Assembly: GCF_963665995.1 (NCBI RefSeq) | Contig: NZ_OY762512.1 | Coordinates: forward strand, 2,666,001 to 2,730,000 | Reading direction: 5' to 3' | DNA: 64,000 bases | DNA from: Pleurocapsa sp. FMAR1 | GTDB lineage: Bacteria; Cyanobacteriota; Cyanobacteriia; Cyanobacteriales; Xenococcaceae | Shown: positions 1 to 64,000 of the stretch, piece by piece | Layout: each line of letters starts with the position of its first letter | How positions within the stretch are numbered: position 1 is the stretch's first letter | Position numbers and translations under genes: made by a program | Notes under the pieces: generated by a model | What the model saw: only the letters and a program-made list of their open reading frames with translations | What the model was told of the DNA's origin: nothing | Database searches by the model: none

Positions 1-412
1 GGTCAAATTTTTCTACTCCTCTTTCTAAGCCAAGACTACCTTCTTGGATTAGATCGAGAAATTCCATATTGCGCTTTTGGTATTTTTTAGCGATCGCTAC
101 TACCAAACGCAGGTTAGCCTCAATCATTTTGCGCTTTGCTCTTTGACCTTCAGTGATAACCCTGTTAAGTTCAATTTCACTCATTTGGGCTGATTTTGCC
201 CACTCCTTCAGGCTGAGTGTAGTGTCTAACTGTTGCTCTAACTCTTCTTTCTCGGTTAACAGGATCATCATTTTCTGTACTTGCTTGCCGTAAACAATTT
301 CTTGTTCATGGGTCAACAAGCGTACCCGTCCAATTTCATGCAAATAAGTTCTGACCATATCTGCTGAATAGTTACTTCTGGGGTTAGTTTTGTCGATTTT
401 GGCTTTGGGCAT
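1..412 (-). CDS. Group-2 sigma-70 factor, N-terminal part (cut by window edge)
   Basis: The first 137 codons of an RNA polymerase sigma factor read leftward off the window edge, starting at an ATG at 412. The translation has the cyanobacterial group-2 pattern: a short N-terminus, then region 1.2 ([19 protein letters not shown]), then the start of region 2 ([33 protein letters not shown]). The short leader before region 1.2 argues against the principal SigA. Group-2 factors (SigB/C/D/E types) redirect core polymerase under stress, carbon, nitrogen or light changes. Regions 2.4 to 4.2 lie outside the window, so the subtype cannot be assigned. The family call is firm. Confidence 0.9.
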
Positions 413-1034
413 TTGTACAGTTATGACTCCTTATAAACTGATTAAAAGTCAGCGATACTTCTTCTTTTTACGAACTGTCCGACTGAATGTTTAGACGTGT
501 GATTAGTTATAAAGGTTCAACTAATTTTTTGATAGCTTTAAGCTCTAGGCTGTAGGCCATAAGCTTAGTAATAAAAAATCACTAATGTCTTCCCTACCTG
601 ATTGACTGACAAAACTTTCAAGAAATATTGTAGGAATAAGTTAAAACTTTGAACTCCAACTGATCTGCTCGTTTTTGATATTGCGATCGTGATGCCATTG
701 CAGGTGAGGGATCTTGATTACTAGAGAAAGTCACGCAATGAAGTAAATTCCAACCATTAATGAGTGCAGCTTTGACCCAATCCCTCAACTCTTTACTGAA
801 TCTCTATTCTCAGGTTTTTCTCTTCATCTTTTGTCAGTCAACCAGCTTCCCTACTTTTATATGATCGACCTAAACAGTTTATGCAAGACCAATCTCGATG
901 TATGGATTGCCGAACTATTGAGGATGTAATTTACAACTTTAATATTGCTGATTTAACTGAAAAAAACCTGACTAGATTATGAGAAGTAAATAAGAATTTA
1001 GAAGAACTTTTTTGATTAAACAAAATGTTTTAGC
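413..1034. other. Intergenic region of about 620 bp
   Basis: This holds the upstream region of the sigma gene and then AT-rich sequence. A plus-strand frame around 877-981 is open and reads as a short cysteine-containing peptide ending at TGA near 979-981, with a possible ATG near 880. It has no recognisable family and no clear ribosome binding site, so I do not call it a gene. No RNA gene or terminator with a good stem was seen. Confidence 0.4.
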
Positions 1035-2069
1035 TTAGAAATTGAGCATAGTCATGGCAAACCATAAGGTTGTTCCAATCCCCAGCCAAACTAGAAAACA
1101 GTAGCGAGTTAAAATTAAAGCCCGATCGATTTTAGTAACAGAAATTGCTTCTAAAGGATTTCCCAGCAAAGGTTTATTTTTCACTACCCCTTGATAAGTA
1201 TTTTGACCCCCTAGCTGCACATTTAAAGTTGCTGCATAAACTGCTTCACTCCAGCCTGAATTGGGGCTAGGATCTTTGATTCCATCTCGGCGACAGATTT
1301 CTAATACTTTTAACGGCTGACCAGAAAATAAGCTTAAAGTCAATACGGTTAAGCGACAGGGAAACCAGGTTAAGCGATCTTCTAATTGCGCGCTAAACCA
1401 GCCCAGATCGCTATAGGGTTCACGACGATAGCCCACCATAGAGTCTAGGGTGCTTGCAGCCTTGTAAGCCAATGCTAACGGTACTGCACCTACACCTGGA
1501 ATAAAGATTCCCAAAATGGCATAAAAAAGAGGTGCAGTGACTCCATCGACTGTATTTTCAGCTATAGTTTCCAGCAATGCCCGCAATATTTCCAACTCTG
1601 ATAGATTATCCGTGTCCCGCCCTACATATAGGCTAAGACGAGAACGAGCTACGGTTAAATCTTGAGTGTCGAGCGATCGCAATACGTCTTCAACTGCAAC
1701 TCTCAAACTTTTGCCCGCCAAGCAACTAGCTAGTAATACTGTTGCCACGACAGATCCTAATAGAGGCTGGATGATACTAAAACCCCAAATAATTAGCCAA
1801 CCTACTAAGCCACTACCAATGATCAGAATTAGCCCTAGCAATACTCCCGCAAAACGACGTTGCCATCCAGGTTGAGCAAATTTGATTGCTAAGTCTACAT
1901 AGTTTTTAATTAGCCAGCCCATAATTTGGACTGGATGAAGCCATTCCCAAGGATCTCCTATTAAGTAATCTTCAATAGCTGCTAGTAGTAAAATTAAGGG
2001 TGAAGATTGAACCAGAAAAATAGCAGAAACGGTAATTTCTAATTGATTAAGATCTAATTTGATCGACAT
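1035..2069 (-). CDS. cbiB: Adenosylcobinamide-phosphate synthase CbiB/CobD
   Basis: Integral membrane enzyme of cobalamin synthesis that joins the aminopropanol (phosphate) arm to adenosylcobyric acid. The N-terminal family signature (EDYLIGDPWEWLHPVQIMG) is clear. It is followed by hydrophobic segments, the conserved loop around ENTVDGVTAPLFYA, the KAASTLDSMVGYR motif, and SPNSGWSEA near residue 275. About 344 residues is normal for the family. I chose the ATG at 2069 (MSIKLDL); an in-frame ATG at 2093 would add eight residues and lengthen the overlap with the upstream gene. Either way the gene overlaps the 3' end of the GFA gene on the same strand, suggesting co-transcription. A cobalt/B12-linked hupE-cobW unit lies elsewhere in the window, but no riboswitch precedes this gene. 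Confidence 0.92.
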   Translation of the reverse strand: MSIKLDLNQLEITVSAIFLVQSSPLILLLAAIEDYLIGDPWEWLHPVQIMGWLIKNYVDLAIKFAQPGWQRRFAGVLLGLILIIGSGLVGWLIIWGFSIIQPLLGSVVATVLLASCLAGKSLRVAVEDVLRSLDTQDLTVARSRLSLYVGRDTDNLSELEILRALLETIAENTVDGVTAPLFYAILGIFIPGVGAVPLALAYKAASTLDSMVGYRREPYSDLGWFSAQLEDRLTWFPCRLTVLTLSLFSGQPLKVLEICRRDGIKDPSPNSGWSEAVYAATLNVQLGGQNTYQGVVKNKPLLGNPLEAISVTKIDRALILTRYCFLVWLGIGTTLWFAMTMLNF

Positions 2070-2436
2070 TATCTGACCAGTTTTGCCCATCAAAAGATCT
2101 TATTGTAAATCGTTCTAGTAGATCTCCATCTAAACAACGAACGTTAACATCTACCATATCTGGATGAGAGCGAGGACGATAAAAAGAATGGATGCCACAA
2201 ATTGAGCAAAAAGTATGTTGGGCGACTTTTGTGTTAAATGTATAGTTAGTTAAAAATTCTTCTCCCTGTATTAAAGTAAAATTTTCTGGGGAAACAATCA
2301 AATGTAAAAAGCCTTTTTTACGGCAAATAGAACAGTTACAATCGTCTACAATAAAGCGATCGACTAATACTTGAAAGCGAACTGTTCCACAATGACAACC
2401 GCCCTCACAAACTAAAGAATTTTGAGCTTCACTCAT
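2047..2436 (-). CDS. GFA/CENP-V-family zinc protein
   Basis: A 129-residue protein of the GFA (glutathione-dependent formaldehyde-activating enzyme-like, CENP-V) fold. The zinc-binding cysteines are plain: CEGGCHCGTVRF at the N-terminus, CNCSICRKKG at about residues 33-42, and CSICGIHSFYRPR near 77-89. Named family members bind glutathione or act in formaldehyde handling, but most bacterial copies have no tested activity, so only the fold is assigned. It lies just downstream of the Rrf2 regulator (15 bp gap) and overlaps cbiB, so Rrf2, GFA and cbiB may be one transcript. Confidence 0.88.
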   Translation of the reverse strand: MSEAQNSLVCEGGCHCGTVRFQVLVDRFIVDDCNCSICRKKGFLHLIVSPENFTLIQGEEFLTNYTFNTKVAQHTFCSICGIHSFYRPRSHPDMVDVNVRCLDGDLLERFTIRSFDGQNWSDNVDQIRS

Positions 2437-2451
2437 AAAAATATTTGACAG

Positions 2452-2895
2452 CTAAACAATAAAATTGTTTTCTTCTCCTTGAGATGCCTGCCAACTCCTA
2501 GCATCATAATATAAATCAGCTAAAGTTATGCTGTGCAGAGCTTCTTTTAATTTTTGATGTAATCTTTGCCAGAGGCTAAAAGTTACCCAATCTTCAGCCA
2601 AATTATGATCGGGAGAGTAATTTGGTAAAGGTTCAATAGTTTCTCCTACAGCCTCTAAAATTTTGCCTAAAGAAATTTGCTCTGGCTTATAGGCTAACTG
2701 ATAACCTCCTTTTGCTCCTCTAATGGATTTAACAATACCAGCGCGACGCATTTCAATCAATAACTTTTCTAAATAAGGTGCAGGTAAATCTTGTCGTTGA
2801 GCGATCATCTTTACTGATGCTGGTCGATATTGTGGCTGCAAACTAAGGTCTAATAATGCTTTGACACTATAATGTCCACGAGTTGTTAATTTCAT
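2452..2895 (-). CDS. Rrf2-family transcriptional regulator without cluster cysteines
   Basis: A 147-residue winged-helix regulator. The Rrf2 signature is clear: MKLTTRGHYSVKALLDLS, the recognition helix region LPAPYLEKLLIEMRRAGIV, and the wing SIRGAKGGYQLA. IscR/NsrR members hold an Fe-S cluster through three cysteines in the loop after the dimer helix, but this protein contains no cysteine at all. It resembles the cluster-free group typical of cyanobacteria. Its ligand, if any, is unknown. It is divergent from cyAbrB, with about 250 bp of AT-rich DNA between them, and probably heads a unit with the GFA gene and cbiB. Confidence 0.9.
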   Translation of the reverse strand: MKLTTRGHYSVKALLDLSLQPQYRPASVKMIAQRQDLPAPYLEKLLIEMRRAGIVKSIRGAKGGYQLAYKPEQISLGKILEAVGETIEPLPNYSPDHNLAEDWVTFSLWQRLHQKLKEALHSITLADLYYDARSWQASQGEENNFIV

Positions 2896-3145
2896 TATTG
2901 TTTTTTAAATCCTTGGGAAAACTTATTCAAATAATTTGATATTTTTTATAGAGTTAGCAATATTAATTTCTGGTAGTGTCAACTATATTAATATTGCGAA
3001 AATTTAAATTTTTATTTATTTAATTATGTTAAACAAGTGTAATATACTTTTAGATAAAGATATCAAAGTAAAATATATAAACTTTGTATAGCTTTAGCGA
3101 AAAGTAAAATTGTAAACCAAGTAAATTTTTAGTTGTTTCAAGTTA

Positions 3146-3532
3146 ATGGCAAAAGCAACCCAACCACAACCCTTAGTAGGTGCAACATTAATCGATAAAG
3201 TAAAAGAGCTAGGCAATCTCTCTAAAGAGGAAAAAGCTAGAGAATGTGGCTATTATACGGTCACTAAAAACAATGTAGAACGAGTCAATATGATGAAATT
3301 CCTGAATGCACTAATTGATGCAGAAGGAATCGAGTTAGACAGTACTTCTAACGGTCAAGGTAGAGGTGGTCGTTCTGCTAGCTATCGTATTAGCGTTCAA
3401 TCGAATGGCAATCTATTGATTGGATCTGCCTACACTAAGAAAATGGGATTAAAACAAGGTGACGAGTTTGAAATAACTCTGGGAAGAAAACATATCCACC
3501 TGAAACAAATTGGGGTTGATGACGAAGAGTAG
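3146..3532 (+). CDS. cyAbrB transcriptional regulator
   Basis: A 128-residue AbrB-like regulator of the cyanobacteria-specific cyAbrB type. It has the conserved N-terminal part (LVGATLIDKVKELGNLSKEE, CGYYTVTKNN), then GRGGRSASYRISVQSNG and the C-terminal AbrB-like DNA-binding fold (GSAYTKKMGLKQGDEFEITL). In this class the AbrB-like domain is C-terminal rather than N-terminal. Known members (Sll0359 and Sll0822 in Synechocystis) regulate carbon and nitrogen metabolism and hydrogenase genes. I cannot safely separate cyAbrB1 from cyAbrB2. The start ATG at 3146 follows a long AT-rich leader shared with the divergent Rrf2 gene. Confidence 0.92.
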   Translation: MAKATQPQPLVGATLIDKVKELGNLSKEEKARECGYYTVTKNNVERVNMMKFLNALIDAEGIELDSTSNGQGRGGRSASYRISVQSNGNLLIGSAYTKKMGLKQGDEFEITLGRKHIHLKQIGVDDEE

Positions 3533-3693
3533 TATTAAGTATAGTCTCAATAGAGTAATTTGAATTAGGCAAAGTTTCAAGAGTTTTCTAAACTATCAAC
3601 AAGCTTATTTGAGGAGTTCGGTTGAACCAGAAAATATCGACCGTTCATCCTCATGTTTTATTTTCAATAGTTTTTTTCACTTATATTACTATA

Positions 3694-3734
3694 CAAGCGT
3701 TAAATATTAATCTGCATTAAATACAGAACGCTTG
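3694..3734. repeat. Inverted repeat between convergent genes
   Basis: CAAGCGTT at 3694-3701 is the exact reverse complement of AACGCTTG at 3727-3734, with a 25-base AT-rich loop. It lies between the convergent cyAbrB and glycosyltransferase genes and could end transcription from either side, but it lacks a following T-run. Confidence 0.35.
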
Positions 3735-3792
3735 ATTGCTTAGGCAGAGAATAAACTATTATCCTTAGTAATCAAATTAAAATGCAATTCAA

Positions 3793-5418
3793 TTAAGAGT
3801 TTTTGATAGCGAGTACCCACTTTAAAGATTCAAATTTGGAGCTTTTAACAACGGTCTGTTGAGAAAGATCTAGTTTTTCTAAAGTGATGGGATCTATCAG
3901 TAAGTAAACAGGATAATTTTGTTGCCAAGTTTGTTTTAGCTGAGTCAGAGATTGAGTCACAATTTTGCGATCGCTGTAAAAATTTAAGCTAGGTCGTTCT
4001 TGAGGCATAGAAGTATAAATTATCGTCTCAGCAGGAGTATGGTTACGGATAAGAGTAGCGATGGGTTCAATAGGCTCTTTGGCGTTTATTTCCCAAATCC
4101 AATGGGGAGAAATAATCAAAAGAAACATCGAGATAAACAATCCCCAAAATAGTAGAGGGACAAACTGTTTTTCTCTTTGAGCGATCGCAATTGCCGTAAC
4201 CGTAAAAGTAATAGCTAACGAACCACAGATAAAGGGTAGGTAAAAATCTACATAGTCTCTTATCCCCCAATATAGTCCTGCAAAAGCAGCCACAGCAGCC
4301 ATTAGCATAAAGCTATAGATCCAGATACGGGGATAAGCTATATAGCTAGGTACATTGCGAACCATATCTAGCTGCCTTCCTGCTGCTAATGCCAAAGCAG
4401 GATATAGAGGCAAGATCGACCAGTAACCTTGGCTAAAGACCAGTAAGCTCAAAAGAGTATAAATGCCGATCCAAGTAATCAATAGCTTACCCCATCCCCA
4501 TTGAAGATTAAGACTAATCAACTTTAAACCCATCGCCATTACTACTAACCAAGGCAATAAATATTGCAGACCAGATAATAAATAGTATTCAGGAAATAGC
4601 TGAACCTGAATTGTACTAGCAGAAATATCCCCTAGAAATAGCTGGAAAAAATCCCCAGTAGTTTTAAATTCGTGATAACGAAACCATTGAGAAACATACC
4701 AAGCTATAGCTGGTGCAGTTCCTAAAATTATCCCCGCCCAGTAATAGGTAGAGGCAAGTAGGCGAGGCGTATCCCAAAGCAAAAAAACGATCGCAATTAC
4801 TAATATTTGTAGGCTCAAAATTCCTTTGGTTAGAGCCATTAGTCCCAAACCAATGCCAGCCAGTAAAGACCATCTAAAATCTCGACGCGATCGCAATATT
4901 GCCCAGATTGTCAGTAATTCAAAACACAACAACGGTCCATCCAGCATTGCCAATCTGCTCAAACGTAATACAGGCAAGCAGGTTAAATACACCAAAGCCG
5001 AAAAAAGAGCAGGCAGACGAGCCACAAAAATTTCCCGTCCGATGTTGTAAAGTAAAAGAACCGAGACTGCCCCTAACAATGCTCCTGGCAGACGGGTTGT
5101 GAACTCACTAACTCCAGCAACTTTATAGGCGATCGCAATTAAGTCATGAACTAAGGTTGGCTGCTCTAAATATGGCTCGCCCCAGAGAGTCGGAAAAAGC
5201 CAGTTGTCTCCTAACCATAATCCTTGATAAATTTCTTTTGCTACTTGTGCTACAACCCCTTCCTTCAAGTCTATTAAAGGCAGATTTCCTAAATTAACCA
5301 AAAATAAAACTAATGCTGCTAAAAACAAGCTAATAAAACAAAAGCACTCTAGCCAAATTTCACCTTGGCGCAGTTTATTAGGAGAGCGTTTCCAAATGGA
5401 TGTAGGATGGGATGACAT
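3793..5418 (-). CDS. GT39/ArnT-like membrane glycosyltransferase
   Basis: A 541-residue protein with about eleven or twelve hydrophobic segments, matching the PMT_2/ArnT group of lipid-linked-sugar glycosyltransferases. After the first membrane segment comes the periplasmic acidic loop (LPLIDLKEGVVAQVAKEI), where the family carries its catalytic acidic residue. RLPGALLGAVSVLLLY and RLSRLAMLDGPLL follow and are typical of the family. The C-terminal soluble part (about 440-541) is variable. The donor is normally an undecaprenyl- or dolichyl-phosphate sugar; the acceptor here is unknown. It stands alone, divergent from the antiporter gene. Confidence 0.85.
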   Translation of the reverse strand: MSSHPTSIWKRSPNKLRQGEIWLECFCFISLFLAALVLFLVNLGNLPLIDLKEGVVAQVAKEIYQGLWLGDNWLFPTLWGEPYLEQPTLVHDLIAIAYKVAGVSEFTTRLPGALLGAVSVLLLYNIGREIFVARLPALFSALVYLTCLPVLRLSRLAMLDGPLLCFELLTIWAILRSRRDFRWSLLAGIGLGLMALTKGILSLQILVIAIVFLLWDTPRLLASTYYWAGIILGTAPAIAWYVSQWFRYHEFKTTGDFFQLFLGDISASTIQVQLFPEYYLLSGLQYLLPWLVVMAMGLKLISLNLQWGWGKLLITWIGIYTLLSLLVFSQGYWSILPLYPALALAAGRQLDMVRNVPSYIAYPRIWIYSFMLMAAVAAFAGLYWGIRDYVDFYLPFICGSLAITFTVTAIAIAQREKQFVPLLFWGLFISMFLLIISPHWIWEINAKEPIEPIATLIRNHTPAETIIYTSMPQERPSLNFYSDRKIVTQSLTQLKQTWQQNYPVYLLIDPITLEKLDLSQQTVVKSSKFESLKWVLAIKNS

Positions 5419-5828
5419 AGCTAAAACATTACAAAAAATAAATTAATTGGTTTTTTATTAAGCTGACAAATATATGAATATTTAAATCTAATTTGACTTA
5501 ATCACATCGATTCTTAAATTTAACTTTTTGATCGGAAGGACATTCGCTTTCATTAGTTTATCTCTTAATGCTATTACCGAGGCAGCTTTTATTGAAGCGC
5601 CAAATAATTTGATTTTTTAACCGAGATGTTAGAATATGACCCAAGAAAACAGCTACAGCTAGGCTTGACTCGTACGTTTGTTTTACTTTAGTTTTCAAGG
5701 CATTCGTTATAATTAACTGACTCATAAAAATAAGTTAAGCATGACTCAAATTATCCAATTGAAGCAGATTATTTGCTTCAATTATTGAACTGCCAATCTG
5801 CCAAAAAAGCCAATTTTTTACTTAGCTT
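5419..5828. promoter_or_regulatory. Divergent intergenic region with a 10-bp hairpin
   Basis: About 410 bp between the glycosyltransferase and the antiporter must hold both promoters. The one clear element is a perfect inverted repeat: AATTGAAGCA at 5757-5766 and TGCTTCAATT at 5774-5783, with the seven-base loop GATTATT, ending 45 bp before the antiporter ATG. There is no T-run after it, so it is more likely an operator or leader hairpin than a terminator. Confidence 0.5.
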
Positions 5829-7748
5829 ATGGAAGGATCTTTTGAAATTACTCTACAAATAGTTATTACTGTTCTTGCAGGAATCAGCGCACAAGTAGTA
5901 GCCGAATATTTTCAAGTTCCTAGTATAGTTTTTCTGTTAATTTTCGGCATCCTCTTAGGTTCAGACTCTCTAAACATACTCCATCCTCAAGATCTTGGTA
6001 TTGGTTTAGAAGTTTTAGTTGCCCTTTCTGTAGCTATTATTTTGTTTGAAGGTGGGCTTAACCTAGAGTTGCGGGAGTTGGGCAAAGTTTCAGGCAGTCT
6101 CCGCAACCTGGTAACAATTGGCACTCTTATAACCCTTGTCGGAGGTGGCATGGCGGCACATTGGTTAGCGGAGTTTCCTTGGTCAATTGCTTTTCTATAC
6201 TCTTCTTTAGTCGTGGTGACTGGACCTACAGTAATTAGTCCTTTACTCAAGCAGGTAAAGGTAGATAGTCAGGTGGCAACTCTTCTAGAGGGAGAAGGAG
6301 TTTTAATCGATCCGGTCGGTGCGATCTTAGCAGTAGTAGTTTTAAACACCATCCTTAATACTAATGCTGCCCCTCTAGACATTATGAGTGGTTTGGTCTT
6401 GCGATTGGGCATTGGGGCGGTTGTAGGTGGATTAGGAGGCTGGTTGCTGGGGCTATTTCTCAAAAAAGCTAACAGTCTTTCCGAAGAATTAAAAAACCTA
6501 GTCGTCCTAGCTGCGGTATGGGGACTATTTGTGCTGTCTCAGAGCCTAGGAAGCGAATCAGGATTAATGGCAACTGTTGTAACTGGTATTGTGGTTAAAG
6601 CCTCCGCTATTCCCGAAGAAAGACTTTTAAAAAGATTTAAAGGTCAGTTAACAATACTTTGTGTTTCGGTATTGTTTATTCTGTTGGCTGCCGATCTTTC
6701 TATTGATAGTGTTTTCGCTTTAGGTTGGGGCAGTGTCTTATCTGTTTTCGTTTTGATGTTAGTTGTAAGACCAATTAGCGTTGCTGTCTGTACCTGGAAT
6801 AGCACCATGAATTGGCGACAAAAATTATTTTTGGCTTGGATTGCCCCCAAAGGAATTGTATCGGCTTCTGTAGCTTCTTTGTTTGCTATTTTATTGACGG
6901 AAAAAGGAATTAATGGTGGTGATGCTATTAAAGCACTAGTCTTTTTAACCATTCTCATGACCGTATTTTTGCAAGGCTTAACTGCACGGTGGGTAGCTGA
7001 TTGGTTGAAGATTTCCTCTAGCGATGCTAAAGGAGCAGTTATTATTGGTTGCAATCCTTTAGGTCGTTTTATGGGACGACTATTTCAACAGCTAGGAGAA
7101 TCCGTGGTGATGATTGATACCGATCCCGAAGCCTGTAAAAAAGCTGAAGCGGAGAATTTGCCAGTATTTCAAAGTAGTGCCTTAGATCCTGAAGTTTTAG
7201 CCGAAGCAGGAATTGAGTCTATGGGAACATTTCTCGCTTTAACTAGTAATGGTGAAGTTAATTTAGTGTTGGCTCAAAGAGCAGTTGAAGAATTTCAGCC
7301 ACCTAAAGTATTAGCTGCATTTCCCCAAAATGACTCTGCCGAAACCAGCAGTAAAAAAGTTAACCAAGCTCTAATTCCCCAGCTACAAATCAAAACCTGG
7401 AACAGCTATATTGATGATGAACAAATTAAATTAGGCTGGACGATTTTAAAAGAGCCTGAATTTTCTTTCAAGGTAGCTCATTTACAGGCATTGATTCGTG
7501 CAGGAGAAATGTTGCCCCTATTGGTAAAAAGAAACGCTAGTTTACAAGTGGCAGTAGCAGCCGAAGAATGGCAAGTCGAAGACGAAATCTATTATCTAAT
7601 ACACGATCCCAGACCAAAATTATTAAAGCGTCTGTCGGGTGGAAATCAATCTTCTCGCCTATTGTTAGAAAAACTGCCTGAAGTAGAAGAGATTCCTTTG
7701 GCTGCCCCAATTCAAGCGTCTCCAAAAGTAATTGAAGAAACAATTTAA
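5829..7748 (+). CDS. CPA-family Na+(K+)/H+ antiporter with TrkA-N domain
   Basis: A 639-residue cation:proton antiporter. Residues about 1-390 form the membrane exchanger, with motifs including FEGGLNLEL, VVVTGPTVISPLL, EGEGVLIDPVGAI and WIAPKGIVSASVASLFA. Residues about 400-520 form a Rossmann TrkA-N/RCK-like nucleotide-binding domain (GAVIIGCNPLGRFMGRLFQQ, VVMIDTDPEACKKAEAENLP), and the rest is a regulatory tail. The layout is that of the larger NhaS-type or KefB-like exchangers of cyanobacteria, which control pH, Na+ or K+ across plasma or thylakoid membranes. Ion preference cannot be read from sequence. The start ATG at 5829 gives an N-terminus that goes straight into the first helix. Confidence 0.9.
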   Translation: MEGSFEITLQIVITVLAGISAQVVAEYFQVPSIVFLLIFGILLGSDSLNILHPQDLGIGLEVLVALSVAIILFEGGLNLELRELGKVSGSLRNLVTIGTLITLVGGGMAAHWLAEFPWSIAFLYSSLVVVTGPTVISPLLKQVKVDSQVATLLEGEGVLIDPVGAILAVVVLNTILNTNAAPLDIMSGLVLRLGIGAVVGGLGGWLLGLFLKKANSLSEELKNLVVLAAVWGLFVLSQSLGSESGLMATVVTGIVVKASAIPEERLLKRFKGQLTILCVSVLFILLAADLSIDSVFALGWGSVLSVFVLMLVVRPISVAVCTWNSTMNWRQKLFLAWIAPKGIVSASVASLFAILLTEKGINGGDAIKALVFLTILMTVFLQGLTARWVADWLKISSSDAKGAVIIGCNPLGRFMGRLFQQLGESVVMIDTDPEACKKAEAENLPVFQSSALDPEVLAEAGIESMGTFLALTSNGEVNLVLAQRAVEEFQPPKVLAAFPQNDSAETSSKKVNQALIPQLQIKTWNSYIDDEQIKLGWTILKEPEFSFKVAHLQALIRAGEMLPLLVKRNASLQVAVAAEEWQVEDEIYYLIHDPRPKLLKRLSGGNQSSRLLLEKLPEVEEIPLAAPIQASPKVIEETI

Positions 7749-7904
7749 AATATGAGTTCAGGCAAAAAAATAAGTAAATATCTGTTTAATAGCTATAAGC
7801 CAGAAAGGTTTACTCACCGCATCTAGCTTTAAGCCTAATTGAATCTGAGTTTGAGATATTTAGTTGTAATGTATCAAAATATTGTTGGTAAACTGCTAAA
7901 TCAA

Positions 7905-7937
7905 TTTGTTGGGTTAGCTGAAATTTAACCCAACAAA
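7905..7937. terminator. Strong hairpin between convergent genes
   Basis: TTTGTTGGGTTA at 7905-7916 pairs perfectly over 12 bp with TAACCCAACAAA at 7926-7937, with a nine-base loop. It sits just beyond the aminotransferase stop and after the antiporter, in the right place for a bidirectional terminator. The flanking T-runs are poor. Confidence 0.6.
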
Positions 7938-7952
7938 CTCCTGCTATCTAAA

Positions 7953-9101
7953 TTATGATTTAAGTACTTTTTCTAAAGCATCTAAGAGTAGTAAAACGTT
8001 TTCAGGACGGCTATTATAGCCCATTAAGCCAATACGCCAGACTTTTCCGCCTAATTCCCCCAAACCACCTGCAATTTCAATATTATATTCAGTTAGTAAA
8101 CGTTTGGCGATCGCTTTTCCATCTACGCCATCAGGAATTTTGACAGTGGTTAGGGTAGGCAAACGAAACTCTGGCTCTACATGACAGCTTAAGCCTATGT
8201 CTGCTAGACCATTCCAGAGCATTTCGGCATTTTGTTGATGGCGTTTCCAGCGTTGCTCTAGTCCTTCCTCTGCTACTAAGCGTAGAGACTCCCGCAAACC
8301 ATAGTTAGTATTGACAGGTGCAGTATGATGATACACTCGCTGTTCGCCCCAATATTTAGCCAGTAGGGACATATCTAAATACCAGTTAGGTACAGGTTTG
8401 GCACGATTATTTAGCTTGGCGACTGCACGTTTACTCATGGTAAAAGGAGAAGCACCAGGAGGACAGCCCAACCCCTTTTGGCTACAGCTATATGCCAGAT
8501 CGATACCCCATTCATCGATATACAAGGGTACTCCGCCTAAACTAGTTACCGTATCTACCAAAAGCAAACAATTGTGCTGGCGACACAATTGGGCTACTCC
8601 TTCTAATGGTTGACGCGCCCCCGTTGAAGTTTCTGCATGAACTAACGCTAAAACTGCGGGCTGGTGTGTTTCTAAATTAGTTTTAATCTCTTCTAAGCTA
8701 AATACTTGTCCCCAAGGCTTGGTCATGGTGCGGACATCTCCACCATAACGCCCCGCCATATCTACTAAACGATTGCCAAAATAGCCCTTGACCCCCACTA
8801 AAACCACATCTCCAGGTTCAACTACATTAGCTAAAGTCGCCTCCATTGCTGCTGTACCTGTACCAGCAACAGAGATTGTTAGTTCATTTTCTGTTTGCCA
8901 AGCGTAGCGTAAAAGATCTCTAATTTCATCCATCAATGCCAAATAGGTCGGATCGAGATGTCCTACAGGACTAATGCCCATTGCAGCAAGAACTCTAGGG
9001 TTAACGTTAGCAGGCCCAGGACCTAACAACAGACGAGGAGGCATATCAAGCTGTTTTGTTTTTAGGCGATAGCGATCGCTAATTCCTGTAGTTGCAACCA
9101 T
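7953..9101 (-). CDS. Alanine/serine-glyoxylate aminotransferase family (class V PLP enzyme)
   Basis: A 382-residue fold-type I, class V aminotransferase. It has the LLLGPGPANVNPRVLAAM start typical of the AGT/SGAT group, GTGTAAMEATLANVVEPGD, the PLP-contacting VDTVTSLGGVP, and the Schiff-base lysine in YSCSQKGLGCPPG near residue 195. Family members transaminate glyoxylate with alanine or serine, which in a cyanobacterium fits photorespiratory glycolate salvage. Orthologues in cyanobacteria are sometimes named soluble hydrogenase 42 kDa subunit; nothing here supports a hydrogenase. The gene is monocistronic, with a strong hairpin after its stop. Confidence 0.9.
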   Translation of the reverse strand: MVATTGISDRYRLKTKQLDMPPRLLLGPGPANVNPRVLAAMGISPVGHLDPTYLALMDEIRDLLRYAWQTENELTISVAGTGTAAMEATLANVVEPGDVVLVGVKGYFGNRLVDMAGRYGGDVRTMTKPWGQVFSLEEIKTNLETHQPAVLALVHAETSTGARQPLEGVAQLCRQHNCLLLVDTVTSLGGVPLYIDEWGIDLAYSCSQKGLGCPPGASPFTMSKRAVAKLNNRAKPVPNWYLDMSLLAKYWGEQRVYHHTAPVNTNYGLRESLRLVAEEGLEQRWKRHQQNAEMLWNGLADIGLSCHVEPEFRLPTLTTVKIPDGVDGKAIAKRLLTEYNIEIAGGLGELGGKVWRIGLMGYNSRPENVLLLLDALEKVLKS

Positions 9102-9396
9102 ATTTTTAGTCTCTAAATTGTTTATTGCTTTATGCTTTTCTTTGCTTAGTTTACTTGATGAGGTTGGCAGAAAACATTGCCAAACTGAAGCTAGAAATGA
9201 AACAAAATATATGGCGGTGTTCGGTATACCCTTTAGAAACTTTAGTTGAATTTAATTGTGTTGTGTCAAAATGAAATAATTAAATCATGAGATTATGAAC
9301 ATAATCTGGATACATTAGGGATAAACAAACAAATGCCAATAATTTGTTACCATCCTCTTTAGTCGATCATTTACAGCATTTATAGAGCTAGAATCA

Positions 9397-10155
9397 ATGA
9401 CCTGTGCCACAGTCAAATTAGATACTCTCAATTTATCTCAAGCCAATCAGAAATTAGAAGATGCAGAAGCATTGTCTGTAGTTGAATGGAGTTGCAAAAC
9501 TTTTGGCGATGGCTTGGTGATGACTACCAGCTTTGGTATTCAGGCGGCGGTAATGTTACACCTTGTAACTAAAATGATTCCCAAAATTCCTGTAATTTGG
9601 ATCGATACAGGCTATCTCCCTGCTGAAACTTATCAATTTGCCGAACAGTTAACTAAAAAGCTCAATCTCAATCTTCACGTTTATCAGTCTTCTATTTCCC
9701 CAGCGCGAATGGAAGCTTTATATGGAAAACTATGGGAACAAAATGATGTAGAAGCTTTGAATCTCTACGATAAGATCCGCAAAGTCGAACCAATGCAGCG
9801 CGCCTTAGACGATTTAAATGCCACTGCTTGGCTGGCGGGACTACGTAAAGACCAAACGGCTCATCGTCAAAATTTAGCTAGGGTAGAACAGCAAAATAAG
9901 CTATATAAGATTTACCCTATTTTAAATTGGAATGCGCGGGACATTTATCAGTATCTGACTACTTACGATCTTCCTTATCATCCTTTTTTCGATCTAGGCT
10001 ATGTTTCTGTGGGTGATTGGCACTCTAGTCGCCCTTTAACCGCTGATGACACTAATGGTAGAGATACTCGTTTTAATGGTTTAAAACAAGAATGTGGCTT
10101 ACATTTACCGCAAACTTCAGGGGAAGAAGAAAGCCTTAATTGCAGCAGCTTATAA
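9397..10155 (+). CDS. cysH: Phosphoadenylyl-sulfate (PAPS) reductase
   Basis: A 252-residue sulfonucleotide reductase of assimilatory sulfate reduction, making sulfite from PAPS with thioredoxin as donor. Visible motifs are [14 protein letters not shown] (P-loop-like), [24 protein letters not shown] and the catalytic C-terminal cysteine in KQECGLH near residue 232. The two Cys-Cys pairs that hold the [4Fe-4S] cluster of APS reductases are absent, so PAPS is the likely substrate. The start ATG at 9397 (MTCATVKLD) is preceded by about 295 bp of AT-rich DNA divergent from the aminotransferase. It converges on recN with a 43 bp gap. Confidence 0.92.
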
Positions 10156-10198
10156 AAGCAAATCAGAGATTGGCGATCGCAATCTAAATCACATAAAC

Positions 10199-11959
10199 CT
10201 ACTTTGATTGAGATGCCTGATATTTGGCTGCTTTTGCCAGTAGAGACTCAGCAAAAGCGATCGCATCTTCTGCTGAATGCCCCCCCGTAATTTGTGCTAT
10301 TTCTTCGGCACGCATATTATGATCATTTAGAGATTTTATTCTAACAACTGTACGTATATCTGCTATACCAGAGTTGCCGTTTTCCTGTTTGGCTTTAGCA
10401 GTTTCTTCGATGATAGTTTTCTCAACCTTAAAATGCCCATTTGCCATTGCTGCAATTAATGGTTGGTGGGTAACGCATAGTACCTGGTGCTGTTTACCTA
10501 GCTGGTGCAGCTTTTCGGCGATCGCCTGAGCAACTTTGCCCGAAACCCCTGCATCGATTTCATCAAAGATCAGGGTATGAGAACTTGATTCTGCACTACT
10601 AAAGCAGGCTTTTAGGGCAAGTAAAAACCGACTCATTTCGCCCCCAGAAGCAATTATTGATAATGGCTGTACAGCCTCTCCTGCATTGGGACTAAAGTAA
10701 AACACTACCTTGTCTGCACCCATCGCCGTAGGGCTACATTCAATTAGGCGACATTCAAATACTACCTTATCCATCGCTAGAGGCTTTAACTCTTTGACAA
10801 GCTGCTTTTCTAGCTTAACGGCAGCCTTTTGCCTTAGCTGAGTTAGCTTTTGACACTCTACTGTCAAATTGGCTATTGCCGACTCATATTCTTGCTGTAA
10901 GACTTCAATTGATTGTCCCGCCCCATTCATTTCAGCTAGTTCTTGCTGAAGCTGTTCATAAAGAGCAATCACATCGGCTAAATCTGGACCATATTTACGG
11001 CAGATATTTTTTAGCTGTCTGATTCTTAATTCGATCTCCTCCAAACGCTCTGGATCGGCTTCTAAACCCTCGCTATAGCTGTTAATTTGCTGTCCTGCTT
11101 CGACTATTTGCGCCAATCCAGACTGCACCATTTCTAAGATAGGAGCAAGTTCGCTATCGTATTCCACCATCTCCATCAGACAAGATTCGGCTTTACCCAA
11201 AAGATCTGCTCCCGCAGGTGCATCATAATCTCCCTCATAGAGCATTTGATAGGTTTGGTTGCCTAACTGCTGTAACTCCACTACATGAGACAGGCGATCG
11301 CGTTCTTGCTCAAGTTCTTCTAGTTCATCAGCATCAGTTAGTTCAGCCTCTTTTAAATCCTTAAGCTGAAACCGTAACAAGTCTTGGCGTTGCAATAGTT
11401 CTTGTTCGGACTGAATCCGTTTGTCTAAGGCTTTTCTTGCCTGCTGGGCAGTTTCATAAGCCTGAGTTACTATAGCTAACTGTTGAACAATCGACTTGCC
11501 ACCATAGGCATCTAATAAATTTCTTTGCTTTTCCGAGATTAATAAATTTACGGTTTGTCCTTGCGCCGTAATTTCTACCAAGCGCGATCGCAATTCGCTC
11601 ATCAACTGACGATTAACCAACACCCCGTTTACCCGACTGCGAGATCTCAGGTTGGCTTTGCCATTAACTATTTCACGGCTACAGATCAAAGTATCTTCTT
11701 CTAGGAGATCGATTTCTTGTGCTTCTAGCCATTCATTTAGTCGAGCATTAGTCTGGAAAGTCGCTTCCACCAGAGAGCGATCGCTGCCACTGCGAATCAT
11801 GCGGACATTAGCTTTTCCGCCTAAAACAATATCAATTGCATCAAGAATAATTGATTTACCTGCACCAGTTTCTCCTGTTAAAACGCTTAAACCATTTTGC
11901 AGATTAAGTTCTAAAGAGTCAACTAAAGCAAAATTATTAATTTTTAGATTAACGAGCAT
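10199..11959 (-). CDS. recN: DNA repair protein RecN
   Basis: A 586-residue SMC-like ATPase for double-strand break repair. The Walker A motif GETGAGKS lies at about residues 30-37. Two long coiled-coil arms run from about 150 to 400. The C-terminal ATPase half has the signature IIASGGEMSRFLLALKA and the Walker B TLIFDEIDAGVSG, followed by CVTHQPLIAAMAN. Length and order are normal. It is a single gene on the minus strand, upstream of the toxin-antitoxin pair. Confidence 0.96.
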   Translation of the reverse strand: MLVNLKINNFALVDSLELNLQNGLSVLTGETGAGKSIILDAIDIVLGGKANVRMIRSGSDRSLVEATFQTNARLNEWLEAQEIDLLEEDTLICSREIVNGKANLRSRSRVNGVLVNRQLMSELRSRLVEITAQGQTVNLLISEKQRNLLDAYGGKSIVQQLAIVTQAYETAQQARKALDKRIQSEQELLQRQDLLRFQLKDLKEAELTDADELEELEQERDRLSHVVELQQLGNQTYQMLYEGDYDAPAGADLLGKAESCLMEMVEYDSELAPILEMVQSGLAQIVEAGQQINSYSEGLEADPERLEEIELRIRQLKNICRKYGPDLADVIALYEQLQQELAEMNGAGQSIEVLQQEYESAIANLTVECQKLTQLRQKAAVKLEKQLVKELKPLAMDKVVFECRLIECSPTAMGADKVVFYFSPNAGEAVQPLSIIASGGEMSRFLLALKACFSSAESSSHTLIFDEIDAGVSGKVAQAIAEKLHQLGKQHQVLCVTHQPLIAAMANGHFKVEKTIIEETAKAKQENGNSGIADIRTVVRIKSLNDHNMRAEEIAQITGGHSAEDAIAFAESLLAKAAKYQASQSK

Positions 11960-12119
11960 CTAGATAAAATTAGGCTGGCTTGAACCAAAAGAATAAATAA
12001 TTAAAATTAAATCTGCACTACCAGCAGTTTAGCTGAAGTCACAGAAGATTATTAGTGTTTTTTTATTGACTTTACTGAATCCTAAATATGCCGATCAACG
12101 TGGGTTAAATGAATACAGG

Positions 12120-12374
12120 TTAGTAATGAAATTTACATTGAGCCACAAATATCTTATCTTCAGTAACTTTGTATACTAAGCGATGTTCTTGAGTGATTCT
12201 TCTTGACCAATAACCCGTCCAATTATATTTGAGTGGTTCTGGTTTACCAAGACCATCAAAGGGGGTTTTTTTAATATTTCTCAGTATACGATTGATTCGC
12301 TTAAATACTTTAGGGTCTTTTTCTTGGAAGTCATAATAATCTTTCAAAGCAGAAGTGGCAAAAACAACTTTCAA
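12120..12374 (-). CDS. yoeB: YoeB/Txe-family mRNA interferase toxin
   Basis: A RelE-fold toxin that cleaves mRNA at the ribosome. The C-terminal half is nearly standard: FDGLGKPEPLKYNWTGYWS, RRITQEHRLVYKV and the ending CKFHY, with the catalytic Glu, Arg, His and Tyr residues in place. A TTG at 12374 gives 84 residues starting KVVFATSALKDYYDF, the usual YoeB length. An upstream ATG at 12422 would add sixteen residues (KSGDAELVSAYPTDLL) encoded mostly by a palindrome, and would overlap the antitoxin by 20 bases. Family start positions favour the TTG; translational coupling would favour the ATG. Confidence 0.88.
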   Translation of the reverse strand: MKVVFATSALKDYYDFQEKDPKVFKRINRILRNIKKTPFDGLGKPEPLKYNWTGYWSRRITQEHRLVYKVTEDKIFVAQCKFHY

Positions 12375-12388
12375 CAAGTCGGTTGGAT

Positions 12389-12409
12389 ATGCTGAAACAA
12401 GTTCAGCAT
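12389..12409. repeat. Palindrome at the antitoxin-toxin junction
   Basis: ATGCTGAA (12389-12396), loop ACAAG, TTCAGCAT (12402-12409): a perfect 8-bp inverted repeat that spans the antitoxin stop codon and the leader of the toxin. Its transcript could hide or expose the toxin start. The core also looks like a short mobile palindrome of a type seen scattered in many bacterial genomes. Confidence 0.6.
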
Positions 12410-12663
12410 CCCCCGACTTCAATTTCTACTTCAACTCCACCACCATCTTCTAATTCAGCGATCGCCTCAGACAAAACTCTAATATTTTCTTGACTAGACA
12501 TCAAATGTAGGGTGGCTTCATTAGTCTGATAATCATCAAAGCTCATCACCACCACTTTTCTTCCGTTAGACCTCGATACTACGATGGGAATGCGATCATC
12601 TTCCACCTTATTAAGATAGTTAGCCAGATTTTGACGAAATTCTGAGTAATTAACAGATTCCAT
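12403..12663 (-). CDS. yefM: YefM/Phd-family antitoxin
   Basis: An 86-residue antitoxin partner of YoeB. The N-terminal YefM fold is clear (NYSEFRQNLANYLNKVEDD, then PIVVSRSNGRKVVVMSFDDY), which makes the dimeric DNA-binding part. The C-terminal half (TLHLMSSQENIRVLSEAIAE) is the toxin-binding helix region. The acidic, glycine-rich end (ELEDGGGVEVEIEVGGC) is unusual for the family and runs into the junction palindrome. The gene precedes the toxin, the usual order, and the pair very likely represses its own promoter. Confidence 0.9.
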   Translation of the reverse strand: MESVNYSEFRQNLANYLNKVEDDRIPIVVSRSNGRKVVVMSFDDYQTNEATLHLMSSQENIRVLSEAIAELEDGGGVEVEIEVGGC

Positions 12664-12753
12664 AAACTTAAGTACCCAAACAAGTACTTAAATTATAGCT
12701 CTTTATTAAACTAATAAAGATATACTTAAAAGCTGATTGACCCAACTTAATCT

Positions 12754-13989
12754 ATGAAAAGCGATCGCTGGCGTGAAAAATTTGATTTGCCCCCATTATT
12801 TTGGCTGATAGCTTTAATTGCTTTCATCAACGCCATTAGTTTCACAATAATTATTCCCCTCATTTATCCCTATGCCAAACAGTTCGGCTTAAGCGATCTA
12901 CAGGCTAGTTTACTAACTACAGCTTTTGCCTTGTCGCAGTTTTTTGGTACTCCCATATTAGGCAAGCTGTCAGATCGCCTGGGACGCAAATATATATTAG
13001 TTTTTAGTTTAGCGGGGACAGTAGTAGCGAATTTAATTGCTAGTGTGGCGGGGGTTGCTTGGCTGCTGTATGCTGCGCGAGTCTTAGATGGCTTGACTGG
13101 AGGGAATACCTCGGTTGCCAGTGCGGTAATTAGCGATATTACTACTCCCCAGCAACGTCCAAAAGCCTTTGGTATTTTTGCGGCTACCTTTCGTTTGGGG
13201 TTTGTCATTGGTCCTGTCTTAAGCTACCTAGCGCAGCAGTTGCCGACTTTTCCTGGGGTTTCTTCTCTGGGAATGAGTTTTTTGGTTAGTGCGGCGATCG
13301 CGGCTTTTGCTTCTTTGTTAACTTTATTTTTTCTCCCCGAAACCACTTCTCAATCAGGGGAATTTAAATTAAGCTGGGACGATTTTGCCTTTGGCAAGAT
13401 TGTCAAATCTGCTACTAGACCAAAGTTGGGTAAATTGTTTGTCCTTACTTTTTTAAGCGGCATTACCTTTACTATCTTTACCTTTGCTTTTCAGCCGTTT
13501 TTCCTGTTTGTCTTAAAGCAAGATGCTAAAGGATTGGCAATCATGTTTGCTTTGGTGGGGATACTGGGCTTTATTTCTCAGGTATTTGCCCTTGAACCTT
13601 TGAGTAAAAAATTCAATCTAATTGATATTGTTAGCGTTTCTTTGGTTTTACGGGGAATAACTTTCTTATTGATGCCAACTTTCCCTACCTATGGCGCATT
13701 TGTGATTATTTTGATCGTCTTTGGTCTAGTTAATTCTTTTCCCATGCCTTTGATCGACACAGTGTTATCTCTTAATACAAACAATAAAGAACAAGGAGAA
13801 GTGTTGGGAATTAACTCTTCTTACTTAAGCATGGCTAATGCGATCGGTCCTGTCATTTCGGGCTTATTAGTTAGCATAAATTACACCACACCCTTGTGGA
13901 TTACGGGAGTATTAACTATTTTAGTTGCAGGATTTGCCTTCAAACTCAAGCCTCAGTTTAAATGTACTAAATCAATAGTTAATAGCTGA
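12754..13989 (+). CDS. MFS transporter, drug-exporter-like (DHA1/TetA type)
   Basis: A 411-residue permease with twelve predicted membrane segments. The loop 2-3 signature GKLSDRLGRKYILVFSL is the classic MFS motif A. ARVLDGLTGGNTSVASAVI matches the motif B/C region of 12-TM proton antiporters such as TetA, and GFVIGPVLSYL is motif C of exporters. Substrate unknown. It is divergent from the toxin-antitoxin pair and convergent with the sensor-kinase pseudogene. Confidence 0.88.
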   Translation: MKSDRWREKFDLPPLFWLIALIAFINAISFTIIIPLIYPYAKQFGLSDLQASLLTTAFALSQFFGTPILGKLSDRLGRKYILVFSLAGTVVANLIASVAGVAWLLYAARVLDGLTGGNTSVASAVISDITTPQQRPKAFGIFAATFRLGFVIGPVLSYLAQQLPTFPGVSSLGMSFLVSAAIAAFASLLTLFFLPETTSQSGEFKLSWDDFAFGKIVKSATRPKLGKLFVLTFLSGITFTIFTFAFQPFFLFVLKQDAKGLAIMFALVGILGFISQVFALEPLSKKFNLIDIVSVSLVLRGITFLLMPTFPTYGAFVIILIVFGLVNSFPMPLIDTVLSLNTNNKEQGEVLGINSSYLSMANAIGPVISGLLVSINYTTPLWITGVLTILVAGFAFKLKPQFKCTKSIVNS

Positions 13990-14056
13990 CGTTACGTACT
14001 CATCGATCTGTAAGACTACGCTCCTCGTCACCCCGTCACAGCAGCAAGCATTTTAT

Positions 14057-17000
14057 CTAAACCGTTGCTTTTGCCTTAAATAGCTTTGATTCAAGCTCTC
14101 TTGGATCGAGGGGTTGGGCAAATAAGTAACCTTGGGCAAATTCGCAACCCAAAGCTTTTAATTGCTGTAACTGCTCTCTAATTTCTACTCCTTCGGCGAT
14201 CGCATCTTGCAGAGAATGAATATCATCTAGTAAAATAACAAATTCATCTCCTCCCAAACGAGCCACCGTATCCATAGTTCGCAAATCTTCCGAGAGAGTT
14301 TTGGCGATCGCAATCAGTAATTTATCACCGACTAAATGACCCAAACTATCATTAATAATTTTAAAACGATCAAGATCAATAAAAAGTACCGCAAACAAGT
14401 GGTTTAGATTGCGTTAAGAATTTTGCAAGGCGCGCTCGATACGATCCATTAATAGGGTGCGATTGGGCAAACTAGTTAAGCCATCGTAGAGAGCATCATA
14501 AATTAACTGCTGTTCGGCTTTTTGACGTTCGATAATTTCTTGTTTTAGCTGTTGGTTAAAAGCTACTAACTTTTGATTACTAATTTTTAACTGTAGAGTT
14601 CGCTCCTGGACTTTTTGTTCTAGCTGTTGGTTTAAGCTCAAAATTTCGGCTTTGGCTAATTGTAGATCTAGTTGATTTTTAACTCGCAGCAAGACTTCTT
14701 CAATCTGAAAGGGTTTACGGACAAAATCATCACATCCTGCTGATAAAACAATCGCTCTTTCCTCCTCAAAAGTTGATGCTGTTAAAGCAATAATATAAAC
14801 AGCCTGACCTTTTAGGTGTGATTTGATGTATTTAGTTGCTTCATAACCGTTCATCACTGGCATCCTCATGTCCATCCAAATTAGATGAGGCTGCCATTCT
14901 TGCCAGATGGCTACGGCTTCTTGACCGTTGTTGGCTTCCTTGACTTCAAAGCCAACTGGTTGCAGTAGTTTTAAGACAATTTGACGATTCTCCTGGCGAT
15001 CGTCCACGACCAAAATACGATAGCTAGGCTGGTTTGGTTTTAAGGCAATAACCTTTTTCTGGGATTTGTGAGGTTGCAATTCATCAGCGAGAGGAGGTTC
15101 AGTCACAATTTGGAATTTAAATACCGTTCCTGTCTGCAAATCGCTACTGACGGTAATATTTCCTCCCATGAACTGCACGAATTTACGACTAATGGGTAAG
15201 CCTAAACCCGTTCCTTCTTCTGACTGTCTGCCTGTTTCTGTTTGCGTAAACGCATCAAATAGAGTATTTAATTCTTCGGGGGCAATTCCTGCACCAGTAT
15301 CGGCAATTTCAAATAATAAAAGCTTATCGTTGGCTGCATCTGCTTTGACTCGTAGAGTTACTCCGCCTTCGGTAGTAAATTTAAGAGCATTATTTAATAG
15401 ATTAATTAATACTTGCCGTAATTTACGTTCATCGGTACGCACGTAGTTCGGTGTATTGGGATGACGCTCAAATAAAAGCTGTAGGCTTTTAGCATCAGCC
15501 TTAAATTCTAACATTTCAACCGTGGTATCGAGGAGGCGATGTAGGTCAAAGCTATTGGAATTAAGATCGATTCGCCCAGCTTCGATTTTTGACAGATCTA
15601 AAACATCGTTAATCAAAGCCAGTAGATGTTCTCCGCTACGATTAACCACTGCCAAATTTTCTAATTGCGATCGCGTTGCTGATTTATCCCGCTGCATGAT
15701 TTGGGTAAAACCGAGAATAGCGTTCAGAGGAGTCCGTAGCTCATGACTCATGTTGGCTAAGAAAGAGCTTTTGGCTTTGTTGGCTACTTCTGCTGCTTCT
15801 TTGGCAGTTTGTAATTCTTTGGTACGCTCGACAACCCGATTTTCTAGTTCTTGGTTGGTATTGGCTAATTCTTGATTAGCAGTATCCAACTCCTGGTTGG
15901 TGGCATCTAGTTGAGCAAAAGAAGACTTTAACTGACTTGCCATTTGGTTAAAGGAATCAGCTAAAACACTTAATTCATCGATCTTTTTAATCCTGACTGT
16001 TTGTTCTAAATCGCCACTGGCGATCGCCATACTGGCATTAATAAGGCGACGAATCGGCTTTGTTATCCAACGAGAAGTGATTGTTCCCAACAGAGTTGCC
16101 ACTAATAAAGAAGCCAAACACAGTAAAATGGTAGTACGGGTATTAGCATTAATCTCTGCCATAAAGTCTGATTCTGGCATTACCACCACCATCAGCCAAT
16201 CTAATCCCAGTTCGTCCTTCCAGGGAGTTACTTGAGCAAAATGCCTTTTACCTTCAAGCTCGAAGTTTACCTGTTGCTCGGTATTGATGCGTTCAAAGCT
16301 ACTAAATTTAGATTTTAAATATTTGGCTGTGGCTTTGATTAAGGGATCGCTACTGTTGGCTACATTGAGTCGTTTTGCTTCTTCCTCAACAACATTATAG
16401 GGTGCTTCGTCACTAGAACTAGCAATAACTAAACCGTCACGCTCTAAGACAAAAACTCTGGCTGAAGGGCTAATATCAAAACTTCGTAAAAACTCGCTAA
16501 TCCCTTTTAAAAGTAGATCGACACACAAAATAGCCAATAAATTGTGATCCTCGTCATAGAGAGGATAGTTAACGGGGACAGACAAGATATCTGGTGTTCC
16601 ATCCCAAGCATAAACCTCTGTCCAAGTTGGTTTACCTTTTTTGACTGTTTCGGTGTACCAAGATTCTTGTAAAGGCTAATAGGGAGTATAATCTACTATC
16701 TTGGTGCGCCTACCTTGCTCGTCAACTCCATAGCCATAAGAATTCCAATTTGTCTCGGCAGAAAGTTCATCAATTGTAAAACTATCATTCTCTAGCCACC
16801 TTCCCGCCCCTGCATATTCACCCGTGGGTAAAGCATAAAAAATATAACCAACATTTTCAAATACCTGTAACTGTTGCCAATGATAAAGCCCTGCGGTTTT
16901 ATAATCTCTGAGATTTAACAATCCTAGCTTGACAGCATCAGCATTAATTTGATTAATGGCAACGGCAGTTTTAATATAATTATCTAAATGTAAGGAAACG

Positions 17001-17212
17001 CGATCGCTTGCCTCTACTTGTAAATCCGTAGCCAGAGAATTTACAGCTTTTTGTCCATTACGAAAAGATAGATAACCAGTAATACTTACTGCTGCAAAAA
17101 TTTGTAAGATAAATGGAACAACTAAGATTAAAGGTAAAGCAATACCTTTTTTTTGTTTGGGTATATTATTCTTACGGGTTGTCAATAATTGACGATCTAG
17201 CTTAAAGCTCAT
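14057..17212 (-). pseudogene. Hybrid sensor kinase/GGDEF-EAL gene with two in-frame stops and an internal deletion
   Basis: One reading frame of about 1,052 codons covers a whole signalling protein. Its order is: N-terminal membrane segment, Cache-like sensor (broken at 16676-16678 by TAG after VDYTPY), second membrane segment, HAMP, coiled coil, HisKA with [13 protein letters not shown], HATPase, receiver with [14 protein letters not shown], and GGDEF. A second stop, TAA at 14414-14416, sits at the start of the GGDEF domain (ALQNS, stop, RNLNHLF). Sequence on both sides of each stop continues in frame and still matches the families. The GGDEF domain ([13 protein letters not shown]) then jumps straight into the last 35 residues of an EAL domain ([18 protein letters not shown]). 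The junction lies on a HIP1 octamer at 14196-14203. The catalytic residues that remain are intact, so decay looks recent. Confidence 0.85.
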
Positions 17213-17426
17213 GGGGACTGAAGTAAAAATTCATAGCCATATTATTCCTTTCTACTAGGTCAAAATGATGATCGTCACCGATCGGGAAAATCTCTAAGTA
17301 AAGCAAGAAATTAATTACTCAGACCAAATATTTTTAACATTTAATGCCAAATGTCAAAAGGCATAACTGAAAATAATTGCTTAGACTGAAAGAGGTTACG
17401 TATAGTAAATTTTATTTTCAGCTAAT

Positions 17427-18233
17427 ATGGCTACTGGACAAGATACTCTGTGGGAAAAATTTATCCAACCGTTGTTTGGATTTTTAATTGATCGCGAAGC
17501 ATTAAAAGAACTATCCGACAGCATAGACTGGGAGACTGAGAGCGATCGCCTGAAAAATCCTGATTTGATTTATCCTGAGTACTATAAGTCTCAAAATTTT
17601 CACGGTATTAAAGGCGGTTATCTTAATTCCAGCGCAGCCGTAACTTACGATCCTATTACCAAACACGCCTTACCTCCTAATGAAAATTGGAATCGAGAGG
17701 CAGTAATTAAAGCAGTCACAGGTAATCCCCTTAAAATCATCGATCTTGGCTGTGGAACAGGTTCAACCACGATTATGCTTAAACAGGCTTTTCCGAATGC
17801 CGAGGTTGTCGGCTTAGATTTATCTCCGCAAATGCTGGTTATGGCAGAATACAAGACACAGTTAGAAAGATTAAATGTTCAATGGCTACATGGCTTGGCT
17901 GAAGCAACTAGCTTTGATGATAGCGAATTCGATTTAGTTACCGCCTCATTACTATTTCATGAAACTCCTACTGCAATTTCTCAAGCTGTACTCAAAGAGG
18001 GATTTCGCTTGCTGAAACCAGGAGGACAGGTCATAATTTTGGATGGTCATCAAAAGACTCTGCGTAACACCACATGGCTTACAGACATATTTGAAGAACC
18101 TTATATTGAAGAATATGCTAAGGGTAGCGTGGATGCTTGGTTAGGCAAAGCAGGATTTACTCAGGTATTAACCGAAGATGTTTGGTGGACAAATCAACTA
18201 AGTACGGGAGTAAAATCGATTAGCAATTTGTAA
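17427..18233 (+). CDS. SAM-dependent methyltransferase (class I)
   Basis: A 268-residue protein. The Rossmann methyltransferase core begins near residue 105, with motif I IIDLGCGTGSTTIMLK, the motif II acid in AEVVGLDLSPQML, a mid-motif DLVTASLLFHETP, and RLLKPGGQVIILDGH. The N-terminal 90 residues (YYKSQNFHGIKGGYLN) match a cyanobacterial subgroup of unknown substrate rather than UbiE. The HAD phosphatase gene follows at once, so the two may be co-transcribed. Substrate unknown. Confidence 0.85.
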   Translation: MATGQDTLWEKFIQPLFGFLIDREALKELSDSIDWETESDRLKNPDLIYPEYYKSQNFHGIKGGYLNSSAAVTYDPITKHALPPNENWNREAVIKAVTGNPLKIIDLGCGTGSTTIMLKQAFPNAEVVGLDLSPQMLVMAEYKTQLERLNVQWLHGLAEATSFDDSEFDLVTASLLFHETPTAISQAVLKEGFRLLKPGGQVIILDGHQKTLRNTTWLTDIFEEPYIEEYAKGSVDAWLGKAGFTQVLTEDVWWTNQLSTGVKSISNL

Positions 18234-18256
18234 TTTGATAGTTGATAAATAAATAT

Positions 18257-18937
18257 ATGGGTTTGAAAGCGGTTTTATTAGATTTTAGCGGTGTAATTAT
18301 CGATGACGAAGAGATAAACCAGACATTAGTAGCAGAGATAATGCTGAGTGAAAATTTACGGGCTGATGAGTCTGAATATGCTCAATATTGTCGAGGTAGA
18401 AGCGATCGCGCTTGCTTAAAAGATATCTTAGCTAATCGTGGTCGCATTTTACCTGATGAATATCTAAATAAGCTAATTAAAACTAAATCCAATGGCTACC
18501 GACAGCAAATCGATCAACTAAATAAATTACCTTTATCTCCCAACTTAGCTGAATTTTTGGCGCAGTTAAAGGAACAAGGTATTGCTATTGGCTTAGTAAC
18601 TGGTGCAATTCGTTCTGAAGTTGAATATATTCTGCAAAAGGCTGAACTAGCAGAATACTTTGATGTCATTGTTGCAGGAGATGACCTTGAACAAAGTAAG
18701 CCTGAACCTGAACCCTATTTGCTAGCGTTAAAAAACTTCAGCTTACAATCATCGGAGTGTTTGGCAATTGAAGACAACCCTGTCGGTATCGAAGCAGCAA
18801 AACAAGCCAAGATACAAGTAGTGGGTATTTCTTCTATTTATCCTCTACATATGTTGCAAAGACAAGCTAACTGGACAGTAGATAATTTTTTAGAAATTGA
18901 GCTAGATCGAGTAGACGAAGTATTGTCCCAAGCTTAA
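18257..18937 (+). CDS. HAD-family phosphatase (beta-phosphoglucomutase-like subgroup)
   Basis: About 226 residues. Motif I is LLDFSGVIIDDEE. The usual nucleophile pattern is DxD, but here it reads DFS, so the second acid/base Asp is replaced by Ser. Motif II is GLVTGAIRSEV, motif III is the lysine in EQSKPEPEPYLLAL, and motif IV is CLAIEDNPVGIEAAKQA. I chose the ATG at 18257 (MGLKAVLL) over an in-frame TTG at 18242, because motif I should fall within the first ten residues. The DFS change may weaken or redirect catalysis. It follows the methyltransferase gene by 23 bases. Confidence 0.85.
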   Translation: MGLKAVLLDFSGVIIDDEEINQTLVAEIMLSENLRADESEYAQYCRGRSDRACLKDILANRGRILPDEYLNKLIKTKSNGYRQQIDQLNKLPLSPNLAEFLAQLKEQGIAIGLVTGAIRSEVEYILQKAELAEYFDVIVAGDDLEQSKPEPEPYLLALKNFSLQSSECLAIEDNPVGIEAAKQAKIQVVGISSIYPLHMLQRQANWTVDNFLEIELDRVDEVLSQA

Positions 18938-19046
18938 TTGAAGTTATGTGCAATCAATAGTAGGAAAAAATGGCGTTGCTGATTTAGCGAAGGAGCGCGG
19001 TCTTTTTGACTGCTCACCGCCATTAATGAACGGTGATTCTAAGCTT

Positions 19047-19074
19047 TTAGCTCTTAGCTCTTAGCCGTTAGCTA
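19047..19074. repeat. Heptanucleotide tandem repeat (STRR-like)
   Basis: Four 7-mers in a row: TTAGCTC, TTAGCTC, TTAGCCG, TTAGCTA. Short tandem heptamers of this kind (STRR) are a known feature of some cyanobacterial genomes. It lies right at the left edge of the duplicated peptide locus. Confidence 0.6.
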
Positions 19075-19077
19075 TAT

Positions 19078-19253
19078 ATTCTTCCAGTAAAAGCTATTGA
19101 TACTGCCCATTTAGAAATTACTGATGCACAGGCTGAATCTAAAGCGATCGCGGTTTGCTCAATGCTGTGTAGAAATTCCTTACATGGGCTTGTTCTGTTG
19201 GGATCTTTAAAAACTTCTATTATTGCTATTGGTAGAAAATTATTTTAATTAAA
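19078..19253 (+). pseudogene. Broken upstream copy of the small secreted-peptide gene
   Basis: This stretch aligns base for base with 19499-19673, the second half of the intact gene plus its 3' untranslated part. It has lost the signal-peptide region. It also carries one extra base in the segment with a HIP1 site (GCGATCGC; the intact copy has GCGCTCGC), which shifts the frame. The distal 61 bases, 19193-19253, are identical to 19613-19673, although most of that stretch is non-coding. It cannot make the peptide. Confidence 0.8.
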
Positions 19254-19267
19254 TATTTATATTAGAA

Positions 19268-19298
19268 GCACGACTTAAATAGTAAGTCGTGCTTTTTT
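19268..19298 (+). terminator. Intrinsic terminator of the broken peptide copy
   Basis: GCACGACTTA (19268-19277) pairs with TAAGTCGTGC (19283-19292) over 10 bp, followed by TTTTTT. It is homologous in place to the terminator at 19677 but differs in sequence by changes that keep the pairing. Confidence 0.85.
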
Positions 19299-19444
19299 AA
19301 TCGATCTACGATCATTTTAATAAGTGATTAAGTAACTATTCAACTAGTGATCCTAGTCATAGAATATTTTATTTGGCAAATTTATACTGGCTTTATAGAA
19401 AAGAAAAAACCTTAACAACCTTTTAAAATTAGTCAGTATAAATC

Positions 19445-19630
19445 ATGAAAAAACAACTATCTTTTGCCCTACTAACTGTTAGCATTTTTAGTCTTAATAT
19501 TCTTCCAGTAAAAGCCATTGGTATTGCCGATTTAGAAATTTCTGATGCCCAAGCTGAATTTGGAGCGCTCGCTAATGGTCAATGGTGTGTAGAAATTCCT
19601 TACATGGGCGTATTCTGTTGGGATCTTTAA
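19445..19630 (+). CDS. Small secreted peptide, 61 residues, unknown family
   Basis: MKKQLSFALLTVSIFSLN followed by ILPVKA forms a good Sec signal peptide, with cleavage likely after VKA or VKAIG. The mature part is only about 35 residues, acidic, and ends in WCVEIPYMGVFCWDL with two cysteines eleven positions apart, which could form a disulfide outside the cytoplasm. I recognise no family. It has its own terminator, and a defective duplicate lies 420 bp upstream. Retention of the reading frame in this copy only, the two cysteines, and the conserved 3' untranslated part suggest it is a real gene. Function unknown. Confidence 0.7.
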   Translation: MKKQLSFALLTVSIFSLNILPVKAIGIADLEISDAQAEFGALANGQWCVEIPYMGVFCWDL

Positions 19631-19676
19631 AAACTTCTATTATTGCTATTGGTAGAAAATTATTTTAATTAAAAAT

Positions 19677-19704
19677 GCGGCTTAAACAATAAGCCGCGTT
19701 TTTT
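19677..19704 (+). terminator. Intrinsic terminator after the peptide gene
   Basis: GCGGCTTA (19677-19684) pairs with TAAGCCGC (19690-19697), loop AACAA, then G and six T. A textbook rho-independent terminator. Confidence 0.9.
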
Positions 19705-19806
19705 GCATTATTGAAAATAATATAATAGCCATAGTTTTAATAACATAATCAATCTATGGCTATCTCAATTTTTTATCTTCAAGGTTAACTAATTCACTTC
19801 TAAGCA

Positions 19807-21093
19807 CTAACTGTACTGTTCTTCTGTATCTAAATCAAATAGCATTTGTAAAGAACGTAAACAATGACGGCGCGCTTCGATGTCTTGCTGCGCTCTCAAC
19901 TGCACCATCGGTTCATGAAGAATTTTATTCACAATCCCTCTGGTTAATGCTTCAATTACTTCTTGGTGCTTTTCTCCAAACTCTGAACCTAGACGAGATA
20001 AAGCTTTTTCCATTTCTTGTTCGCGAATGCTTTCTACTTTACTACGCAAACAGCTAATTGTCGGAACTGTTTCGAGCGATCGCCACCATAATAGATAATT
20101 ATTAACTTCTTGCTCAATAATGCCTTCTGCCTCTTGAGCTATTTTACGTCGGCTTTCTTGATTTGCTGCTACCACTGCTTTGAGATCGTCAACATTATAA
20201 GCATTAACGCATTTAATTTCATTTACGTCGGCTGCAACATTACGGGGAACCGAAATATCGACTAACATCAAGGATTTATCCAGAGTTAGTTCAGTTTCTA
20301 ATTTGGTTCTATTTAGGATTGGTTCAGTAGCTCCAGTACTGGTAAAAACCAGATCTGATGTAGCAACTGCTTTCATCATCTCACTAATTGGATAAATAGT
20401 AATATTGGCTTGAGCAAACTGATCGCACAGTGCTTGCGCCCGTCTGTGGGAACGATTGACGATGGCAATATTCGTTACGCCTTTAGACAGCAAATGTTTG
20501 ACTAGCAAACAAGCCATCTTACCTGCACCAACAATAGTAATGCTATTGGCAGTCAGATTATCAACTTTCGTATAAACCAATTCTACAGCAGCCGAACTAA
20601 TTGAAACCGCACCTGTACCAATACTAGTTTCGCTACGTACTCTTTTGCCTGTAGAGATAGCTTGTTTAAATAAACGATCGAGCAATCTGCCCAAGCCTTG
20701 ATATTTTTGTCCTAGCTTATGGGTATTTTTTACCTGAGCTAGTATCTGTCCCTCTCCTAAGACTAGGCTTTCCAAACCTGCGGACACACGCATCAAATGG
20801 CGCAAAGCATCTTCTCTCAAGAGGGTAAACAGATTGGGGCGAAGTTCCCGTAAGGAAATTTTGGCTTTCTCGGCTAAGAACTGACTAATTTCTTTAACGC
20901 CCTGCTCTATATCTAAAGCTACACCATATATTTCTAAACGATTACAGGTGCTAATAATTGCTATTTCCTCAATGTGAGGATAACCTTTGAGCGTTGCGAT
21001 CGCATTTTCTATCTGAGCTTCGGAAATACTTAATTTTTCCCGCACTTCAACTGAGGCAGTTTTGTGACTTAAACCAACAACTACAATATTCAT
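19807..21093 (-). CDS. hemA: Glutamyl-tRNA reductase
   Basis: First committed enzyme of tetrapyrrole (chlorophyll, haem, bilin, B12) synthesis; it reduces Glu-tRNA to glutamate semialdehyde. About 428 residues. The N-terminal [20 protein letters not shown] and the catalytic cysteine motif [11 protein letters not shown] near residue 50 are present, followed by [17 protein letters not shown], the NADPH-binding [14 protein letters not shown], and a C-terminal dimer domain. I chose the ATG at 21093 (MNIVVVG), the conserved family start, over an in-frame TTG at 21105. Downstream of glpX on the same strand but separated by a hairpin and about 295 bp, so it is probably a separate unit. Confidence 0.96.
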
Positions 21094-21242
21094 TATTTTT
21101 GGCAAATTTGCTTTAATTTAATGTTTATAGCTAGTACTGCATAAAGACCGAGCAATCTATGACTAGATGCTCAACATAAATATTAAAGCTAAAGATTTTC
21201 TAAATTATAAAGTTACGTATCAATCAATTTTTTTTATTCAAG

Positions 21243-21298
21243 TCTGAGATGGAAAGAGACCACAGCAGAAAATCCTTTTTCTGGCTGTAGATCTCTAC
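21243..21298 (-). terminator. Long imperfect hairpin after glpX
   Basis: Reading the minus strand, ACAG(C)CAGAAAA pairs with TTTTCTGCTGT across a four-base loop, with one bulge. Outer AGAGA/TCTCT pairing extends the stem. It lies between the glpX stop and hemA. It is only weakly T-rich afterwards, so termination is probable rather than certain. Confidence 0.45.
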
Positions 21299-21388
21299 CT
21301 TTAATCATTTATACAGTTTTACCGTAGCTATTTGCGTGTCCACTCAATCAAGATTTACATAACTTCAAAGGTAAACACGACTACTCCT

Positions 21389-22429
21389 TTATCTTAACTG
21401 TAAAGACTTAGGCTGATCGAACATATGAACTGTATCTACGAAACGTGCGGTTTTTGACTGAGAAGAAATAACTAGGCTTTGAGTTCTAGCACCACCTTTA
21501 AAAAAGCGAACGCCATTCATCAATGTGCCAGGAGTAATACCGCAAGCAGCAAACAAAACTGTTTCTCCATTAGCAAGCTCTTCAGCGGTGTATACCTTAT
21601 CGGGATCATTGATGCCCATTTTCGTTAATCTATCTAGATTGCTTTCTTTACTTTCGCCGATCAAACCAGTTTTGACTATCGCCGGATCGTAAATTAACTG
21701 TCCCTGGAAGTGTCCACCTAAGCAGCGCATTGCAGCAGCAGAGATAACACCTTCAGGAGCAGCACCAATACCCATCAAAGCATGAATATTTGAACCAGAG
21801 AAGGCGCAAGAAATAGCAGCAGATACGTCACCATCAGCGATTAATCTTACTCTAGCTCCTGCACCGCGGATTTCTTTGATTAAATCTTCATGACGAGAAC
21901 GATCCATGACTACTACTACCAATTCTTCGATGGAGCGACTAAGACAATCAGCCAAGATCTTCAGATTTTCGGTAGGAGTTTTGTTAATATCTACATGACC
22001 TTTCGCTAAAGGAGGTGCTGCTAGTTTTCTCATATAGAAATCTGGTGCAGCAAATAATCCACCTTTCTCGGAAATTGCTAAAACAGCCATAGAGCCATTT
22101 TGACCATATGCCACTAGGTTAGTTCCCTCACATGGATCGACGGCAATGTCAATCTCGATAAGCTCATCTGGATTGCAAAAATCCTTAGCATCTTCGCGAG
22201 TACAAATACCTACTTCTTCACCAATATAAAGCATGGGAGCATCATCTCTTTCTCCCTCGCCAATTACAATACGACCACGCATATTGATTCTGTTCATGCG
22301 TTCACGCATTGCTTCTACTGCCACTTCATCGGCAGTATCCTTTTCACCTTTGCCCATCCACTTAGCAGAAGCGACGGCAGCTTGTTCTACTACCTCAATA
22401 ATTTCTAAACCGAGGGTTGTTTCCAGCAA
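21389..22429 (-). CDS. glpX: Class II fructose-1,6-/sedoheptulose-1,7-bisphosphatase
   Basis: The cyanobacterial dual FBPase/SBPase of the Calvin cycle, 346 residues, GlpX family. Visible are [36 protein letters not shown], the metal-binding [19 protein letters not shown]-like [12 protein letters not shown], and [20 protein letters not shown]. The start is a TTG at 22429: it lies behind a strong ribosome binding site (GGAGGA, about seven bases upstream) and matches where other cyanobacterial proteins begin (M-x-E-T-T-L-G-L). A perfect 10-bp hairpin lies in the leader, about 45-90 bases before the start. Confidence 0.95.
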
Positions 22430-22472
22430 GGTTTTCCTCCTTATTTGCTTGTATTTAAATTTCTTTTCAAAA

Positions 22473-22520
22473 GCGATGAAGTGTGGTATCAGGAGTTTTC
22501 CCCATGAACAACTTCATCGC
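22473..22520 (-). promoter_or_regulatory. Perfect inverted repeat in the glpX leader
   Basis: GCGATGAAGT at 22473-22482 and its exact complement ACTTCATCGC at 22511-22520, with a 28-base loop, lie just upstream of glpX. A further GCGATG follows at 22524. It could be an operator dyad or an RNA hairpin controlling this key Calvin-cycle gene. Confidence 0.5.
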
Positions 22521-22974
22521 GAAGCGATGCTCACTCAAGTCACAGATTACCAGAGAGATGTATCCCCCTGATATTTATTAAGTTTTAATAAGCTCTGACA
22601 AATAGCCCAGCATTCATTTAATTATCTTATTATTTCGCAATTAACAATTATTAAGTTTAATAACCACTTTTGAAAAGTAATTAGCTTTTCGCTAATTAGA
22701 TAAATATTTTATTACATTATGTGTCAAAACAAGCTTTATATTTGGGGCATTGTAGAGCTTGCTGTTGAATTTTTTAGATTCTAAAAATCAATGTTTAGGG
22801 CAATTGTTCGTTTACAAGTATTCAAAGCTACAATTTAGCTACAAAACTTTTAGAAAAGCATTATTTATTAATTAATTGTATATTTAAGCTTACTTGCTGA
22901 GAATTTAAAGTTAAGCTCTAAGTATATTAATTACCTGAATTTAAAATCGCTACTAAAAAGAGACTTCAAGCATC
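22521..22974. other. AT-rich intergenic region of about 450 bp
   Basis: Between the divergent glpX and the small ORF at 22975. Very AT-rich, with no open frame of note and no RNA gene I can recognise. It should contain the glpX promoter and the promoter of the small plus-strand gene. Confidence 0.4.
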
Positions 22975-23070
22975 ATGACCTCTAATGAATTATTCACCTT
23001 AATCGCTTTACTAGCTCCTGGTATGGCTTTGTCTGTTTTGATCATGTTGACTTTTTCCAAAGGTGGTTAA
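22975..23070 (+). CDS. Small single-membrane-span protein, 31 residues
   Basis: ATG at 22975 opens a 31-codon frame reading MTSNELFTLIALLAPG, then a hydrophobic run ending LIMLTFSKGG. One membrane helix with an outside-negative, inside-positive pattern resembles the low-mass subunits of photosystems, cytochrome b6f or NDH-1, but it does not match psbI, psbM, psbT, psbX, petG, petL, petN, psaM or ycf12 as I know them. It follows about 450 bp of AT-rich DNA, as isolated small membrane subunits often do. Confidence 0.5.
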   Translation: MTSNELFTLIALLAPGMALSVLIMLTFSKGG

Positions 23071-23240
23071 GCTGCTTACAGGACGAGATGGCGGTCAACT
23101 AGTATTTAAAGCTGACTCTATTACTTATAATTTTTTCTTTAGACAGTCAAGAAGCGATCGCAGCTAAATGTCTGTTTTTATTAGGTAAGGCTAGCTTAAA
23201 AAATGGCAAATTTCGCAATTTTGAGCAATTGCCGAGTAAT

Positions 23241-23597
23241 CTAAAGCTCTGGGGGTTCTTCTGTCAAAGAATGGTTAGAAATAGAAGAATCAGTTAGTTT
23301 TTCTTCCAAATCCATCCGTTTTTCCATCTGGCACAGAAAATAGCCTGTCATCATTGCCGAAGCAAGCAGGTGAGCCAAGTTTTCTTTGTCCGTAGTTACC
23401 TTAACGTTAAAGTCTCCTGCGGGCAGCACTCCTACAAGTCCCTGAACATTTTGAGAGATAATTTGTTTGACTTCAGGGCTGGCAGATTGGGCAATCTGCG
23501 CCAAAACATCAGGATGTTGCTGACGCAAATACTGCATCAAAGTATTATAGTGCTGTTCTTGTGTTTCAGAATTCAAAAAATCAAAGTTAAATATCAT
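23241..23597 (-). CDS. DUF760 family protein
   Basis: A 118-residue protein with the DUF760 core found in cyanobacteria and plastids: YLRQQHPDVLAQIAQSASPE, then IISQNVQGLVGVLP and LAHLLASAMMTGYFLCQMEKRM. The rest is an acidic, serine-rich tail. No signal peptide or membrane helix. The molecular role is not established. It follows scpB on the minus strand (87 bp gap) and may belong to the thiD-scpB transcript. Confidence 0.8.
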   Translation of the reverse strand: MIFNFDFLNSETQEQHYNTLMQYLRQQHPDVLAQIAQSASPEVKQIISQNVQGLVGVLPAGDFNVKVTTDKENLAHLLASAMMTGYFLCQMEKRMDLEEKLTDSSISNHSLTEEPPEL

Positions 23598-23683
23598 TCG
23601 TTACCCAAACTATGGATTTATCTTGACTCTACTTTGACACAATTTTGGATGATGTCGCTAGTAAAAAATACGGGAAAAAATAG

Positions 23684-24211
23684 TTAAGATATAGCCATGT
23701 CGTTGATTTCAAAGTACTGGTGAAATTTATTGGTCACCTCTAACCAATAGGAGCGTCCATCAGCCTGTTCTCTTTTGCGGATAAATCCCAGCTTGACTAG
23801 TTCGCCAACTTGTTGATAGGCACTGCTGCCCCGTAGATCGATCAGTTCAGTTTGCAAAATAGGGTTTCTTAAAGCCACCGCTGCTAAGGTTCGTAATGCT
23901 CCTTTACCTAATTCTGCTGGCACTAATTCCTGGAGCAGGTTTTCATATTCTGCCTTTAGCTGTAGACTATAGCCTGCTTCTGTTTCTACAATTTCCAAGG
24001 CACTATGACGATGAGCATAGTCATTCATAAGCTCAATCAAAGCATCTTCAACCAACTCATGATTAACTGACTCAGATGGTTCTAATCCTTCCTCTGGGGA
24101 TATGTTACTTGACTTAGGGGCTAAGGAAATCAGACAGGCGACTATTTCCTCAATAGAAAGTGGTCTACCTTTGATATAAAAAATTGCTTCAATTTTGGTG
24201 GTTAATTTCAT
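23684..24211 (-). CDS. scpB: Segregation and condensation protein B
   Basis: Kleisin-associated winged-helix protein of the SMC-ScpAB complex for chromosome organisation. About 175 residues: first winged helix TTKIEAIFYIKGRPLSIEEI, second LGKGALRTLAAVALRNPILQ with LIDLRGSSAYQQVGELVKLG and FIRKREQADGRSYWLEVT. An acidic insert of some 20 residues (ISPEEGLEPSESVNHELVED) lies between beta elements of the first domain. I chose the ATG at 24211; an in-frame TTG at 24217 is less likely. It follows thiD by 27 bp. Confidence 0.92.
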   Translation of the reverse strand: MKLTTKIEAIFYIKGRPLSIEEIVACLISLAPKSSNISPEEGLEPSESVNHELVEDALIELMNDYAHRHSALEIVETEAGYSLQLKAEYENLLQELVPAELGKGALRTLAAVALRNPILQTELIDLRGSSAYQQVGELVKLGFIRKREQADGRSYWLEVTNKFHQYFEINDMAIS

Positions 24212-24238
24212 CGCCAAAGATTGTTATTAAAAAAGTTT

Positions 24239-25072
24239 TTAGGATGACCGCGAGGGATGTCGCGGTATTGGTTTAAGTTTTGTCAAAGGAAAGAAATGAC
24301 CTACAGGACCACTGCCAGCACCGATATCGAGGGAACATTCCAAAGCATTAGTAACAAAATGCTTGGCATCAACCACCGCCGACCACAAATCTTGACCTAA
24401 AGCTAAATTGGCGCAAATTGCTGCTGAAAGCGTACAACCTGTGCCGTGAGTGTTATTGGTTTCAATGATTTTTGTTGATAAAGTTTTAATTTCTTGCCCG
24501 TCGTACCAAATATCTTTTCCTCGATCGCTACCCGAAAGTCCTCCTCCTTTAGCCAGAACTACGTTTATCTTTGAACGCTCATAAATGGCGATCGCCGCTT
24601 CTTTTAGTTCGTCTAAGGTATTAACCGTTAGACCGCTCAAGATTTCGGCTTCATAGCGATTAGGTGTAACAATTACAGCTTGAGGTATCAGCAGGTCTTG
24701 TAAAGAGGCGATCGCACTATCGTCAATCAACTGCGCTCCTGCACGAGAAACCATTACAGGGTCAACTACTAGTTGCTGCAAATTTAATCTTTCAACCTGT
24801 TGAGCTACCGCAGTGATAATGTCACGGTTTAACAACATTCCTGTTTTAACCGCATCAACTTTTAAATCTGTAGCTACAGCCTCAATTTGTGCTGTTACCA
24901 TAGCAGCCTTAATAGCCTCAACCTGAGTCACGCCCACAGTATTTTGAGCAGTAACGCAGGTGAGCGCGCTAGCACCATGAACGCAGTACATAGCAAAAGT
25001 TCGCAAATCTGCCTGAATTCCTGCCCCGCCACTGCTGTCAGAACCAGCAATAGTTAAAGCTGTTTGGGTCAT
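24239..25072 (-). CDS. thiD: Hydroxymethylpyrimidine/phosphomethylpyrimidine kinase
   Basis: A ribokinase-fold enzyme of thiamine synthesis that phosphorylates HMP twice. 277 residues. Signature GSDSSGGAGIQADLRTF at the N-terminus, VDPVMVSRAGAQLI in the middle, VLAKGGGLSG, and the anion-hole motif NNTHGTGCTLSAAI at the C-terminus. Short gaps from ftsZ upstream (17 bp) and to scpB downstream suggest one transcript ftsZ-thiD-scpB. Confidence 0.95.
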   Translation of the reverse strand: MTQTALTIAGSDSSGGAGIQADLRTFAMYCVHGASALTCVTAQNTVGVTQVEAIKAAMVTAQIEAVATDLKVDAVKTGMLLNRDIITAVAQQVERLNLQQLVVDPVMVSRAGAQLIDDSAIASLQDLLIPQAVIVTPNRYEAEILSGLTVNTLDELKEAAIAIYERSKINVVLAKGGGLSGSDRGKDIWYDGQEIKTLSTKIIETNNTHGTGCTLSAAICANLALGQDLWSAVVDAKHFVTNALECSLDIGAGSGPVGHFFPLTKLKPIPRHPSRSS

Positions 25073-25089
25073 GGATTTACCCTGTAGAT

Positions 25090-26358
25090 TTAGTTTTTGG
25101 GATAACGTCTTCGCTGAAGAAAATCAGGAATTTCGATCCGCGAGCGATCGCTTTGGTTGGGTTTGTTTCTTTCTGGCTGAGGTGCAGCAGGCATAGTCGG
25201 GAAAGCACTTCTTTGTTCTTCTTGAGACTCTTCTGGGTCTTGATCTTCCCCCGTATCGCCATCAAAACCAGTGGCAATAACGGTGATTCTGACTTCTCCA
25301 TCCATAGTTTCATCAATTACCGCACCAAAGATAATATTGGCATCTTCATCAACCACTTCATAAATACTATCGGCTGCTGCATTTACTTCATGGAGAGTTA
25401 GGTCATAGCCTCCAGTAATGTTAATTACCACGCCTTTAGCACCATGAATAGATGCCTCTAATAAAGGCGATGAAACCGCTGCGATCGCAGCTTCTCTGGC
25501 TCGAGATTTACCTGAACCCATACCAATCCCCATCAGTGCCGAACCAGCATCAGCCATAATTGCTCTGACATCGGCAAAGTCAACGTTAATCAGACCTGGA
25601 ATGGTAATAATGTCAGAAATACCCTGAACACCTTGGCGCAATACATCATCAGCCACCCCAAAAGCTTCTTGGACTGGAGTCTCTGGAGAAATTACTGACA
25701 ATAACTGGTTGTTAGGAATAACAATTAGAGTATCCACTCGACTGCGGAAAGCATCAATACCTTTTTCAGCTTGTTTAGTGCGTCTTCTGCCTTCAAAAGT
25801 AAATGGTCGAGTTACAACACCTACAGTCAAACAGCCCATTTCTTTAGCCACTTCGGCAGCAATTGGAGCTGCTCCAGTTCCTGTACCGCCTCCCATCCCA
25901 GCGGTGATAAACACCAAATCTGTGTTTTCTAGAGCATGGGCTAATTCATCTCGCGATTCTTCTGCTGCTTTTTGCCCAATAGCAGGATTTCCTCCCGCAC
26001 CTAAGCCTCTGGTAATTTTTTGTCCGATTTGCAGCTTTTGAGGAGCCTGAGCGTTGTCTAAAGCCTGAGCATCAGTATTAATTGCCCAAAACTCAATACC
26101 TGTAACTTGGCTGTCGATCATGCGGTTAACTGCATTACAGCCGCCGCCACCTACTCCCATTACCTTAATTTTGGCGACGTTGCTAGGCACTATTTTATTA
26201 CTCCTACTCTCTTCTTTGGGAATTTGAGAATTGTGATTATTTTTGAAAGGTATTCCCATTGTGTGACTCAAAGAATTATTTCCTAAAGCTAAGGGTAACT
26301 CAGAACTATAATTATTTTCGTTATTGAAGGTACGGACAGTTATTTTCTCTAAAGACAT
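25090..26358 (-). CDS. ftsZ: Cell division GTPase FtsZ
   Basis: Tubulin homologue that forms the division ring. 422 residues. An N-terminal extension of about 60 residues, typical of cyanobacteria, precedes [18 protein letters not shown]. The tubulin signature is [15 protein letters not shown] near 155, and the T7 loop and C-terminal domain follow ([20 protein letters not shown]). The tail is acidic and glutamine-rich and ends [15 protein letters not shown], the conserved peptide that binds FtsA/SepF-type partners. Upstream of it on the same strand is ftsQ, 235 bp away. Confidence 0.97.
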
Positions 26359-26593
26359 GGGCGTAAATCAAAGTTTCCGAGCTGGGTTTTCTTATACTTA
26401 ACTTAACTTAACTCTGCAATTTAGCTCTTTTTATTATCGTCTAAAGTAATTTAAACTGCAAAAAATATTAAAGTTTTTGTAACTATTAAACACATAAATT
26501 CAATTGTCCTCCAAATATTTACTGAATAAGTAGTTAAATCAGCCAATTGTCTCAGAGAAAATACTTATGTTATCTTCTAAAATATACATAATA

Positions 26594-27364
26594 TTAGTAC
26601 TTTTGAATTAAATCTAAATTAGGATTGCTTAGGTCAATATAGGCGATTTTGCTATTTTCAATGTAGTCAGGTAAATTTTGCAGTTTAAGCATCGTTTTGA
26701 ATTGCCTTTTTAATTGCGATAAATCAGAACCTAAAAATACTTTTCCTATTTTGGTATGCAACAGTAAATCTCCTGATTGATTCCACTCTAACTCCGTGAT
26801 TTCTAATTCTGGATATAAAGATATTAGTTGATATATGTTTACCCATTCTGGCTGATACTGAATTTGATAATTTAATACTTTAAGTTTTGGCAAAGCAGAA
26901 TCTGCACTTATATTGTCATAAAATTTTTGATCTATCCATAGACCATTTGTATCCAAAAAACCAACTTTTCCTTGAGATGTAGCTAAAGCTATTGGTGCTT
27001 TTTCCTGAAGCGAAACTATTAATTTGGGCGGAATAATTATTCGATTAATTCTTGCCCCTGCAATTGAAGGGATAGATTCTATTTGTTTGGCTAAATTTAA
27101 CCCATTTATTTTCCAAATAAATTGGGGATAAGAAATTTTTAAAGCATTATAAATAGAGCTTCTGCTAATCAGCTTTTCGCCATTGATCTCAATTTGGGAT
27201 TGATGTTTAATTTGCCAGTAAGGTAAAATTGCTAGCAAAAAAATGCTCACAGCACACAAGACGATAAAGCTAGAACGCCATAGAGCTAGACGAGATAGAC
27301 GAAGATCCTGAGCTTTAACCAAAGCAAGCTTATATTTTATTTGTGGTGGAGGAAATGAGCTCAT
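26594..27364 (-). CDS. ftsQ: Cell division protein FtsQ/DivIB
   Basis: Bitopic division protein: a short cytoplasmic part, one membrane helix (SSFIVLCAVSIFLLAILPYW) near residues 29-48, then a POTRA domain (EINGEKLISRSSIYNALKIS) and the FtsQ beta domain. About 256 residues from the ATG at 27364 (MSSFPPPQIKYK); the longer frame from 27430 adds residues unlike the family. The POTRA text IESIPSIAGARINRIIIPPK and KAPIALATSQGKVGFLDTNG is typical. The order ftsQ then ftsZ is the usual one in cyanobacteria. Confidence 0.88.
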   Translation of the reverse strand: MSSFPPPQIKYKLALVKAQDLRLSRLALWRSSFIVLCAVSIFLLAILPYWQIKHQSQIEINGEKLISRSSIYNALKISYPQFIWKINGLNLAKQIESIPSIAGARINRIIIPPKLIVSLQEKAPIALATSQGKVGFLDTNGLWIDQKFYDNISADSALPKLKVLNYQIQYQPEWVNIYQLISLYPELEITELEWNQSGDLLLHTKIGKVFLGSDLSQLKRQFKTMLKLQNLPDYIENSKIAYIDLSNPNLDLIQKY

Positions 27365-27684
27365 GATCCCAACTTGATTGAAAAGGGTGACTATTATTTC
27401 CTGGTTTAAGAAAGTTCTTATGTAACTCACGTTATATTAACTATGATGTCAGAAATCTGCTAATTATTACTCAGTTTTATCTTTAGCTTGTAAAGAAAAT
27501 AAATATAATCTTCTCTGCCTTTTCTCATTTTTCTCTGTCAGAATATTTAATGGCTTGCAGAGGTTATTACGTTTAGCGTTGCTAAATCACTAATTATAGA
27601 AGTCATCTGTGGTAGATTAGACTTTAATTATGGAAATTGCTTGTCGTCTCTTAAATTGACAATATTTATTTTATTTTTAAGCTT

Positions 27685-28977
27685 ATGGTAATTACAAAAA
27701 AAGGACTGATTTTGGGAACAACTGCTGTAGCTTTATCAGCTGTTGCAGTTGCTGGGACAGGTATGTACCTATCTCAAGGTCAGGCTTTCATGCAAAGCGG
27801 TCCAAAAGAGACAGTGGACGAAGTCTGGCAAATTATCAATTATCAGTATGTAGACACAAGCTTTAATCATACTGATTGGTCAAAAATTCGTCAGCAATAT
27901 GTTAAGAATGCTGCTTATGAAAATAAACAAGATGCTTATAAAGCAATTCGAGAAATGCTGGGTAAGTTAGGAGATCCTTATACGCGCTTTATGAATCCAG
28001 AGGAGTTTCAGAATATGCGCATTGATACTTCAGGGGAGTTAACTGGAGTAGGTATTACCATTGCTAAAGATGAAAAGACAGGCAGGCTAATAGTTATATC
28101 TCCCGTTGAAGATACTCCTGCTTTTAAAGCGGGCATCCTAGCACAAGATTTAATTACCAAAATTGACGGTCAAGATACTAAAGGTATGGATGTCAACGAT
28201 GCGGTTAAATTAATTAGAGGCGAAGAAGGAACTCAGGTTACTCTAACAATCGATCGCCAGGGTAAAAAGAAAGACTACAATATTACTCGCGAAAAAATTG
28301 AGATTCATCCTGTTCGAGCAGCCGTTAAAGATAGTGACATCGGCAAGGTAGGGTATATTCGCCTGACAACCTTTAATGAGAATGCTGCTAAAGATATGCA
28401 GAAGGCGATTAAATCTCAAGAAAAAGAAGGTGTTGTTGGCTATGTGCTAGATCTACGCTCTAATCCAGGGGGTTTACTTTACTCGTCGATTGATATTGCT
28501 CGGATGTGGATTAATGACGGTACGATTGTCTCTACTGTCGATCGCAAAGGAGTAAGCGATCGCGAATCAGCAAACCACAAAGCTTTAACGCAAAAGCCTT
28601 TAGTTGTTTTGGTCAACGAAGGTTCAGCCAGTGCCAGCGAAATTCTTTCAGGTGCGCTACAAGATAATAAACGAGGAACTTTACTCGGAACAAAAACTTT
28701 TGGTAAAGGTCTGGTACAGTCAGTTCGTCCTCTGGGAGATGGTTCTGGATTAGCAGTGACAATTGCTAAGTATCTTACTCCTAGCGGTAGAGATATCAAC
28801 AAGCATGGAATCGATCCAGATGTCTTAGTAAAATTGAATGAAAAACAGCTAAAACAGCTTTATGGTGGCAATGCCGATAATTTAGGTTCAAAAAATGACC
28901 CGCAATTTTCTAAGGCAATTGATGTACTAACCAAGGATTTGGCACAGCAAGGTTCTAAACCTCAAGCAGCTAAGTAA
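27685..28977 (+). CDS. C-terminal processing peptidase (S41 family)
   Basis: A 430-residue exported serine protease of the Ctp family. The N-terminal helix (LILGTTAVALSAVAVAG) is a signal or anchor. The PDZ domain spans about 105-185 (GVGITIAKDEKTGRLIVISP, GQDTKGMDVNDAVKLIRGEE). The catalytic serine lies in VNEGSASASEILSGAL and the lysine in GTKTFGKGLVQSV. Paralogues in cyanobacteria are CtpA (which matures PSII protein D1), CtpB and CtpC; which one this is cannot be settled by eye. It is divergent from ftsQ. Confidence 0.92.
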   Translation: MVITKKGLILGTTAVALSAVAVAGTGMYLSQGQAFMQSGPKETVDEVWQIINYQYVDTSFNHTDWSKIRQQYVKNAAYENKQDAYKAIREMLGKLGDPYTRFMNPEEFQNMRIDTSGELTGVGITIAKDEKTGRLIVISPVEDTPAFKAGILAQDLITKIDGQDTKGMDVNDAVKLIRGEEGTQVTLTIDRQGKKKDYNITREKIEIHPVRAAVKDSDIGKVGYIRLTTFNENAAKDMQKAIKSQEKEGVVGYVLDLRSNPGGLLYSSIDIARMWINDGTIVSTVDRKGVSDRESANHKALTQKPLVVLVNEGSASASEILSGALQDNKRGTLLGTKTFGKGLVQSVRPLGDGSGLAVTIAKYLTPSGRDINKHGIDPDVLVKLNEKQLKQLYGGNADNLGSKNDPQFSKAIDVLTKDLAQQGSKPQAAK

Positions 28978-28992
28978 AACTAAAGTTATTAA

Positions 28993-29187
28993 CTATTGGG
29001 GTTTGCACTTACCAGCCCTAATTAAACCAATTTTTTTAGCGATCGCCTCTTGTTCGCTAGCAAATGAACCCCAGTGTTGACGAGATGATTCTTGCTTTGG
29101 GGTATTTGTTTGGGGTTGCTCAAAATCAGCTACCTCACAATTCCCATCTTCTTGCTTAATTACATACCAAAACTGTTTATCACTCAT
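28993..29187 (-). CDS. Conserved-looking 64-residue protein, function unknown
   Basis: A soluble, charged 64-residue protein: FWYVIKQEDGNCEVADFEQP, a polar linker, then HWGSFASEQEAIAKKIGLIR. The ending around AIAKKIGLIRAGKCKPQ resembles short cyanobacterial proteins with a WGPF-like motif that have no assigned role. It converges on the protease gene (15 bp gap). The ATG at 29187 has no overlap with neighbours. Confidence 0.65.
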   Translation of the reverse strand: MSDKQFWYVIKQEDGNCEVADFEQPQTNTPKQESSRQHWGSFASEQEAIAKKIGLIRAGKCKPQ

Positions 29188-29302
29188 GATTTTAGCAATC
29201 TAACTTATCTAAATATTAAAGAAAAAATCAGGCTAAGCAAAAAATAAGGGGCTATTGTAATTGCCCCAGTTTTTGGTATCTTAAAATTGAAAGAAAATGG
29301 AA

Positions 29303-29419
29303 TTATTCTGAATCACTTCGACCAGGATTACGGGAAGGATCGCTAGACAGGAAGCCGAAGATAAATATGCCAATAAAGAAAAATACGGTGATGTAAACAA
29401 CAATTTTGAGAGTAGCCAT
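29303..29419 (-). CDS. psbI: Photosystem II reaction-centre protein I
   Basis: A 38-residue subunit with one membrane helix near the D1 protein. The translation [19 protein letters not shown] continues with [18 protein letters not shown]; the [14 protein letters not shown] stretch is the psbI hallmark. Too short for usual gene calling. It stands alone on the minus strand, upstream of the 64-residue gene and divergent from gcvT. An AGGAGA-like box is found just before the ATG. Confidence 0.95.
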
Positions 29420-29665
29420 GTTAATTATCTCCTGATAAGTCTAAAAAATGTTAACCAAATTATTAATAAGCGTTTCTTGTTTCAAAAATACATTTTGGTA
29501 GCTAATAATGTTACTAAAATGAACTACCCTATACAACCATAGGTCGCTGACAGAATTAAAATTTTGAAACCAATATTACGTAATTATTAAATCATACCTG
29601 AATACACCCCCACAAGCCGATTTTTTCTCTGATATAGGTTCAAGTACTTAAAATATATCTACAAC

Positions 29666-30784
29666 ATGGCTAATTCTGAACTATCTCCATTATTACGAAC
29701 TCCTCTTTATAGTCTTGCCCAAGCTTCAAAAGCTCGTTTTACTGGCTTTTCAGGCTGGGAAATGCCCGTACAGTATTTAGGCTTAAAAATCGAACATCAA
29801 GCAGTACGCACCCAAGCAGGAATGTTTGATATTTCTCACATGGGTAAATTTACTTTTGTAGGCAAAGATTTAATTAGTGCTTGGCAGAATTTAGTACCTT
29901 CAGACTTGAGCCGTTTGCAACCAGGAGAAGCAATGTATACATTGCTGCTTAACCCTCAAGGCGGAATTATCGACGACATCATTTTGTATTACCAAGGAGA
30001 AAGCGATACAGAACAAAAAGCGGTGCTAATTGTTAATGCGGGAACAACCGACAAGGACAAAGCCTGGATTTTAGAAAATCTGCAATCTGATTCGGTGACG
30101 ATGGCAGACATATCCCAGCAACAGGCTCTAATTGCTTTACAAGGACCTAAAGCCAGTCAGATTTTACAAAGTCTGGTGGCAGAAGATATCAGCGCGATGA
30201 AGGCTTTTACTCATCAAACCGTCAGCATCAACGGTAGTGCTGCATTTATTGCTCGAACTGGCTATACAGGAGAAGATGGTTTTGAAATTATGCTTGAACC
30301 AGCAGCAGCACTACAGCTATGGCAGTCTTTTTTAAAGGCGGGAGTAATTCCCTGTGGTTTGGGTGCTAGAGATACTTTGCGCTTAGAAGCAGCAATGAGT
30401 CTTTATGGGCAAGAGATTGATGAAACAACCACGCCTCTAGAAGCTGGCTTAAACTGGGTAGTGCATCTAGATGACAAGCAAGACTTTATCGGACGCTCTG
30501 CCTTAGAAAAACAAAAGCAAGAAGGAGTAAAACGCCGTCTAGTAGGTTTGGAAATGTCAGGTAGACACATAGCCCGTCATGGCTATCGTGTTGTGTCCGA
30601 AGGGAAAGCAGTAGGAGAAGTAACCAGCGGAACTTTAGCTCCTACTGTGGGAAAAGCGATCGCTTTAGCTTATGTGCCTAAGTCTTTAAGTAAAGTGGGG
30701 CAGGCTTTAGAAATTGAAATCCGTGGCAAAACCTATCCTGCTACAGTGGTCAAAAAACCCTTTTATCGTTCACCCCATCGGTAG
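29666..30784 (+). CDS. gcvT: Glycine cleavage system aminomethyltransferase (T protein)
   Basis: Transfers the aminomethyl group from H protein to tetrahydrofolate, needed in photorespiration. 372 residues. It has the start LRTPLYSLAQASKARFTGFS, AGMFDISHMGKF, LLNPQGGIIDDIILY, ARTGYTGEDGFEIML, GLGARDTLRLEAAMSLYGQE and the C-terminal EVTSGTLAPTVGKAIALAYV. All expected blocks are present. The gene is single, followed by glpK on the other strand. Confidence 0.96.
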   Translation: MANSELSPLLRTPLYSLAQASKARFTGFSGWEMPVQYLGLKIEHQAVRTQAGMFDISHMGKFTFVGKDLISAWQNLVPSDLSRLQPGEAMYTLLLNPQGGIIDDIILYYQGESDTEQKAVLIVNAGTTDKDKAWILENLQSDSVTMADISQQQALIALQGPKASQILQSLVAEDISAMKAFTHQTVSINGSAAFIARTGYTGEDGFEIMLEPAAALQLWQSFLKAGVIPCGLGARDTLRLEAAMSLYGQEIDETTTPLEAGLNWVVHLDDKQDFIGRSALEKQKQEGVKRRLVGLEMSGRHIARHGYRVVSEGKAVGEVTSGTLAPTVGKAIALAYVPKSLSKVGQALEIEIRGKTYPATVVKKPFYRSPHR

Positions 30785-30832
30785 ATTAACTGTCCATTGT
30801 TAATTGTTAATCGATTATTGTTCATTGAATTG

Positions 30833-32329
30833 CTATTCAATCCAATTTTTGGCTCTGCTGACGGCTTTTGACCACATAGCAAAATTCTCTTGTGCCTGAG
30901 ACTGTCCCTCTCCTGGTTCAAATACCTTGTCTACTTGGCGATCGCCTACCAACTTCTGATAATCGTCCCAAAACCCCACCGCTAAACCCGCACCAAAAGC
31001 TGCGCCTTGGGCGGTGGCATCTAGCACTACAGGACGTTCTAATGCCACTCCTAAAGCATCTGCTTGGAACTGCATCAAAAAATTGTTTTTGGCTGCCCCA
31101 CCGTCGATTTTGAGTAGAGACACGGCTTTGTCACTGTCTTTGTTGACCGCATCCACCACTTCTTTAACCTGATAGGCGATCGCCTCTAGAACGGCTCTAA
31201 CCATGTGTTCTTTCTTTACCCCGCCAGTAATGCCCAAAAATGCACCACGGGCTTTCATATCCCAGTGAGGCGCACCCAAGCCACTTAAGGCAGGAACAAA
31301 ATAAACTCCGTTAGTATCTTCTACCTGATTACAGAAAGACTCGGTGTCAGCAGCATATTTAATCAAACCCAAACCATCTCGTAACCATTGAATAGATGCC
31401 CCCGTAGTAAAAATAGCTCCTTCTAAAGCATAGTTAGTTTGTTCTAGGGTACTCCATGCCACCGTTGAAAGAAGTTGATTATTGGAACGGGTTACTTCTG
31501 TGCCTGTTTGTGCCACTAAAAAGCAGCCTGTGCCATAGGTACATTTGAGTAATCCAGGGCGATCGCATCCGTGAGCAAATAATGATGCCTGCTGATCTCC
31601 AAAGATGGCAGCAATGGGAATTTCTGTTCCTAATATCTGGCGATCGCTTTTGCCAAACAAACCCATACTAGGTTTAATTTCAGGCATAATCTGACTGGGA
31701 ATATCAAATAGCTTGAGCAATGACTCGTCCCAGTCTTTCGTGTCTAAATTCATCAACATAGTACGGCTGGCATTGCTTTCATCAGTAGCATGAACCTGTT
31801 TACCCGTTAGATTCCATAAAGCCCAACTGTCTACTGTTCCCGCCATCACGTTATCCCAATTCGTATCAGGCTGATTCTGCTTCACCCAATCAATTAGCCA
31901 GGCTAATTTGGTCGCTGAAAAATAGGCATCTAAAACTAAACCCGTTTTCTGTTGAATCACCTCAGCCTGTCCTTCTGCTCTGAGGCGATCGCACATAGTA
32001 GAGGTACGACGATCCTGCCAAACAATCGCTTTATGCAGTGGTTTTCCTGTAGTTTTGTCCCAAAGCAAACAAGTTTCTCTTTGAACAGTCAAGCCAATAG
32101 CTGCAATTTCTGAAGCGGTAATCTGCTTGTCGGCAATAACTTTTTGTATAGAGTCATTAGTGTCCCGCCAAATTTCTACGGCATCATGTTCTAACCATCC
32201 AGGATGAGGGTAATGTTGAGTTAACTCTTTGTATGCCTGACCGACAATATTCCCCTGGCGATCAAATAATATTGCCCGATTACCTGTAGTACCTAAATCT
32301 AAGGAAAGAATGTATTTTGTGTCGGTCAT
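30833..32329 (-). CDS. glpK: Glycerol kinase
   Basis: FGGY-family kinase that phosphorylates glycerol to glycerol-3-phosphate. About 498 residues from the ATG at 32329 (MTDTKYILSLDLGTTGNRAI); an in-frame TTG at 32341 adds four residues. Motifs: LSLDLGTTGNRAILFD, VWQDRRTSTMCDRLR, GDQQASLFAHGCDRPGLLK, TYGTGCFLV, EGAIFTTGASIQWLRDGLG, and the C-terminal DGGAAKNNFLMQFQADALG. Usual family wording has GTTSSR where this has GTTGNR. No glycerol facilitator or dehydrogenase is beside it. Confidence 0.95.
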   Translation of the reverse strand: MTDTKYILSLDLGTTGNRAILFDRQGNIVGQAYKELTQHYPHPGWLEHDAVEIWRDTNDSIQKVIADKQITASEIAAIGLTVQRETCLLWDKTTGKPLHKAIVWQDRRTSTMCDRLRAEGQAEVIQQKTGLVLDAYFSATKLAWLIDWVKQNQPDTNWDNVMAGTVDSWALWNLTGKQVHATDESNASRTMLMNLDTKDWDESLLKLFDIPSQIMPEIKPSMGLFGKSDRQILGTEIPIAAIFGDQQASLFAHGCDRPGLLKCTYGTGCFLVAQTGTEVTRSNNQLLSTVAWSTLEQTNYALEGAIFTTGASIQWLRDGLGLIKYAADTESFCNQVEDTNGVYFVPALSGLGAPHWDMKARGAFLGITGGVKKEHMVRAVLEAIAYQVKEVVDAVNKDSDKAVSLLKIDGGAAKNNFLMQFQADALGVALERPVVLDATAQGAAFGAGLAVGFWDDYQKLVGDRQVDKVFEPGEGQSQAQENFAMWSKAVSRAKNWIE

Positions 32330-32579
32330 TGATAATACCAAAATTCTACTTATGTTTGTAGGTTTACAGCAAAGTCAGGACTCAGAAATGTTTTATTAAG
32401 TTTTTTTTACGTTTATGTTGTTTTGGAGCGATCGCCATAGCTGAATTCTATCTTTATGCTCAATTGCTACAGGAATCAACTACCAAATACCAGCTTAAGA
32501 TTTAAGCTTGGCAAAATAAGCCAAGAAATTATTTAAAAGTCAGGGAATAAAACTTGCAAACTATCATCAAACTTGTGTT

Positions 32580-33683
32580 TTATTCTTCAAAATTGATGGG
32601 CTTGCGTCCTGGCTGTCTTCTTAGATCTTCTGAATAATTATCATCTTCAGAATCGTCGTAATTATCATAGTCATCTTGCTCAGAATCATCGTAGTCATCA
32701 TAGTCATCATATTCATCTGCATAGTCAGCAGCTTCAGAATCATTTAATGGCTGATAATCGACTACAAAATCTCCAGGAATAGATTCATTTTGCCCATCAT
32801 TGCTCCTGTTAATCTGAGAATCATAATTTCTCTCTAAATCATCAGAACCATAATTATCTTCTGGTTCATCATAGCTTCTGCCTAAATCAGCTAAATTAGT
32901 TGGGTTCGGTCTACTGTTAGTAAGAGGAGGAGTAGACTTGGGCATACGACCAGGACGATCTGGATTCATAGGGCGACGAATAGGGCCAGAAGCATTACGG
33001 GAACTATCTGCCCATTCATCTTGAGCGTTCCAACTATCATAACCATCAGAGGGAGGAGCGGAGGCAGGACGACGACGAGGACGAACATCTCTTTCTACAT
33101 AACTGTCCTCAGCTTGACGGGGACGGGGGCGTTCGGCAAAATTATCGGTTTCAGGACGGCGAGTTTTGCTGCGTCGAGGTTCGTCTCTAATCTCAGGAGC
33201 GGGGGAAGATGGTCTTTTTCTCTCAGATGGACGACGAACAGGGCGAGATTGAGGCTCATCGTAGCCTCTCAATCTGGGACTATTGTAGTTGGGTTTAGCC
33301 CCATCATAAACATTGTCATAAGGGTCAATTTTGTCTAATTCTGCTTCAGTATAAACTCTGGTACTGCTCACAGGGCGATCGCGATCGACAACGGGAGTAT
33401 TACGCCTAGCTTGCTCAGTCGCTACGCCCCGCATCCGAATGCTTTCAAAAGCAAAGAAAATTGCTGTTCCCGTCAGCAAGAATTGACCAAACTGCAAAAT
33501 TGGATCGAGTCGCCACCCATTAAACAACAAGATAACGCCACAAAGTAAACCCACCGCAGCAAAGAAAATATCATAATCCCTTGCCAACTCAGGGCGAATT
33601 GAACGCAGGAAAAACAGCCCAGCCCCTGCCACTGCCAAAAATATACCTAAAATAGCTGCTGCATTCAGCCCGAAATTGACCAT
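32580..33683 (-). CDS. ycf66: Ycf66 family protein with long disordered acidic tail
   Basis: A 367-residue protein. Residues 1-90 contain three hydrophobic segments (NAAAILGIFLAVAGAGLFF, then DIFFAAVGLLCGVILLF and QFLLTGTAIFFAFESIRMRG), which define Ycf66 of cyanobacteria and some plastids. The remaining 270 residues are low complexity: first Arg/Pro/Ser-rich, then strongly acidic with repeated Asp-Asp-Tyr units (YDDYDDYDDSEQDDY). The family function is not established. psbX lies upstream on the same strand, about 240 bp away. Confidence 0.9.
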   Translation of the reverse strand: MVNFGLNAAAILGIFLAVAGAGLFFLRSIRPELARDYDIFFAAVGLLCGVILLFNGWRLDPILQFGQFLLTGTAIFFAFESIRMRGVATEQARRNTPVVDRDRPVSSTRVYTEAELDKIDPYDNVYDGAKPNYNSPRLRGYDEPQSRPVRRPSERKRPSSPAPEIRDEPRRSKTRRPETDNFAERPRPRQAEDSYVERDVRPRRRPASAPPSDGYDSWNAQDEWADSSRNASGPIRRPMNPDRPGRMPKSTPPLTNSRPNPTNLADLGRSYDEPEDNYGSDDLERNYDSQINRSNDGQNESIPGDFVVDYQPLNDSEAADYADEYDDYDDYDDSEQDDYDNYDDSEDDNYSEDLRRQPGRKPINFEE

Positions 33684-33822
33684 TAATGTTCTCCTAATAT
33701 GGCTTTATAAATTTTAACTGATGAATATCTTGACTTTGACCAAAATTAGAGAAATTTAAAGTTATTAAATAACTATTATCTGGTGCTATTTTTGCGCTCA
33801 TATATTCTTATAAAAAATAATA

Positions 33823-33886
33823 GGGCAATGAAACATAGACACTACCATTACTGTCTTTTCTCTACGTAGAGAATATCTCATCGCCC
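33823..33886. repeat. Nested palindrome between psbX and ycf66
   Basis: An outer pair GGGCAATGA (33823-33831) and TCATCGCCC (33878-33886), with one mismatch, encloses a perfect 16-bp palindrome TTCTCTACGTAGAGAA at 33858-33873. It lies after psbX and before ycf66, both on the minus strand. It may end psbX transcripts or act as an operator for ycf66. Confidence 0.55.
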
Positions 33887-33926
33887 ACAAAAACCATAAT
33901 AATTTAATGTCAATACTGACAAGCAA

Positions 33927-34049
33927 TCAAGAACCGCGTTTAACTTTGTCGCTCTGACTCAAAACAATTAGGGCAATAGTTGCGGGAATAACTACAATCA
34001 CAGCACCCAAGGCTATACTCAAAAGAAAATTGGTTAATGAAGGAGTCAT
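33927..34049 (-). CDS. psbX: Photosystem II protein X
   Basis: A 40-residue one-helix PSII subunit. The translation MTPSLTNFLLSIALGAVIVV and then IPATIALIVLSQSDKVKRGS matches PsbX across its length, including the MTPSL start and the SQxDKV end. Too short for ordinary gene callers. The start is ATG at 34049. The upstream 300 bp is AT-rich and divergent from yggT. Confidence 0.95.
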   Translation of the reverse strand: MTPSLTNFLLSIALGAVIVVIPATIALIVLSQSDKVKRGS

Positions 34050-34356
34050 AATTTTTTATCCTGATTAATTTTGTTTATTTAGTAATGATTTACGTTGTGT
34101 AGTAATTTTAAAAGTTTTTTAGGCAAAACTAAAGCTCTTCACAACACGGTGCTTTAAAAAGCCCATCATATATTGTAAGGGGATGGTGGTCATCAAATTC
34201 TGGCGAGGCTAGATAAAATATAATTTTTATTACTTAACTATAGTTTCGAGTCTAAGCCAACTAGTCCATAAAACAACAGTACAATAAATAATAGATATTT
34301 ACATTGTGTAATATTATCAGCACTTATCGATCAAATCTCATTGATGTATTGATGTT
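34050..34356. other. Divergent intergenic region psbX/yggT
   Basis: About 307 bp of AT-rich DNA between psbX and yggT. A patch around 34150-34205 is less AT-rich and includes GGGATGGTGG, but no open frame or clear RNA structure is seen. Promoters for both genes should be here. Confidence 0.4.
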
Positions 34357-34647
34357 ATGAATTTATCAAGTTTAGGTACTTTGGGTATAAGTCTTTTGTT
34401 AGGGTTAATGACAATTTTATTTATTTTTAGAATTGTGCTTACCTGGTATCCTCAAGCAGAGCTTACTCGTTTTCCCTTTAGCTTAGTTGTTTTGCCGACC
34501 GAACCTTTTTTAAAGCCTTTGCGTAAAATAATTTCTCCCATTGGTGGAGTAGATATTACGCCAATTATCTGGGTGGGAATTTTAACTTTGATCAGAGAAA
34601 TTTTAGTTGGACAACAAGGATTAGTAACTATGGCATTAAGCCATTAA
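34357..34647 (+). CDS. ycf19: YggT/Ycf19 family membrane protein
   Basis: A 96-residue protein with two membrane segments. FIFRIVLTWYPQAELTRFPF and LPTEPFLKPLRKIISPIGGV with DITPIIWVGIL are the conserved YggT family blocks. Ycf19/YggT proteins in cyanobacteria and plastids have been tied to nucleoid or thylakoid organisation and photosystem-related processes; the mechanism is open. It converges on accC with a 17 bp gap. Confidence 0.9.
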   Translation: MNLSSLGTLGISLLLGLMTILFIFRIVLTWYPQAELTRFPFSLVVLPTEPFLKPLRKIISPIGGVDITPIIWVGILTLIREILVGQQGLVTMALSH

Positions 34648-34664
34648 TCCTAAAAAACCATCAA

Positions 34665-36011
34665 TTAGTCACTCAAATGTTCGGCAATAAAATTAGTGTA
34701 TATTTCGCCTTTAAGAAAAGCAGGGGTTTCTAAAATGCGCTGATGAAACTCAATGGTAGTAGGTACTCCAGTAATAGCACATTCTCTTAAAGCTCTTTTC
34801 ATACGCTTAATTGCTACATCACGATTTTCGCCCCAGACAATTAGTTTACCGATCAAAGAATCATAATAAGCAGGAATTTCGTAGTCGGTATAAACATGAG
34901 AATCCATTCTTACTCCTGGCCCTCCTGGGGGTAAATAGGCACTAATTCGTCCTGGATGGGGGCGGAAGTTATGTTTGGGATCTTCAGCGTTAATTCGACA
35001 TTCGATCGCATGACCCGTCAACTTTACCTGATCTTGGGTAAGTCTCAGCTTCTCTCCCTGAGCCACCCGAATTTGTTCGGCAATCAGATCGATCCCTATA
35101 ACCATTTCTGTAACGGGATGTTCTACCTGAATGCGAGTATTCATTTCCATAAAGTAAAAATCTCCAGATTTATCCAGGAGAAATTCTACTGTCCCCACAC
35201 CCACATAATCGATTGACTTGGCTGCTTTGACCGCAGCATCACCCATTTTCTGGCGCAATTGGGGGCTTAAGACCGCGCTAGGTGCTTCTTCTAACAGTTT
35301 TTGATGACGACGCTGAATAGAGCAGTCTCTTTCACCTAAATGAATAACGTTACCGAAACTGTCGGCAAGAATCTGAAACTCAATGTGACGAGGGCATTCC
35401 ACAAATTTTTCTAAATATACCCCACCATTACCAAAAGCTGCCTCAGCTTCTCCTTGAGCAGCTTGGAACATTCTGACTAAATCTGTTTCCTCATGTACTA
35501 AACGCATTCCTCGACCACCGCCACCAGCAGTGGCTTTAATCATTACGGGATAACCAATTTTGCTAGCAATTGTTTTTGCTTCCTCTTCATCACGTAGTAA
35601 ACCGTTACTACCAGGTACAGTAGGAACACCTGCTGCCTCCATAGTTTTTTTGGCAGTAGATTTATCTCCCATCGCTAACATCGCTTCCTTGGAAGGACCA
35701 ATAAAAGTAAGCTGATGATCGTTACAAATTTCTACAAAACGGGCGTTTTCGGCTAAGAAACCATAGCCAGGATGAATGGCGTTAGCATTACGGGTCAAAG
35801 CAGCAGCTATGATGTTAGGAATATTTAAATAGCTTTTACCAGATGGGGGCGGACCAATACATACACTCTCATCCGCCAACTGAACGTGAAGAGCTTGGCG
35901 ATCGATGGTAGAGTGAACGGCTACCGTAGCAATGCCCATTTCAGCACAGGTGTGTAAAATGCGTAGAGCAATTTCCCCTCGATTGGCGATTAGAATTTTG
36001 TCAAACTGCAT
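34665..36011 (-). CDS. accC: Acetyl-CoA carboxylase biotin carboxylase subunit
   Basis: ATP-grasp enzyme that carboxylates biotin on BCCP in fatty acid synthesis. 448 residues. Blocks: [33 protein letters not shown], the glycine-rich [47 protein letters not shown] and [13 protein letters not shown]. All catalytic residues in these blocks are present. A lone subunit gene, as is normal in cyanobacteria where acc genes are scattered. Confidence 0.97.
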
Positions 36012-36083
36012 TTTTTGAGTAGATAACTAGAGTCATGTTTTAGAATAGAGCTTTTTATGGCACTAAAGAAAAGATAAAATTGA

Positions 36084-36320
36084 TCATTTACTTGATTTTG
36101 CAGGTGGACGATCATCACTCCAGCCCCACCAAGCAGTGTTACACTCGCACTGATAAAATTCTTGCCATTTGCGATGACCATCTACACTTACAGGTGCGCG
36201 ACGGTTTAGCCAAACATTTTGCGCCTTTTTAGGGTTAGATTTACAGCTAGGACAGCAAAAATCAACCGCATGCACTGCTGATTTAGTCCATTCTGGAGGT
36301 ACTAAAGCAAAAGCATCCAT
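36084..36320 (-). CDS. Small zinc-ribbon-like protein, 78 residues
   Basis: Two cysteine pairs, CCPSC near residues 22-26 and CEC near 59-61, flank a basic linker (WLNRRAPVSVDGHRKWQEFY), and an aromatic WWGW follows the second pair. This is a zinc-ribbon layout. Short proteins of this form are found in cyanobacteria without a known role. It lies between accC and tRNA-Thr. DNA or RNA binding is possible but not shown. Confidence 0.65.
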   Translation of the reverse strand: MDAFALVPPEWTKSAVHAVDFCCPSCKSNPKKAQNVWLNRRAPVSVDGHRKWQEFYQCECNTAWWGWSDDRPPAKSSK

Positions 36321-36480
36321 AAATGTTTTGTTTGATGATAGTTTTAGAATAGTATTCTTAATTATCCCTATTATTTGTTTATCTTGGTATTATCTTAATA
36401 GGAATTATTTTACGAACCGTAAGAGCAGTAAAAACGGGGTATCTATAAGAAATTGCAAGATTGCATTTTGATTAGCTTAA

Positions 36481-36521
36481 CGGGCTTTGAACTCGTGACC
36501 TCGTCCTCACCCAAGGTGTGT
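36481..36521 (-). pseudogene. tRNA remnant beside tRNA-Thr
   Basis: On the minus strand, GGTGAGGACGAGGTC-ACGAGTTCAA closely matches the anticodon-arm to T-arm part of the intact tRNA-Thr 20-60 bases away (GGTAAGGACGAGGTC-GCGAGTTCAA). The 5' half and acceptor stem are missing. It looks like a partial duplication or the trace of an integration event at the tRNA. Confidence 0.6.
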
Positions 36522-36537
36522 GAATATAATTTAATAA

Positions 36538-36609
36538 AGCCCCGAGCGAGGATTGAACTCGCGACCTCGTCCTTACCAAGGACGCGCTCTGCCACTGAGC
36601 CATCGGGGC
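36538..36609 (-). tRNA. trnT: tRNA-Thr (anticodon GGT)
   Basis: A complete cloverleaf: acceptor GCCCCGA/TCGGGGC, D-arm GCTCAGTGGCAGAGC, anticodon stem CGTCC/GGACG around loop TTGGTAA (anticodon GGT), and T-arm with GTTCAATCC. The CCA end is not encoded. GGT reads ACC and ACU threonine codons. Confidence 0.95.
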
Positions 36610-36695
36610 ATTCGGCGTCTAAAATAGTATAGCATCTACTACTTAATTAAAGAAGATGAAATTAAGTTGCGATCGCAATTCTCAAGATAATTCAT

Positions 36696-37550
36696 TTATT
36701 CAAGATGTTTTCCGCAATGGGGACAGGTGGGATTACTGCGCTTACGCTGTACTTCTTCAGCAAAGCCAGAAGCTAAAATTCCCGTTGGTAGTGCCACTAA
36801 ACCCAATCCCAACACTGCAATAACTCCGCCTAATAATTTGCCAATAGGCGTGATGGGATAGATATCTCCATAGCCAACACTAGTTAAGGTAACAACAGAC
36901 CACCACATCGAAGCGGGAATGCTAGAAAAGAGTTCTGGTTGAGAAGCTTGTTCGGCGAAATAGACCAAACTGGCAGAAAACATGAGTAGGGTAAACACTG
37001 TGAAGGTAGCTGAAAGCAAGTCATGACGTTTAGCAGCCACAACATTGCTCAAAGTTCTCATAGACTCGGAATAGCGACCTATTTTTAATAGTCGAGCCAG
37101 TCGCAACAGATGAAGTTCGGGAATAAAAACTAAATTAGGAAAAAGTATAAATAGATAATAGGGAAAAATTGACAGTAAATCGATCAGCGATAAGGGTTTG
37201 AAGATAAACTTAATTCTGCCCCAAAGAAAATGACGATATTGCCGCTCTAGGGTGCAGATCCATAGTCGTAGACAGTATTCTATGGTGAAAATAATCACAG
37301 AAAACGTTTCAAAGTTATTAAAATAGCTTTTGTAGGGAATAGAGATTGAATACACAGTCTCGAAAGCAAAAGCAATGACGTTCAAGGAAATCAGCGCAAT
37401 CATAAAGTTATCAAAAGCTTTGCCCAACAGGTCATCGTGGTGACTAACCTCTAACATTTTGAAAATAAAGTATTTGAAACGGTTTATTCTAGTATTTTTA
37501 CGTCTTAGGAGGCGATCGCGAGATCCCGAACGTGGTTTAGTCTTAGTCAT
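36696..37550 (-). CDS. Voltage-gated-type potassium channel
   Basis: A 284-residue six-helix ion channel. S4 is short but basic (LHLLRLARLLKIGRYSESMR). The pore loop MWWSVVTLTSVGYGDIYP holds the K+ selectivity filter (SVGYGD). S6 follows (GGVIAVLGLGLVALPTGILA). The C-terminal tail ends NPTCPHCGKHLE, a Cys-x-x-Cys group that may bind metal or sense redox. Its start ATG overlaps the stop of the upstream NrtA/CmpA-like gene by four bases, a sign of translational coupling. Confidence 0.92.
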   Translation of the reverse strand: MTKTKPRSGSRDRLLRRKNTRINRFKYFIFKMLEVSHHDDLLGKAFDNFMIALISLNVIAFAFETVYSISIPYKSYFNNFETFSVIIFTIEYCLRLWICTLERQYRHFLWGRIKFIFKPLSLIDLLSIFPYYLFILFPNLVFIPELHLLRLARLLKIGRYSESMRTLSNVVAAKRHDLLSATFTVFTLLMFSASLVYFAEQASQPELFSSIPASMWWSVVTLTSVGYGDIYPITPIGKLLGGVIAVLGLGLVALPTGILASGFAEEVQRKRSNPTCPHCGKHLE

Positions 37551-38857
37551 ATTCGCTGCTTTTTGATTGGTAAGCTATTTAAATAAGCGGTAGGGTTTTC
37601 AGGGTCAAATTGAACGCCATCGTAAAAGGTTTCAATCCCTCTAGATGTGCTTTTGGGGATTGCTTGCTCTTGACCAATAGCCTGTGCTGCTTCTCGCCAT
37701 AAATCTTCGCGGTTAACTTGCTTAATCAAATCTTGAGTATTGGTATCGGCTGGTAAGTAGCCCCAGCGAATGTTTTCAATCAAAAACCAAAGATCGTGAC
37801 TTTGATAGGGATAGGAAGCCGAATTTTGCCAAAATTTCATCCGATACGGACTATTAGTTAAAACTTGTCCGTTACCAAAATCAAAGTTACCTTTACTTCG
37901 CTCCAAAATATCTTTAACAGGAACATTGAAATACTTGCGAGCTGAGACAATTTGACACATTTCTTCCTTATTGGCCATTTCATCACACCATATTTGCGCT
38001 TCCAACACTGCCATCAACATTGCTTTAGCTGCGCGAGGATAACGATTGACCCAATCTGCACGCATTGCCAGGGCTTTTTCAGGATGATCTTGCCATAGTT
38101 GTCCCGTAGTTAAAGCAGAATGACCGACATTACGCCTGATTATCTGGGCATTCCAAGGCTCTCCCACGCAGAGCATATTCATCGTTCCTGTTTTAAGGTT
38201 TGCCAGCATTTGTGGCGGTGGGACGACAAACATCCATACATCTGTATCGGGATTAATTCCTCCCGCAGCTAGCCAGTAGCGAATCCATAAATCGTGAGTC
38301 CCTCCTGGAAAGGTCATTGCTACCTTAAGTTTTCTTCCTGGACCTTTGCTTTTGGCTTGTTCTGCTTCTTCTTTGAGTTTTTCGCTTTTTAAACCAACTG
38401 ACTCGTAGATATTAGCCAAAGAAATTCCCTGACCGTTAACATTTAGACGTGCCAAAATATTCATTGCCAGCGGCTGATCTGATGTAATTGTTCCCGTAGC
38501 CATTAAGTAAGGCATGGGGCTAAGAATATGCGCTCCATCTACGCCACCTGCTGCCGAACCTCGCACTAAATTGTCACGGGTGCTTGCCCATGAAGCTTGT
38601 CTGACAACTTCAACTTGAGTCAGACCGTATTTGCGGAAAAATCCTTTTTCTAAGGCAATTATTAAAGGAGCAGCATCAGTCAGGGCGATAAATCCCAAGC
38701 GAATTTGGTTCACTTCTAGCCCATTGGTAGTAGGGGCTGCATAGTTAATAGATTGAGTTGTTTTCTCTGAAGTTGTAGACGTACAGCCATGACCGAGAAG
38801 ACCAGCAGCGATCGCACCTGCCGAACCGACAAATCGCCTTCTGGAAAATTTGGACAT
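37547..38857 (-). CDS. Orphan NrtA/CmpA-like ABC substrate-binding lipoprotein
   Basis: About 436 residues from the ATG at 38857. The N-terminus has a twin-arginine-like signal (SRRRFVGSAGAIAAGLLG) and a lipobox ending at the cysteine of GHGC. The body matches the nitrate/bicarbonate/taurine binding family: IRLGFIALTDAAPLIIALEK, VEVVRQASWASTRDNLVRG, DGAHILSPMPYLMATG, FPGGTHDLWIRYWLAAGGI and LCVGEPWNAQIIRRNVGHSA. Permease and ATPase genes (BCD) are absent nearby; a K+ channel gene overlaps its stop instead. Ligand could be nitrate, nitrite, bicarbonate or another anion. Confidence 0.88.
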   Translation of the reverse strand: MSKFSRRRFVGSAGAIAAGLLGHGCTSTTSEKTTQSINYAAPTTNGLEVNQIRLGFIALTDAAPLIIALEKGFFRKYGLTQVEVVRQASWASTRDNLVRGSAAGGVDGAHILSPMPYLMATGTITSDQPLAMNILARLNVNGQGISLANIYESVGLKSEKLKEEAEQAKSKGPGRKLKVAMTFPGGTHDLWIRYWLAAGGINPDTDVWMFVVPPPQMLANLKTGTMNMLCVGEPWNAQIIRRNVGHSALTTGQLWQDHPEKALAMRADWVNRYPRAAKAMLMAVLEAQIWCDEMANKEEMCQIVSARKYFNVPVKDILERSKGNFDFGNGQVLTNSPYRMKFWQNSASYPYQSHDLWFLIENIRWGYLPADTNTQDLIKQVNREDLWREAAQAIGQEQAIPKSTSRGIETFYDGVQFDPENPTAYLNSLPIKKQRI

Positions 38858-38896
38858 CAATGAATATATTATTTGAAAATCCGAGAAATTAAGCAA

Positions 38897-39511
38897 TGGC
38901 GCTTAAACGCTCGACACTTAATAGTAAATAAATCGATTCGACTTTTCAGTATCGGCTTTTACTAATTTATAATATTTTTTAGCTGAATCTTATAAATAAA
39001 ATTCATGTTTTCTAGAATTTGTAAGCTTATTTTGTAGACAATTCATGACATTAAAACCAATAATTGTTAATAGAAACCCAGAAACATTAAAAAAAAATTA
39101 AGCTAGGAAAATGTGTGTCTTTAGCTACATCTAGCAGATACCTATTAATATTAGGTTCAATTGATAGCTGGTCTTTAATTTAAAAATAATAAATTTTACA
39201 GCTTTGATACCATCATCAATAGCATAAATGTAGTTTTTATTGATGATCGAGAATAAATATTTAGATTAAATTTAATTTCAAATTTAAGACCATAAAAATA
39301 ACTATAGTTATCTTTGTTTATTTGATATTAAGGCGATAAAAAGATTGAAGTTAAAAAATTATAACCACTGAAGAATTGATTATTTATGTCTGGAATATTG
39401 TCATTTAGTGGTCGCGATCGCATTTTGCATTGAACTTGGAATGTTTGGGTTGGTACGCGATGAGATTATTTTTTTCATAGTTTAACTGAGAACGTTTTTA
39501 GGAGTATATAT
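38897..39511. promoter_or_regulatory. Long AT-rich leader upstream of the ClC gene, with two dyads
   Basis: About 615 bp without a gene. Two symmetric elements stand out: ATCATCAATA at 39212-39221 with its exact complement TATTGATGAT at 39238-39247 (16-base spacer), and a 14-bp palindrome ATAACTATAGTTAT at 39298-39311. A purine-rich GGAG lies close before the ClC ATG. Probably regulatory, for the divergent SBP-channel operon and/or the ClC gene. Confidence 0.45.
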
Positions 39512-40987
39512 ATGTCGTCAAATGGTCAACACGGGAATGGAACATGGTCGGGAGACCCGACCGTTTCCTCCCATCAAATTGAGATAAGCGATCGCCACGA
39601 AAACAAACCCAGTCTAGAAAGCATTAGCGACAATAGACAGTTAAATTACTCACAGCTTTATCTCTGTGCTGTAGTTATAGGTATCTTTGGCGGTATGACG
39701 GCTACTATTTATTACTTCGTGCTAGAAAGCATGATGCACGGTATGTGGCACACCCTGCCTGAAATAGTCAAGCCTTATTTTCCTAGCTGGCTTGGGGTTA
39801 GTAACTATGTCTGGATTGCCACTACTATTGGCGGATTTTTTGTTGGTTTAGCTCTTTATTTCTTTGGGCTTCCTGGAGAAATGGCTCAAGTGGTCGATAA
39901 AATTCATAACCCAGGCAAAATCGATATCCGCCAAACTCCAGCGATGATTGTCACCTCTTTAATTGCCATTAGCTCTGGTGGGAGCGCGGGACCCGAAGCA
40001 CCTTTAGTTCAGGTTAACGGTAGCTTGGGAAGCTGGCTGGGAGAGAAATTAAATCTTTGCAAAACTTCGGTGAGAATTCTTACTTTTTGCGGGATGAGTG
40101 CAGCTTTAGGAGCTTTTTTCGGCGCACCGATTGGTGCAGCTTTGTTTGCCCTAGAAATTCCTCACCGTCGCGGTTTGCAGTATTTTGAAGCGATCGCCCC
40201 ATCGATTATTGCTGCCATTTTTTCCTTCGCCGTATTTCGACTAAACACGGGCATAACTATCGGTGGTTTTTACCACTTTGAAGAAGTTCCTGCACTTTCC
40301 CCTCAAAACTTACTAGAAGGCTTAGTTTTGGGTGTAATTGGTGCTGGATTTGCAGTAATGTTTATTATCATCTTTCGTCTGATTGGCAAGCTACTAAAAC
40401 CTCTAGAACATCATCCGATTGTCTTAGCAACTTTAGGTGGTTTATCAATTGGTCTAATTGCTTTTGCTTTCCCGCAAACCCTATTCTTTAGCGAGGCACA
40501 AATTCAAACCGTAATTGAAACGGGGGCTGGTTTAGGTGTTGGTCTATTACTGGCGATCGCTGTTGCTAAAATGTTTGCCATTAGCTTTACCCTACATTCT
40601 GGATTCTTGGGTGGCTTCATTTTTCCCCTATTTTTTATCGGTGCTAATGTTGGTTATGCCGTGTCTTTAGCAGTACCTCAAGTTCATCCTACGGTGGGCA
40701 TGGTCTGCTTGATGGCAGCAATAAATGTAGCTGTTACTAAAACTCCCGTAAGTACTAGTATTATCCTCAGCGTACTTTCGGGGACGGCAATGCTGCCTGT
40801 TATTGTGATCGCCTCTTTTGTCAGTTTTGTCTTAACTAGCCAAATTACCATGATTAAAACTCAACGATATCGAGACTTAAAAGAAGTTGATTCGTCTAAT
40901 CTAATTCTCGAAAAAGTGATATTAGTTGGAGAAAAACAAACTATAATTCCTGGTTTAAACAAGCTGAAAAAATTAGTGAGTATTTAA
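39512..40987 (+). CDS. ClC-family chloride channel/transporter
   Basis: A 491-residue ClC protein after a polar 45-residue N-terminus. The three anion-pathway blocks are visible: SGGSAGPEAPLVQ with the gating glutamate, GAFFGAPIGAALFALEIPHR, and SGFLGGFIFPLFFIGA (GxFxP). The dimer helices and the C-terminal helix R follow. Whether it is a channel or a Cl-/H+ exchanger depends on an internal proton glutamate I cannot place with certainty. Monocistronic or with the small membrane protein gene 10 bp downstream. Confidence 0.93.
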   Translation: MSSNGQHGNGTWSGDPTVSSHQIEISDRHENKPSLESISDNRQLNYSQLYLCAVVIGIFGGMTATIYYFVLESMMHGMWHTLPEIVKPYFPSWLGVSNYVWIATTIGGFFVGLALYFFGLPGEMAQVVDKIHNPGKIDIRQTPAMIVTSLIAISSGGSAGPEAPLVQVNGSLGSWLGEKLNLCKTSVRILTFCGMSAALGAFFGAPIGAALFALEIPHRRGLQYFEAIAPSIIAAIFSFAVFRLNTGITIGGFYHFEEVPALSPQNLLEGLVLGVIGAGFAVMFIIIFRLIGKLLKPLEHHPIVLATLGGLSIGLIAFAFPQTLFFSEAQIQTVIETGAGLGVGLLLAIAVAKMFAISFTLHSGFLGGFIFPLFFIGANVGYAVSLAVPQVHPTVGMVCLMAAINVAVTKTPVSTSIILSVLSGTAMLPVIVIASFVSFVLTSQITMIKTQRYRDLKEVDSSNLILEKVILVGEKQTIIPGLNKLKKLVSI

Positions 40988-40997
40988 GATAGATTTT

Positions 40998-41168
40998 ATG
41001 AGTTTTTTGGTGACAATCTTCGTGCTATTAATTTCGACCTGCTTTTTCTGTTTGCTTATGACGACAGACTTCGGCTGGGGTCCAATTGCCTATATTGCTT
41101 CTTTCTTGGGCGGTATAGTTTTAATTGGTTGGGCGGGTGTTTCTTGTCTCGATCTTTTCAACGATTAA
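40998..41168 (+). CDS. Small two-helix membrane protein, 56 residues
   Basis: An open frame starts 10 bp after the ClC stop: MSFLVTIFVLLISTCFFCLL, then TTDFGWGPIAYIASFLGGIV, ending LIGWAGVSCLDLFND. Two hydrophobic helices separated by a short polar loop. It is too short for standard calling but is tightly placed behind the ClC gene, suggesting co-transcription. No family recognised. Confidence 0.55.
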   Translation: MSFLVTIFVLLISTCFFCLLMTTDFGWGPIAYIASFLGGIVLIGWAGVSCLDLFND

Positions 41169-41334
41169 ATTGATGTTAGTTAATGCAAAGAATAAATTCT
41201 CTCGAAGAGCGAGAATGAAATAGCCCTGCTTCAAACAAGAACTTATACGAAAAAACAATATCTTTTAAAGTAAATGATTCACTACACCATTGAAGAACTA
41301 CTGTTTTCTATGTGGACGCAGTTTATATTATTTT

Positions 41335-42378
41335 TTAGTTTTTAGGATCACCTGTTGTTTGTTCTTGAAGATCATCAGTAGATTTTTTACAGCTTTGATT
41401 GGTTACTTTCGCTTCTGCCTGCATTTTAGTAACTAATCGGGAATTTTCTAGCGACGTAGATTTACGAGCGATTTTTGAGTTAGGTAGTGGTTCAAGAGAC
41501 TCTAAATGTGGTGTTAAGCCAATGCTTTTTTCAATGGGAATCGCCAAACTTGAGCGTGTGATTAATTTCTGTAACGCAGGACAAGGCTGAGAACCATCTT
41601 GATAAATTTCAGGAGAATCCCAAAGAGGATAGGCGTGCTGACCATTTATGCCGACTACTTCTCCTTGGCTGTTTAATAAAGGACCTCCGCTCATTCCTCT
41701 TTGAACATTGTTGGTATAGCCTATTTGATATCCTTGCTCAAGAGCTTGATTTAAAATCATAGCAACTCGACCTGACTTAAGCACAAAACCATTAGGCTCA
41801 TTATTTTGAGGCTGTTTTGAGATAAAGGGAGAAGATATTCTTTCTAATTCAGAACGGGGAAATCCAGCAGCGTATATTGGTTCTCCGACCTCAAGAGATA
41901 AAGAACTACCAATTTTTGCTGTGGGATAGGTATTATGGGAATTAAATTCTAATACAGCCAAATCATAATCTTGTTTGGAAGTTGAATTGGTCACAACTTT
42001 TGCTGAATAGGTTTTTCCATCGGCAGTTTCAATACTGTAGGGAGCTTCTCCTGCTCGCAAAACGTGTTGATTGGTGATGACAGTATATTTTTGACTTTCT
42101 TGCAGCACAATAAAGCCAGAACCTAAAAAATCACCGCTTGATATTTTGACGCTGATGTTTGCTGCATGGTGACTGATTTCTTTGACTAATTCTTGAGAAG
42201 TAGTGCTACCAACAATTTTGGTTTTTAACTTAGAAACATCTCCAGATAAAAACATCCCAGTGCCAATTAAACAGATCATCAGTTTTATTAGCTGGGATGT
42301 GGATTGTGAGAAGTTAATGTTTGCAAGGATTGTTCTCCCAAAGCCTTTTTCTGACTCTTGATTAGGTAGCCATTTCAT
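41335..42378 (-). CDS. Trypsin-like serine protease, exported
   Basis: A 347-residue S1-fold protease. A membrane helix lies at about 33-47 (LIKLMICLIGTGMFLSG). The catalytic triad is visible: His in TVITNQHVLRAG, Asp in QDYDLAVLEF, Ser in VQRGMSGGPLLNSQGEVVGI. The C-terminal part after SSLAIPIEKSIGL is polar and probably disordered; there is no PDZ domain, unlike DegP/HhoA. It lies 36 bp downstream of a COP23 gene, a pairing seen repeatedly in cyanobacteria. Confidence 0.88.
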   Translation of the reverse strand: MKWLPNQESEKGFGRTILANINFSQSTSQLIKLMICLIGTGMFLSGDVSKLKTKIVGSTTSQELVKEISHHAANISVKISSGDFLGSGFIVLQESQKYTVITNQHVLRAGEAPYSIETADGKTYSAKVVTNSTSKQDYDLAVLEFNSHNTYPTAKIGSSLSLEVGEPIYAAGFPRSELERISSPFISKQPQNNEPNGFVLKSGRVAMILNQALEQGYQIGYTNNVQRGMSGGPLLNSQGEVVGINGQHAYPLWDSPEIYQDGSQPCPALQKLITRSSLAIPIEKSIGLTPHLESLEPLPNSKIARKSTSLENSRLVTKMQAEAKVTNQSCKKSTDDLQEQTTGDPKN

Positions 42379-42414
42379 TAACTAGTCTTGATAAGTTTGC
42401 TCTTATCTATATTT

Positions 42415-42951
42415 TTAATTGTTTACGGGTACAGCGTCGAGGAATTTTGCCATATCTACATAAAATTCACCGTCAGAGTAGAAACCAGGATCATCTCCAC
42501 TTAGAGTCAAGGTTTGTCCACTAACGCTACGACGGAAATCCACGAGTTTGACTAGTACTTCTTCTGGATCTGTGCCTTGCTTTAGAGTTACCAGGACGTT
42601 TTCTTCAGGACAAGTACCGCCTCTGGTATTGGCTACACAAAGTACAGGCATTTTGTTTACATCACCTGTACGAATAAACTTGAGATTTCCTTTGTCTAAA
42701 AATCCTTGGAAACGCTGTGAAACAGCACCGCATCGGTTTTTAGGAGTCCATTCACCAGAAAAGCTATTTTGCCAGTTAATTAAGGATATTCTGCCTCTGG
42801 GGGTATTGACAAAGGTAGTCCAATTTCCATTAAGTTGAGCGCAATAATAGGTATTGGTGTCTTTAGTTTGTGCTTTAGCTGGAGATGCGATCGCGCCGCC
42901 AATAACAACGCCTAATCCAGCAAGTATGACCGCTAACGATTTAATTTTCAT
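42415..42951 (-). CDS. COP23-domain secreted protein
   Basis: A 178-residue protein with a clear signal peptide (LAVILAGLGVVIGGAIASPA, cleavage after AKA). The mature part carries the COP23 pattern: YYCAQLNGNWTTFVNTPRGR, INWQNSFSGEWTPKNRC, then VSQRFQGFLDKGNLKFI, PVLCVANTRGGTC, and LVKLVDFRRSVSGQTL. Four cysteines probably form two disulfides. The name comes from a circadian oscillating membrane protein; the function is unknown. It directly precedes the trypsin-like protease gene on the same strand. Confidence 0.85.
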   Translation of the reverse strand: MKIKSLAVILAGLGVVIGGAIASPAKAQTKDTNTYYCAQLNGNWTTFVNTPRGRISLINWQNSFSGEWTPKNRCGAVSQRFQGFLDKGNLKFIRTGDVNKMPVLCVANTRGGTCPEENVLVTLKQGTDPEEVLVKLVDFRRSVSGQTLTLSGDDPGFYSDGEFYVDMAKFLDAVPVNN

Positions 42952-43114
42952 GGTAATTGAGATAGATAGTGTGAGCTATAGGAAAAAGGATACGTTAAGT
43001 ATTTATATCTAATACTAATGTAGCAAACCTTGCTTCGTAAGAGTTTTTCACCTTGACAAATTATAAACTGCACACTATGTAAAACTGAATTAAGTACAAT
43101 GTCAGCGATCAAAA

Positions 43115-44161
43115 CTAGATTACTGCCTTATCGCCCAAAATAGATTGTTCTATTAAATCTCGCTTTAAGTTATGTCCAATTAGCACTAAGCGAGTTTGTC
43201 TTGGTTCATCGGCTGCCCACGGGCGATCGTAAAAGGTATCAAAACGATTGCCTACTCCCTGCAACACCAAGCGCATTGACTTATTTGGCACATTGATAAA
43301 TCCTTTGACGCGATAAATCTCTTGTTCTTGAAGCAATTGCTTGAGTTGTTTAGTTAAAGCTTCAGGCTCAAAGGCTTGTTCTGATATTAGTTCAATGGAA
43401 TTAATATCATCGTCGTGTTCATGTTCTGCTTCGTGATCGTGATGAGAATGACGGCTATCTAAATGATCTTCAACCGCAGCATTAAAGCCTAATAAAAGGT
43501 CTGGAGCGATTTCTCCTTTGCTTACAGTGACTATTTTTACCCCAGGCTGTAATTCTTGTTTTAGCCAAGCTTTGATTTTGCTCAATCTATCTTCATCAAC
43601 CAAATCAGTCTTGGTCAGCAACACCATGTCAGCACAGGCTAGCTGATCTTCAAAAAGTTCCTCAAGGGGCGTTTCGTGTTCTAAATTAGGATCTGCCTGT
43701 CTTTGAGACTCTAAAGCGTCAATATCTCCTACTAAGTTGCCTGTTGCCAAAGCATGGCAGTCTACTACGGTTACTACTCCGTCTACAGTGGCACTATTGC
43801 GAATTGCGGGCCAACGAAATGCTTGAATTAAAGGCTTGGGCAAAGCCAATCCCGAAGTTTCAATCAAAAGACAGTCAATTTGATCGCGACGCTTCAGCAA
43901 TTCTTGCATGACTGGATAAAATTCTTCCTGCACAGTGCAGCACAAACAACCATTGGTAAGTTCAACAATATTACTATCGCCATCTTCTTCATCGCAAACT
44001 TGACACGATCGCAATAAATCACCATCAATACCTACTTCGCCAAACTCATTAACCAAGACGGCGATGCGTCTTCCTTGGTTGTTTTGCAGTAGATGGCGCA
44101 CTAAGGTTGTTTTGCCTGCGCCTAAGAAGCCTGAAATTACGGTAACGGGAATTTTGTGCAT
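43115..44161 (-). CDS. cobW: CobW/COG0523-family metal GTPase
   Basis: About 348 residues from the ATG at 44161. Walker A GFLGAGKTTL, the metal-binding CxCC motif in LTNGCLCCTVQEEF, Walker B VTVVDCHAL, and the guanine motif TKTD are all present. A His-rich insert (HSHHDHEAEHEHDDD) near 235-250 suggests cobalt, zinc or nickel binding. The CobW C-terminal domain follows (IYRVKGFINVPNKSMRLVLQ). It sits 23 bp after hupE, behind a cobalamin riboswitch, so a cobalt chaperone role for B12 synthesis is likely. Confidence 0.92.
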   Translation of the reverse strand: MHKIPVTVISGFLGAGKTTLVRHLLQNNQGRRIAVLVNEFGEVGIDGDLLRSCQVCDEEDGDSNIVELTNGCLCCTVQEEFYPVMQELLKRRDQIDCLLIETSGLALPKPLIQAFRWPAIRNSATVDGVVTVVDCHALATGNLVGDIDALESQRQADPNLEHETPLEELFEDQLACADMVLLTKTDLVDEDRLSKIKAWLKQELQPGVKIVTVSKGEIAPDLLLGFNAAVEDHLDSRHSHHDHEAEHEHDDDINSIELISEQAFEPEALTKQLKQLLQEQEIYRVKGFINVPNKSMRLVLQGVGNRFDTFYDRPWAADEPRQTRLVLIGHNLKRDLIEQSILGDKAVI

Positions 44162-44184
44162 AATAATTAAAGTCTGATAAATAA

Positions 44185-44856
44185 TTAACCTAAGATGTTG
44201 CTGGAGAGAAAGGCAAACCCAATACCACACACGGCAAATCCAGCAAAACGTAGAGGTAAGCTGGGTGATCCCGAAGCTCTTTTGAGAATCGATTTGCCGA
44301 CATAAAAAGCGATCGCGCTAATCCCTAGCTGAATTAAACAAAAACCAAGTAGATAAGCCCCTACAGCATTAGCCCTAGCACCGACAATAGATTCGCCATA
44401 GGCATAACCATGAAAAATACCAGCAATCGCAGCAATAATAATTAATAAAGCTAAATTAGTTTTATTTTCTTTTGCCAAGAAGATGCCCACAATTAGCACT
44501 GAAGCTGAAATAATTAATTCTGGTATCGGTAGATTAACGCTTTGTAAATGTATGCCTGTACCCACAGCCGTAGCCAGAATAAATGTCAGAGGAATAACCA
44601 TACCTAATTTGCTGCTTAAAGCTGCTAATAAGCCAATAGCAATCACAAAAACGAGATGATCGATGCCAATTACAGGATGACCCAAACCAGCAAGAAACCC
44701 CGATGCAAAACTGCTAGGAAGTTTTCCACCGCTAGCATGATGAGCCAGCGCAGGGGAAGGGATAAGCAGTAAGCTAATGCTCCCGAAGACACTAGCCAGA
44801 AAACCCAAAGCAATTACCTTACGAGAAAGTTGCGCGATCGCACTATTTTTGTTCAT
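44185..44856 (-). CDS. hupE: HupE/UreJ-family metal (Co/Ni) permease
   Basis: A 223-residue membrane protein: signal peptide ending PSPALA, then HHASGG, followed by six to seven hydrophobic segments. Family blocks are LAGLGHPVIGIDHLVFVIA (with the conserved His and Asp), LTFILATAVGTGIHLQ, and AIAGIFHGYAYGESI. HupE/UreJ proteins import nickel or cobalt. The cobalamin riboswitch upstream and cobW downstream point to cobalt for B12. Its N-terminal leader starts at ATG 44856. Confidence 0.93.
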   Translation of the reverse strand: MNKNSAIAQLSRKVIALGFLASVFGSISLLLIPSPALAHHASGGKLPSSFASGFLAGLGHPVIGIDHLVFVIAIGLLAALSSKLGMVIPLTFILATAVGTGIHLQSVNLPIPELIISASVLIVGIFLAKENKTNLALLIIIAAIAGIFHGYAYGESIVGARANAVGAYLLGFCLIQLGISAIAFYVGKSILKRASGSPSLPLRFAGFAVCGIGFAFLSSNILG

Positions 44857-45179
44857 AATTTGTGATTAAATTTGATTCAAAACCCTGTAAACACCAATCA
44901 ATAGCTACAGATATTTTGTTTTTTTGAATAACAAAATTCAGCAAAACAAACTTTAGAGTAGTAATTAACTAATTAGTTGTTTGTCAGCCAAAAGCACGGT
45001 ACTTCAATTTCTACCGCTCCATTATTAAATTAAGAAGTGCTTTTTGTTTGAAATTATTTTGGTTTATTACTAGTAATAAATGCTTAAAAAAGTTAAAGCT
45101 ACGTAGAGTAAGCCAACGACAATTGTTATGAAGTGAATTTAACATTATCTGTACCTCGCAGATATGATCTAAGTGTGGT

Positions 45180-45335
45180 TGTATATAGTATCGGCGGGCA
45201 TTCTGACTACAGAAATTGACGACAATCTCTTTACAGTTGCGGGACAGTGCCAGATTTTCACTGAACTTTCCCCTTTACATTTAATGACTGCTCATCATTA
45301 AAACCGAATTTTAGATAGGCAGTATATTTTTGTTT
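45180..45335 (-). promoter_or_regulatory. Cobalamin riboswitch controlling hupE-cobW
   Basis: On the minus strand the conserved B12 core is present: AAAGGGGAAAGTTCAGTG, then AAATCTGGCACTG, CCCGCAACTGTAA (B12 box, plus-strand 45231-45243) and GTCAGAATGCCCGCC. It ends about 320 bp before the hupE ATG. Between them, around 44990-45055, a stem with AAAAGCAC/GTGCTTTT could serve as the terminator part of the switch. Boundaries are approximate. Confidence 0.88.
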
Positions 45336-45444
45336 TACTACCATCTGTCAATCTACCACAGACAGGAGAAATTGAAATAATTTAGCTCGCAAATACTGTG
45401 TGTATTAACATGAAACACAAAAAAGCGAGTTTGCCTGAATAGAA

Positions 45445-46455
45445 TTAACTATTACTTTTCCAGCATACTCCTGCGGCGATCGCTTCTGCTAAGATGCTAA
45501 TTAGGCGATACAGTGCCACTGCTGCTATTTCTGCGGGAAACTGAGTATTATCTAAAAGACTAAAAGCGGTAACCTCAAATACTCCCAAGCCTCCTGGCGC
45601 GCCTGGAACAATCAAGCCTAACAACCAAGCAAAGCTAAAGGCACTGGTTAATTGAGGAATCTGTTGCCACGTCACAGACTGCAACGCCATAAAAGTCAGC
45701 ATAAATCCAGTTGCTCTAAAAACAACAAATCCAATTTCCCCTAGAAAAGGAATAAAAGGATATCGATCTAATTTAATAGCTTGTGCCGCGATCGCATCAG
45801 CTTTGTTTTTACTACGGCTCAATCGGTGTAAGAGTTGATTGATGATGAAGGGATGTATGCCAATTAGCACTACTACTAAGCCAGCCAAACTTAAAATGCT
45901 GATAGCAGATAACAAAATCTGAGAATCAACATTGATTGTTAGCCAGCTTAATTTATCAGTAATCAAATTAATAATCTTCAAGACAAATAACGAAATTGGC
46001 GAATCTATATCCTCTGACCAAATCAACCCGCTACTGGTCAAACCAATAAATAAGGCTGCTGCTGCCATTAATAATGGCTCTAACAAGACACAAAGAGTTG
46101 CAGCACCCCTTGAACCTCCTTTGCGCTCGACAACGGTTATTCTGCCATAAAAGTGCCAGATGTTACCTGGGCAATATTTAGCAATATTGGTTAATAGATA
46201 AACTCTAATACCTTCTTTTGTGCTTAAAGGCTGTTGAAAAATTTTGATAATCCATGTCCATACCCAACCAGACCAAACATGAGCGCAGATAGTTATGATT
46301 AATGCTCCCGTTAGCATCAGCCAGCCTTGAGTATCAATTTCAACTGAAGCAACTTCTATCAAGCGATCTTTGAGTGTCTTGACCAAGAAAAATAATATAC
46401 CTCCCAAAATAAACCAGCGTAGATAAGGTTTAATTTGAGCAAGAATCTGTTTCAT
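45445..46455 (-). CDS. LPG-synthase-like transmembrane (UPF0104) protein
   Basis: A 336-residue protein with about eight hydrophobic segments, of the lysylphosphatidylglycerol synthase TM/UPF0104 family. Typical are IAKYCPGNIWHFYGRITVVE, ATLCVLLEPLLMAAAALF and LGLIVPGAPGGLGVFEVTAF with ALYRLISILAEAI. The soluble aminoacyl-transfer domain of MprF is absent, so it is a flippase-like or lipid-related membrane part only. It follows the kinase gene by about 40 bp on the same strand, so co-transcription is possible. Confidence 0.82.
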   Translation of the reverse strand: MKQILAQIKPYLRWFILGGILFFLVKTLKDRLIEVASVEIDTQGWLMLTGALIITICAHVWSGWVWTWIIKIFQQPLSTKEGIRVYLLTNIAKYCPGNIWHFYGRITVVERKGGSRGAATLCVLLEPLLMAAAALFIGLTSSGLIWSEDIDSPISLFVLKIINLITDKLSWLTINVDSQILLSAISILSLAGLVVVLIGIHPFIINQLLHRLSRSKNKADAIAAQAIKLDRYPFIPFLGEIGFVVFRATGFMLTFMALQSVTWQQIPQLTSAFSFAWLLGLIVPGAPGGLGVFEVTAFSLLDNTQFPAEIAAVALYRLISILAEAIAAGVCWKSNS

Positions 46456-46493
46456 TCAGTAAATTGTTGATTACCCATTACCTATTACCTCAA

Positions 46494-49064
46494 TCAACTG
46501 CCAAGTTTACGCTCGATTCTCTCTAAAGCTTGATTTGCTGCTTGCCAATCTGGCTTTAAATCTACTGCTTTTTGATAGTATTCTTTAGCTGTTTGATAAT
46601 TTTGTGAATATTCGGCGACCGAGCCTTTACCATACCAGGCTTCATGATAATCGGGATTAATAGCCAATGCTCGATCATAAGAATCCACAGCTTGAGTGTA
46701 TAGTTGGCTATGTTTTTGAACATTGCCTAATCCAATTAAGGCAGGCAAATAATCTGGTTTAACGGCTAATGCCTCTAGATAAGCTTCTGATGCCTGTTGA
46801 TAATCTCCTTGTTCAAAGTATAGTTTGCCCAAGTTATTCCAGGAAACAAAACTTCTATCTGGATCTAACGAGATTGCTTTTTGAAAATCAGCTATAGCCT
46901 TGTCTGTCTGCCCTAAACGGGTGTAGGTTTCACCACGATTGTTCCACAACCAGACATTTTCAGGAGCAATCTCTATAGCTTGATTATATGCTGCGATCGC
47001 CAAATCATATTTTTCAAGATTATACAGAGTCAAAGCTTTACAGTTCCAAAGTTGAGGACTTTGATAGTATTTTAAAGCTGTGTCGCAAGTATTCAAAGCT
47101 GCTTGATAATCATCCAATTGTCTTTGTGCCTTGGCTTTTTTTAACCAAACTTGTTCAAAATTTCTTACCTGTCCTCTAGTATTTGGTAATCTTCCTAGTC
47201 CACTATTGTAATAGTCAATAGCTGCTTGATATTGGTTTTTGTCTAATTTGGTATCGCCGCGATAGAACTCCAAAATCGCCGCCCTCTGACTATATTGAGT
47301 CCAGCCATATAGAATTCCGAAAAACAAGATAGGAGCAATGATCAAGTATTTATATAATCCTCTAAATCTAGATTTGTGCTTGATTTTTTTGAGGTCTTTG
47401 ACTACTCGGTTTACCGATTGATATCGTTGATTTTGATCTAGATAAATCATTTTATCTAGGATTTTGGCAAAGTTAGGACTAATTCTGGCTTTTCGATGCC
47501 ACAATATTTCTCCCGTGCGGGGATTTTTCTCTAAATTTTGCGGAGAAGTTCCCGTTAGTACATGAATAGCAGTCATACCTAGAGCATAGATATCGCTTGC
47601 CAAAGTAGGACTGTTGGCAATTTGCTCTGGAGGAATATAGCCAGTTTTGCTTTCAGGAATTAAATTGATAGCTTCGTTGACTAAATTAAAATCAACCAAA
47701 GTAACTTTATTATCCTTGTGTCGTCTAATTAGGCTAGAAGGTCTAATGTTGCCGTGAATAATTTGCTGTCTGTGGAATGGATGTAAAGCAGTAGCAGCAT
47801 TAATCAGAATCTCAACTACCTCAGTTTCTGAAAGGATAAACTGATCCTCAATAATTTGCGCTAAATTTTTTCCCTCTACATACTCTTGAACGATATAAAT
47901 TCTTGATTCATCGATAAAATATTCAATTACCGCTGGAGTTTTCTGATCATTATCAATAGCTGATAAATTACTAAAGCCGATCATTATCTCTTGATTCATT
48001 GCCGATACTGAAGATTCTCTCAATTGCAGAGGTTGCAGAATTTCTAAATAATATCTAAGTTTACTTTCTTCTAAACTATTAGCTACATAAGAGTGTGTTT
48101 CTTTTCTGCCACCTAGGTACTTAGCTATCTGATATTTATTAGCGATAGTTTTACCAATCATTTCTAATGGTTGAAGATCGCGCAATACTTCTTTGGCACT
48201 GTTGTAACGTTGTGAAGAGTTACCAGCAGTCATGCGATTAATAATCTTCAAAAAAGCTTCACTGATGGCTATTTTTTTATTCCAGGCAGTTACGCCACTA
48301 GCTTCAGCTTCCTCCCACTCCAAGGGAGATTTATTGGTCATCCCAAAAATAACTGTTTTACCTAAAGCAAAGATATCGCTACTATAGATTGGCTTGCCGT
48401 TATTTTGCTCTGGGGGCATATACCCTGGAGTACCAATAATCTGGGTTTTAATCTGCTGTTTGCTGGTATCAAAAGCCAAGGTGCCGATTTCTTTAACTGC
48501 ACCAAAATCAATCAGGCTCATCTTGCCATCTTGTTTACGTCTGATTAGATTGGATGGTTTTATATCCCGATGTATTACACCTTGCTGATGAACAAACTTG
48601 AGTATTTCTAAAACATCAAATAAAAACTGAATTGCTTGAGCTTCATTTAATATTTGCCGATGGACTTCCTGCTCAAATTCTTCGCCTTCAATAAATTCTA
48701 AAACTAGGTAAAACTGTTTTTTTTCTTCAAAATGACCAATAAATTGAGGAATTTGAGCGTGTTTACCTAACCATTGCAAGACCATTGCTTCGGTTGCCAA
48801 CCTCTCTTTGGCACTCTCCCACACGGCAGAAGTATTAAATCTTGGCTGTAGTTGTTTAACAGCGCATTTGTGTTCATCTGCCAGTTGGTTGTCTAAAGCC
48901 AAATAAGTAGTAGCAAATCCTCCACTACCTAATTCTCTGACAATAGAAAACCTTTCGTTTAATATATCTCCTGATTTGAGAGTTTTGTAGCCATACTTAG
49001 TATTCCGTTCAGAGTTTAAGCCTTCGGATTGAGAAATAGGAATAGTGAAATCTGAATCTGACAT
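46494..49064 (-). CDS. Membrane Ser/Thr kinase with kinase-pseudokinase tandem and TPR repeats
   Basis: About 856 residues. Domain 1 (about 35-300) is an active-looking Hanks kinase: LGSGGFATTYLA, the lysine in CAVKQL, HRDIKPSN and DFGAVKE. Domain 2 (about 305-560) has the same fold but lost catalysis: HGNIRPSS replaces HRD and DFNLVNE replaces DFG, and the glycine loop is gone. A membrane helix (LIIAPILFFGILYGW) near 575-590 leads to about seven TPR units in an extracytoplasmic part of about 260 residues. I chose the ATG at 49064 (MSDSDF) over a TTG at 49082. Confidence 0.92.
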   Translation of the reverse strand: MSDSDFTIPISQSEGLNSERNTKYGYKTLKSGDILNERFSIVRELGSGGFATTYLALDNQLADEHKCAVKQLQPRFNTSAVWESAKERLATEAMVLQWLGKHAQIPQFIGHFEEKKQFYLVLEFIEGEEFEQEVHRQILNEAQAIQFLFDVLEILKFVHQQGVIHRDIKPSNLIRRKQDGKMSLIDFGAVKEIGTLAFDTSKQQIKTQIIGTPGYMPPEQNNGKPIYSSDIFALGKTVIFGMTNKSPLEWEEAEASGVTAWNKKIAISEAFLKIINRMTAGNSSQRYNSAKEVLRDLQPLEMIGKTIANKYQIAKYLGGRKETHSYVANSLEESKLRYYLEILQPLQLRESSVSAMNQEIMIGFSNLSAIDNDQKTPAVIEYFIDESRIYIVQEYVEGKNLAQIIEDQFILSETEVVEILINAATALHPFHRQQIIHGNIRPSSLIRRHKDNKVTLVDFNLVNEAINLIPESKTGYIPPEQIANSPTLASDIYALGMTAIHVLTGTSPQNLEKNPRTGEILWHRKARISPNFAKILDKMIYLDQNQRYQSVNRVVKDLKKIKHKSRFRGLYKYLIIAPILFFGILYGWTQYSQRAAILEFYRGDTKLDKNQYQAAIDYYNSGLGRLPNTRGQVRNFEQVWLKKAKAQRQLDDYQAALNTCDTALKYYQSPQLWNCKALTLYNLEKYDLAIAAYNQAIEIAPENVWLWNNRGETYTRLGQTDKAIADFQKAISLDPDRSFVSWNNLGKLYFEQGDYQQASEAYLEALAVKPDYLPALIGLGNVQKHSQLYTQAVDSYDRALAINPDYHEAWYGKGSVAEYSQNYQTAKEYYQKAVDLKPDWQAANQALERIERKLGS

Positions 49065-49349
49065 GGCATATCTGAAACACAAGATTTTTAAATTGTAGCG
49101 AACATCTTTAAAAGATTGAACCTACTTTAGATTGCAGTTAGCTGTAGTATACAAGGGAATCTTATACTTAATTTATTTAGCGTTAACAATTGGCTGTATA
49201 AAACTGAAGCGTCATACTTTAATTTTCCGTTCTGCAACATAAAAGCTCAGGTTAACGATAAAATTATTATCTAGCCCCGTATACAAATTAGCTTTTTAGC
49301 TTTCACTTTAATCGCTTTTATAGTTTACTATCGCCAACTTTTTGGAATT

Positions 49350-49523
49350 ATGACATTTCTTCGCCAATATATAGCCCCTTTAGCCGTACTAATAATTTTT
49401 TTGCTAGCCTTATTTGCAGTGAGCGCACGTATTTTTTTACCTTCAGATATGGCTGCTCCTGCTCCAGTTGCATTAGATGATTTGAGTACCATCATGCCCC
49501 AAATTGGCTTAAATATATTTTAA
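49350..49523 (+). CDS. Small membrane-anchored protein, 57 residues
   Basis: ATG at 49350 opens MTFLRQYIAPLAVLIIFLLA, continuing with LFAVSARIFLPSDMAAPAPV and a short polar end DLSTIMPQIGLNIF. One N-terminal membrane helix and a proline-alanine-rich stretch. The clean helix and lone position suggest a real small gene, perhaps conserved in cyanobacteria, but I recognise no named photosystem subunit in it. Confidence 0.5.
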   Translation: MTFLRQYIAPLAVLIIFLLALFAVSARIFLPSDMAAPAPVALDDLSTIMPQIGLNIF

Positions 49524-49576
49524 AGACATTGCTAAATCAAGTGTGAACTCGAAAGGAATACTATTAGTAGTTATAT

Positions 49577-49639
49577 GCGGACAAGTTTTTTGTAGATTCA
49601 GTCGCTATGATACGAAAACCGTCAAGTCCGCGCTGAATC
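49577..49639. repeat. Interleaved inverted repeats (pseudoknot-like order)
   Basis: GCGGAC (49577-49582), GATTCAG (49595-49601), GTCCGC (49626-49631), CTGAATC (49633-49639). The two pairs cross each other in the order A-B-A'-B', which is that of an H-type pseudoknot. It lies in non-coding DNA between the 57-residue gene and the broken lipoprotein gene. Confidence 0.4.
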
Positions 49640-49712
49640 GCTCTCAGCTCTTAGCTTTTAATTCAATACTTTTCGGTTGACATTTGTTTGGAAGATTTAG
49701 ATTTAGCTCTGT

Positions 49713-50330
49713 TTAGTTATTGTTGAGCTTAATTAGAGATTTATAATCAACTAACTGCCACCATTCTCGTAACTCAGTCTTCTCAATCTTTATAGCTTCT
49801 ATCTGCACAAAAAATTTATTATATACGAGCAAATTTAAACTTCTTTTACTACTATAAGTATATTCTTTTCCAGAAATATTATCAATTTTAATACTTTTGT
49901 TATATCCTTCTGTTGATTCTTGACTAAAATCCGTAGTCATTAAAAAAGGCGTATAAAGCGCAGAATTAAATGCCCAATCAAATATACGAATGGTGATTTG
50001 CTTACTTTGCTGAGTATATATCTGACTAACTTGTGAAATACTATAGTTTCCTAAAAATATTGTTTCACCTTGAAATTTTTCTGCTATCCACCCTTTAGGT
50101 GGTTGGGGCAAATGCTCAATTAGTTCTTCAAATGAAACTTGTACTGGTTTTCTATTAGCTATTTTTAGCTGAATATCGTTAGTATTTTTGCTCAACTTTA
50201 AAGCTTTATGAATAGCTTCTGAAGGATTTGGTTGAATCTTAATTTTTTCATCTGCTTCTAATGTTTTAGACTAAGAGTCATTACCAATACAAGCAGCTAC
50301 TAAACCAAAGGCTAAAAATAACAAGAACAT
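49713..50330 (-). pseudogene. Lipoprotein gene with amber codon after its signal peptide
   Basis: The minus strand opens at ATG 50330 with MFLLFLAFGLVAACIGNDS, a lipoprotein signal with lipobox LVAAC. TAG then follows at 50271-50273. The frame continues without a break through SKTLEADEKIKIQPNP to the downstream open frame (KGWIAEKFQGETIFLG...) that ends at 49713. About 205 codons in all. The soluble part is not a family I recognise. A single base change would restore it, so it is a recent nonsense allele or a sequencing error; the downstream TTG at 50195 could yield a cytosolic fragment. Confidence 0.75.
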
Positions 50331-50566
50331 TTTAGTAATAATGTTTTTTATAACTTTATAAAAGAACACAAAATAAATCGAGCTAGTATATATGACTGAA
50401 TCTTTATAATTTTGGGCAGTCGAATTGTATTTTCTCTAGCTATGCGCTTTTCAATGATATATGTTTATGTTTGAATTAGACCAGCCTAAACAATATATAG
50501 GTTAGTCGCCATTAATCATTTTAATAACTATTACTTTATCCTTTTAATTTTTATTTATTTGATGTT

Positions 50567-51976
50567 ATGAGCCAGAAAAGAGAAACTACGGTTTTATTAT
50601 TGTCATTATTAATGACTCTTGGCGTAATCGGTGGTGGTTTGTGGTGGCTGACTAAAGATAAACAGTCTTCAAACCCAACAGAAACTATTGAATCTGCGGG
50701 AAAACCCCAATCTACTAAATCGACTTTCGATCAAAAACAAATTAGTACAGGAAACAAACTTTTAATTAGTCAAGATACTACTCCCCAAAAGCAAAAAGCA
50801 GTACAGGCGATCGCCAATGCTAATTACTCTGAAGCAGTATCTCAACTAGAGCAATCATTAAAAATAAAGCGTAACGATCCCGAAGCCCTTATTTATCTCA
50901 ATAATGCTCGTATTGGTGACAACAAAGCCTACAGTATTGCTGTACCTGTTCCAGTAGGCACAGATATGACTACAGCTAAGGAAATACTTAGAGGTGTGGC
51001 ACAGGCACAGGATGAAATTAATCAGCAAGGGGGAATTAATAGTGTTCCTTTAAAAGTAATCATTGCTAATGATGATAATAATCCTAAATCAGCTAAGGAA
51101 ATCGCCCAAAACTTCGTTAAAAGTCAAGATATTGTGGGGGTAGTGGGGCATTTTTCTACTGGAGTTACCTTAGCTGCTGCACCGATTTACCAAAAACACG
51201 GTTTGGTTGCTATTTCTCCTACCAGCACCTCTGTGGCTTTATCTGATTTAGGCGACTATATCTTTCGTACTGTACCAAGCGATCGCTTTAGTGGCAATAC
51301 CCTGTCTAAATATATGCTGGAAAAACTCAACCAGCGTCAGGCTGCGATAATTTATAATTCTCAAAGTGACTATAGCAAATCCCTCAGAGATGCTTTTACT
51401 ACCAATTCTGTTGGCGACGGGGGAGAAATTGTGACCGAAACTGATTTATCCCAAGGAAATTTTAATCCAGCAGAGACGTTGCAGTCAGCAGCTAGCAATG
51501 GCGCAGAAGTACTAGTCTTTCTCGATGATTCGACTACATTAGACAAAGCATTTTTGCTAATGCAGCTAAACAATCGTCAATTGCCAATGTTAGCAGGAGA
51601 TAGCTTTTATAGACCTCAAACCCTACAAATCTTAGGCGAAAAGGCAGCAGGCTTAGTTGTAAGCGTACCTTGGCACATTTCGGGAAATACTAACCCCAAT
51701 TTTCCTGATGCTGCTCGTCGTCTGTGGGGAGGAGATGTCAGCTGGCGCACGGCGATGGCTTATGATGCCACCAAAGCTTTAGCTGCTGGTTTAGCTAATA
51801 GTCCTAGTCGTCAAGGAATACAGCAGACTTTATCTCAGTCAGGATTTTCTTTTGATGGAGCATCGGGTACAGTGAAGTTTTTACCTTCAGGCGATCGCAA
51901 TTGGGCAGTACAGTTAGTTAAGGTGCAGCCTGGAAATCGTTCTTCCTATGGTTATGATTTTGTACCTGTTTATTAA
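50567..51976 (+). CDS. ABC-type amino-acid-like substrate-binding protein, membrane-anchored
   Basis: A 469-residue protein. An N-terminal helix (VLLLSLLMTLGVIGGGLWW) anchors it; residues about 50-110 form a polar linker with a TPR-like helix pair. From about 125 to the end is a Leu/Ile/Val-binding (Peripla_BP_6) domain: YSIAVPVPVGTDMTTAKEIL, GVAQAQDEINQQGGINSVPL, VGVVGHFSTGVTLAAAPIYQ, HGLVAISPTSTSVALSDLG and VVSVPWHISGNTNPNFPD. No permease or ATPase gene is adjacent, so it may sense rather than transport. The linker is unusual for a plain transport protein. Confidence 0.85.
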   Translation: MSQKRETTVLLLSLLMTLGVIGGGLWWLTKDKQSSNPTETIESAGKPQSTKSTFDQKQISTGNKLLISQDTTPQKQKAVQAIANANYSEAVSQLEQSLKIKRNDPEALIYLNNARIGDNKAYSIAVPVPVGTDMTTAKEILRGVAQAQDEINQQGGINSVPLKVIIANDDNNPKSAKEIAQNFVKSQDIVGVVGHFSTGVTLAAAPIYQKHGLVAISPTSTSVALSDLGDYIFRTVPSDRFSGNTLSKYMLEKLNQRQAAIIYNSQSDYSKSLRDAFTTNSVGDGGEIVTETDLSQGNFNPAETLQSAASNGAEVLVFLDDSTTLDKAFLLMQLNNRQLPMLAGDSFYRPQTLQILGEKAAGLVVSVPWHISGNTNPNFPDAARRLWGGDVSWRTAMAYDATKALAAGLANSPSRQGIQQTLSQSGFSFDGASGTVKFLPSGDRNWAVQLVKVQPGNRSSYGYDFVPVY

Positions 51977-52056
51977 ATATTACTTTATTAATTAATATTT
52001 AATTTAGATTCTAGCAGGATAGAATTAGGTTGATAGCTATTAGATGAAACATTAAA

Positions 52057-52767
52057 GTGACTAACATTCCCGTACCTCCTAAACCACCTCAAAATTTGTT
52101 CGATAGTGAAAAAAAGCTCGCTATCTACAGTCAAATGTTAGCGGACTTGGAACAAAATGCTAGTTATCAACAAGAGGCGATCGCCTATCATGCCCAATCC
52201 TTGAAACTATTAGAAGCTGAGGCAGCAACTACCCAGACTGAGTTAGAAGCCTGTCGCAATATTATTGATAGTCTCAATAAGACTCAACAATTAGCTGCCA
52301 ACGTAACGCTAGACGAAGAAAATAAGAGTAATGGATACCATCCGACTGAAGCAGAGGAGACTGCTCCAGTAGAAATGCCAGCAGTTCAATCTAAAGCAGA
52401 TAAATCGAAGCAGAAAACAGCAGTTAAAAAAAGCCAGACCAAAACTAAATCACCAAAAGCGAAGGTCAAACCACAAGCTCAGACCAAATCTAAGAACAAA
52501 CTCGATAGTACACTACCTCCGTCTGCCAGACTAGATACTTACGAGAACATTACTACTGGAGTCTTGGACTTTGTTAAAAAGCAAGATGGAGTTATTAGTT
52601 CACCAGACATTGTGGCTTATTTCTATCCTGATGGTTTAGATCAAACACAACAAAACAAAGTGGCAAAATCTTTTAGCAGCGTCCTCAGTTTACAATTCAG
52701 AAAAGGTATTTTAGAGCGCACCGTCCCTGGCAAATATATGTGGAATAACAAGGCTTCAACGAAATAA
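52057..52767 (+). CDS. Coiled-coil protein with C-terminal helical domain, unknown function
   Basis: A 236-residue protein from a GTG at 52057. Residues about 20-95 form a coiled coil (KLAIYSQMLADLEQNASYQQ and following). About 100-155 is a basic Lys/Thr-rich linker (KSQTKTKSPKAKVKPQAQTK). The C-terminal 70 residues (TGVLDFVKKQDGVISSPDIV, FSSVLSLQFRKGILERTVPG) resemble a winged-helix fold. The design suggests DNA binding, but no family name can be given. It is 81 bp after the substrate-binding gene. Confidence 0.65.
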   Translation: MTNIPVPPKPPQNLFDSEKKLAIYSQMLADLEQNASYQQEAIAYHAQSLKLLEAEAATTQTELEACRNIIDSLNKTQQLAANVTLDEENKSNGYHPTEAEETAPVEMPAVQSKADKSKQKTAVKKSQTKTKSPKAKVKPQAQTKSKNKLDSTLPPSARLDTYENITTGVLDFVKKQDGVISSPDIVAYFYPDGLDQTQQNKVAKSFSSVLSLQFRKGILERTVPGKYMWNNKASTK

Positions 52768-52906
52768 CCTTTTGACTTAAATTAGCTCCTTGATAGTTTT
52801 TTACTAGACTGAGAATGGTTTTTCTCCTGGCTGTACTTCAATTAATATAGTCATTCTAAATAGAAACCATACGAAAAAAGACAACTGTGATGAGTGCCTG
52901 AAACTA

Positions 52907-52941
52907 CTCTGACCTCTGACCTCTGACCTCTGACCTCTGAC
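52907..52941. repeat. CTCTGAC heptamer repeated five times
   Basis: Five perfect tandem copies of CTCTGAC. This is the form of the cyanobacterial short tandemly repeated repetitive (STRR) sequences and differs from the 7-mers at 19047. It lies between two convergent genes. Confidence 0.8.
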
Positions 52942-52998
52942 TTAAACCAGTCAATCATGAGGAAGTTAATTGGAATGACTATAGTTGTCTGCTTGAGG

Positions 52999-53916
52999 CT
53001 ATTTAATAATTTCTACCAGTGCTGGTTTTAGATCTGCATACTGGTAATTAAAGCCTGTAGACTGAGTTTTTTGCGGTAGCACCTGCTGTCCTTCGAGTAC
53101 AACTATTGCTCCATCTCCCAGCAAAACTTCCAAAACGAAATCAGGCACAGGTAGCCAAGAAGGTCGATTCATCACCTCACCTAGAGTTTGACACAGTTTG
53201 TTCATCCGAACGGAATGAGGAGAGGTAGCATTATAGACTCCAGACATATCAATTTGGTTGATTGCTTGAACAATCAAGTTAACCAAATCGTCGCGGTGAA
53301 TCCAAGAAAACCACTGTCTGCCACTGCCAATAGGACCGCCAGCAAACATCTTAAACGGTCCGATCATTTTACCCAATGCACCGCCGTTGGCTAAAACAAT
53401 ACCCACACGTAAAATAACTAATCGCACTCCTAACTCAGTTACTTTCTGTGCTTCAGCTTCCCAAGCTTGACAGACTTGAGCTAAGAAGTCATTTCCAGCA
53501 GGACTGTCTTCTACAAAAGCAGCAGTTTCACTTGTGCCATAGTAACCGATCGCCGAACCACTCACTAGCACCTGAGGCTTTTGCTCGGCGGTGGCGATCG
53601 CTTCTACTAGTTTTGCCGTGCCAATTTGGCGACTTGACATAATTGCCTGTTTTTGCTGAGGACTCCAGCGTTCGGCAATAGGCTCTCCTGCTAAGTTGAC
53701 TACTCCATCACAGCCTGAAATACTTTTTTGCCATTCTCCCGACTCTTGGGGAGTATATTGAACTATTTCTAGCTGGGAGTAAGCTGAAGCGGGAAAAACT
53801 TTTTGAGCTTTATTAGGATTACGGGTTAGAACTAATATTTGATGCCCTTCTTGGTTTAGCTTGGCTACCAAACGACTGCCAACTAAACCTGTTGCTCCTG
53901 TAATGGCGATTTTCAT
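52999..53916 (-). CDS. TIGR01777-type NAD(P)-dependent epimerase (SDR39U1)
   Basis: About 305 residues from the ATG at 53916. The Rossmann motif is MKIAITGATGLVGSRLVAKL. GCDGVVNLAGEPIAERWSPQ, SGSAIGYYG, RLVILRVGIVLANGGALGKM, FSWIHRDDLVNLIVQAI and GVYNATSPHSV are the family blocks. The C-terminal DUF1731 part follows (RPSWLPVPDFVLEVLLGDGA). Sometimes called a SulA-like cell division inhibitor; that role is not established. Substrate unknown. Confidence 0.9.
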   Translation of the reverse strand: MKIAITGATGLVGSRLVAKLNQEGHQILVLTRNPNKAQKVFPASAYSQLEIVQYTPQESGEWQKSISGCDGVVNLAGEPIAERWSPQQKQAIMSSRQIGTAKLVEAIATAEQKPQVLVSGSAIGYYGTSETAAFVEDSPAGNDFLAQVCQAWEAEAQKVTELGVRLVILRVGIVLANGGALGKMIGPFKMFAGGPIGSGRQWFSWIHRDDLVNLIVQAINQIDMSGVYNATSPHSVRMNKLCQTLGEVMNRPSWLPVPDFVLEVLLGDGAIVVLEGQQVLPQKTQSTGFNYQYADLKPALVEIIK

Positions 53917-54194
53917 CTGTTGCACTGTTATTTATATCGACCTCTTTAGACTAATGATAAAAGAAGATGGCTGGGTAATTAGGCAGAACAGCAAAATCTA
54001 ACCAAAAGCGATCGCACTTTTTGTTGGTTCAAACGCTATATATCCAATTACAGTCCCTTTAAAACCAAGGCGGTACAAATGACATCCAAAGCCGATGAGA
54101 TAGGATGTATAGCAGGTTCAACAGCAATGGAATTCGGGATAATCATGCTAAGACGATAATTAAAAAAGTATAAAACTGCTGTAAATTAAAATTT

Positions 54195-55478
54195 ATGAAT
54201 CAAGAACTGGAATTACTGCTTCAGTTGGCATCTCGTCAAGGAGCAAGCCATGCAGAAGTTTATCAGGTGACATCTCAATCCCAGCCAGTATTTTTTGAGG
54301 GAAATCGTCTCAAGCAGCTAGAAAGTTCTCAATCTATAGGTACAGCTTTAAGACTATGGCATGATAGTAAGCCAGGTTTAGCGGTGGCTTATGGCAACCT
54401 TGAGCCAGAATTGTTAGTCAGTAAAGCGATCGCTTTATCAAACCTCAACCAACCTGAAACTATAGAATTAGCACCCCCTAGAAAGGCAATTTACGATTTG
54501 ACGGGTGCGCAAGCAACCGTAACTGAATTAATAGAATTGGGCAATCAAACAATCGAAAGGTTACGGGAAGAATATCCTGAATTAGTTTGTTCTGCCGAGC
54601 TTGAGTCTGAGCAGGAAACTACTACCCTAATTAACTCCCAAGGATTACACTGTCACTATAGAGAATCTGGTTTAAGCTACTATATTGGCGCGGAGTTAGT
54701 GCGTGGCGAAGACTTTTTGAGTGTCTACGACGGAGAATACACTAAAGAGAAACTAAATCCTGATTTGGTAATTGAGCAAATTGTCAAACGTCTAGATTGG
54801 GCAAAGCGTAACGTTACGACCCCTCAAGGCATTGTACCAGTATTACTTACAGCCAATGCTGCTAATTTGCTTTGGGATACTGTCTCATCGGCTTTAAACG
54901 GCAAAAGAGTCAAAGAAAAGTCATCTCCCTGGAGTAGCCAGCATCAGCAATTAGTTGTCTCAAAATCAATTAGTCTTTCTCAACAGCCAGATCGACAACC
55001 CTATGACTGTCCTTTTGACGATGAAGGAATGCCAACTCAAAAACTGGAGCTTATTTCTCAAGGAATAGTCAATCAGTTTTATAGCGATCGCACTATTGCT
55101 AGAGAATTAAATCTTCAACCAACAGGAAACGGTTTTCGCTCTGATCTAGATAGCTATCCTAGTCCTACCTTAGTAAATCTTATTGTTACTCCAGGTGATA
55201 GCTCATTCTCAGAATTAATCACTCAACTAGATAATGGCATTATTGTCGATCAAATGCTTGGCGGTGGTGCAGATATCAGTGGAGACTTTTCCGTTAGTCT
55301 AGATTTAGGCTATCGAGTTGAAAATGGCAAGATAACTGGTCGAGTAAAAGATACGGCAATCTCAGGTAATGTCTATCAAATCTTAAAAGAGGTGGTTGCT
55401 TTGGGTAGTGATTCTATTTGGAATGGCTCTTGTTTTACGCCTTCGTTGATAGTAGAGGGAATTTCAGTTACAGGTTAA
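54195..55478 (+). CDS. TldD/PmbA-family metalloprotease-like protein
   Basis: A 427-residue protein of the TldD/TldE (PmbA) family. N-terminal block: LASRQGASHAEVYQVTSQSQ. C-terminal block: FDDEGMPTQKLELISQGIVN, LVNLIVTPGDSSFSEL, MLGGGADISGDFSVSLDLGY and GRVKDTAISGNVYQIL. The HExxxH of TldD is not visible in the middle, so it is more like the TldE/PmbA partner. In bacteria the pair degrades or matures small peptides. No TldD gene is in the window. Confidence 0.82.
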   Translation: MNQELELLLQLASRQGASHAEVYQVTSQSQPVFFEGNRLKQLESSQSIGTALRLWHDSKPGLAVAYGNLEPELLVSKAIALSNLNQPETIELAPPRKAIYDLTGAQATVTELIELGNQTIERLREEYPELVCSAELESEQETTTLINSQGLHCHYRESGLSYYIGAELVRGEDFLSVYDGEYTKEKLNPDLVIEQIVKRLDWAKRNVTTPQGIVPVLLTANAANLLWDTVSSALNGKRVKEKSSPWSSQHQQLVVSKSISLSQQPDRQPYDCPFDDEGMPTQKLELISQGIVNQFYSDRTIARELNLQPTGNGFRSDLDSYPSPTLVNLIVTPGDSSFSELITQLDNGIIVDQMLGGGADISGDFSVSLDLGYRVENGKITGRVKDTAISGNVYQILKEVVALGSDSIWNGSCFTPSLIVEGISVTG

Positions 55479-55694
55479 TTTTTTAGCAAGTACTTCTGAA
55501 TTATTTTCCTTAGAGAAATAGCCAGCCAAGGCGATCGCTTGATACGCTCAACAAGTTAAATGTTGTAAATATCTCTTTTTCCTCATCCTGCGTACTGGCT
55601 TGCCCTTCGTTCCCTTATCCCTTTAAACCCTTGTACTTTTTTATGCGATAATTCATAAAAGAATAATATTTTAATGTTTGCTTAACATAAAGCA

Positions 55695-56090
55695 ATGAAT
55701 GAGCCAGCTAAAAAACAACCAAATCCAGAAGAAACTCTAGCCAAACAGACTCCCCCAAAAGAGAAAACCCTGGCAGAACAAGCTCCAGCAAGTTATGAAT
55801 GTCGCTCTTGTGGTTATGTTTACGTGCCATCTAAAGGGGATAATCAGGGGAATGTTCCCGCAGGAACTCCGTTTGCAGAACTATCGAATGACTGGCGTTG
55901 TCCTGTCTGTGGTGTCCGTAAAACTCAATTTGTTAATGTTGGCGCGCAAGGTTCAGCATCTGGCTTTGCTGAGAATTTGAATTATGGCTTAGGAGTTAAT
56001 CGTCTGACTCCTGCCCAAAAAAATCTTTTAATTTTTGGTGCTTTGGGTTTGGGCTTTTTGTTATTCCTGAGCTTATACGGCTTACACTAG
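55695..56090 (+). CDS. rubA: Membrane-bound rubredoxin for photosystem assembly
   Basis: A 131-residue protein: a polar N-terminal part (about 35 residues), the rubredoxin fold with two Fe-binding pairs (YECRSCGYVY and DWRCPVCGVRKTQFV), a linker, and a C-terminal membrane helix (LLIFGALGLGFLLFLSLYGL). In cyanobacteria and chloroplasts RubA is needed for photosystem I and/or II assembly. It heads the rubA-ycf48-psbEFLJ cluster, the conserved order in cyanobacteria. Confidence 0.95.
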   Translation: MNEPAKKQPNPEETLAKQTPPKEKTLAEQAPASYECRSCGYVYVPSKGDNQGNVPAGTPFAELSNDWRCPVCGVRKTQFVNVGAQGSASGFAENLNYGLGVNRLTPAQKNLLIFGALGLGFLLFLSLYGLH

Positions 56091-56189
56091 CAATCTTATT
56101 TCCATGCCTGCGGTTCAAAGAAAGTTATTTTAGTTGATTTTTCTCATGAATTTGCTGCTTATCTGCCTCAATTAATCACAAAAACATTT

Positions 56190-57245
56190 ATGAATTTATT
56201 GATTCAAGCACGTAGTTGGATGTATGCCATAAAACAACGCATTCCCTACGTTCAAAACTTAAAGCAAGTAGCTATATTATTTGCAGTTTGTATATTTTGT
56301 ATTAGCTGTAGTCAAGTGCCTTCCACCACCGCTAATCCTTGGAAAACAATGACTTTACCAACCGAAGCCATTTTTTCTGATATTGCTTTTACTAGTAATA
56401 GCGATCGCGGTTGGCTAGTGGGAACTCAAGCCACCTTATTTGAAACCAAAGACGGTGGTGAAACTTGGTCGCAGCAATCTTTAGACTTAGGAGAAGAAAA
56501 GGTAACTTTAGAAGCCATCAGTTTTGATGGTGATGAAGGCTGGATTGCTGGTCAACCATCTATTTTGCTGCACACAGAAGATGGTGGTGATAGTTGGTCG
56601 CGTATTCCTCTTAGTGCGAAACTTCCTGGCGCACCTCTTGATATCATTGCTCTGGGTAAGTCTACCGCAGAAATGGTAACCAATCTAGGGGCAATCTATA
56701 AAACCGAAAACGGTGGCAAAAACTGGAAGGCTTTAGTAGAAGGTTCGGTGGGGGTAGCTAGAGGTATTCAGCGTTCTAACAACGGTAAATATGTAGCTGT
56801 TTCTGCCAAGGGTAATTTTTACTCTACTTGGGAACCAGGTCAAACCGAATGGACTCCTCACCAGAGAACCTCATCTCGTCGTCTGCAAAATATGGGTTTT
56901 AATGATGATGAAAGTCTCTGGTTGCTGGCTCGTGGCGGTCAGGTTCAGTTTAGCAAATCAGAAGATTACGAAGAATGGGGAGAACCTATCTATCCTGAAG
57001 TTTCTGCTAGCTGGGGCTTTTTAGATGTTGGTTATCGTACCCCTGAAGAGATTTGGGTAGCTGGAGGAAGTGCTAATCTATTAGTAAGTCCTGATGGTGG
57101 TCAAACTTGGTCAAAAGACCGTGATGTAGAAGACGCGCCCTCTAATTTTTATAAAGTAGTATTCCTTTCACCGCAAAGAGGCTTTATTTTGGGTGAGCGA
57201 GGAACACTACTAAAATATGTGCCTGAAGCTGGTACTGCTGCCTAA
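56190..57245 (+). CDS. ycf48: Photosystem II assembly factor Ycf48
   Basis: A 351-residue seven-bladed beta-propeller lipoprotein (HCF136 in plants) that binds newly made D1 in early PSII assembly. A signal peptide ends in a lipobox (AVCIFCISC). Repeated blade motifs are visible: TKDGGETWS, TEDGGDSWS, TENGGKNWK and SPDGGQTWS, with GWLVGTQATLF and GWIAGQPSILL before them. The ATG at 56190 gives an N-terminus some 20 residues longer than common; a start at the second ATG (56220) is possible. It lies 99 bp after rubA and 105 bp before psbE. Confidence 0.94.
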   Translation: MNLLIQARSWMYAIKQRIPYVQNLKQVAILFAVCIFCISCSQVPSTTANPWKTMTLPTEAIFSDIAFTSNSDRGWLVGTQATLFETKDGGETWSQQSLDLGEEKVTLEAISFDGDEGWIAGQPSILLHTEDGGDSWSRIPLSAKLPGAPLDIIALGKSTAEMVTNLGAIYKTENGGKNWKALVEGSVGVARGIQRSNNGKYVAVSAKGNFYSTWEPGQTEWTPHQRTSSRRLQNMGFNDDESLWLLARGGQVQFSKSEDYEEWGEPIYPEVSASWGFLDVGYRTPEEIWVAGGSANLLVSPDGGQTWSKDRDVEDAPSNFYKVVFLSPQRGFILGERGTLLKYVPEAGTAA

Positions 57246-57350
57246 TTACTTTAGGTAAGTTGTAGGCAGTTACCTTTGTTTCGTATTATGTAGATAAGGC
57301 TTTTAATATTCACAAGGCTTGAAAACTTTTAATCAGGAGAAATAAAACAT

Positions 57351-57596
57351 ATGGCTGGAGATACTGGAGAACGTCCATTTTCCGATATTATTACGAGCGT
57401 TCGCTACTGGGTAATCCATAGCGTTACAATTCCTATGCTGTTTGTAGCTGGATGGCTATTTGTTAGCACTGGGTTGGCTTATGATGCTTTTGGTACTCCT
57501 CGTCCCGATGAGTACTTTACCCGAGAACGAATTGAAATTCCTGTGATTAGCGATCGCTATGATGCTAAAGGGCAAATCAAAGAATTTAATAAGTAA
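57351..57596 (+). CDS. psbE: Cytochrome b559 subunit alpha
   Basis: An 81-residue PSII subunit. The haem-binding His lies in [20 protein letters not shown]. The [15 protein letters not shown] block and a polar C-terminus are typical. AGGAGAAATAAAACAT precedes the ATG. It starts the psbEFLJ operon, with psbF 17 bp downstream. Confidence 0.97.
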
Positions 57597-57613
57597 AAAT
57601 TAAGTAGAAAAAT

Positions 57614-57748
57614 ATGACAAGCAATAACCCCAATCAACCCGTTTCTTACCCCATCTTTACCGTTAGATGGTTGGCAATTCACACTTTAGCCGTACCAACC
57701 GTTTTTTTTCTTGGTGCGATCGCCTCTATGCAATTTATTCAAAGATAG
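57614..57748 (+). CDS. psbF: Cytochrome b559 subunit beta
   Basis: A 44-residue PSII subunit. The haem His is in [20 protein letters not shown], and the end is SMQFIQR. It pairs with PsbE to ligate one haem. Interestingly the helix region includes a HIP1-like GCGATCGC. Second gene of psbEFLJ. Confidence 0.97.
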
Positions 57749-57757
57749 GAGTTAATC

Positions 57758-57877
57758 ATGGAGAGAAATCAAAATAAAAATAGACAACCAGTAGAGCTAA
57801 ATCGTACCTCTCTCTACTTGGGTTTACTTTTAATTGCTGTTCTAGGTATTCTTTTCTCTAGTTACTTCTTTAACTAG
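57758..57877 (+). CDS. psbL: Photosystem II protein L
   Basis: A 39-residue subunit: [20 protein letters not shown], then [19 protein letters not shown]. The [13 protein letters not shown] block and the SSYFFN end are diagnostic. Starts 9 bp after psbF, so it is translationally close to it. Confidence 0.97.
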
Positions 57878-57933
57878 ACAAGTTACTTAAACAACTTATC
57901 TCAATATTCATAACAAGAGGAGAATTAAAAAGA

Positions 57934-58053
57934 ATGTTTGCAAATGGAAAAATTCCCTTGTGGATCGTTGCCACAGTAGCTGGCACGGGTCTCATCGCCG
58001 TTGTCGGTATCTTTTTTTACGGTTCTTATGGTGGTGTTGGCTCTGGAATGTAG
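57934..58053 (+). CDS. psbJ: Photosystem II protein J
   Basis: A 39-residue subunit: [20 protein letters not shown], then [19 protein letters not shown]. The [13 protein letters not shown] and FYGSYGG blocks are diagnostic. A good GAGGAGAA box precedes the ATG. Last gene of the operon, 56 bp after psbL, with a terminator soon after. Confidence 0.97.
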
Positions 58054-58105
58054 AGTTTGCCTCAATCAAGCTACACCTTGAAATGTAGAATCAGTTACGC
58101 AATGA

Positions 58106-58139
58106 ACCGCCTAGTATTTCCACTCGGCGGTATTTTTTT
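58106..58139 (+). terminator. Terminator of psbEFLJ
   Basis: ACCGCC (58106-58111) pairs with GGCGGT (58126-58131), followed by ATTTTTTT. Placed 50 bp after psbJ, as expected for the operon end. Confidence 0.85.
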
Positions 58140-58192
58140 GGGCTGTTGTTTAATTTATCGCTTAAAGTAGATAATCAAACTGTTTTAAGCTT

Positions 58193-59059
58193 TTAGCGTC
58201 TTGGTGAGCGTTCCCTTGATTTAAAGTCATAGTCGTATATTACCCATACTGGCTGGTAACCAATCTGGCGATAAATATGGTTAGAGATAGGGTTAGCTAA
58301 ATTAGTAAATAAGAAACAGTATTTATAGTCTTGATTGAGTAACTGTTGACTAACTCCAGCAACACAAGATGTTGCGTAGCCTTTTCCTCTATATTCTGGT
58401 GGTGTGTAAACTGCGTTGATTCTAATTCCGTTAGGTGTTGCTCCACCAAAAGCTGCCATTGATACAGATACTTTATCTTGCCAAACAAAAAGACTTTTCT
58501 GTTTTAAATGTCGATTGAACCACAATTGATGATCTGACCTGGGTTCGTTGTCGCCTAAAGCTTCATCTTCAAAAGCCTTTCCCCATTTAATTAACAAATT
58601 GCGATCGCTTTGTGTTGCTAATCTTAAATTACCTGAAGCGGATGTTATTGGCTGTACTATCTCCAACTGATGTATCTTCATCGCCACAGCTAGTTCAAAA
58701 GCTTGTCCTGTCAGAGATTGCCATGTACGAGCAAAGATTATAGCTTCTGATTTTGGTGCTATGACCCCAGGCAAAGATTTATTTGGCGATGCTATATCTT
58801 TAGCAATTGAGTCAACTGCTTTATTATCTGTAGATTTAGCTAGCATTAATTTACGAGGAGGAGTTTGGATAGCTGTTGTTTTAATCAATCCTTTATTTTC
58901 AACAGTTGCAAGATATGGCAAGTTAGCATCATCTCGATCAGATTTACTTAAAGCTTTGCTGATACCCAATAGTAAACAGTGAGTAGCTTCATCTTCTAGT
59001 AAATAACTTTCAACCCTCTGATAATATTCGCTAGCATTATCGAATCTAACTACATCCAT
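58193..59059 (-). CDS. GNAT-family N-acetyltransferase
   Basis: A 288-residue protein. The GNAT fold is in the C-terminal half, with the acetyl-CoA loop in VYTPPEYRGKGYATSCVAGV and the following SNHIYRQIGYQPVWVIYDY. The N-terminal half (LLEDEATHCLLLGISKAL and following) has a second, weaker GNAT-like layout, as in two-domain acetyltransferases. Substrate unknown. It converges on psbJ. Confidence 0.85.
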   Translation of the reverse strand: MDVVRFDNASEYYQRVESYLLEDEATHCLLLGISKALSKSDRDDANLPYLATVENKGLIKTTAIQTPPRKLMLAKSTDNKAVDSIAKDIASPNKSLPGVIAPKSEAIIFARTWQSLTGQAFELAVAMKIHQLEIVQPITSASGNLRLATQSDRNLLIKWGKAFEDEALGDNEPRSDHQLWFNRHLKQKSLFVWQDKVSVSMAAFGGATPNGIRINAVYTPPEYRGKGYATSCVAGVSQQLLNQDYKYCFLFTNLANPISNHIYRQIGYQPVWVIYDYDFKSRERSPRR

Positions 59060-59266
59060 AAATAACTCTCACTATTTTCCTTATGATAATTTTGTATAAA
59101 AAAAAGGTTTAATACAACTCCCTACTTCTTTCTAAAAATCGCGTTGAAATATGAATCTATTTTTAGGTTTATTAAGAGAAATATTGCCTGGGCTTGAGAT
59201 ACGGGCATTATCGTTATAGTGGCGATCGCTCTATAAAGCTAATAACTTACAATTAATAACTAACCA

Positions 59267-60214
59267 ATGAAAGATTTATATCCACCTATCGAACCTTACA
59301 ATCAAGGCAAATTAAAAGTCTCTGAGCTACATACAGTTCACTATGAAGAATCTGGTAATCCTCAAGGCAAACCAGTAATATTTCTTCATGGTGGTCCTGG
59401 TGGCGGAATTGCCCCTATGTATCGGCAATATTTTGATCCTCAGCAATGGCGTATTGTTATCTTCGCTCAAAGGGGATGTGGGCAAAGCACTCCCTATGCA
59501 GAATTACGCGAAAATACTACCTGGGATTTGGTCAGCGATATTGAAAAGCTTAGACAGCATCTAAATATAGATCGGTGGGTAGTATTTGGTGGTAGTTGGG
59601 GCAGTACATTAGCTTTGGCATATAGCCAAACTCATCCAGATAGCTGTAAAGGTCTAATCCTGCGGGGCATATTTATGTTACGCCCATCGGAAATTGGCTG
59701 GTTTTACCAAGAGGGCGCAAGTAATATCTATCCTGACGCTTGGCAGGAGTATATTAAGCCTATCCCTCCAGCAGAAAGAGGTGATTTATTATCTGCTTTT
59801 TACAAAAGGTTAACCAGTGAAGATGCCCAAATCCGCCTAGAGGCAGCCCGTGCTTGGTCAGTTTGGGAAGCCAGCACCAGCAAGCTAATTCCTTCGCAAG
59901 CTAGCAAAGTTAGCTTTGGCAGAGCAGAATTTGCCGAGGCTTTTGCCCGCATTGAATGTCATTATTTTGTTAACAAAGGCTTTCTCAAGAGTGAAAATCA
60001 ATTATTAGATAACGTCGAGCGCATCCGCCATTTACCAGGAGTCATTGTTCAGGGCAGATATGATGTGGTCTGTCCCATGATTACCGCTTGGGAACTTCAT
60101 CAGGTTTGGACAGAAGCAGAATTTGTCGTTATTGCCGATGCAGGACATTCTGTATCCGAACCAGGAATTAAAGATGCTCTAATTAGGGCAAGCGATCGAT
60201 TTGCTGCATTGTAG
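59267..60214 (+). CDS. pip: Prolyl aminopeptidase (proline iminopeptidase)
   Basis: A 315-residue alpha/beta hydrolase that removes N-terminal proline. Blocks: HYEESGNPQGKPVIFLHGGP with GGG after it, RGCGQSTPYAELRENTTWDL, the nucleophile Ser in VVFGGSWGSTLALAYSQ, the acid in GRYDVVCP, and the catalytic His in ADAGHSVSE. The usual FDQRGCGRS reads FAQRGCGQS here; the Asp-to-Ala change is unusual in a conserved spot but not part of the triad. Confidence 0.92.
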   Translation: MKDLYPPIEPYNQGKLKVSELHTVHYEESGNPQGKPVIFLHGGPGGGIAPMYRQYFDPQQWRIVIFAQRGCGQSTPYAELRENTTWDLVSDIEKLRQHLNIDRWVVFGGSWGSTLALAYSQTHPDSCKGLILRGIFMLRPSEIGWFYQEGASNIYPDAWQEYIKPIPPAERGDLLSAFYKRLTSEDAQIRLEAARAWSVWEASTSKLIPSQASKVSFGRAEFAEAFARIECHYFVNKGFLKSENQLLDNVERIRHLPGVIVQGRYDVVCPMITAWELHQVWTEAEFVVIADAGHSVSEPGIKDALIRASDRFAAL

Positions 60215-60282
60215 CTAAAAAACAAATAAAATATCTCCTGATGTTGGCAGTAGCCAATTTATTGATTTTTAGTGATAGTGTA

Positions 60283-60302
60283 AAAGCATCAAGGAATGCT
60301 TT
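60283..60302. repeat. Short hairpin before the DUF2834 gene
   Basis: AAAGCAT (60283-60289), loop CAAGGA, ATGCTTT (60296-60302), then a few A/T. It may be a weak terminator of pip or a leader hairpin of the next gene, 16 bp downstream. Confidence 0.4.
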
Positions 60303-60318
60303 GTAAACTTAAACTTTT

Positions 60319-60726
60319 ATGCTTCAGAATCGCATTCGACAAGCTATCTATGCTGCCCTAACAGCGATCGGCTTCGTCTTGACAAATTATTATTTAGTGC
60401 AGTTCACCATTGCCACCAAAGGAGAATTGACCATAGCTAACTTTCTTAACTTCGATATTGCTTTGTTTATCGAACAAGTTTTTGCTAATTCCGCCTCCAG
60501 TTTTATTGGGATGGATGTAACTATTGCAGCCTTGTGTGCAATAGTGCTGATCGTGACCGAAGGGCGACGACTAAAAATGAGGTTGTGGGGTCTTTACATT
60601 GTCGTTATGTTCTCAGTGTCCTTTGGTTTTGGATTTCCGTTGTTTCTGTTCATGCGAGAGCGCAAGCAGATTAAATTGTTAGGTATAGCAGGAGATAATC
60701 AGAAGGAGAACATTTCACCAACGTAA
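60319..60726 (+). CDS. DUF2834 membrane protein
   Basis: A 135-residue protein with three to four hydrophobic segments. The DUF2834 features are ALTAIGFVLTNYYLVQF, NSASSFIGMDVTIAALCAIV and a C-terminal SFGFGFPLFLFMRERKQI. The family is found in cyanobacteria and others and has no known role. A weak hairpin lies just before its start. It runs in the same direction as pip, about 100 bp after it. Confidence 0.75.
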   Translation: MLQNRIRQAIYAALTAIGFVLTNYYLVQFTIATKGELTIANFLNFDIALFIEQVFANSASSFIGMDVTIAALCAIVLIVTEGRRLKMRLWGLYIVVMFSVSFGFGFPLFLFMRERKQIKLLGIAGDNQKENISPT

Positions 60727-60831
60727 ATAATTGATTGTCCTACTTCTACTTCCCATCCCTAATATCCTTGCCTCACCTCTACATTTTCTCTGAAATTTAA
60801 TAGCGTTGTTTTTTTGTTATCAGTCGTTAGT

Positions 60832-61740
60832 CTATTGGGTGTGGTTTGGGTGCGATCTCAATACTTCCTGTTGTATATGTTGACCATATTGGTTTAGACT
60901 TGCAGCCGTGAAACATTTTGGGTTGCCCAAATTAGTACTAAGTCCGATAAAAGGTAGTTCGACCTTGATTGCTCCTCCTATACAATAGCTAGCACATCCG
61001 TAGCCTTGCCATATTGTTTGAGATATAGAGCTATCTATGTACTGACTGAAATAATTAAAGTTTGTACGCCCAAAGAGAATAAGCGAAGATGGCTGAAGCA
61101 TCGTAATAAGTGATTGAATGAAGTTTGCTGCCCAATTATTACCGAACAAATCTTCTTCATTAATGTTTTCATTTTCTAGTAAACACTTGAAGTTAGACAA
61201 TGTAGCAAAAGGAAAAAGGTCTATGTGAACTGCTTGATAAGATAAATTGTTGTTTGGATAATACGATGCGCCAAAACCTCTTAGGAAACCTTCTACATTG
61301 TAACTATCGGGTTTATTCATGCCGAACCATTTGGTGTATGCTGTATATCGCTCGTCTTGAGGATAAAAATAAAAGTTATATCCGTTGATGATTTCGTCTT
61401 GAAGCTGTTGATCATTGAGAATATCAGCAAGTTCTTCAGTTTGGTTTAGTACTCGAAAACGATTATTTGGTGTTTCCCGATAATTCAATGGTTCGTTATT
61501 TTTGACCTTTTTTAAAGCTGACTCAGGAGTTTCATTAAGATATTCTTTCCGCGATGGATTTGCAGCTACAGTAAGAATAATAGGTTTTTTAGTTTCAGCA
61601 TTCCCAAACCAAAGGATTGGAGGACACCTTTCGGGTAGCTCTTTTTTCCATTCATCTTGTTCTCTTAATTTGATTTGTTTCTTAACAGCATGAATCAAAA
61701 GTGATCGAGCAGTTGAGTTACATTCTAGAGAATTGCTCAT
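60832..61740 (-). CDS. Unknown protein with faint uracil-DNA-glycosylase-like pattern
   Basis: About 302 residues from the ATG at 61740; an in-frame TTG at 61767 is the alternative. I recognise no named family. ILWFGNAETKKPIILTVAAN followed by PSRKEY recalls the first active-site strand of UDG-like folds (G-x-N-P-S), LILFGRTNF the middle strand, and FIGLSTNLGNPKCF a late loop. Middle part is Asn/Tyr-rich (YFYPQDERYTAYTKWFGMNK). AT-rich composition and its accessory surroundings suggest gain by transfer. Uracil or other base excision is a guess. Confidence 0.5.
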   Translation of the reverse strand: MSNSLECNSTARSLLIHAVKKQIKLREQDEWKKELPERCPPILWFGNAETKKPIILTVAANPSRKEYLNETPESALKKVKNNEPLNYRETPNNRFRVLNQTEELADILNDQQLQDEIINGYNFYFYPQDERYTAYTKWFGMNKPDSYNVEGFLRGFGASYYPNNNLSYQAVHIDLFPFATLSNFKCLLENENINEEDLFGNNWAANFIQSLITMLQPSSLILFGRTNFNYFSQYIDSSISQTIWQGYGCASYCIGGAIKVELPFIGLSTNLGNPKCFTAASLNQYGQHIQQEVLRSHPNHTQ

Positions 61741-61775
61741 AAAAATTTTATACTTGTGTTCTATCAAGTAATTTT

Positions 61776-61856
61776 TTAGCTATTACCTAACGGTTTAGAT
61801 TGCACAATCCTAACCTCCACCGTTCCAATTGCATATTGTTCTCTCAAAAGTGCGTA
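61776..61856 (-). pseudogene. C-terminal gene fragment, copy 1
   Basis: On the minus strand a short frame with no start reads ALLREQYAIGTVEVRIV and ends at TAA (61776-61778). It closely resembles the fragment at 62444-62527 (ALLKEQYAVGTIEIKRI). The upstream part of this gene is gone. The family is not recognised. Confidence 0.55.
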
Positions 61857-61908
61857 GCAAAGCAATGCCGTAGGCTTATCGCCCGTTCTAACTTACAGTA
61901 ACGCTTAC

Positions 61909-62436
61909 TCAATCTGTCTTCGTTTCACCCAAACTGTAACTTTCTGATTTAGGAAAGATGCTAGGAATAGCCATTGTGGTCAACATAATCAGATTTGCCA
62001 CCCAAAACAGTAAAACTAACCACAACAAACCAAGCCAAGGCTGAGGATAATTTATTAAATGTAACCCCGACCATAATTGCCAAATGCGAAACCCCGTGTA
62101 AAGTGTTCCAATAATGACAACAACACTTTTACACAAAATACGACTAAAACCTGTTTCACTCGCTAACTGAACGACAACAGCCAATAAATAACAACTGAAA
62201 AAGACTCGTACAATTGGCTGATTCCAGAAGACAATCCACATAACTAGAGGCAGAATTATCCCTACTAGCCCTGCAACCTTAGCCCAAACTCTAATAAATT
62301 GGATCTGTGCATCGTTAAAAGCCATCACTGAGTTTAATGGTAGTTTTCCTTTTTTGACTAACCAACCATAACTCACGCTCAAAAAAGTGGCGATCGCACA
62401 AAAAGAAAAGACTGTAAACCAGTTGTTAGGATTCAT
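61909..62436 (-). CDS. Unknown membrane protein, 175 residues
   Basis: Four to five hydrophobic segments: WFTVFSFCAIATFLSVSYG, VAGLVGIILPLVMWIVFW, VRVFFSCYLLAVVVQLA, IGTLYTGFRIWQLW and LGLLWLVLLFWVANLIML. The C-terminus is short and polar. I do not recognise the family. Its position between two related C-terminal gene fragments is odd and suggests insertion or rearrangement here. Confidence 0.6.
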   Translation of the reverse strand: MNPNNWFTVFSFCAIATFLSVSYGWLVKKGKLPLNSVMAFNDAQIQFIRVWAKVAGLVGIILPLVMWIVFWNQPIVRVFFSCYLLAVVVQLASETGFSRILCKSVVVIIGTLYTGFRIWQLWSGLHLINYPQPWLGLLWLVLLFWVANLIMLTTMAIPSIFPKSESYSLGETKTD

Positions 62437-62443
62437 TGAATTA

Positions 62444-62527
62444 TTATTTAACGTTTTCTGATTTTATTCTCTTTATTTCTATCGTACCTACCGCATACTG
62501 TTCTTTCAATAACGCGATTGCACTACT
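62444..62527 (-). pseudogene. C-terminal gene fragment, copy 2
   Basis: On the minus strand SSAIALLKEQYAVGTIEIKR, then IKSENVK and TAA (62444-62446). A TGA blocks the frame just before it, so no intact gene remains. It matches copy 1 at 61776-61856 over about 16 residues. Both read in the same direction and flank the 175-residue membrane gene. Confidence 0.55.
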
Positions 62528-62702
62528 TCAAACTACAATAAATAAACTCAATCTTGCTGCCACTCAAAGCAATCGTCAGCCGCAAATTTATCAGGCTCAC
62601 TGTTAGCAATGTAAATTTCTTTAATTAGTAGTACAATGCTCCACTTTTAAGCAACAATAAAGATATCAGTAAATATACTGTTGTTTATAACGAGCCAGAA
62701 AA

Positions 62703-63227
62703 ATGACTTATAAATTTCTACTAACAATATTTTTAACTAGCCTGAGTTTGATCGGTGTGTTGACACCAATAGCTGTCGCACAAGAACGCCCAAAATGTTA
62801 CCTAATCGATAATTCTGGACAGCTAACAGATTTAACCGATATCTGCAATGCCAGTCAGAAGCGATCGCCTGAGACAGACCCTGCTACCAGTGAAAGTCAG
62901 AATATTATTAACAATAACAATAATATTAGTATCGACTCCCAACCCCTAGACCCAGGGCTTTCGGTAGATGATAACGTATATATTTTAGGAGATAACAATC
63001 TTCCTGTTGAGTCCAGCTTTATTGATAGCTCTTACTACATTGATAACGGAATAGGTACGAACTATACAGCATATATAAGAAGCTATCAAGTTTCTCCTAC
63101 TTCGTTAGTCCGTGAGACACTTAGAGAGCAGGTATTTCAATTTGGTACTTACCCAAATAGTATTACTTCAACTCTCAGACAAGGGCGAGGCAGAGTTCCT
63201 TTTATTATTTATCGCTATCAAATCTAA
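62703..63227 (+). CDS. Secreted Asn-rich protein, unknown function
   Basis: A 174-residue protein with a clear signal peptide (FLLTIFLTSLSLIGVLTPIA, cleavage after VAVA/VAQ). The mature part starts CYLIDNSGQLTDLTDIC, two cysteines that may pair, followed by an Asn-rich low-complexity stretch (IINNNNNISID) and a Ser/Tyr-rich end. Such short cyanobacterial secreted proteins that begin RPKCYLIDNSGQ-like are seen, but the role is unknown. Confidence 0.65.
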   Translation: MTYKFLLTIFLTSLSLIGVLTPIAVAQERPKCYLIDNSGQLTDLTDICNASQKRSPETDPATSESQNIINNNNNISIDSQPLDPGLSVDDNVYILGDNNLPVESSFIDSSYYIDNGIGTNYTAYIRSYQVSPTSLVRETLREQVFQFGTYPNSITSTLRQGRGRVPFIIYRYQI

Positions 63228-63235
63228 TTTTCTTA

Positions 63236-63379
63236 GAATCAACACCCGAACTAAAAGCCGAATCTGAAGTAAAGCCAACCGAAGCTGAATCTGCCAAAAC
63301 TACCAAATCTGAGGCTAAAGTAGTTACCACCCTGAAGAAAACTAAGGCAAGCAGAAAAAGTAACGGTTGGTCACGGTGA
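63236..63379 (+). pseudogene. Startless lysine/glutamate-rich C-terminal fragment
   Basis: An open frame lacking any start runs to TGA at 63377-63379. It reads PELKAESEVKPTEAESAKTT and then KKTKASRKSNGWSR, with low-complexity repeats of Glu-Ala-Glu-Ser type. It looks like the tail of a lost gene whose body has been deleted or replaced by the upstream secreted-protein gene. Confidence 0.4.
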
Positions 63380-63406
63380 ATATTAAAAATCTGATTACAT
63401 ACAGGC

Positions 63407-63868
63407 TCAATTGCGCCGATTATTACTCAAAAGATTACGAGCTAACAAACGAAATAACAAGACCGTTCCTATTCCCCAAACACCATTAACAATTAAAGCA
63501 GTAGCTACACCAGGCACTTGCCAACCACCGCCAACGGGTTCATCTTTAAGAGGTAAAACGATAAACCAATTAACTAAACTAGGGACTATTGCGCCCAATA
63601 ACAGTCCTGATAACCAGTAAGCAAGACCTTGAGTGCCAGAAATAGCGATCGCCAAAAGTATGCCCCAAACTCCTCCCCATAATGCCAAAGACAAAACGCG
63701 AGGGATACCGAAAGGAGGAGTTGGATTCGTAGCATAAGGAGTAAGATTATCGGCAGCCAACCCAATGTTTTTGAGCAGAATTAGCATTGGTTGATGAAAA
63801 ACTAAAACTGCCAAAAAACCAGCAACTAATGCCACAATAAGTATTGGTAAAGAATTTTTGTCGTTCAT
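63407..63868 (-). CDS. Unknown membrane protein, 153 residues
   Basis: Four hydrophobic segments: LIVALVAGFLAVLVFHQPML, RVLSLALWGGVWGILLAIA, AYWLSGLLLGAIVPSLVNWF and VPGVATALIVNGVWGIGTVL. A loop with TPYATNPTPPFGIP and a glycine-rich loop (KDEPVGGGWQVPG) are noticeable. The length and pattern fit small conserved membrane proteins of cyanobacteria with no assigned function. Confidence 0.65.
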   Translation of the reverse strand: MNDKNSLPILIVALVAGFLAVLVFHQPMLILLKNIGLAADNLTPYATNPTPPFGIPRVLSLALWGGVWGILLAIAISGTQGLAYWLSGLLLGAIVPSLVNWFIVLPLKDEPVGGGWQVPGVATALIVNGVWGIGTVLLFRLLARNLLSNNRRN

Positions 63869-63931
63869 CTTTATAAAGTCTCAAAAAACTGATATTAATA
63901 TTATTCGTATCTTCCGCAGCACTTAATTAGA

Positions 63932-64000
63932 GGGCGTTGCTGAATTGAAGTATGATTTAGAAGAAATGCGATCGCCTTGTCTGTGAATAATTTGTCCATG
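63932..64000. mobile_element. Possible insertion-sequence end (partial, window edge)
   Basis: AGGGCGTTGCTGAATTGAAG at 63932-63951 resembles terminal sequences of cyanobacterial insertion elements. A related GGCGTTGCTGATT occurs near 18972. No transposase is inside the window; the element, if real, continues to the right. Confidence 0.3.

Follow-up and report, generated by a model that had tools for sequence, protein, structure and literature searches.

The locus described here raises a simple question: why should the best-conserved part of two tandem copies of a small gene lie mostly beyond the stop codon? The copies sit between two other genes in the window, by which we mean the whole stretch of 64,000 nucleotides that was analysed, and they share an identical block of 61 bases, 18 of them coding, up to and including the TAA at 19628-19630, and 43 untranslated. 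The original prediction ascribed this block either to recent gene conversion or to a functional RNA. The explanation that we favour, and consider probable as a whole, is that a gene for a small exported peptide was duplicated in tandem, the right copy being the working gene under CRP-type control and the left copy a pseudogene with a converted 3' part. The duplication, the pseudogene, the conservation of peptide and promoter, and the association with neighbouring genes were computed directly; the features are collected in Table 1.

Table 1. Features of the duplicated peptide locus (window positions)
Feature	Position	Strand	Basis or value
HAD-family hydrolase gene, upstream neighbour (context)	18242..18937	+	
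Dispersed-repeat material directly upstream of truncated left copy	18964..19073	+	own-genome matches
Left copy, 5'-truncated frameshifted pseudogene without CRP-type promoter	19076..19256	+	repeat finder, mismatch count, promoter search
61-base identical block of left copy, probable conversion tract	19193..19253	+	mismatch count
Hairpin after left copy, sequence diverged yet still paired	19264..19296	+	-18.5 kcal/mol, z -5.6
CRP-type palindrome GTGATCCTAGTCAT of right copy, second half-site degenerate (TCAT for TCAC)	19347..19360	+	
-10 box TATACT, 22 nt after palindrome	19383..19388	+	
Right copy, 61-aa peptide gene, intact; N-terminus signal-like and ending LPVKA, then linker and QWCVEIPYMGVFCWDL	19445..19630	+	
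61-base block of right copy, identical to 19193-19253	19613..19673	+	mismatch count
Terminator-like hairpin of right copy, 14-bp stem, T run in 3' arm	19671..19703	+	-17.8 kcal/mol, z -4.3
hemA, glutamyl-tRNA reductase, convergent neighbour (context)	19807..21105	-	

A repeat finder and a direct mismatch count place the two copies where they had been predicted. Positions 19076-19256 are paralogous to 19497-19676, differing at 16 of the 177 aligned bases; the alignment falls into two direct-repeat blocks, 19076-19151 against 19497-19572 (offset 421) and 19156-19256 against 19576-19676 (offset 420). The change of offset between 19151 and 19156 means a one-base frameshift, and the frameshift predicted for the left copy is thereby borne out. 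The left copy was also retrieved, at E = 7.7e-30, when its own genome was searched with 19600-19720, and the homology of the two copies is far above chance level. The mismatches are distributed as 11 in 19076-19151, 4 in 19156-19192, none in 19193-19253 and one at 19254; the identity claimed for the 61 bases is exact, and the coding part, with 15 differences outside the block, is visibly diverged, as had been noticed.

The left copy is a pseudogene. Homology stops at 19076, with no match upstream of that point, so that the start codon and most of the signal-like segment are missing, which agrees with the predicted loss of the signal peptide. The promoter pattern GTGA-N6-TCAY-N18..26-TATACT has one match in the genome, at the right copy (the reversed-pattern control has 0), and the left copy is therefore without the CRP-type promoter. 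Eleven of the 15 coding-part differences would be nonsynonymous, the pattern expected of a decaying copy. The stretch 18935-19080 has at least 32 further partial matches in the same genome (40 of 108 candidates scored), at least 24 of them falling on about 19042-19073, a segment with a heptamer-like dispersed repeat, AGCTCTTAGCTCTTAGC. The promoter and signal peptide of the left copy would have been lost where these dispersed repeats now sit, and the copy would then have been frameshifted while retaining a recently homogenised 3' piece.

That homogenisation would have been brought about by the neighbouring right copy, most likely via gene conversion. The 61-base block is consistent with conversion or a comparable late exchange, and this origin is favoured because a clean tract lies between diverged paralogous flanks in an otherwise decaying pseudogene. 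If the 16 mismatches are scattered at random, the mismatch-free run has p = 0.0135 (200,000 permutations), and p = 0.0018 once the terminator-like hairpins behind the copies are counted, although both the lower value and the diverged right-hand flank assume that the hairpins are homologous. The clustering is modest. As p is 0.0135 without the terminators, the identity of the block could be partly luck, and chance would account for it entirely if the duplication is young and its mismatches came to lie outside the block. We consider this unlikely, since 15 of the remaining 113 bases of the coding part differ, as do 10 of 32 bases in the hairpins, with the corresponding fall in p. By inspection, several of the differences between the hairpins are paired, which would point to a lasting use in ending transcription; the two hairpins could be of separate origin. 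A simple consensus terminator scan flagged only a minus-strand terminator at the hairpin of the right copy. Conversion of the left 3' piece by the right copy is the reading retained in what follows.

The right copy is the sole listed ORF of at least 40 aa between the flanking genes and, as predicted, encodes 61 residues with two cysteines. The gene is present in 11 of the 13 genomes of the window's genus, in ten of them intact (the window included) and in one frameshifted; the frameshift, in G003 (L052), lies in the linker, and the promoter site there is intact. It was not found in G001 (81% complete) or G010 (99%), and so appears dispensable. Among the named relatives are Pleurocapsa sp. CCALA 161 and Waterburya agarophytonicola (order Pleurocapsales). 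Diverged members, 13 copies in all, were found with a 17-sequence profile in 10 of 14 further genomes of the taxonomic family, and an eleventh (G021) has a partial profile match at a contig end. One genome, G017, has three copies, two of them on contig 357 (L158) about 1 kb apart in a second tandem duplication and the third elsewhere. In 376 genomes of the order, with no more than 16 candidates scored in each, profile A2 found only partial matches outside the family, with E from 1.9e-4 to 0.01, all ending by profile position 49 of 62 and missing the C-terminal loop.

The peptides share a layout of signal-like N-terminus, variable linker and aromatic-rich C-terminal Cys loop. Across the ten intact genus members the CDS identity is 0.645 (0.385 shuffled), M1, K2, L5, S6, N18, P21, A24, C48, P52, M54, G55 and C58 are invariant, and pooled pN/pS is 0.32 for the leader, 0.94 for the linker and 0.36 for the C-terminal motif, with pS at 0.56-0.63 and synonymous changes near saturation. 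The signal sequence originally proposed is upheld as a signal-like pattern conserved in the family, and is a prediction from that pattern. The loop has the form C-x-x-x-P-x-M-G-x-x-C in the window's genus and varies among genera (CVWVPGLGWVCN, CCWVFFYGCLCG, CYWLGDMLVCK, CTAWPGFCRW and others). An AlphaFold2 model built on four sequences is poor overall (mean pLDDT 58.8, pTM 0.26), with residues 41-60 at pLDDT 68 and 77 by ten-residue block and strands at 46-51 and 55-60; these would place C48 opposite C58 and make a disulfide-closed beta-hairpin, C48-C58, plausible.

No known family in Pfam or NCBIfam matched the peptide above cut-off. The NCBIfam model NF041742 (WGxxGxxG) weakly matches nine of the ten genus members, the best at E 1.6e-4 and 22.2 bits, below its curated cut-off of 35 bits, and the WGxxGxxG motif is absent by inspection. 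Among solved structures there was no relative (best E 0.067, over leader residues), and in the open-access literature searched no paper on the family was found. Plasmids gave no match with the window peptide and none of 134 pattern stretches in viral contigs was confirmed, and a mobile origin was rejected. By these comparisons the right copy belongs to an apparently undescribed, lineage-restricted peptide family.

Cyanobacterial CRP-activated promoters are described in PMC2633013 as TGTGAN6TCACA with a TAN3T box about 22 bp downstream, and the SyCRP1 and AnCrp promoters given there share with those of the genus the core GTGA-N6-TCAC and the 22-23 bp to the -10 box. GTGA-N6-TCA[CT], 22 nt and TATACT follow one another in each of the ten intact genus copies, a pattern that the genus promoter script required and that none of the ten failed; the core is GTGA-N6-TCAC in nine, the window copy being GTGA..TCAT. 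The promoter stretch has an identity of 0.700 across the ten against 0.398 shuffled. Of the 13 copies outside the genus, seven have a site, with a spacing of 22 or 23, and six are without. The full core is found in four (L140, L145, L060 and L142) and a degenerate first half-site in three more, ATGA in L139 and GCGA in L141 and L143, the last two sites carrying little weight individually, as 22 and 27 of 300 shuffled sequences equal their score. The outer bases differ from those of the SyCRP1 and AnCrp sites, being mostly A/G-GTGA..TCAC-T in the genus; here, moreover, the target is a small peptide gene, half-sites are degenerate in some copies and the sites are predicted.

A common pattern, [TC]GA-N6-TCAC-N22..23-TA box, written after the sites were seen, matches at most 300 nt from the ATG in 16 of the 23 copies, the window copy with its TCAT being among the seven misses; elsewhere in the same loci it matches once in 139,036 strand-bases, one locus being counted twice in that background. 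Genome-wide, 10 of 12 strict promoter matches in the window's genus stand at the peptide gene, against 2 of 6 in other genera of the taxonomic family; the sister-genus genomes G019 and G015 have strict matches away from it, as do two of the three in G013. Over 376 genomes the promoter pattern matched in 68, and the 50 match stretches examined (30 plus 20 chosen) contained one peptide of the family, that of G020 (L121). In the window's own genome, nine more CRP-type matches that include a -10 box stand against one for the reversed pattern, two of the nine sharing one palindrome, and the ORFs downstream show no clear theme. At genome positions 4577807-4577875 (L178/L179) one CRP-type palindrome is placed for two divergent promoters, one of them toward a lipoprotein-like ORF. 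A sigma-70 consensus scan of 18900-19850 gave four sites, all on the minus strand and at chance level.

Twelve Crp-type HTH matches in the genome exceed the cut-off. One protein (L075) is NtcA (TIGR03697, E 3.4e-115); another (L076) has cAMP-activated CRP as its best NCBIfam match, at 67 bits where the model cut-off is 266, and a Crp-family regulator as its best match among solved structures. Besides NtcA, the genome encodes in L076 a putative CRP-like regulator, at genome position 3781964, which may be the regulator of the peptide promoter.

The right copy converges on hemA; this adjacency recurs in L005, in L007/L051 (one genome) and in L139, of another genus, and pyrC lies near the peptide gene in four other genus loci, its family having been tested in one (L010). 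Near 10 of the 13 copies outside the genus is a gene for an exoprotein with a two-partner-secretion (TPS) domain. In nine (L060, L140, L141, L142, L143, L145, L148, L154 and L156) it is downstream on the same strand and opens 82-444 nt after the peptide stop; in L146 it is upstream and divergent, about 0.9 kb off. L139 is the copy beside hemA, and the tandem pair of G017 is at a contig end, its TPS neighbourhood beyond judging. Six of the ten neighbours were assigned to PF05860 by direct Pfam test, two by genome scan (G014 and G020) and two by BLAST. As the genomes hold 3-44 TPS genes each, the repeated adjacency is not chance, although with shared ancestry it counts as a single arrangement that has been conserved, not as ten separate events. 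Neither the window nor the fetched flanks of the genus loci showed a TPS gene, so that a surface role rests on the association in sister genera, which themselves share ancestry.

Four features together suggest such a role, namely the leader, CRP-type control, the Cys loop and, in sister genera, the neighbouring TPS genes. A CRP-activated surface peptide is our best guess; its start site, CRP binding, export, disulfide and surface role are what we infer. A CRP-type regulator, cAMP-bound by analogy, would bind the palindrome upstream of the gene, whose centre, as reckoned from the -10 box, would lie some 41 bp before a start site predicted near 19395, and would activate a single-gene transcript. 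The precursor, with its Sec-type signal-like leader, would be exported and cleaved after A-x-A, the two cysteines would close a beta-hairpin acting at or outside the cell surface, and the peptide would probably work with the adhesion or aggregation machinery. According to PMC7690835, CRP proteins of Synechocystis act on pilus genes and piliation. EbfG1-4 of Synechococcus elongatus, described in PMC4997328 as small secreted proteins acting in biofilm formation, are like the present family small cyanobacterial proteins, secreted there and predicted to be exported here. By that description they have a double-glycine motif and depend on the peptidase transporter PteB, whereas the leaders here, in an inspection of the alignment, are of Sec type, end in A-x-A without GG and are followed by the Cys loop.

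The same peptide may alternatively be read as a secreted signal akin to a pheromone or bacteriocin, with a conserved export leader and a genus-specific loop. The loop is indeed conserved within the genus and different among genera, and aromatic residues make up 0.26 of it, compared with 0.05 of the leader and 0.03 of the linker; however, its identity outside the genus (0.36) is not far under that of the leader (0.45), in a poor alignment. The neighbourhoods weigh further against such a signal: among neighbouring ORFs of at least 100 aa, the clusters occurring in at least three loci were limited to hemA, pyrC, the TPS exoprotein and a fourth group, which sits beside three copies of one genus, and as far as these groups were identified no immunity, transporter or receptor gene is among them. 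PADLOC gave no family and PHROGs weak single matches only. We find this alternative doubtful, and a CRP-controlled peptide acting at the cell surface is the reading we keep.

There remains the proposal that the 3' block is a functional RNA, either a small RNA derived from the 3'-UTR or a regulatory element, with its identity selected in both copies. The long, largely untranslated identity beside a diverged pseudogene speaks for it, both terminator-like hairpins still fold despite their differences, and in the window sequence, on which structure was gauged, the 43-nt UTR forms a weak hairpin somewhat stabler than shuffles (z -2.0; 9 of 200 shuffles as good). The 61-mer, however, folds no better than shuffles (z -0.13), and the folding looked to as a sign of RNA function did not materialise. 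Across the ten genus members, pairwise identity in the first 100 bases beyond the stop averages 0.474, near the shuffled level of 0.428; in the 100 bases preceding the CRP box it averages 0.440 against 0.394. A search with 19600-19720 of the window's own genome and 29 relatives gave matches in 26 of the 30 genomes at E <= 1, many of them short and weak. The best outside the own genome, at E 6.8e-4, is to the coding end of the peptide gene in G004 and spans 34 bases, 27 of them coding; the next covers 21 UTR bases in G008, away from the peptide gene of that genome (E 9.6e-4). Homologues elsewhere, on which the original prediction had staked itself, exist for the peptide; for the 3' block none was found among the 29 related genomes. 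Rfam gave no family at gathering score over the block. Elsewhere in the window Rfam placed a cobalamin riboswitch at 45175-45323 (minus strand, above gathering score) and a tRNA gene at 36538-36609 (minus strand). Neither conserved nor unusually folded, a functional 3' RNA was rejected and seems very improbable; of the two origins first proposed for the block, conversion, with its clean tract between diverged flanks, is the better fit.

The block is thus probably a recombination by-product of tandem copies, and it cautions against reading identity between paralogues as RNA function. The right copy brings to light a small-protein family that no model in the searched libraries covers and that has a conserved CRP-type promoter, and provides a candidate cAMP target in which one promoter serves one 61-aa product. 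It is a tentative thought, and one to which we give a small chance, that these are a lineage-specific family of cAMP/CRP-controlled disulfide-hairpin peptides, exported by cyanobacteria of the Pleurocapsa group and differing in their loop between genera, that serve as a species-typical surface signal or as a partner of TPS adhesins. If true, cAMP signalling would be linked to cell-cell contact in cyanobacteria that live in aggregates.
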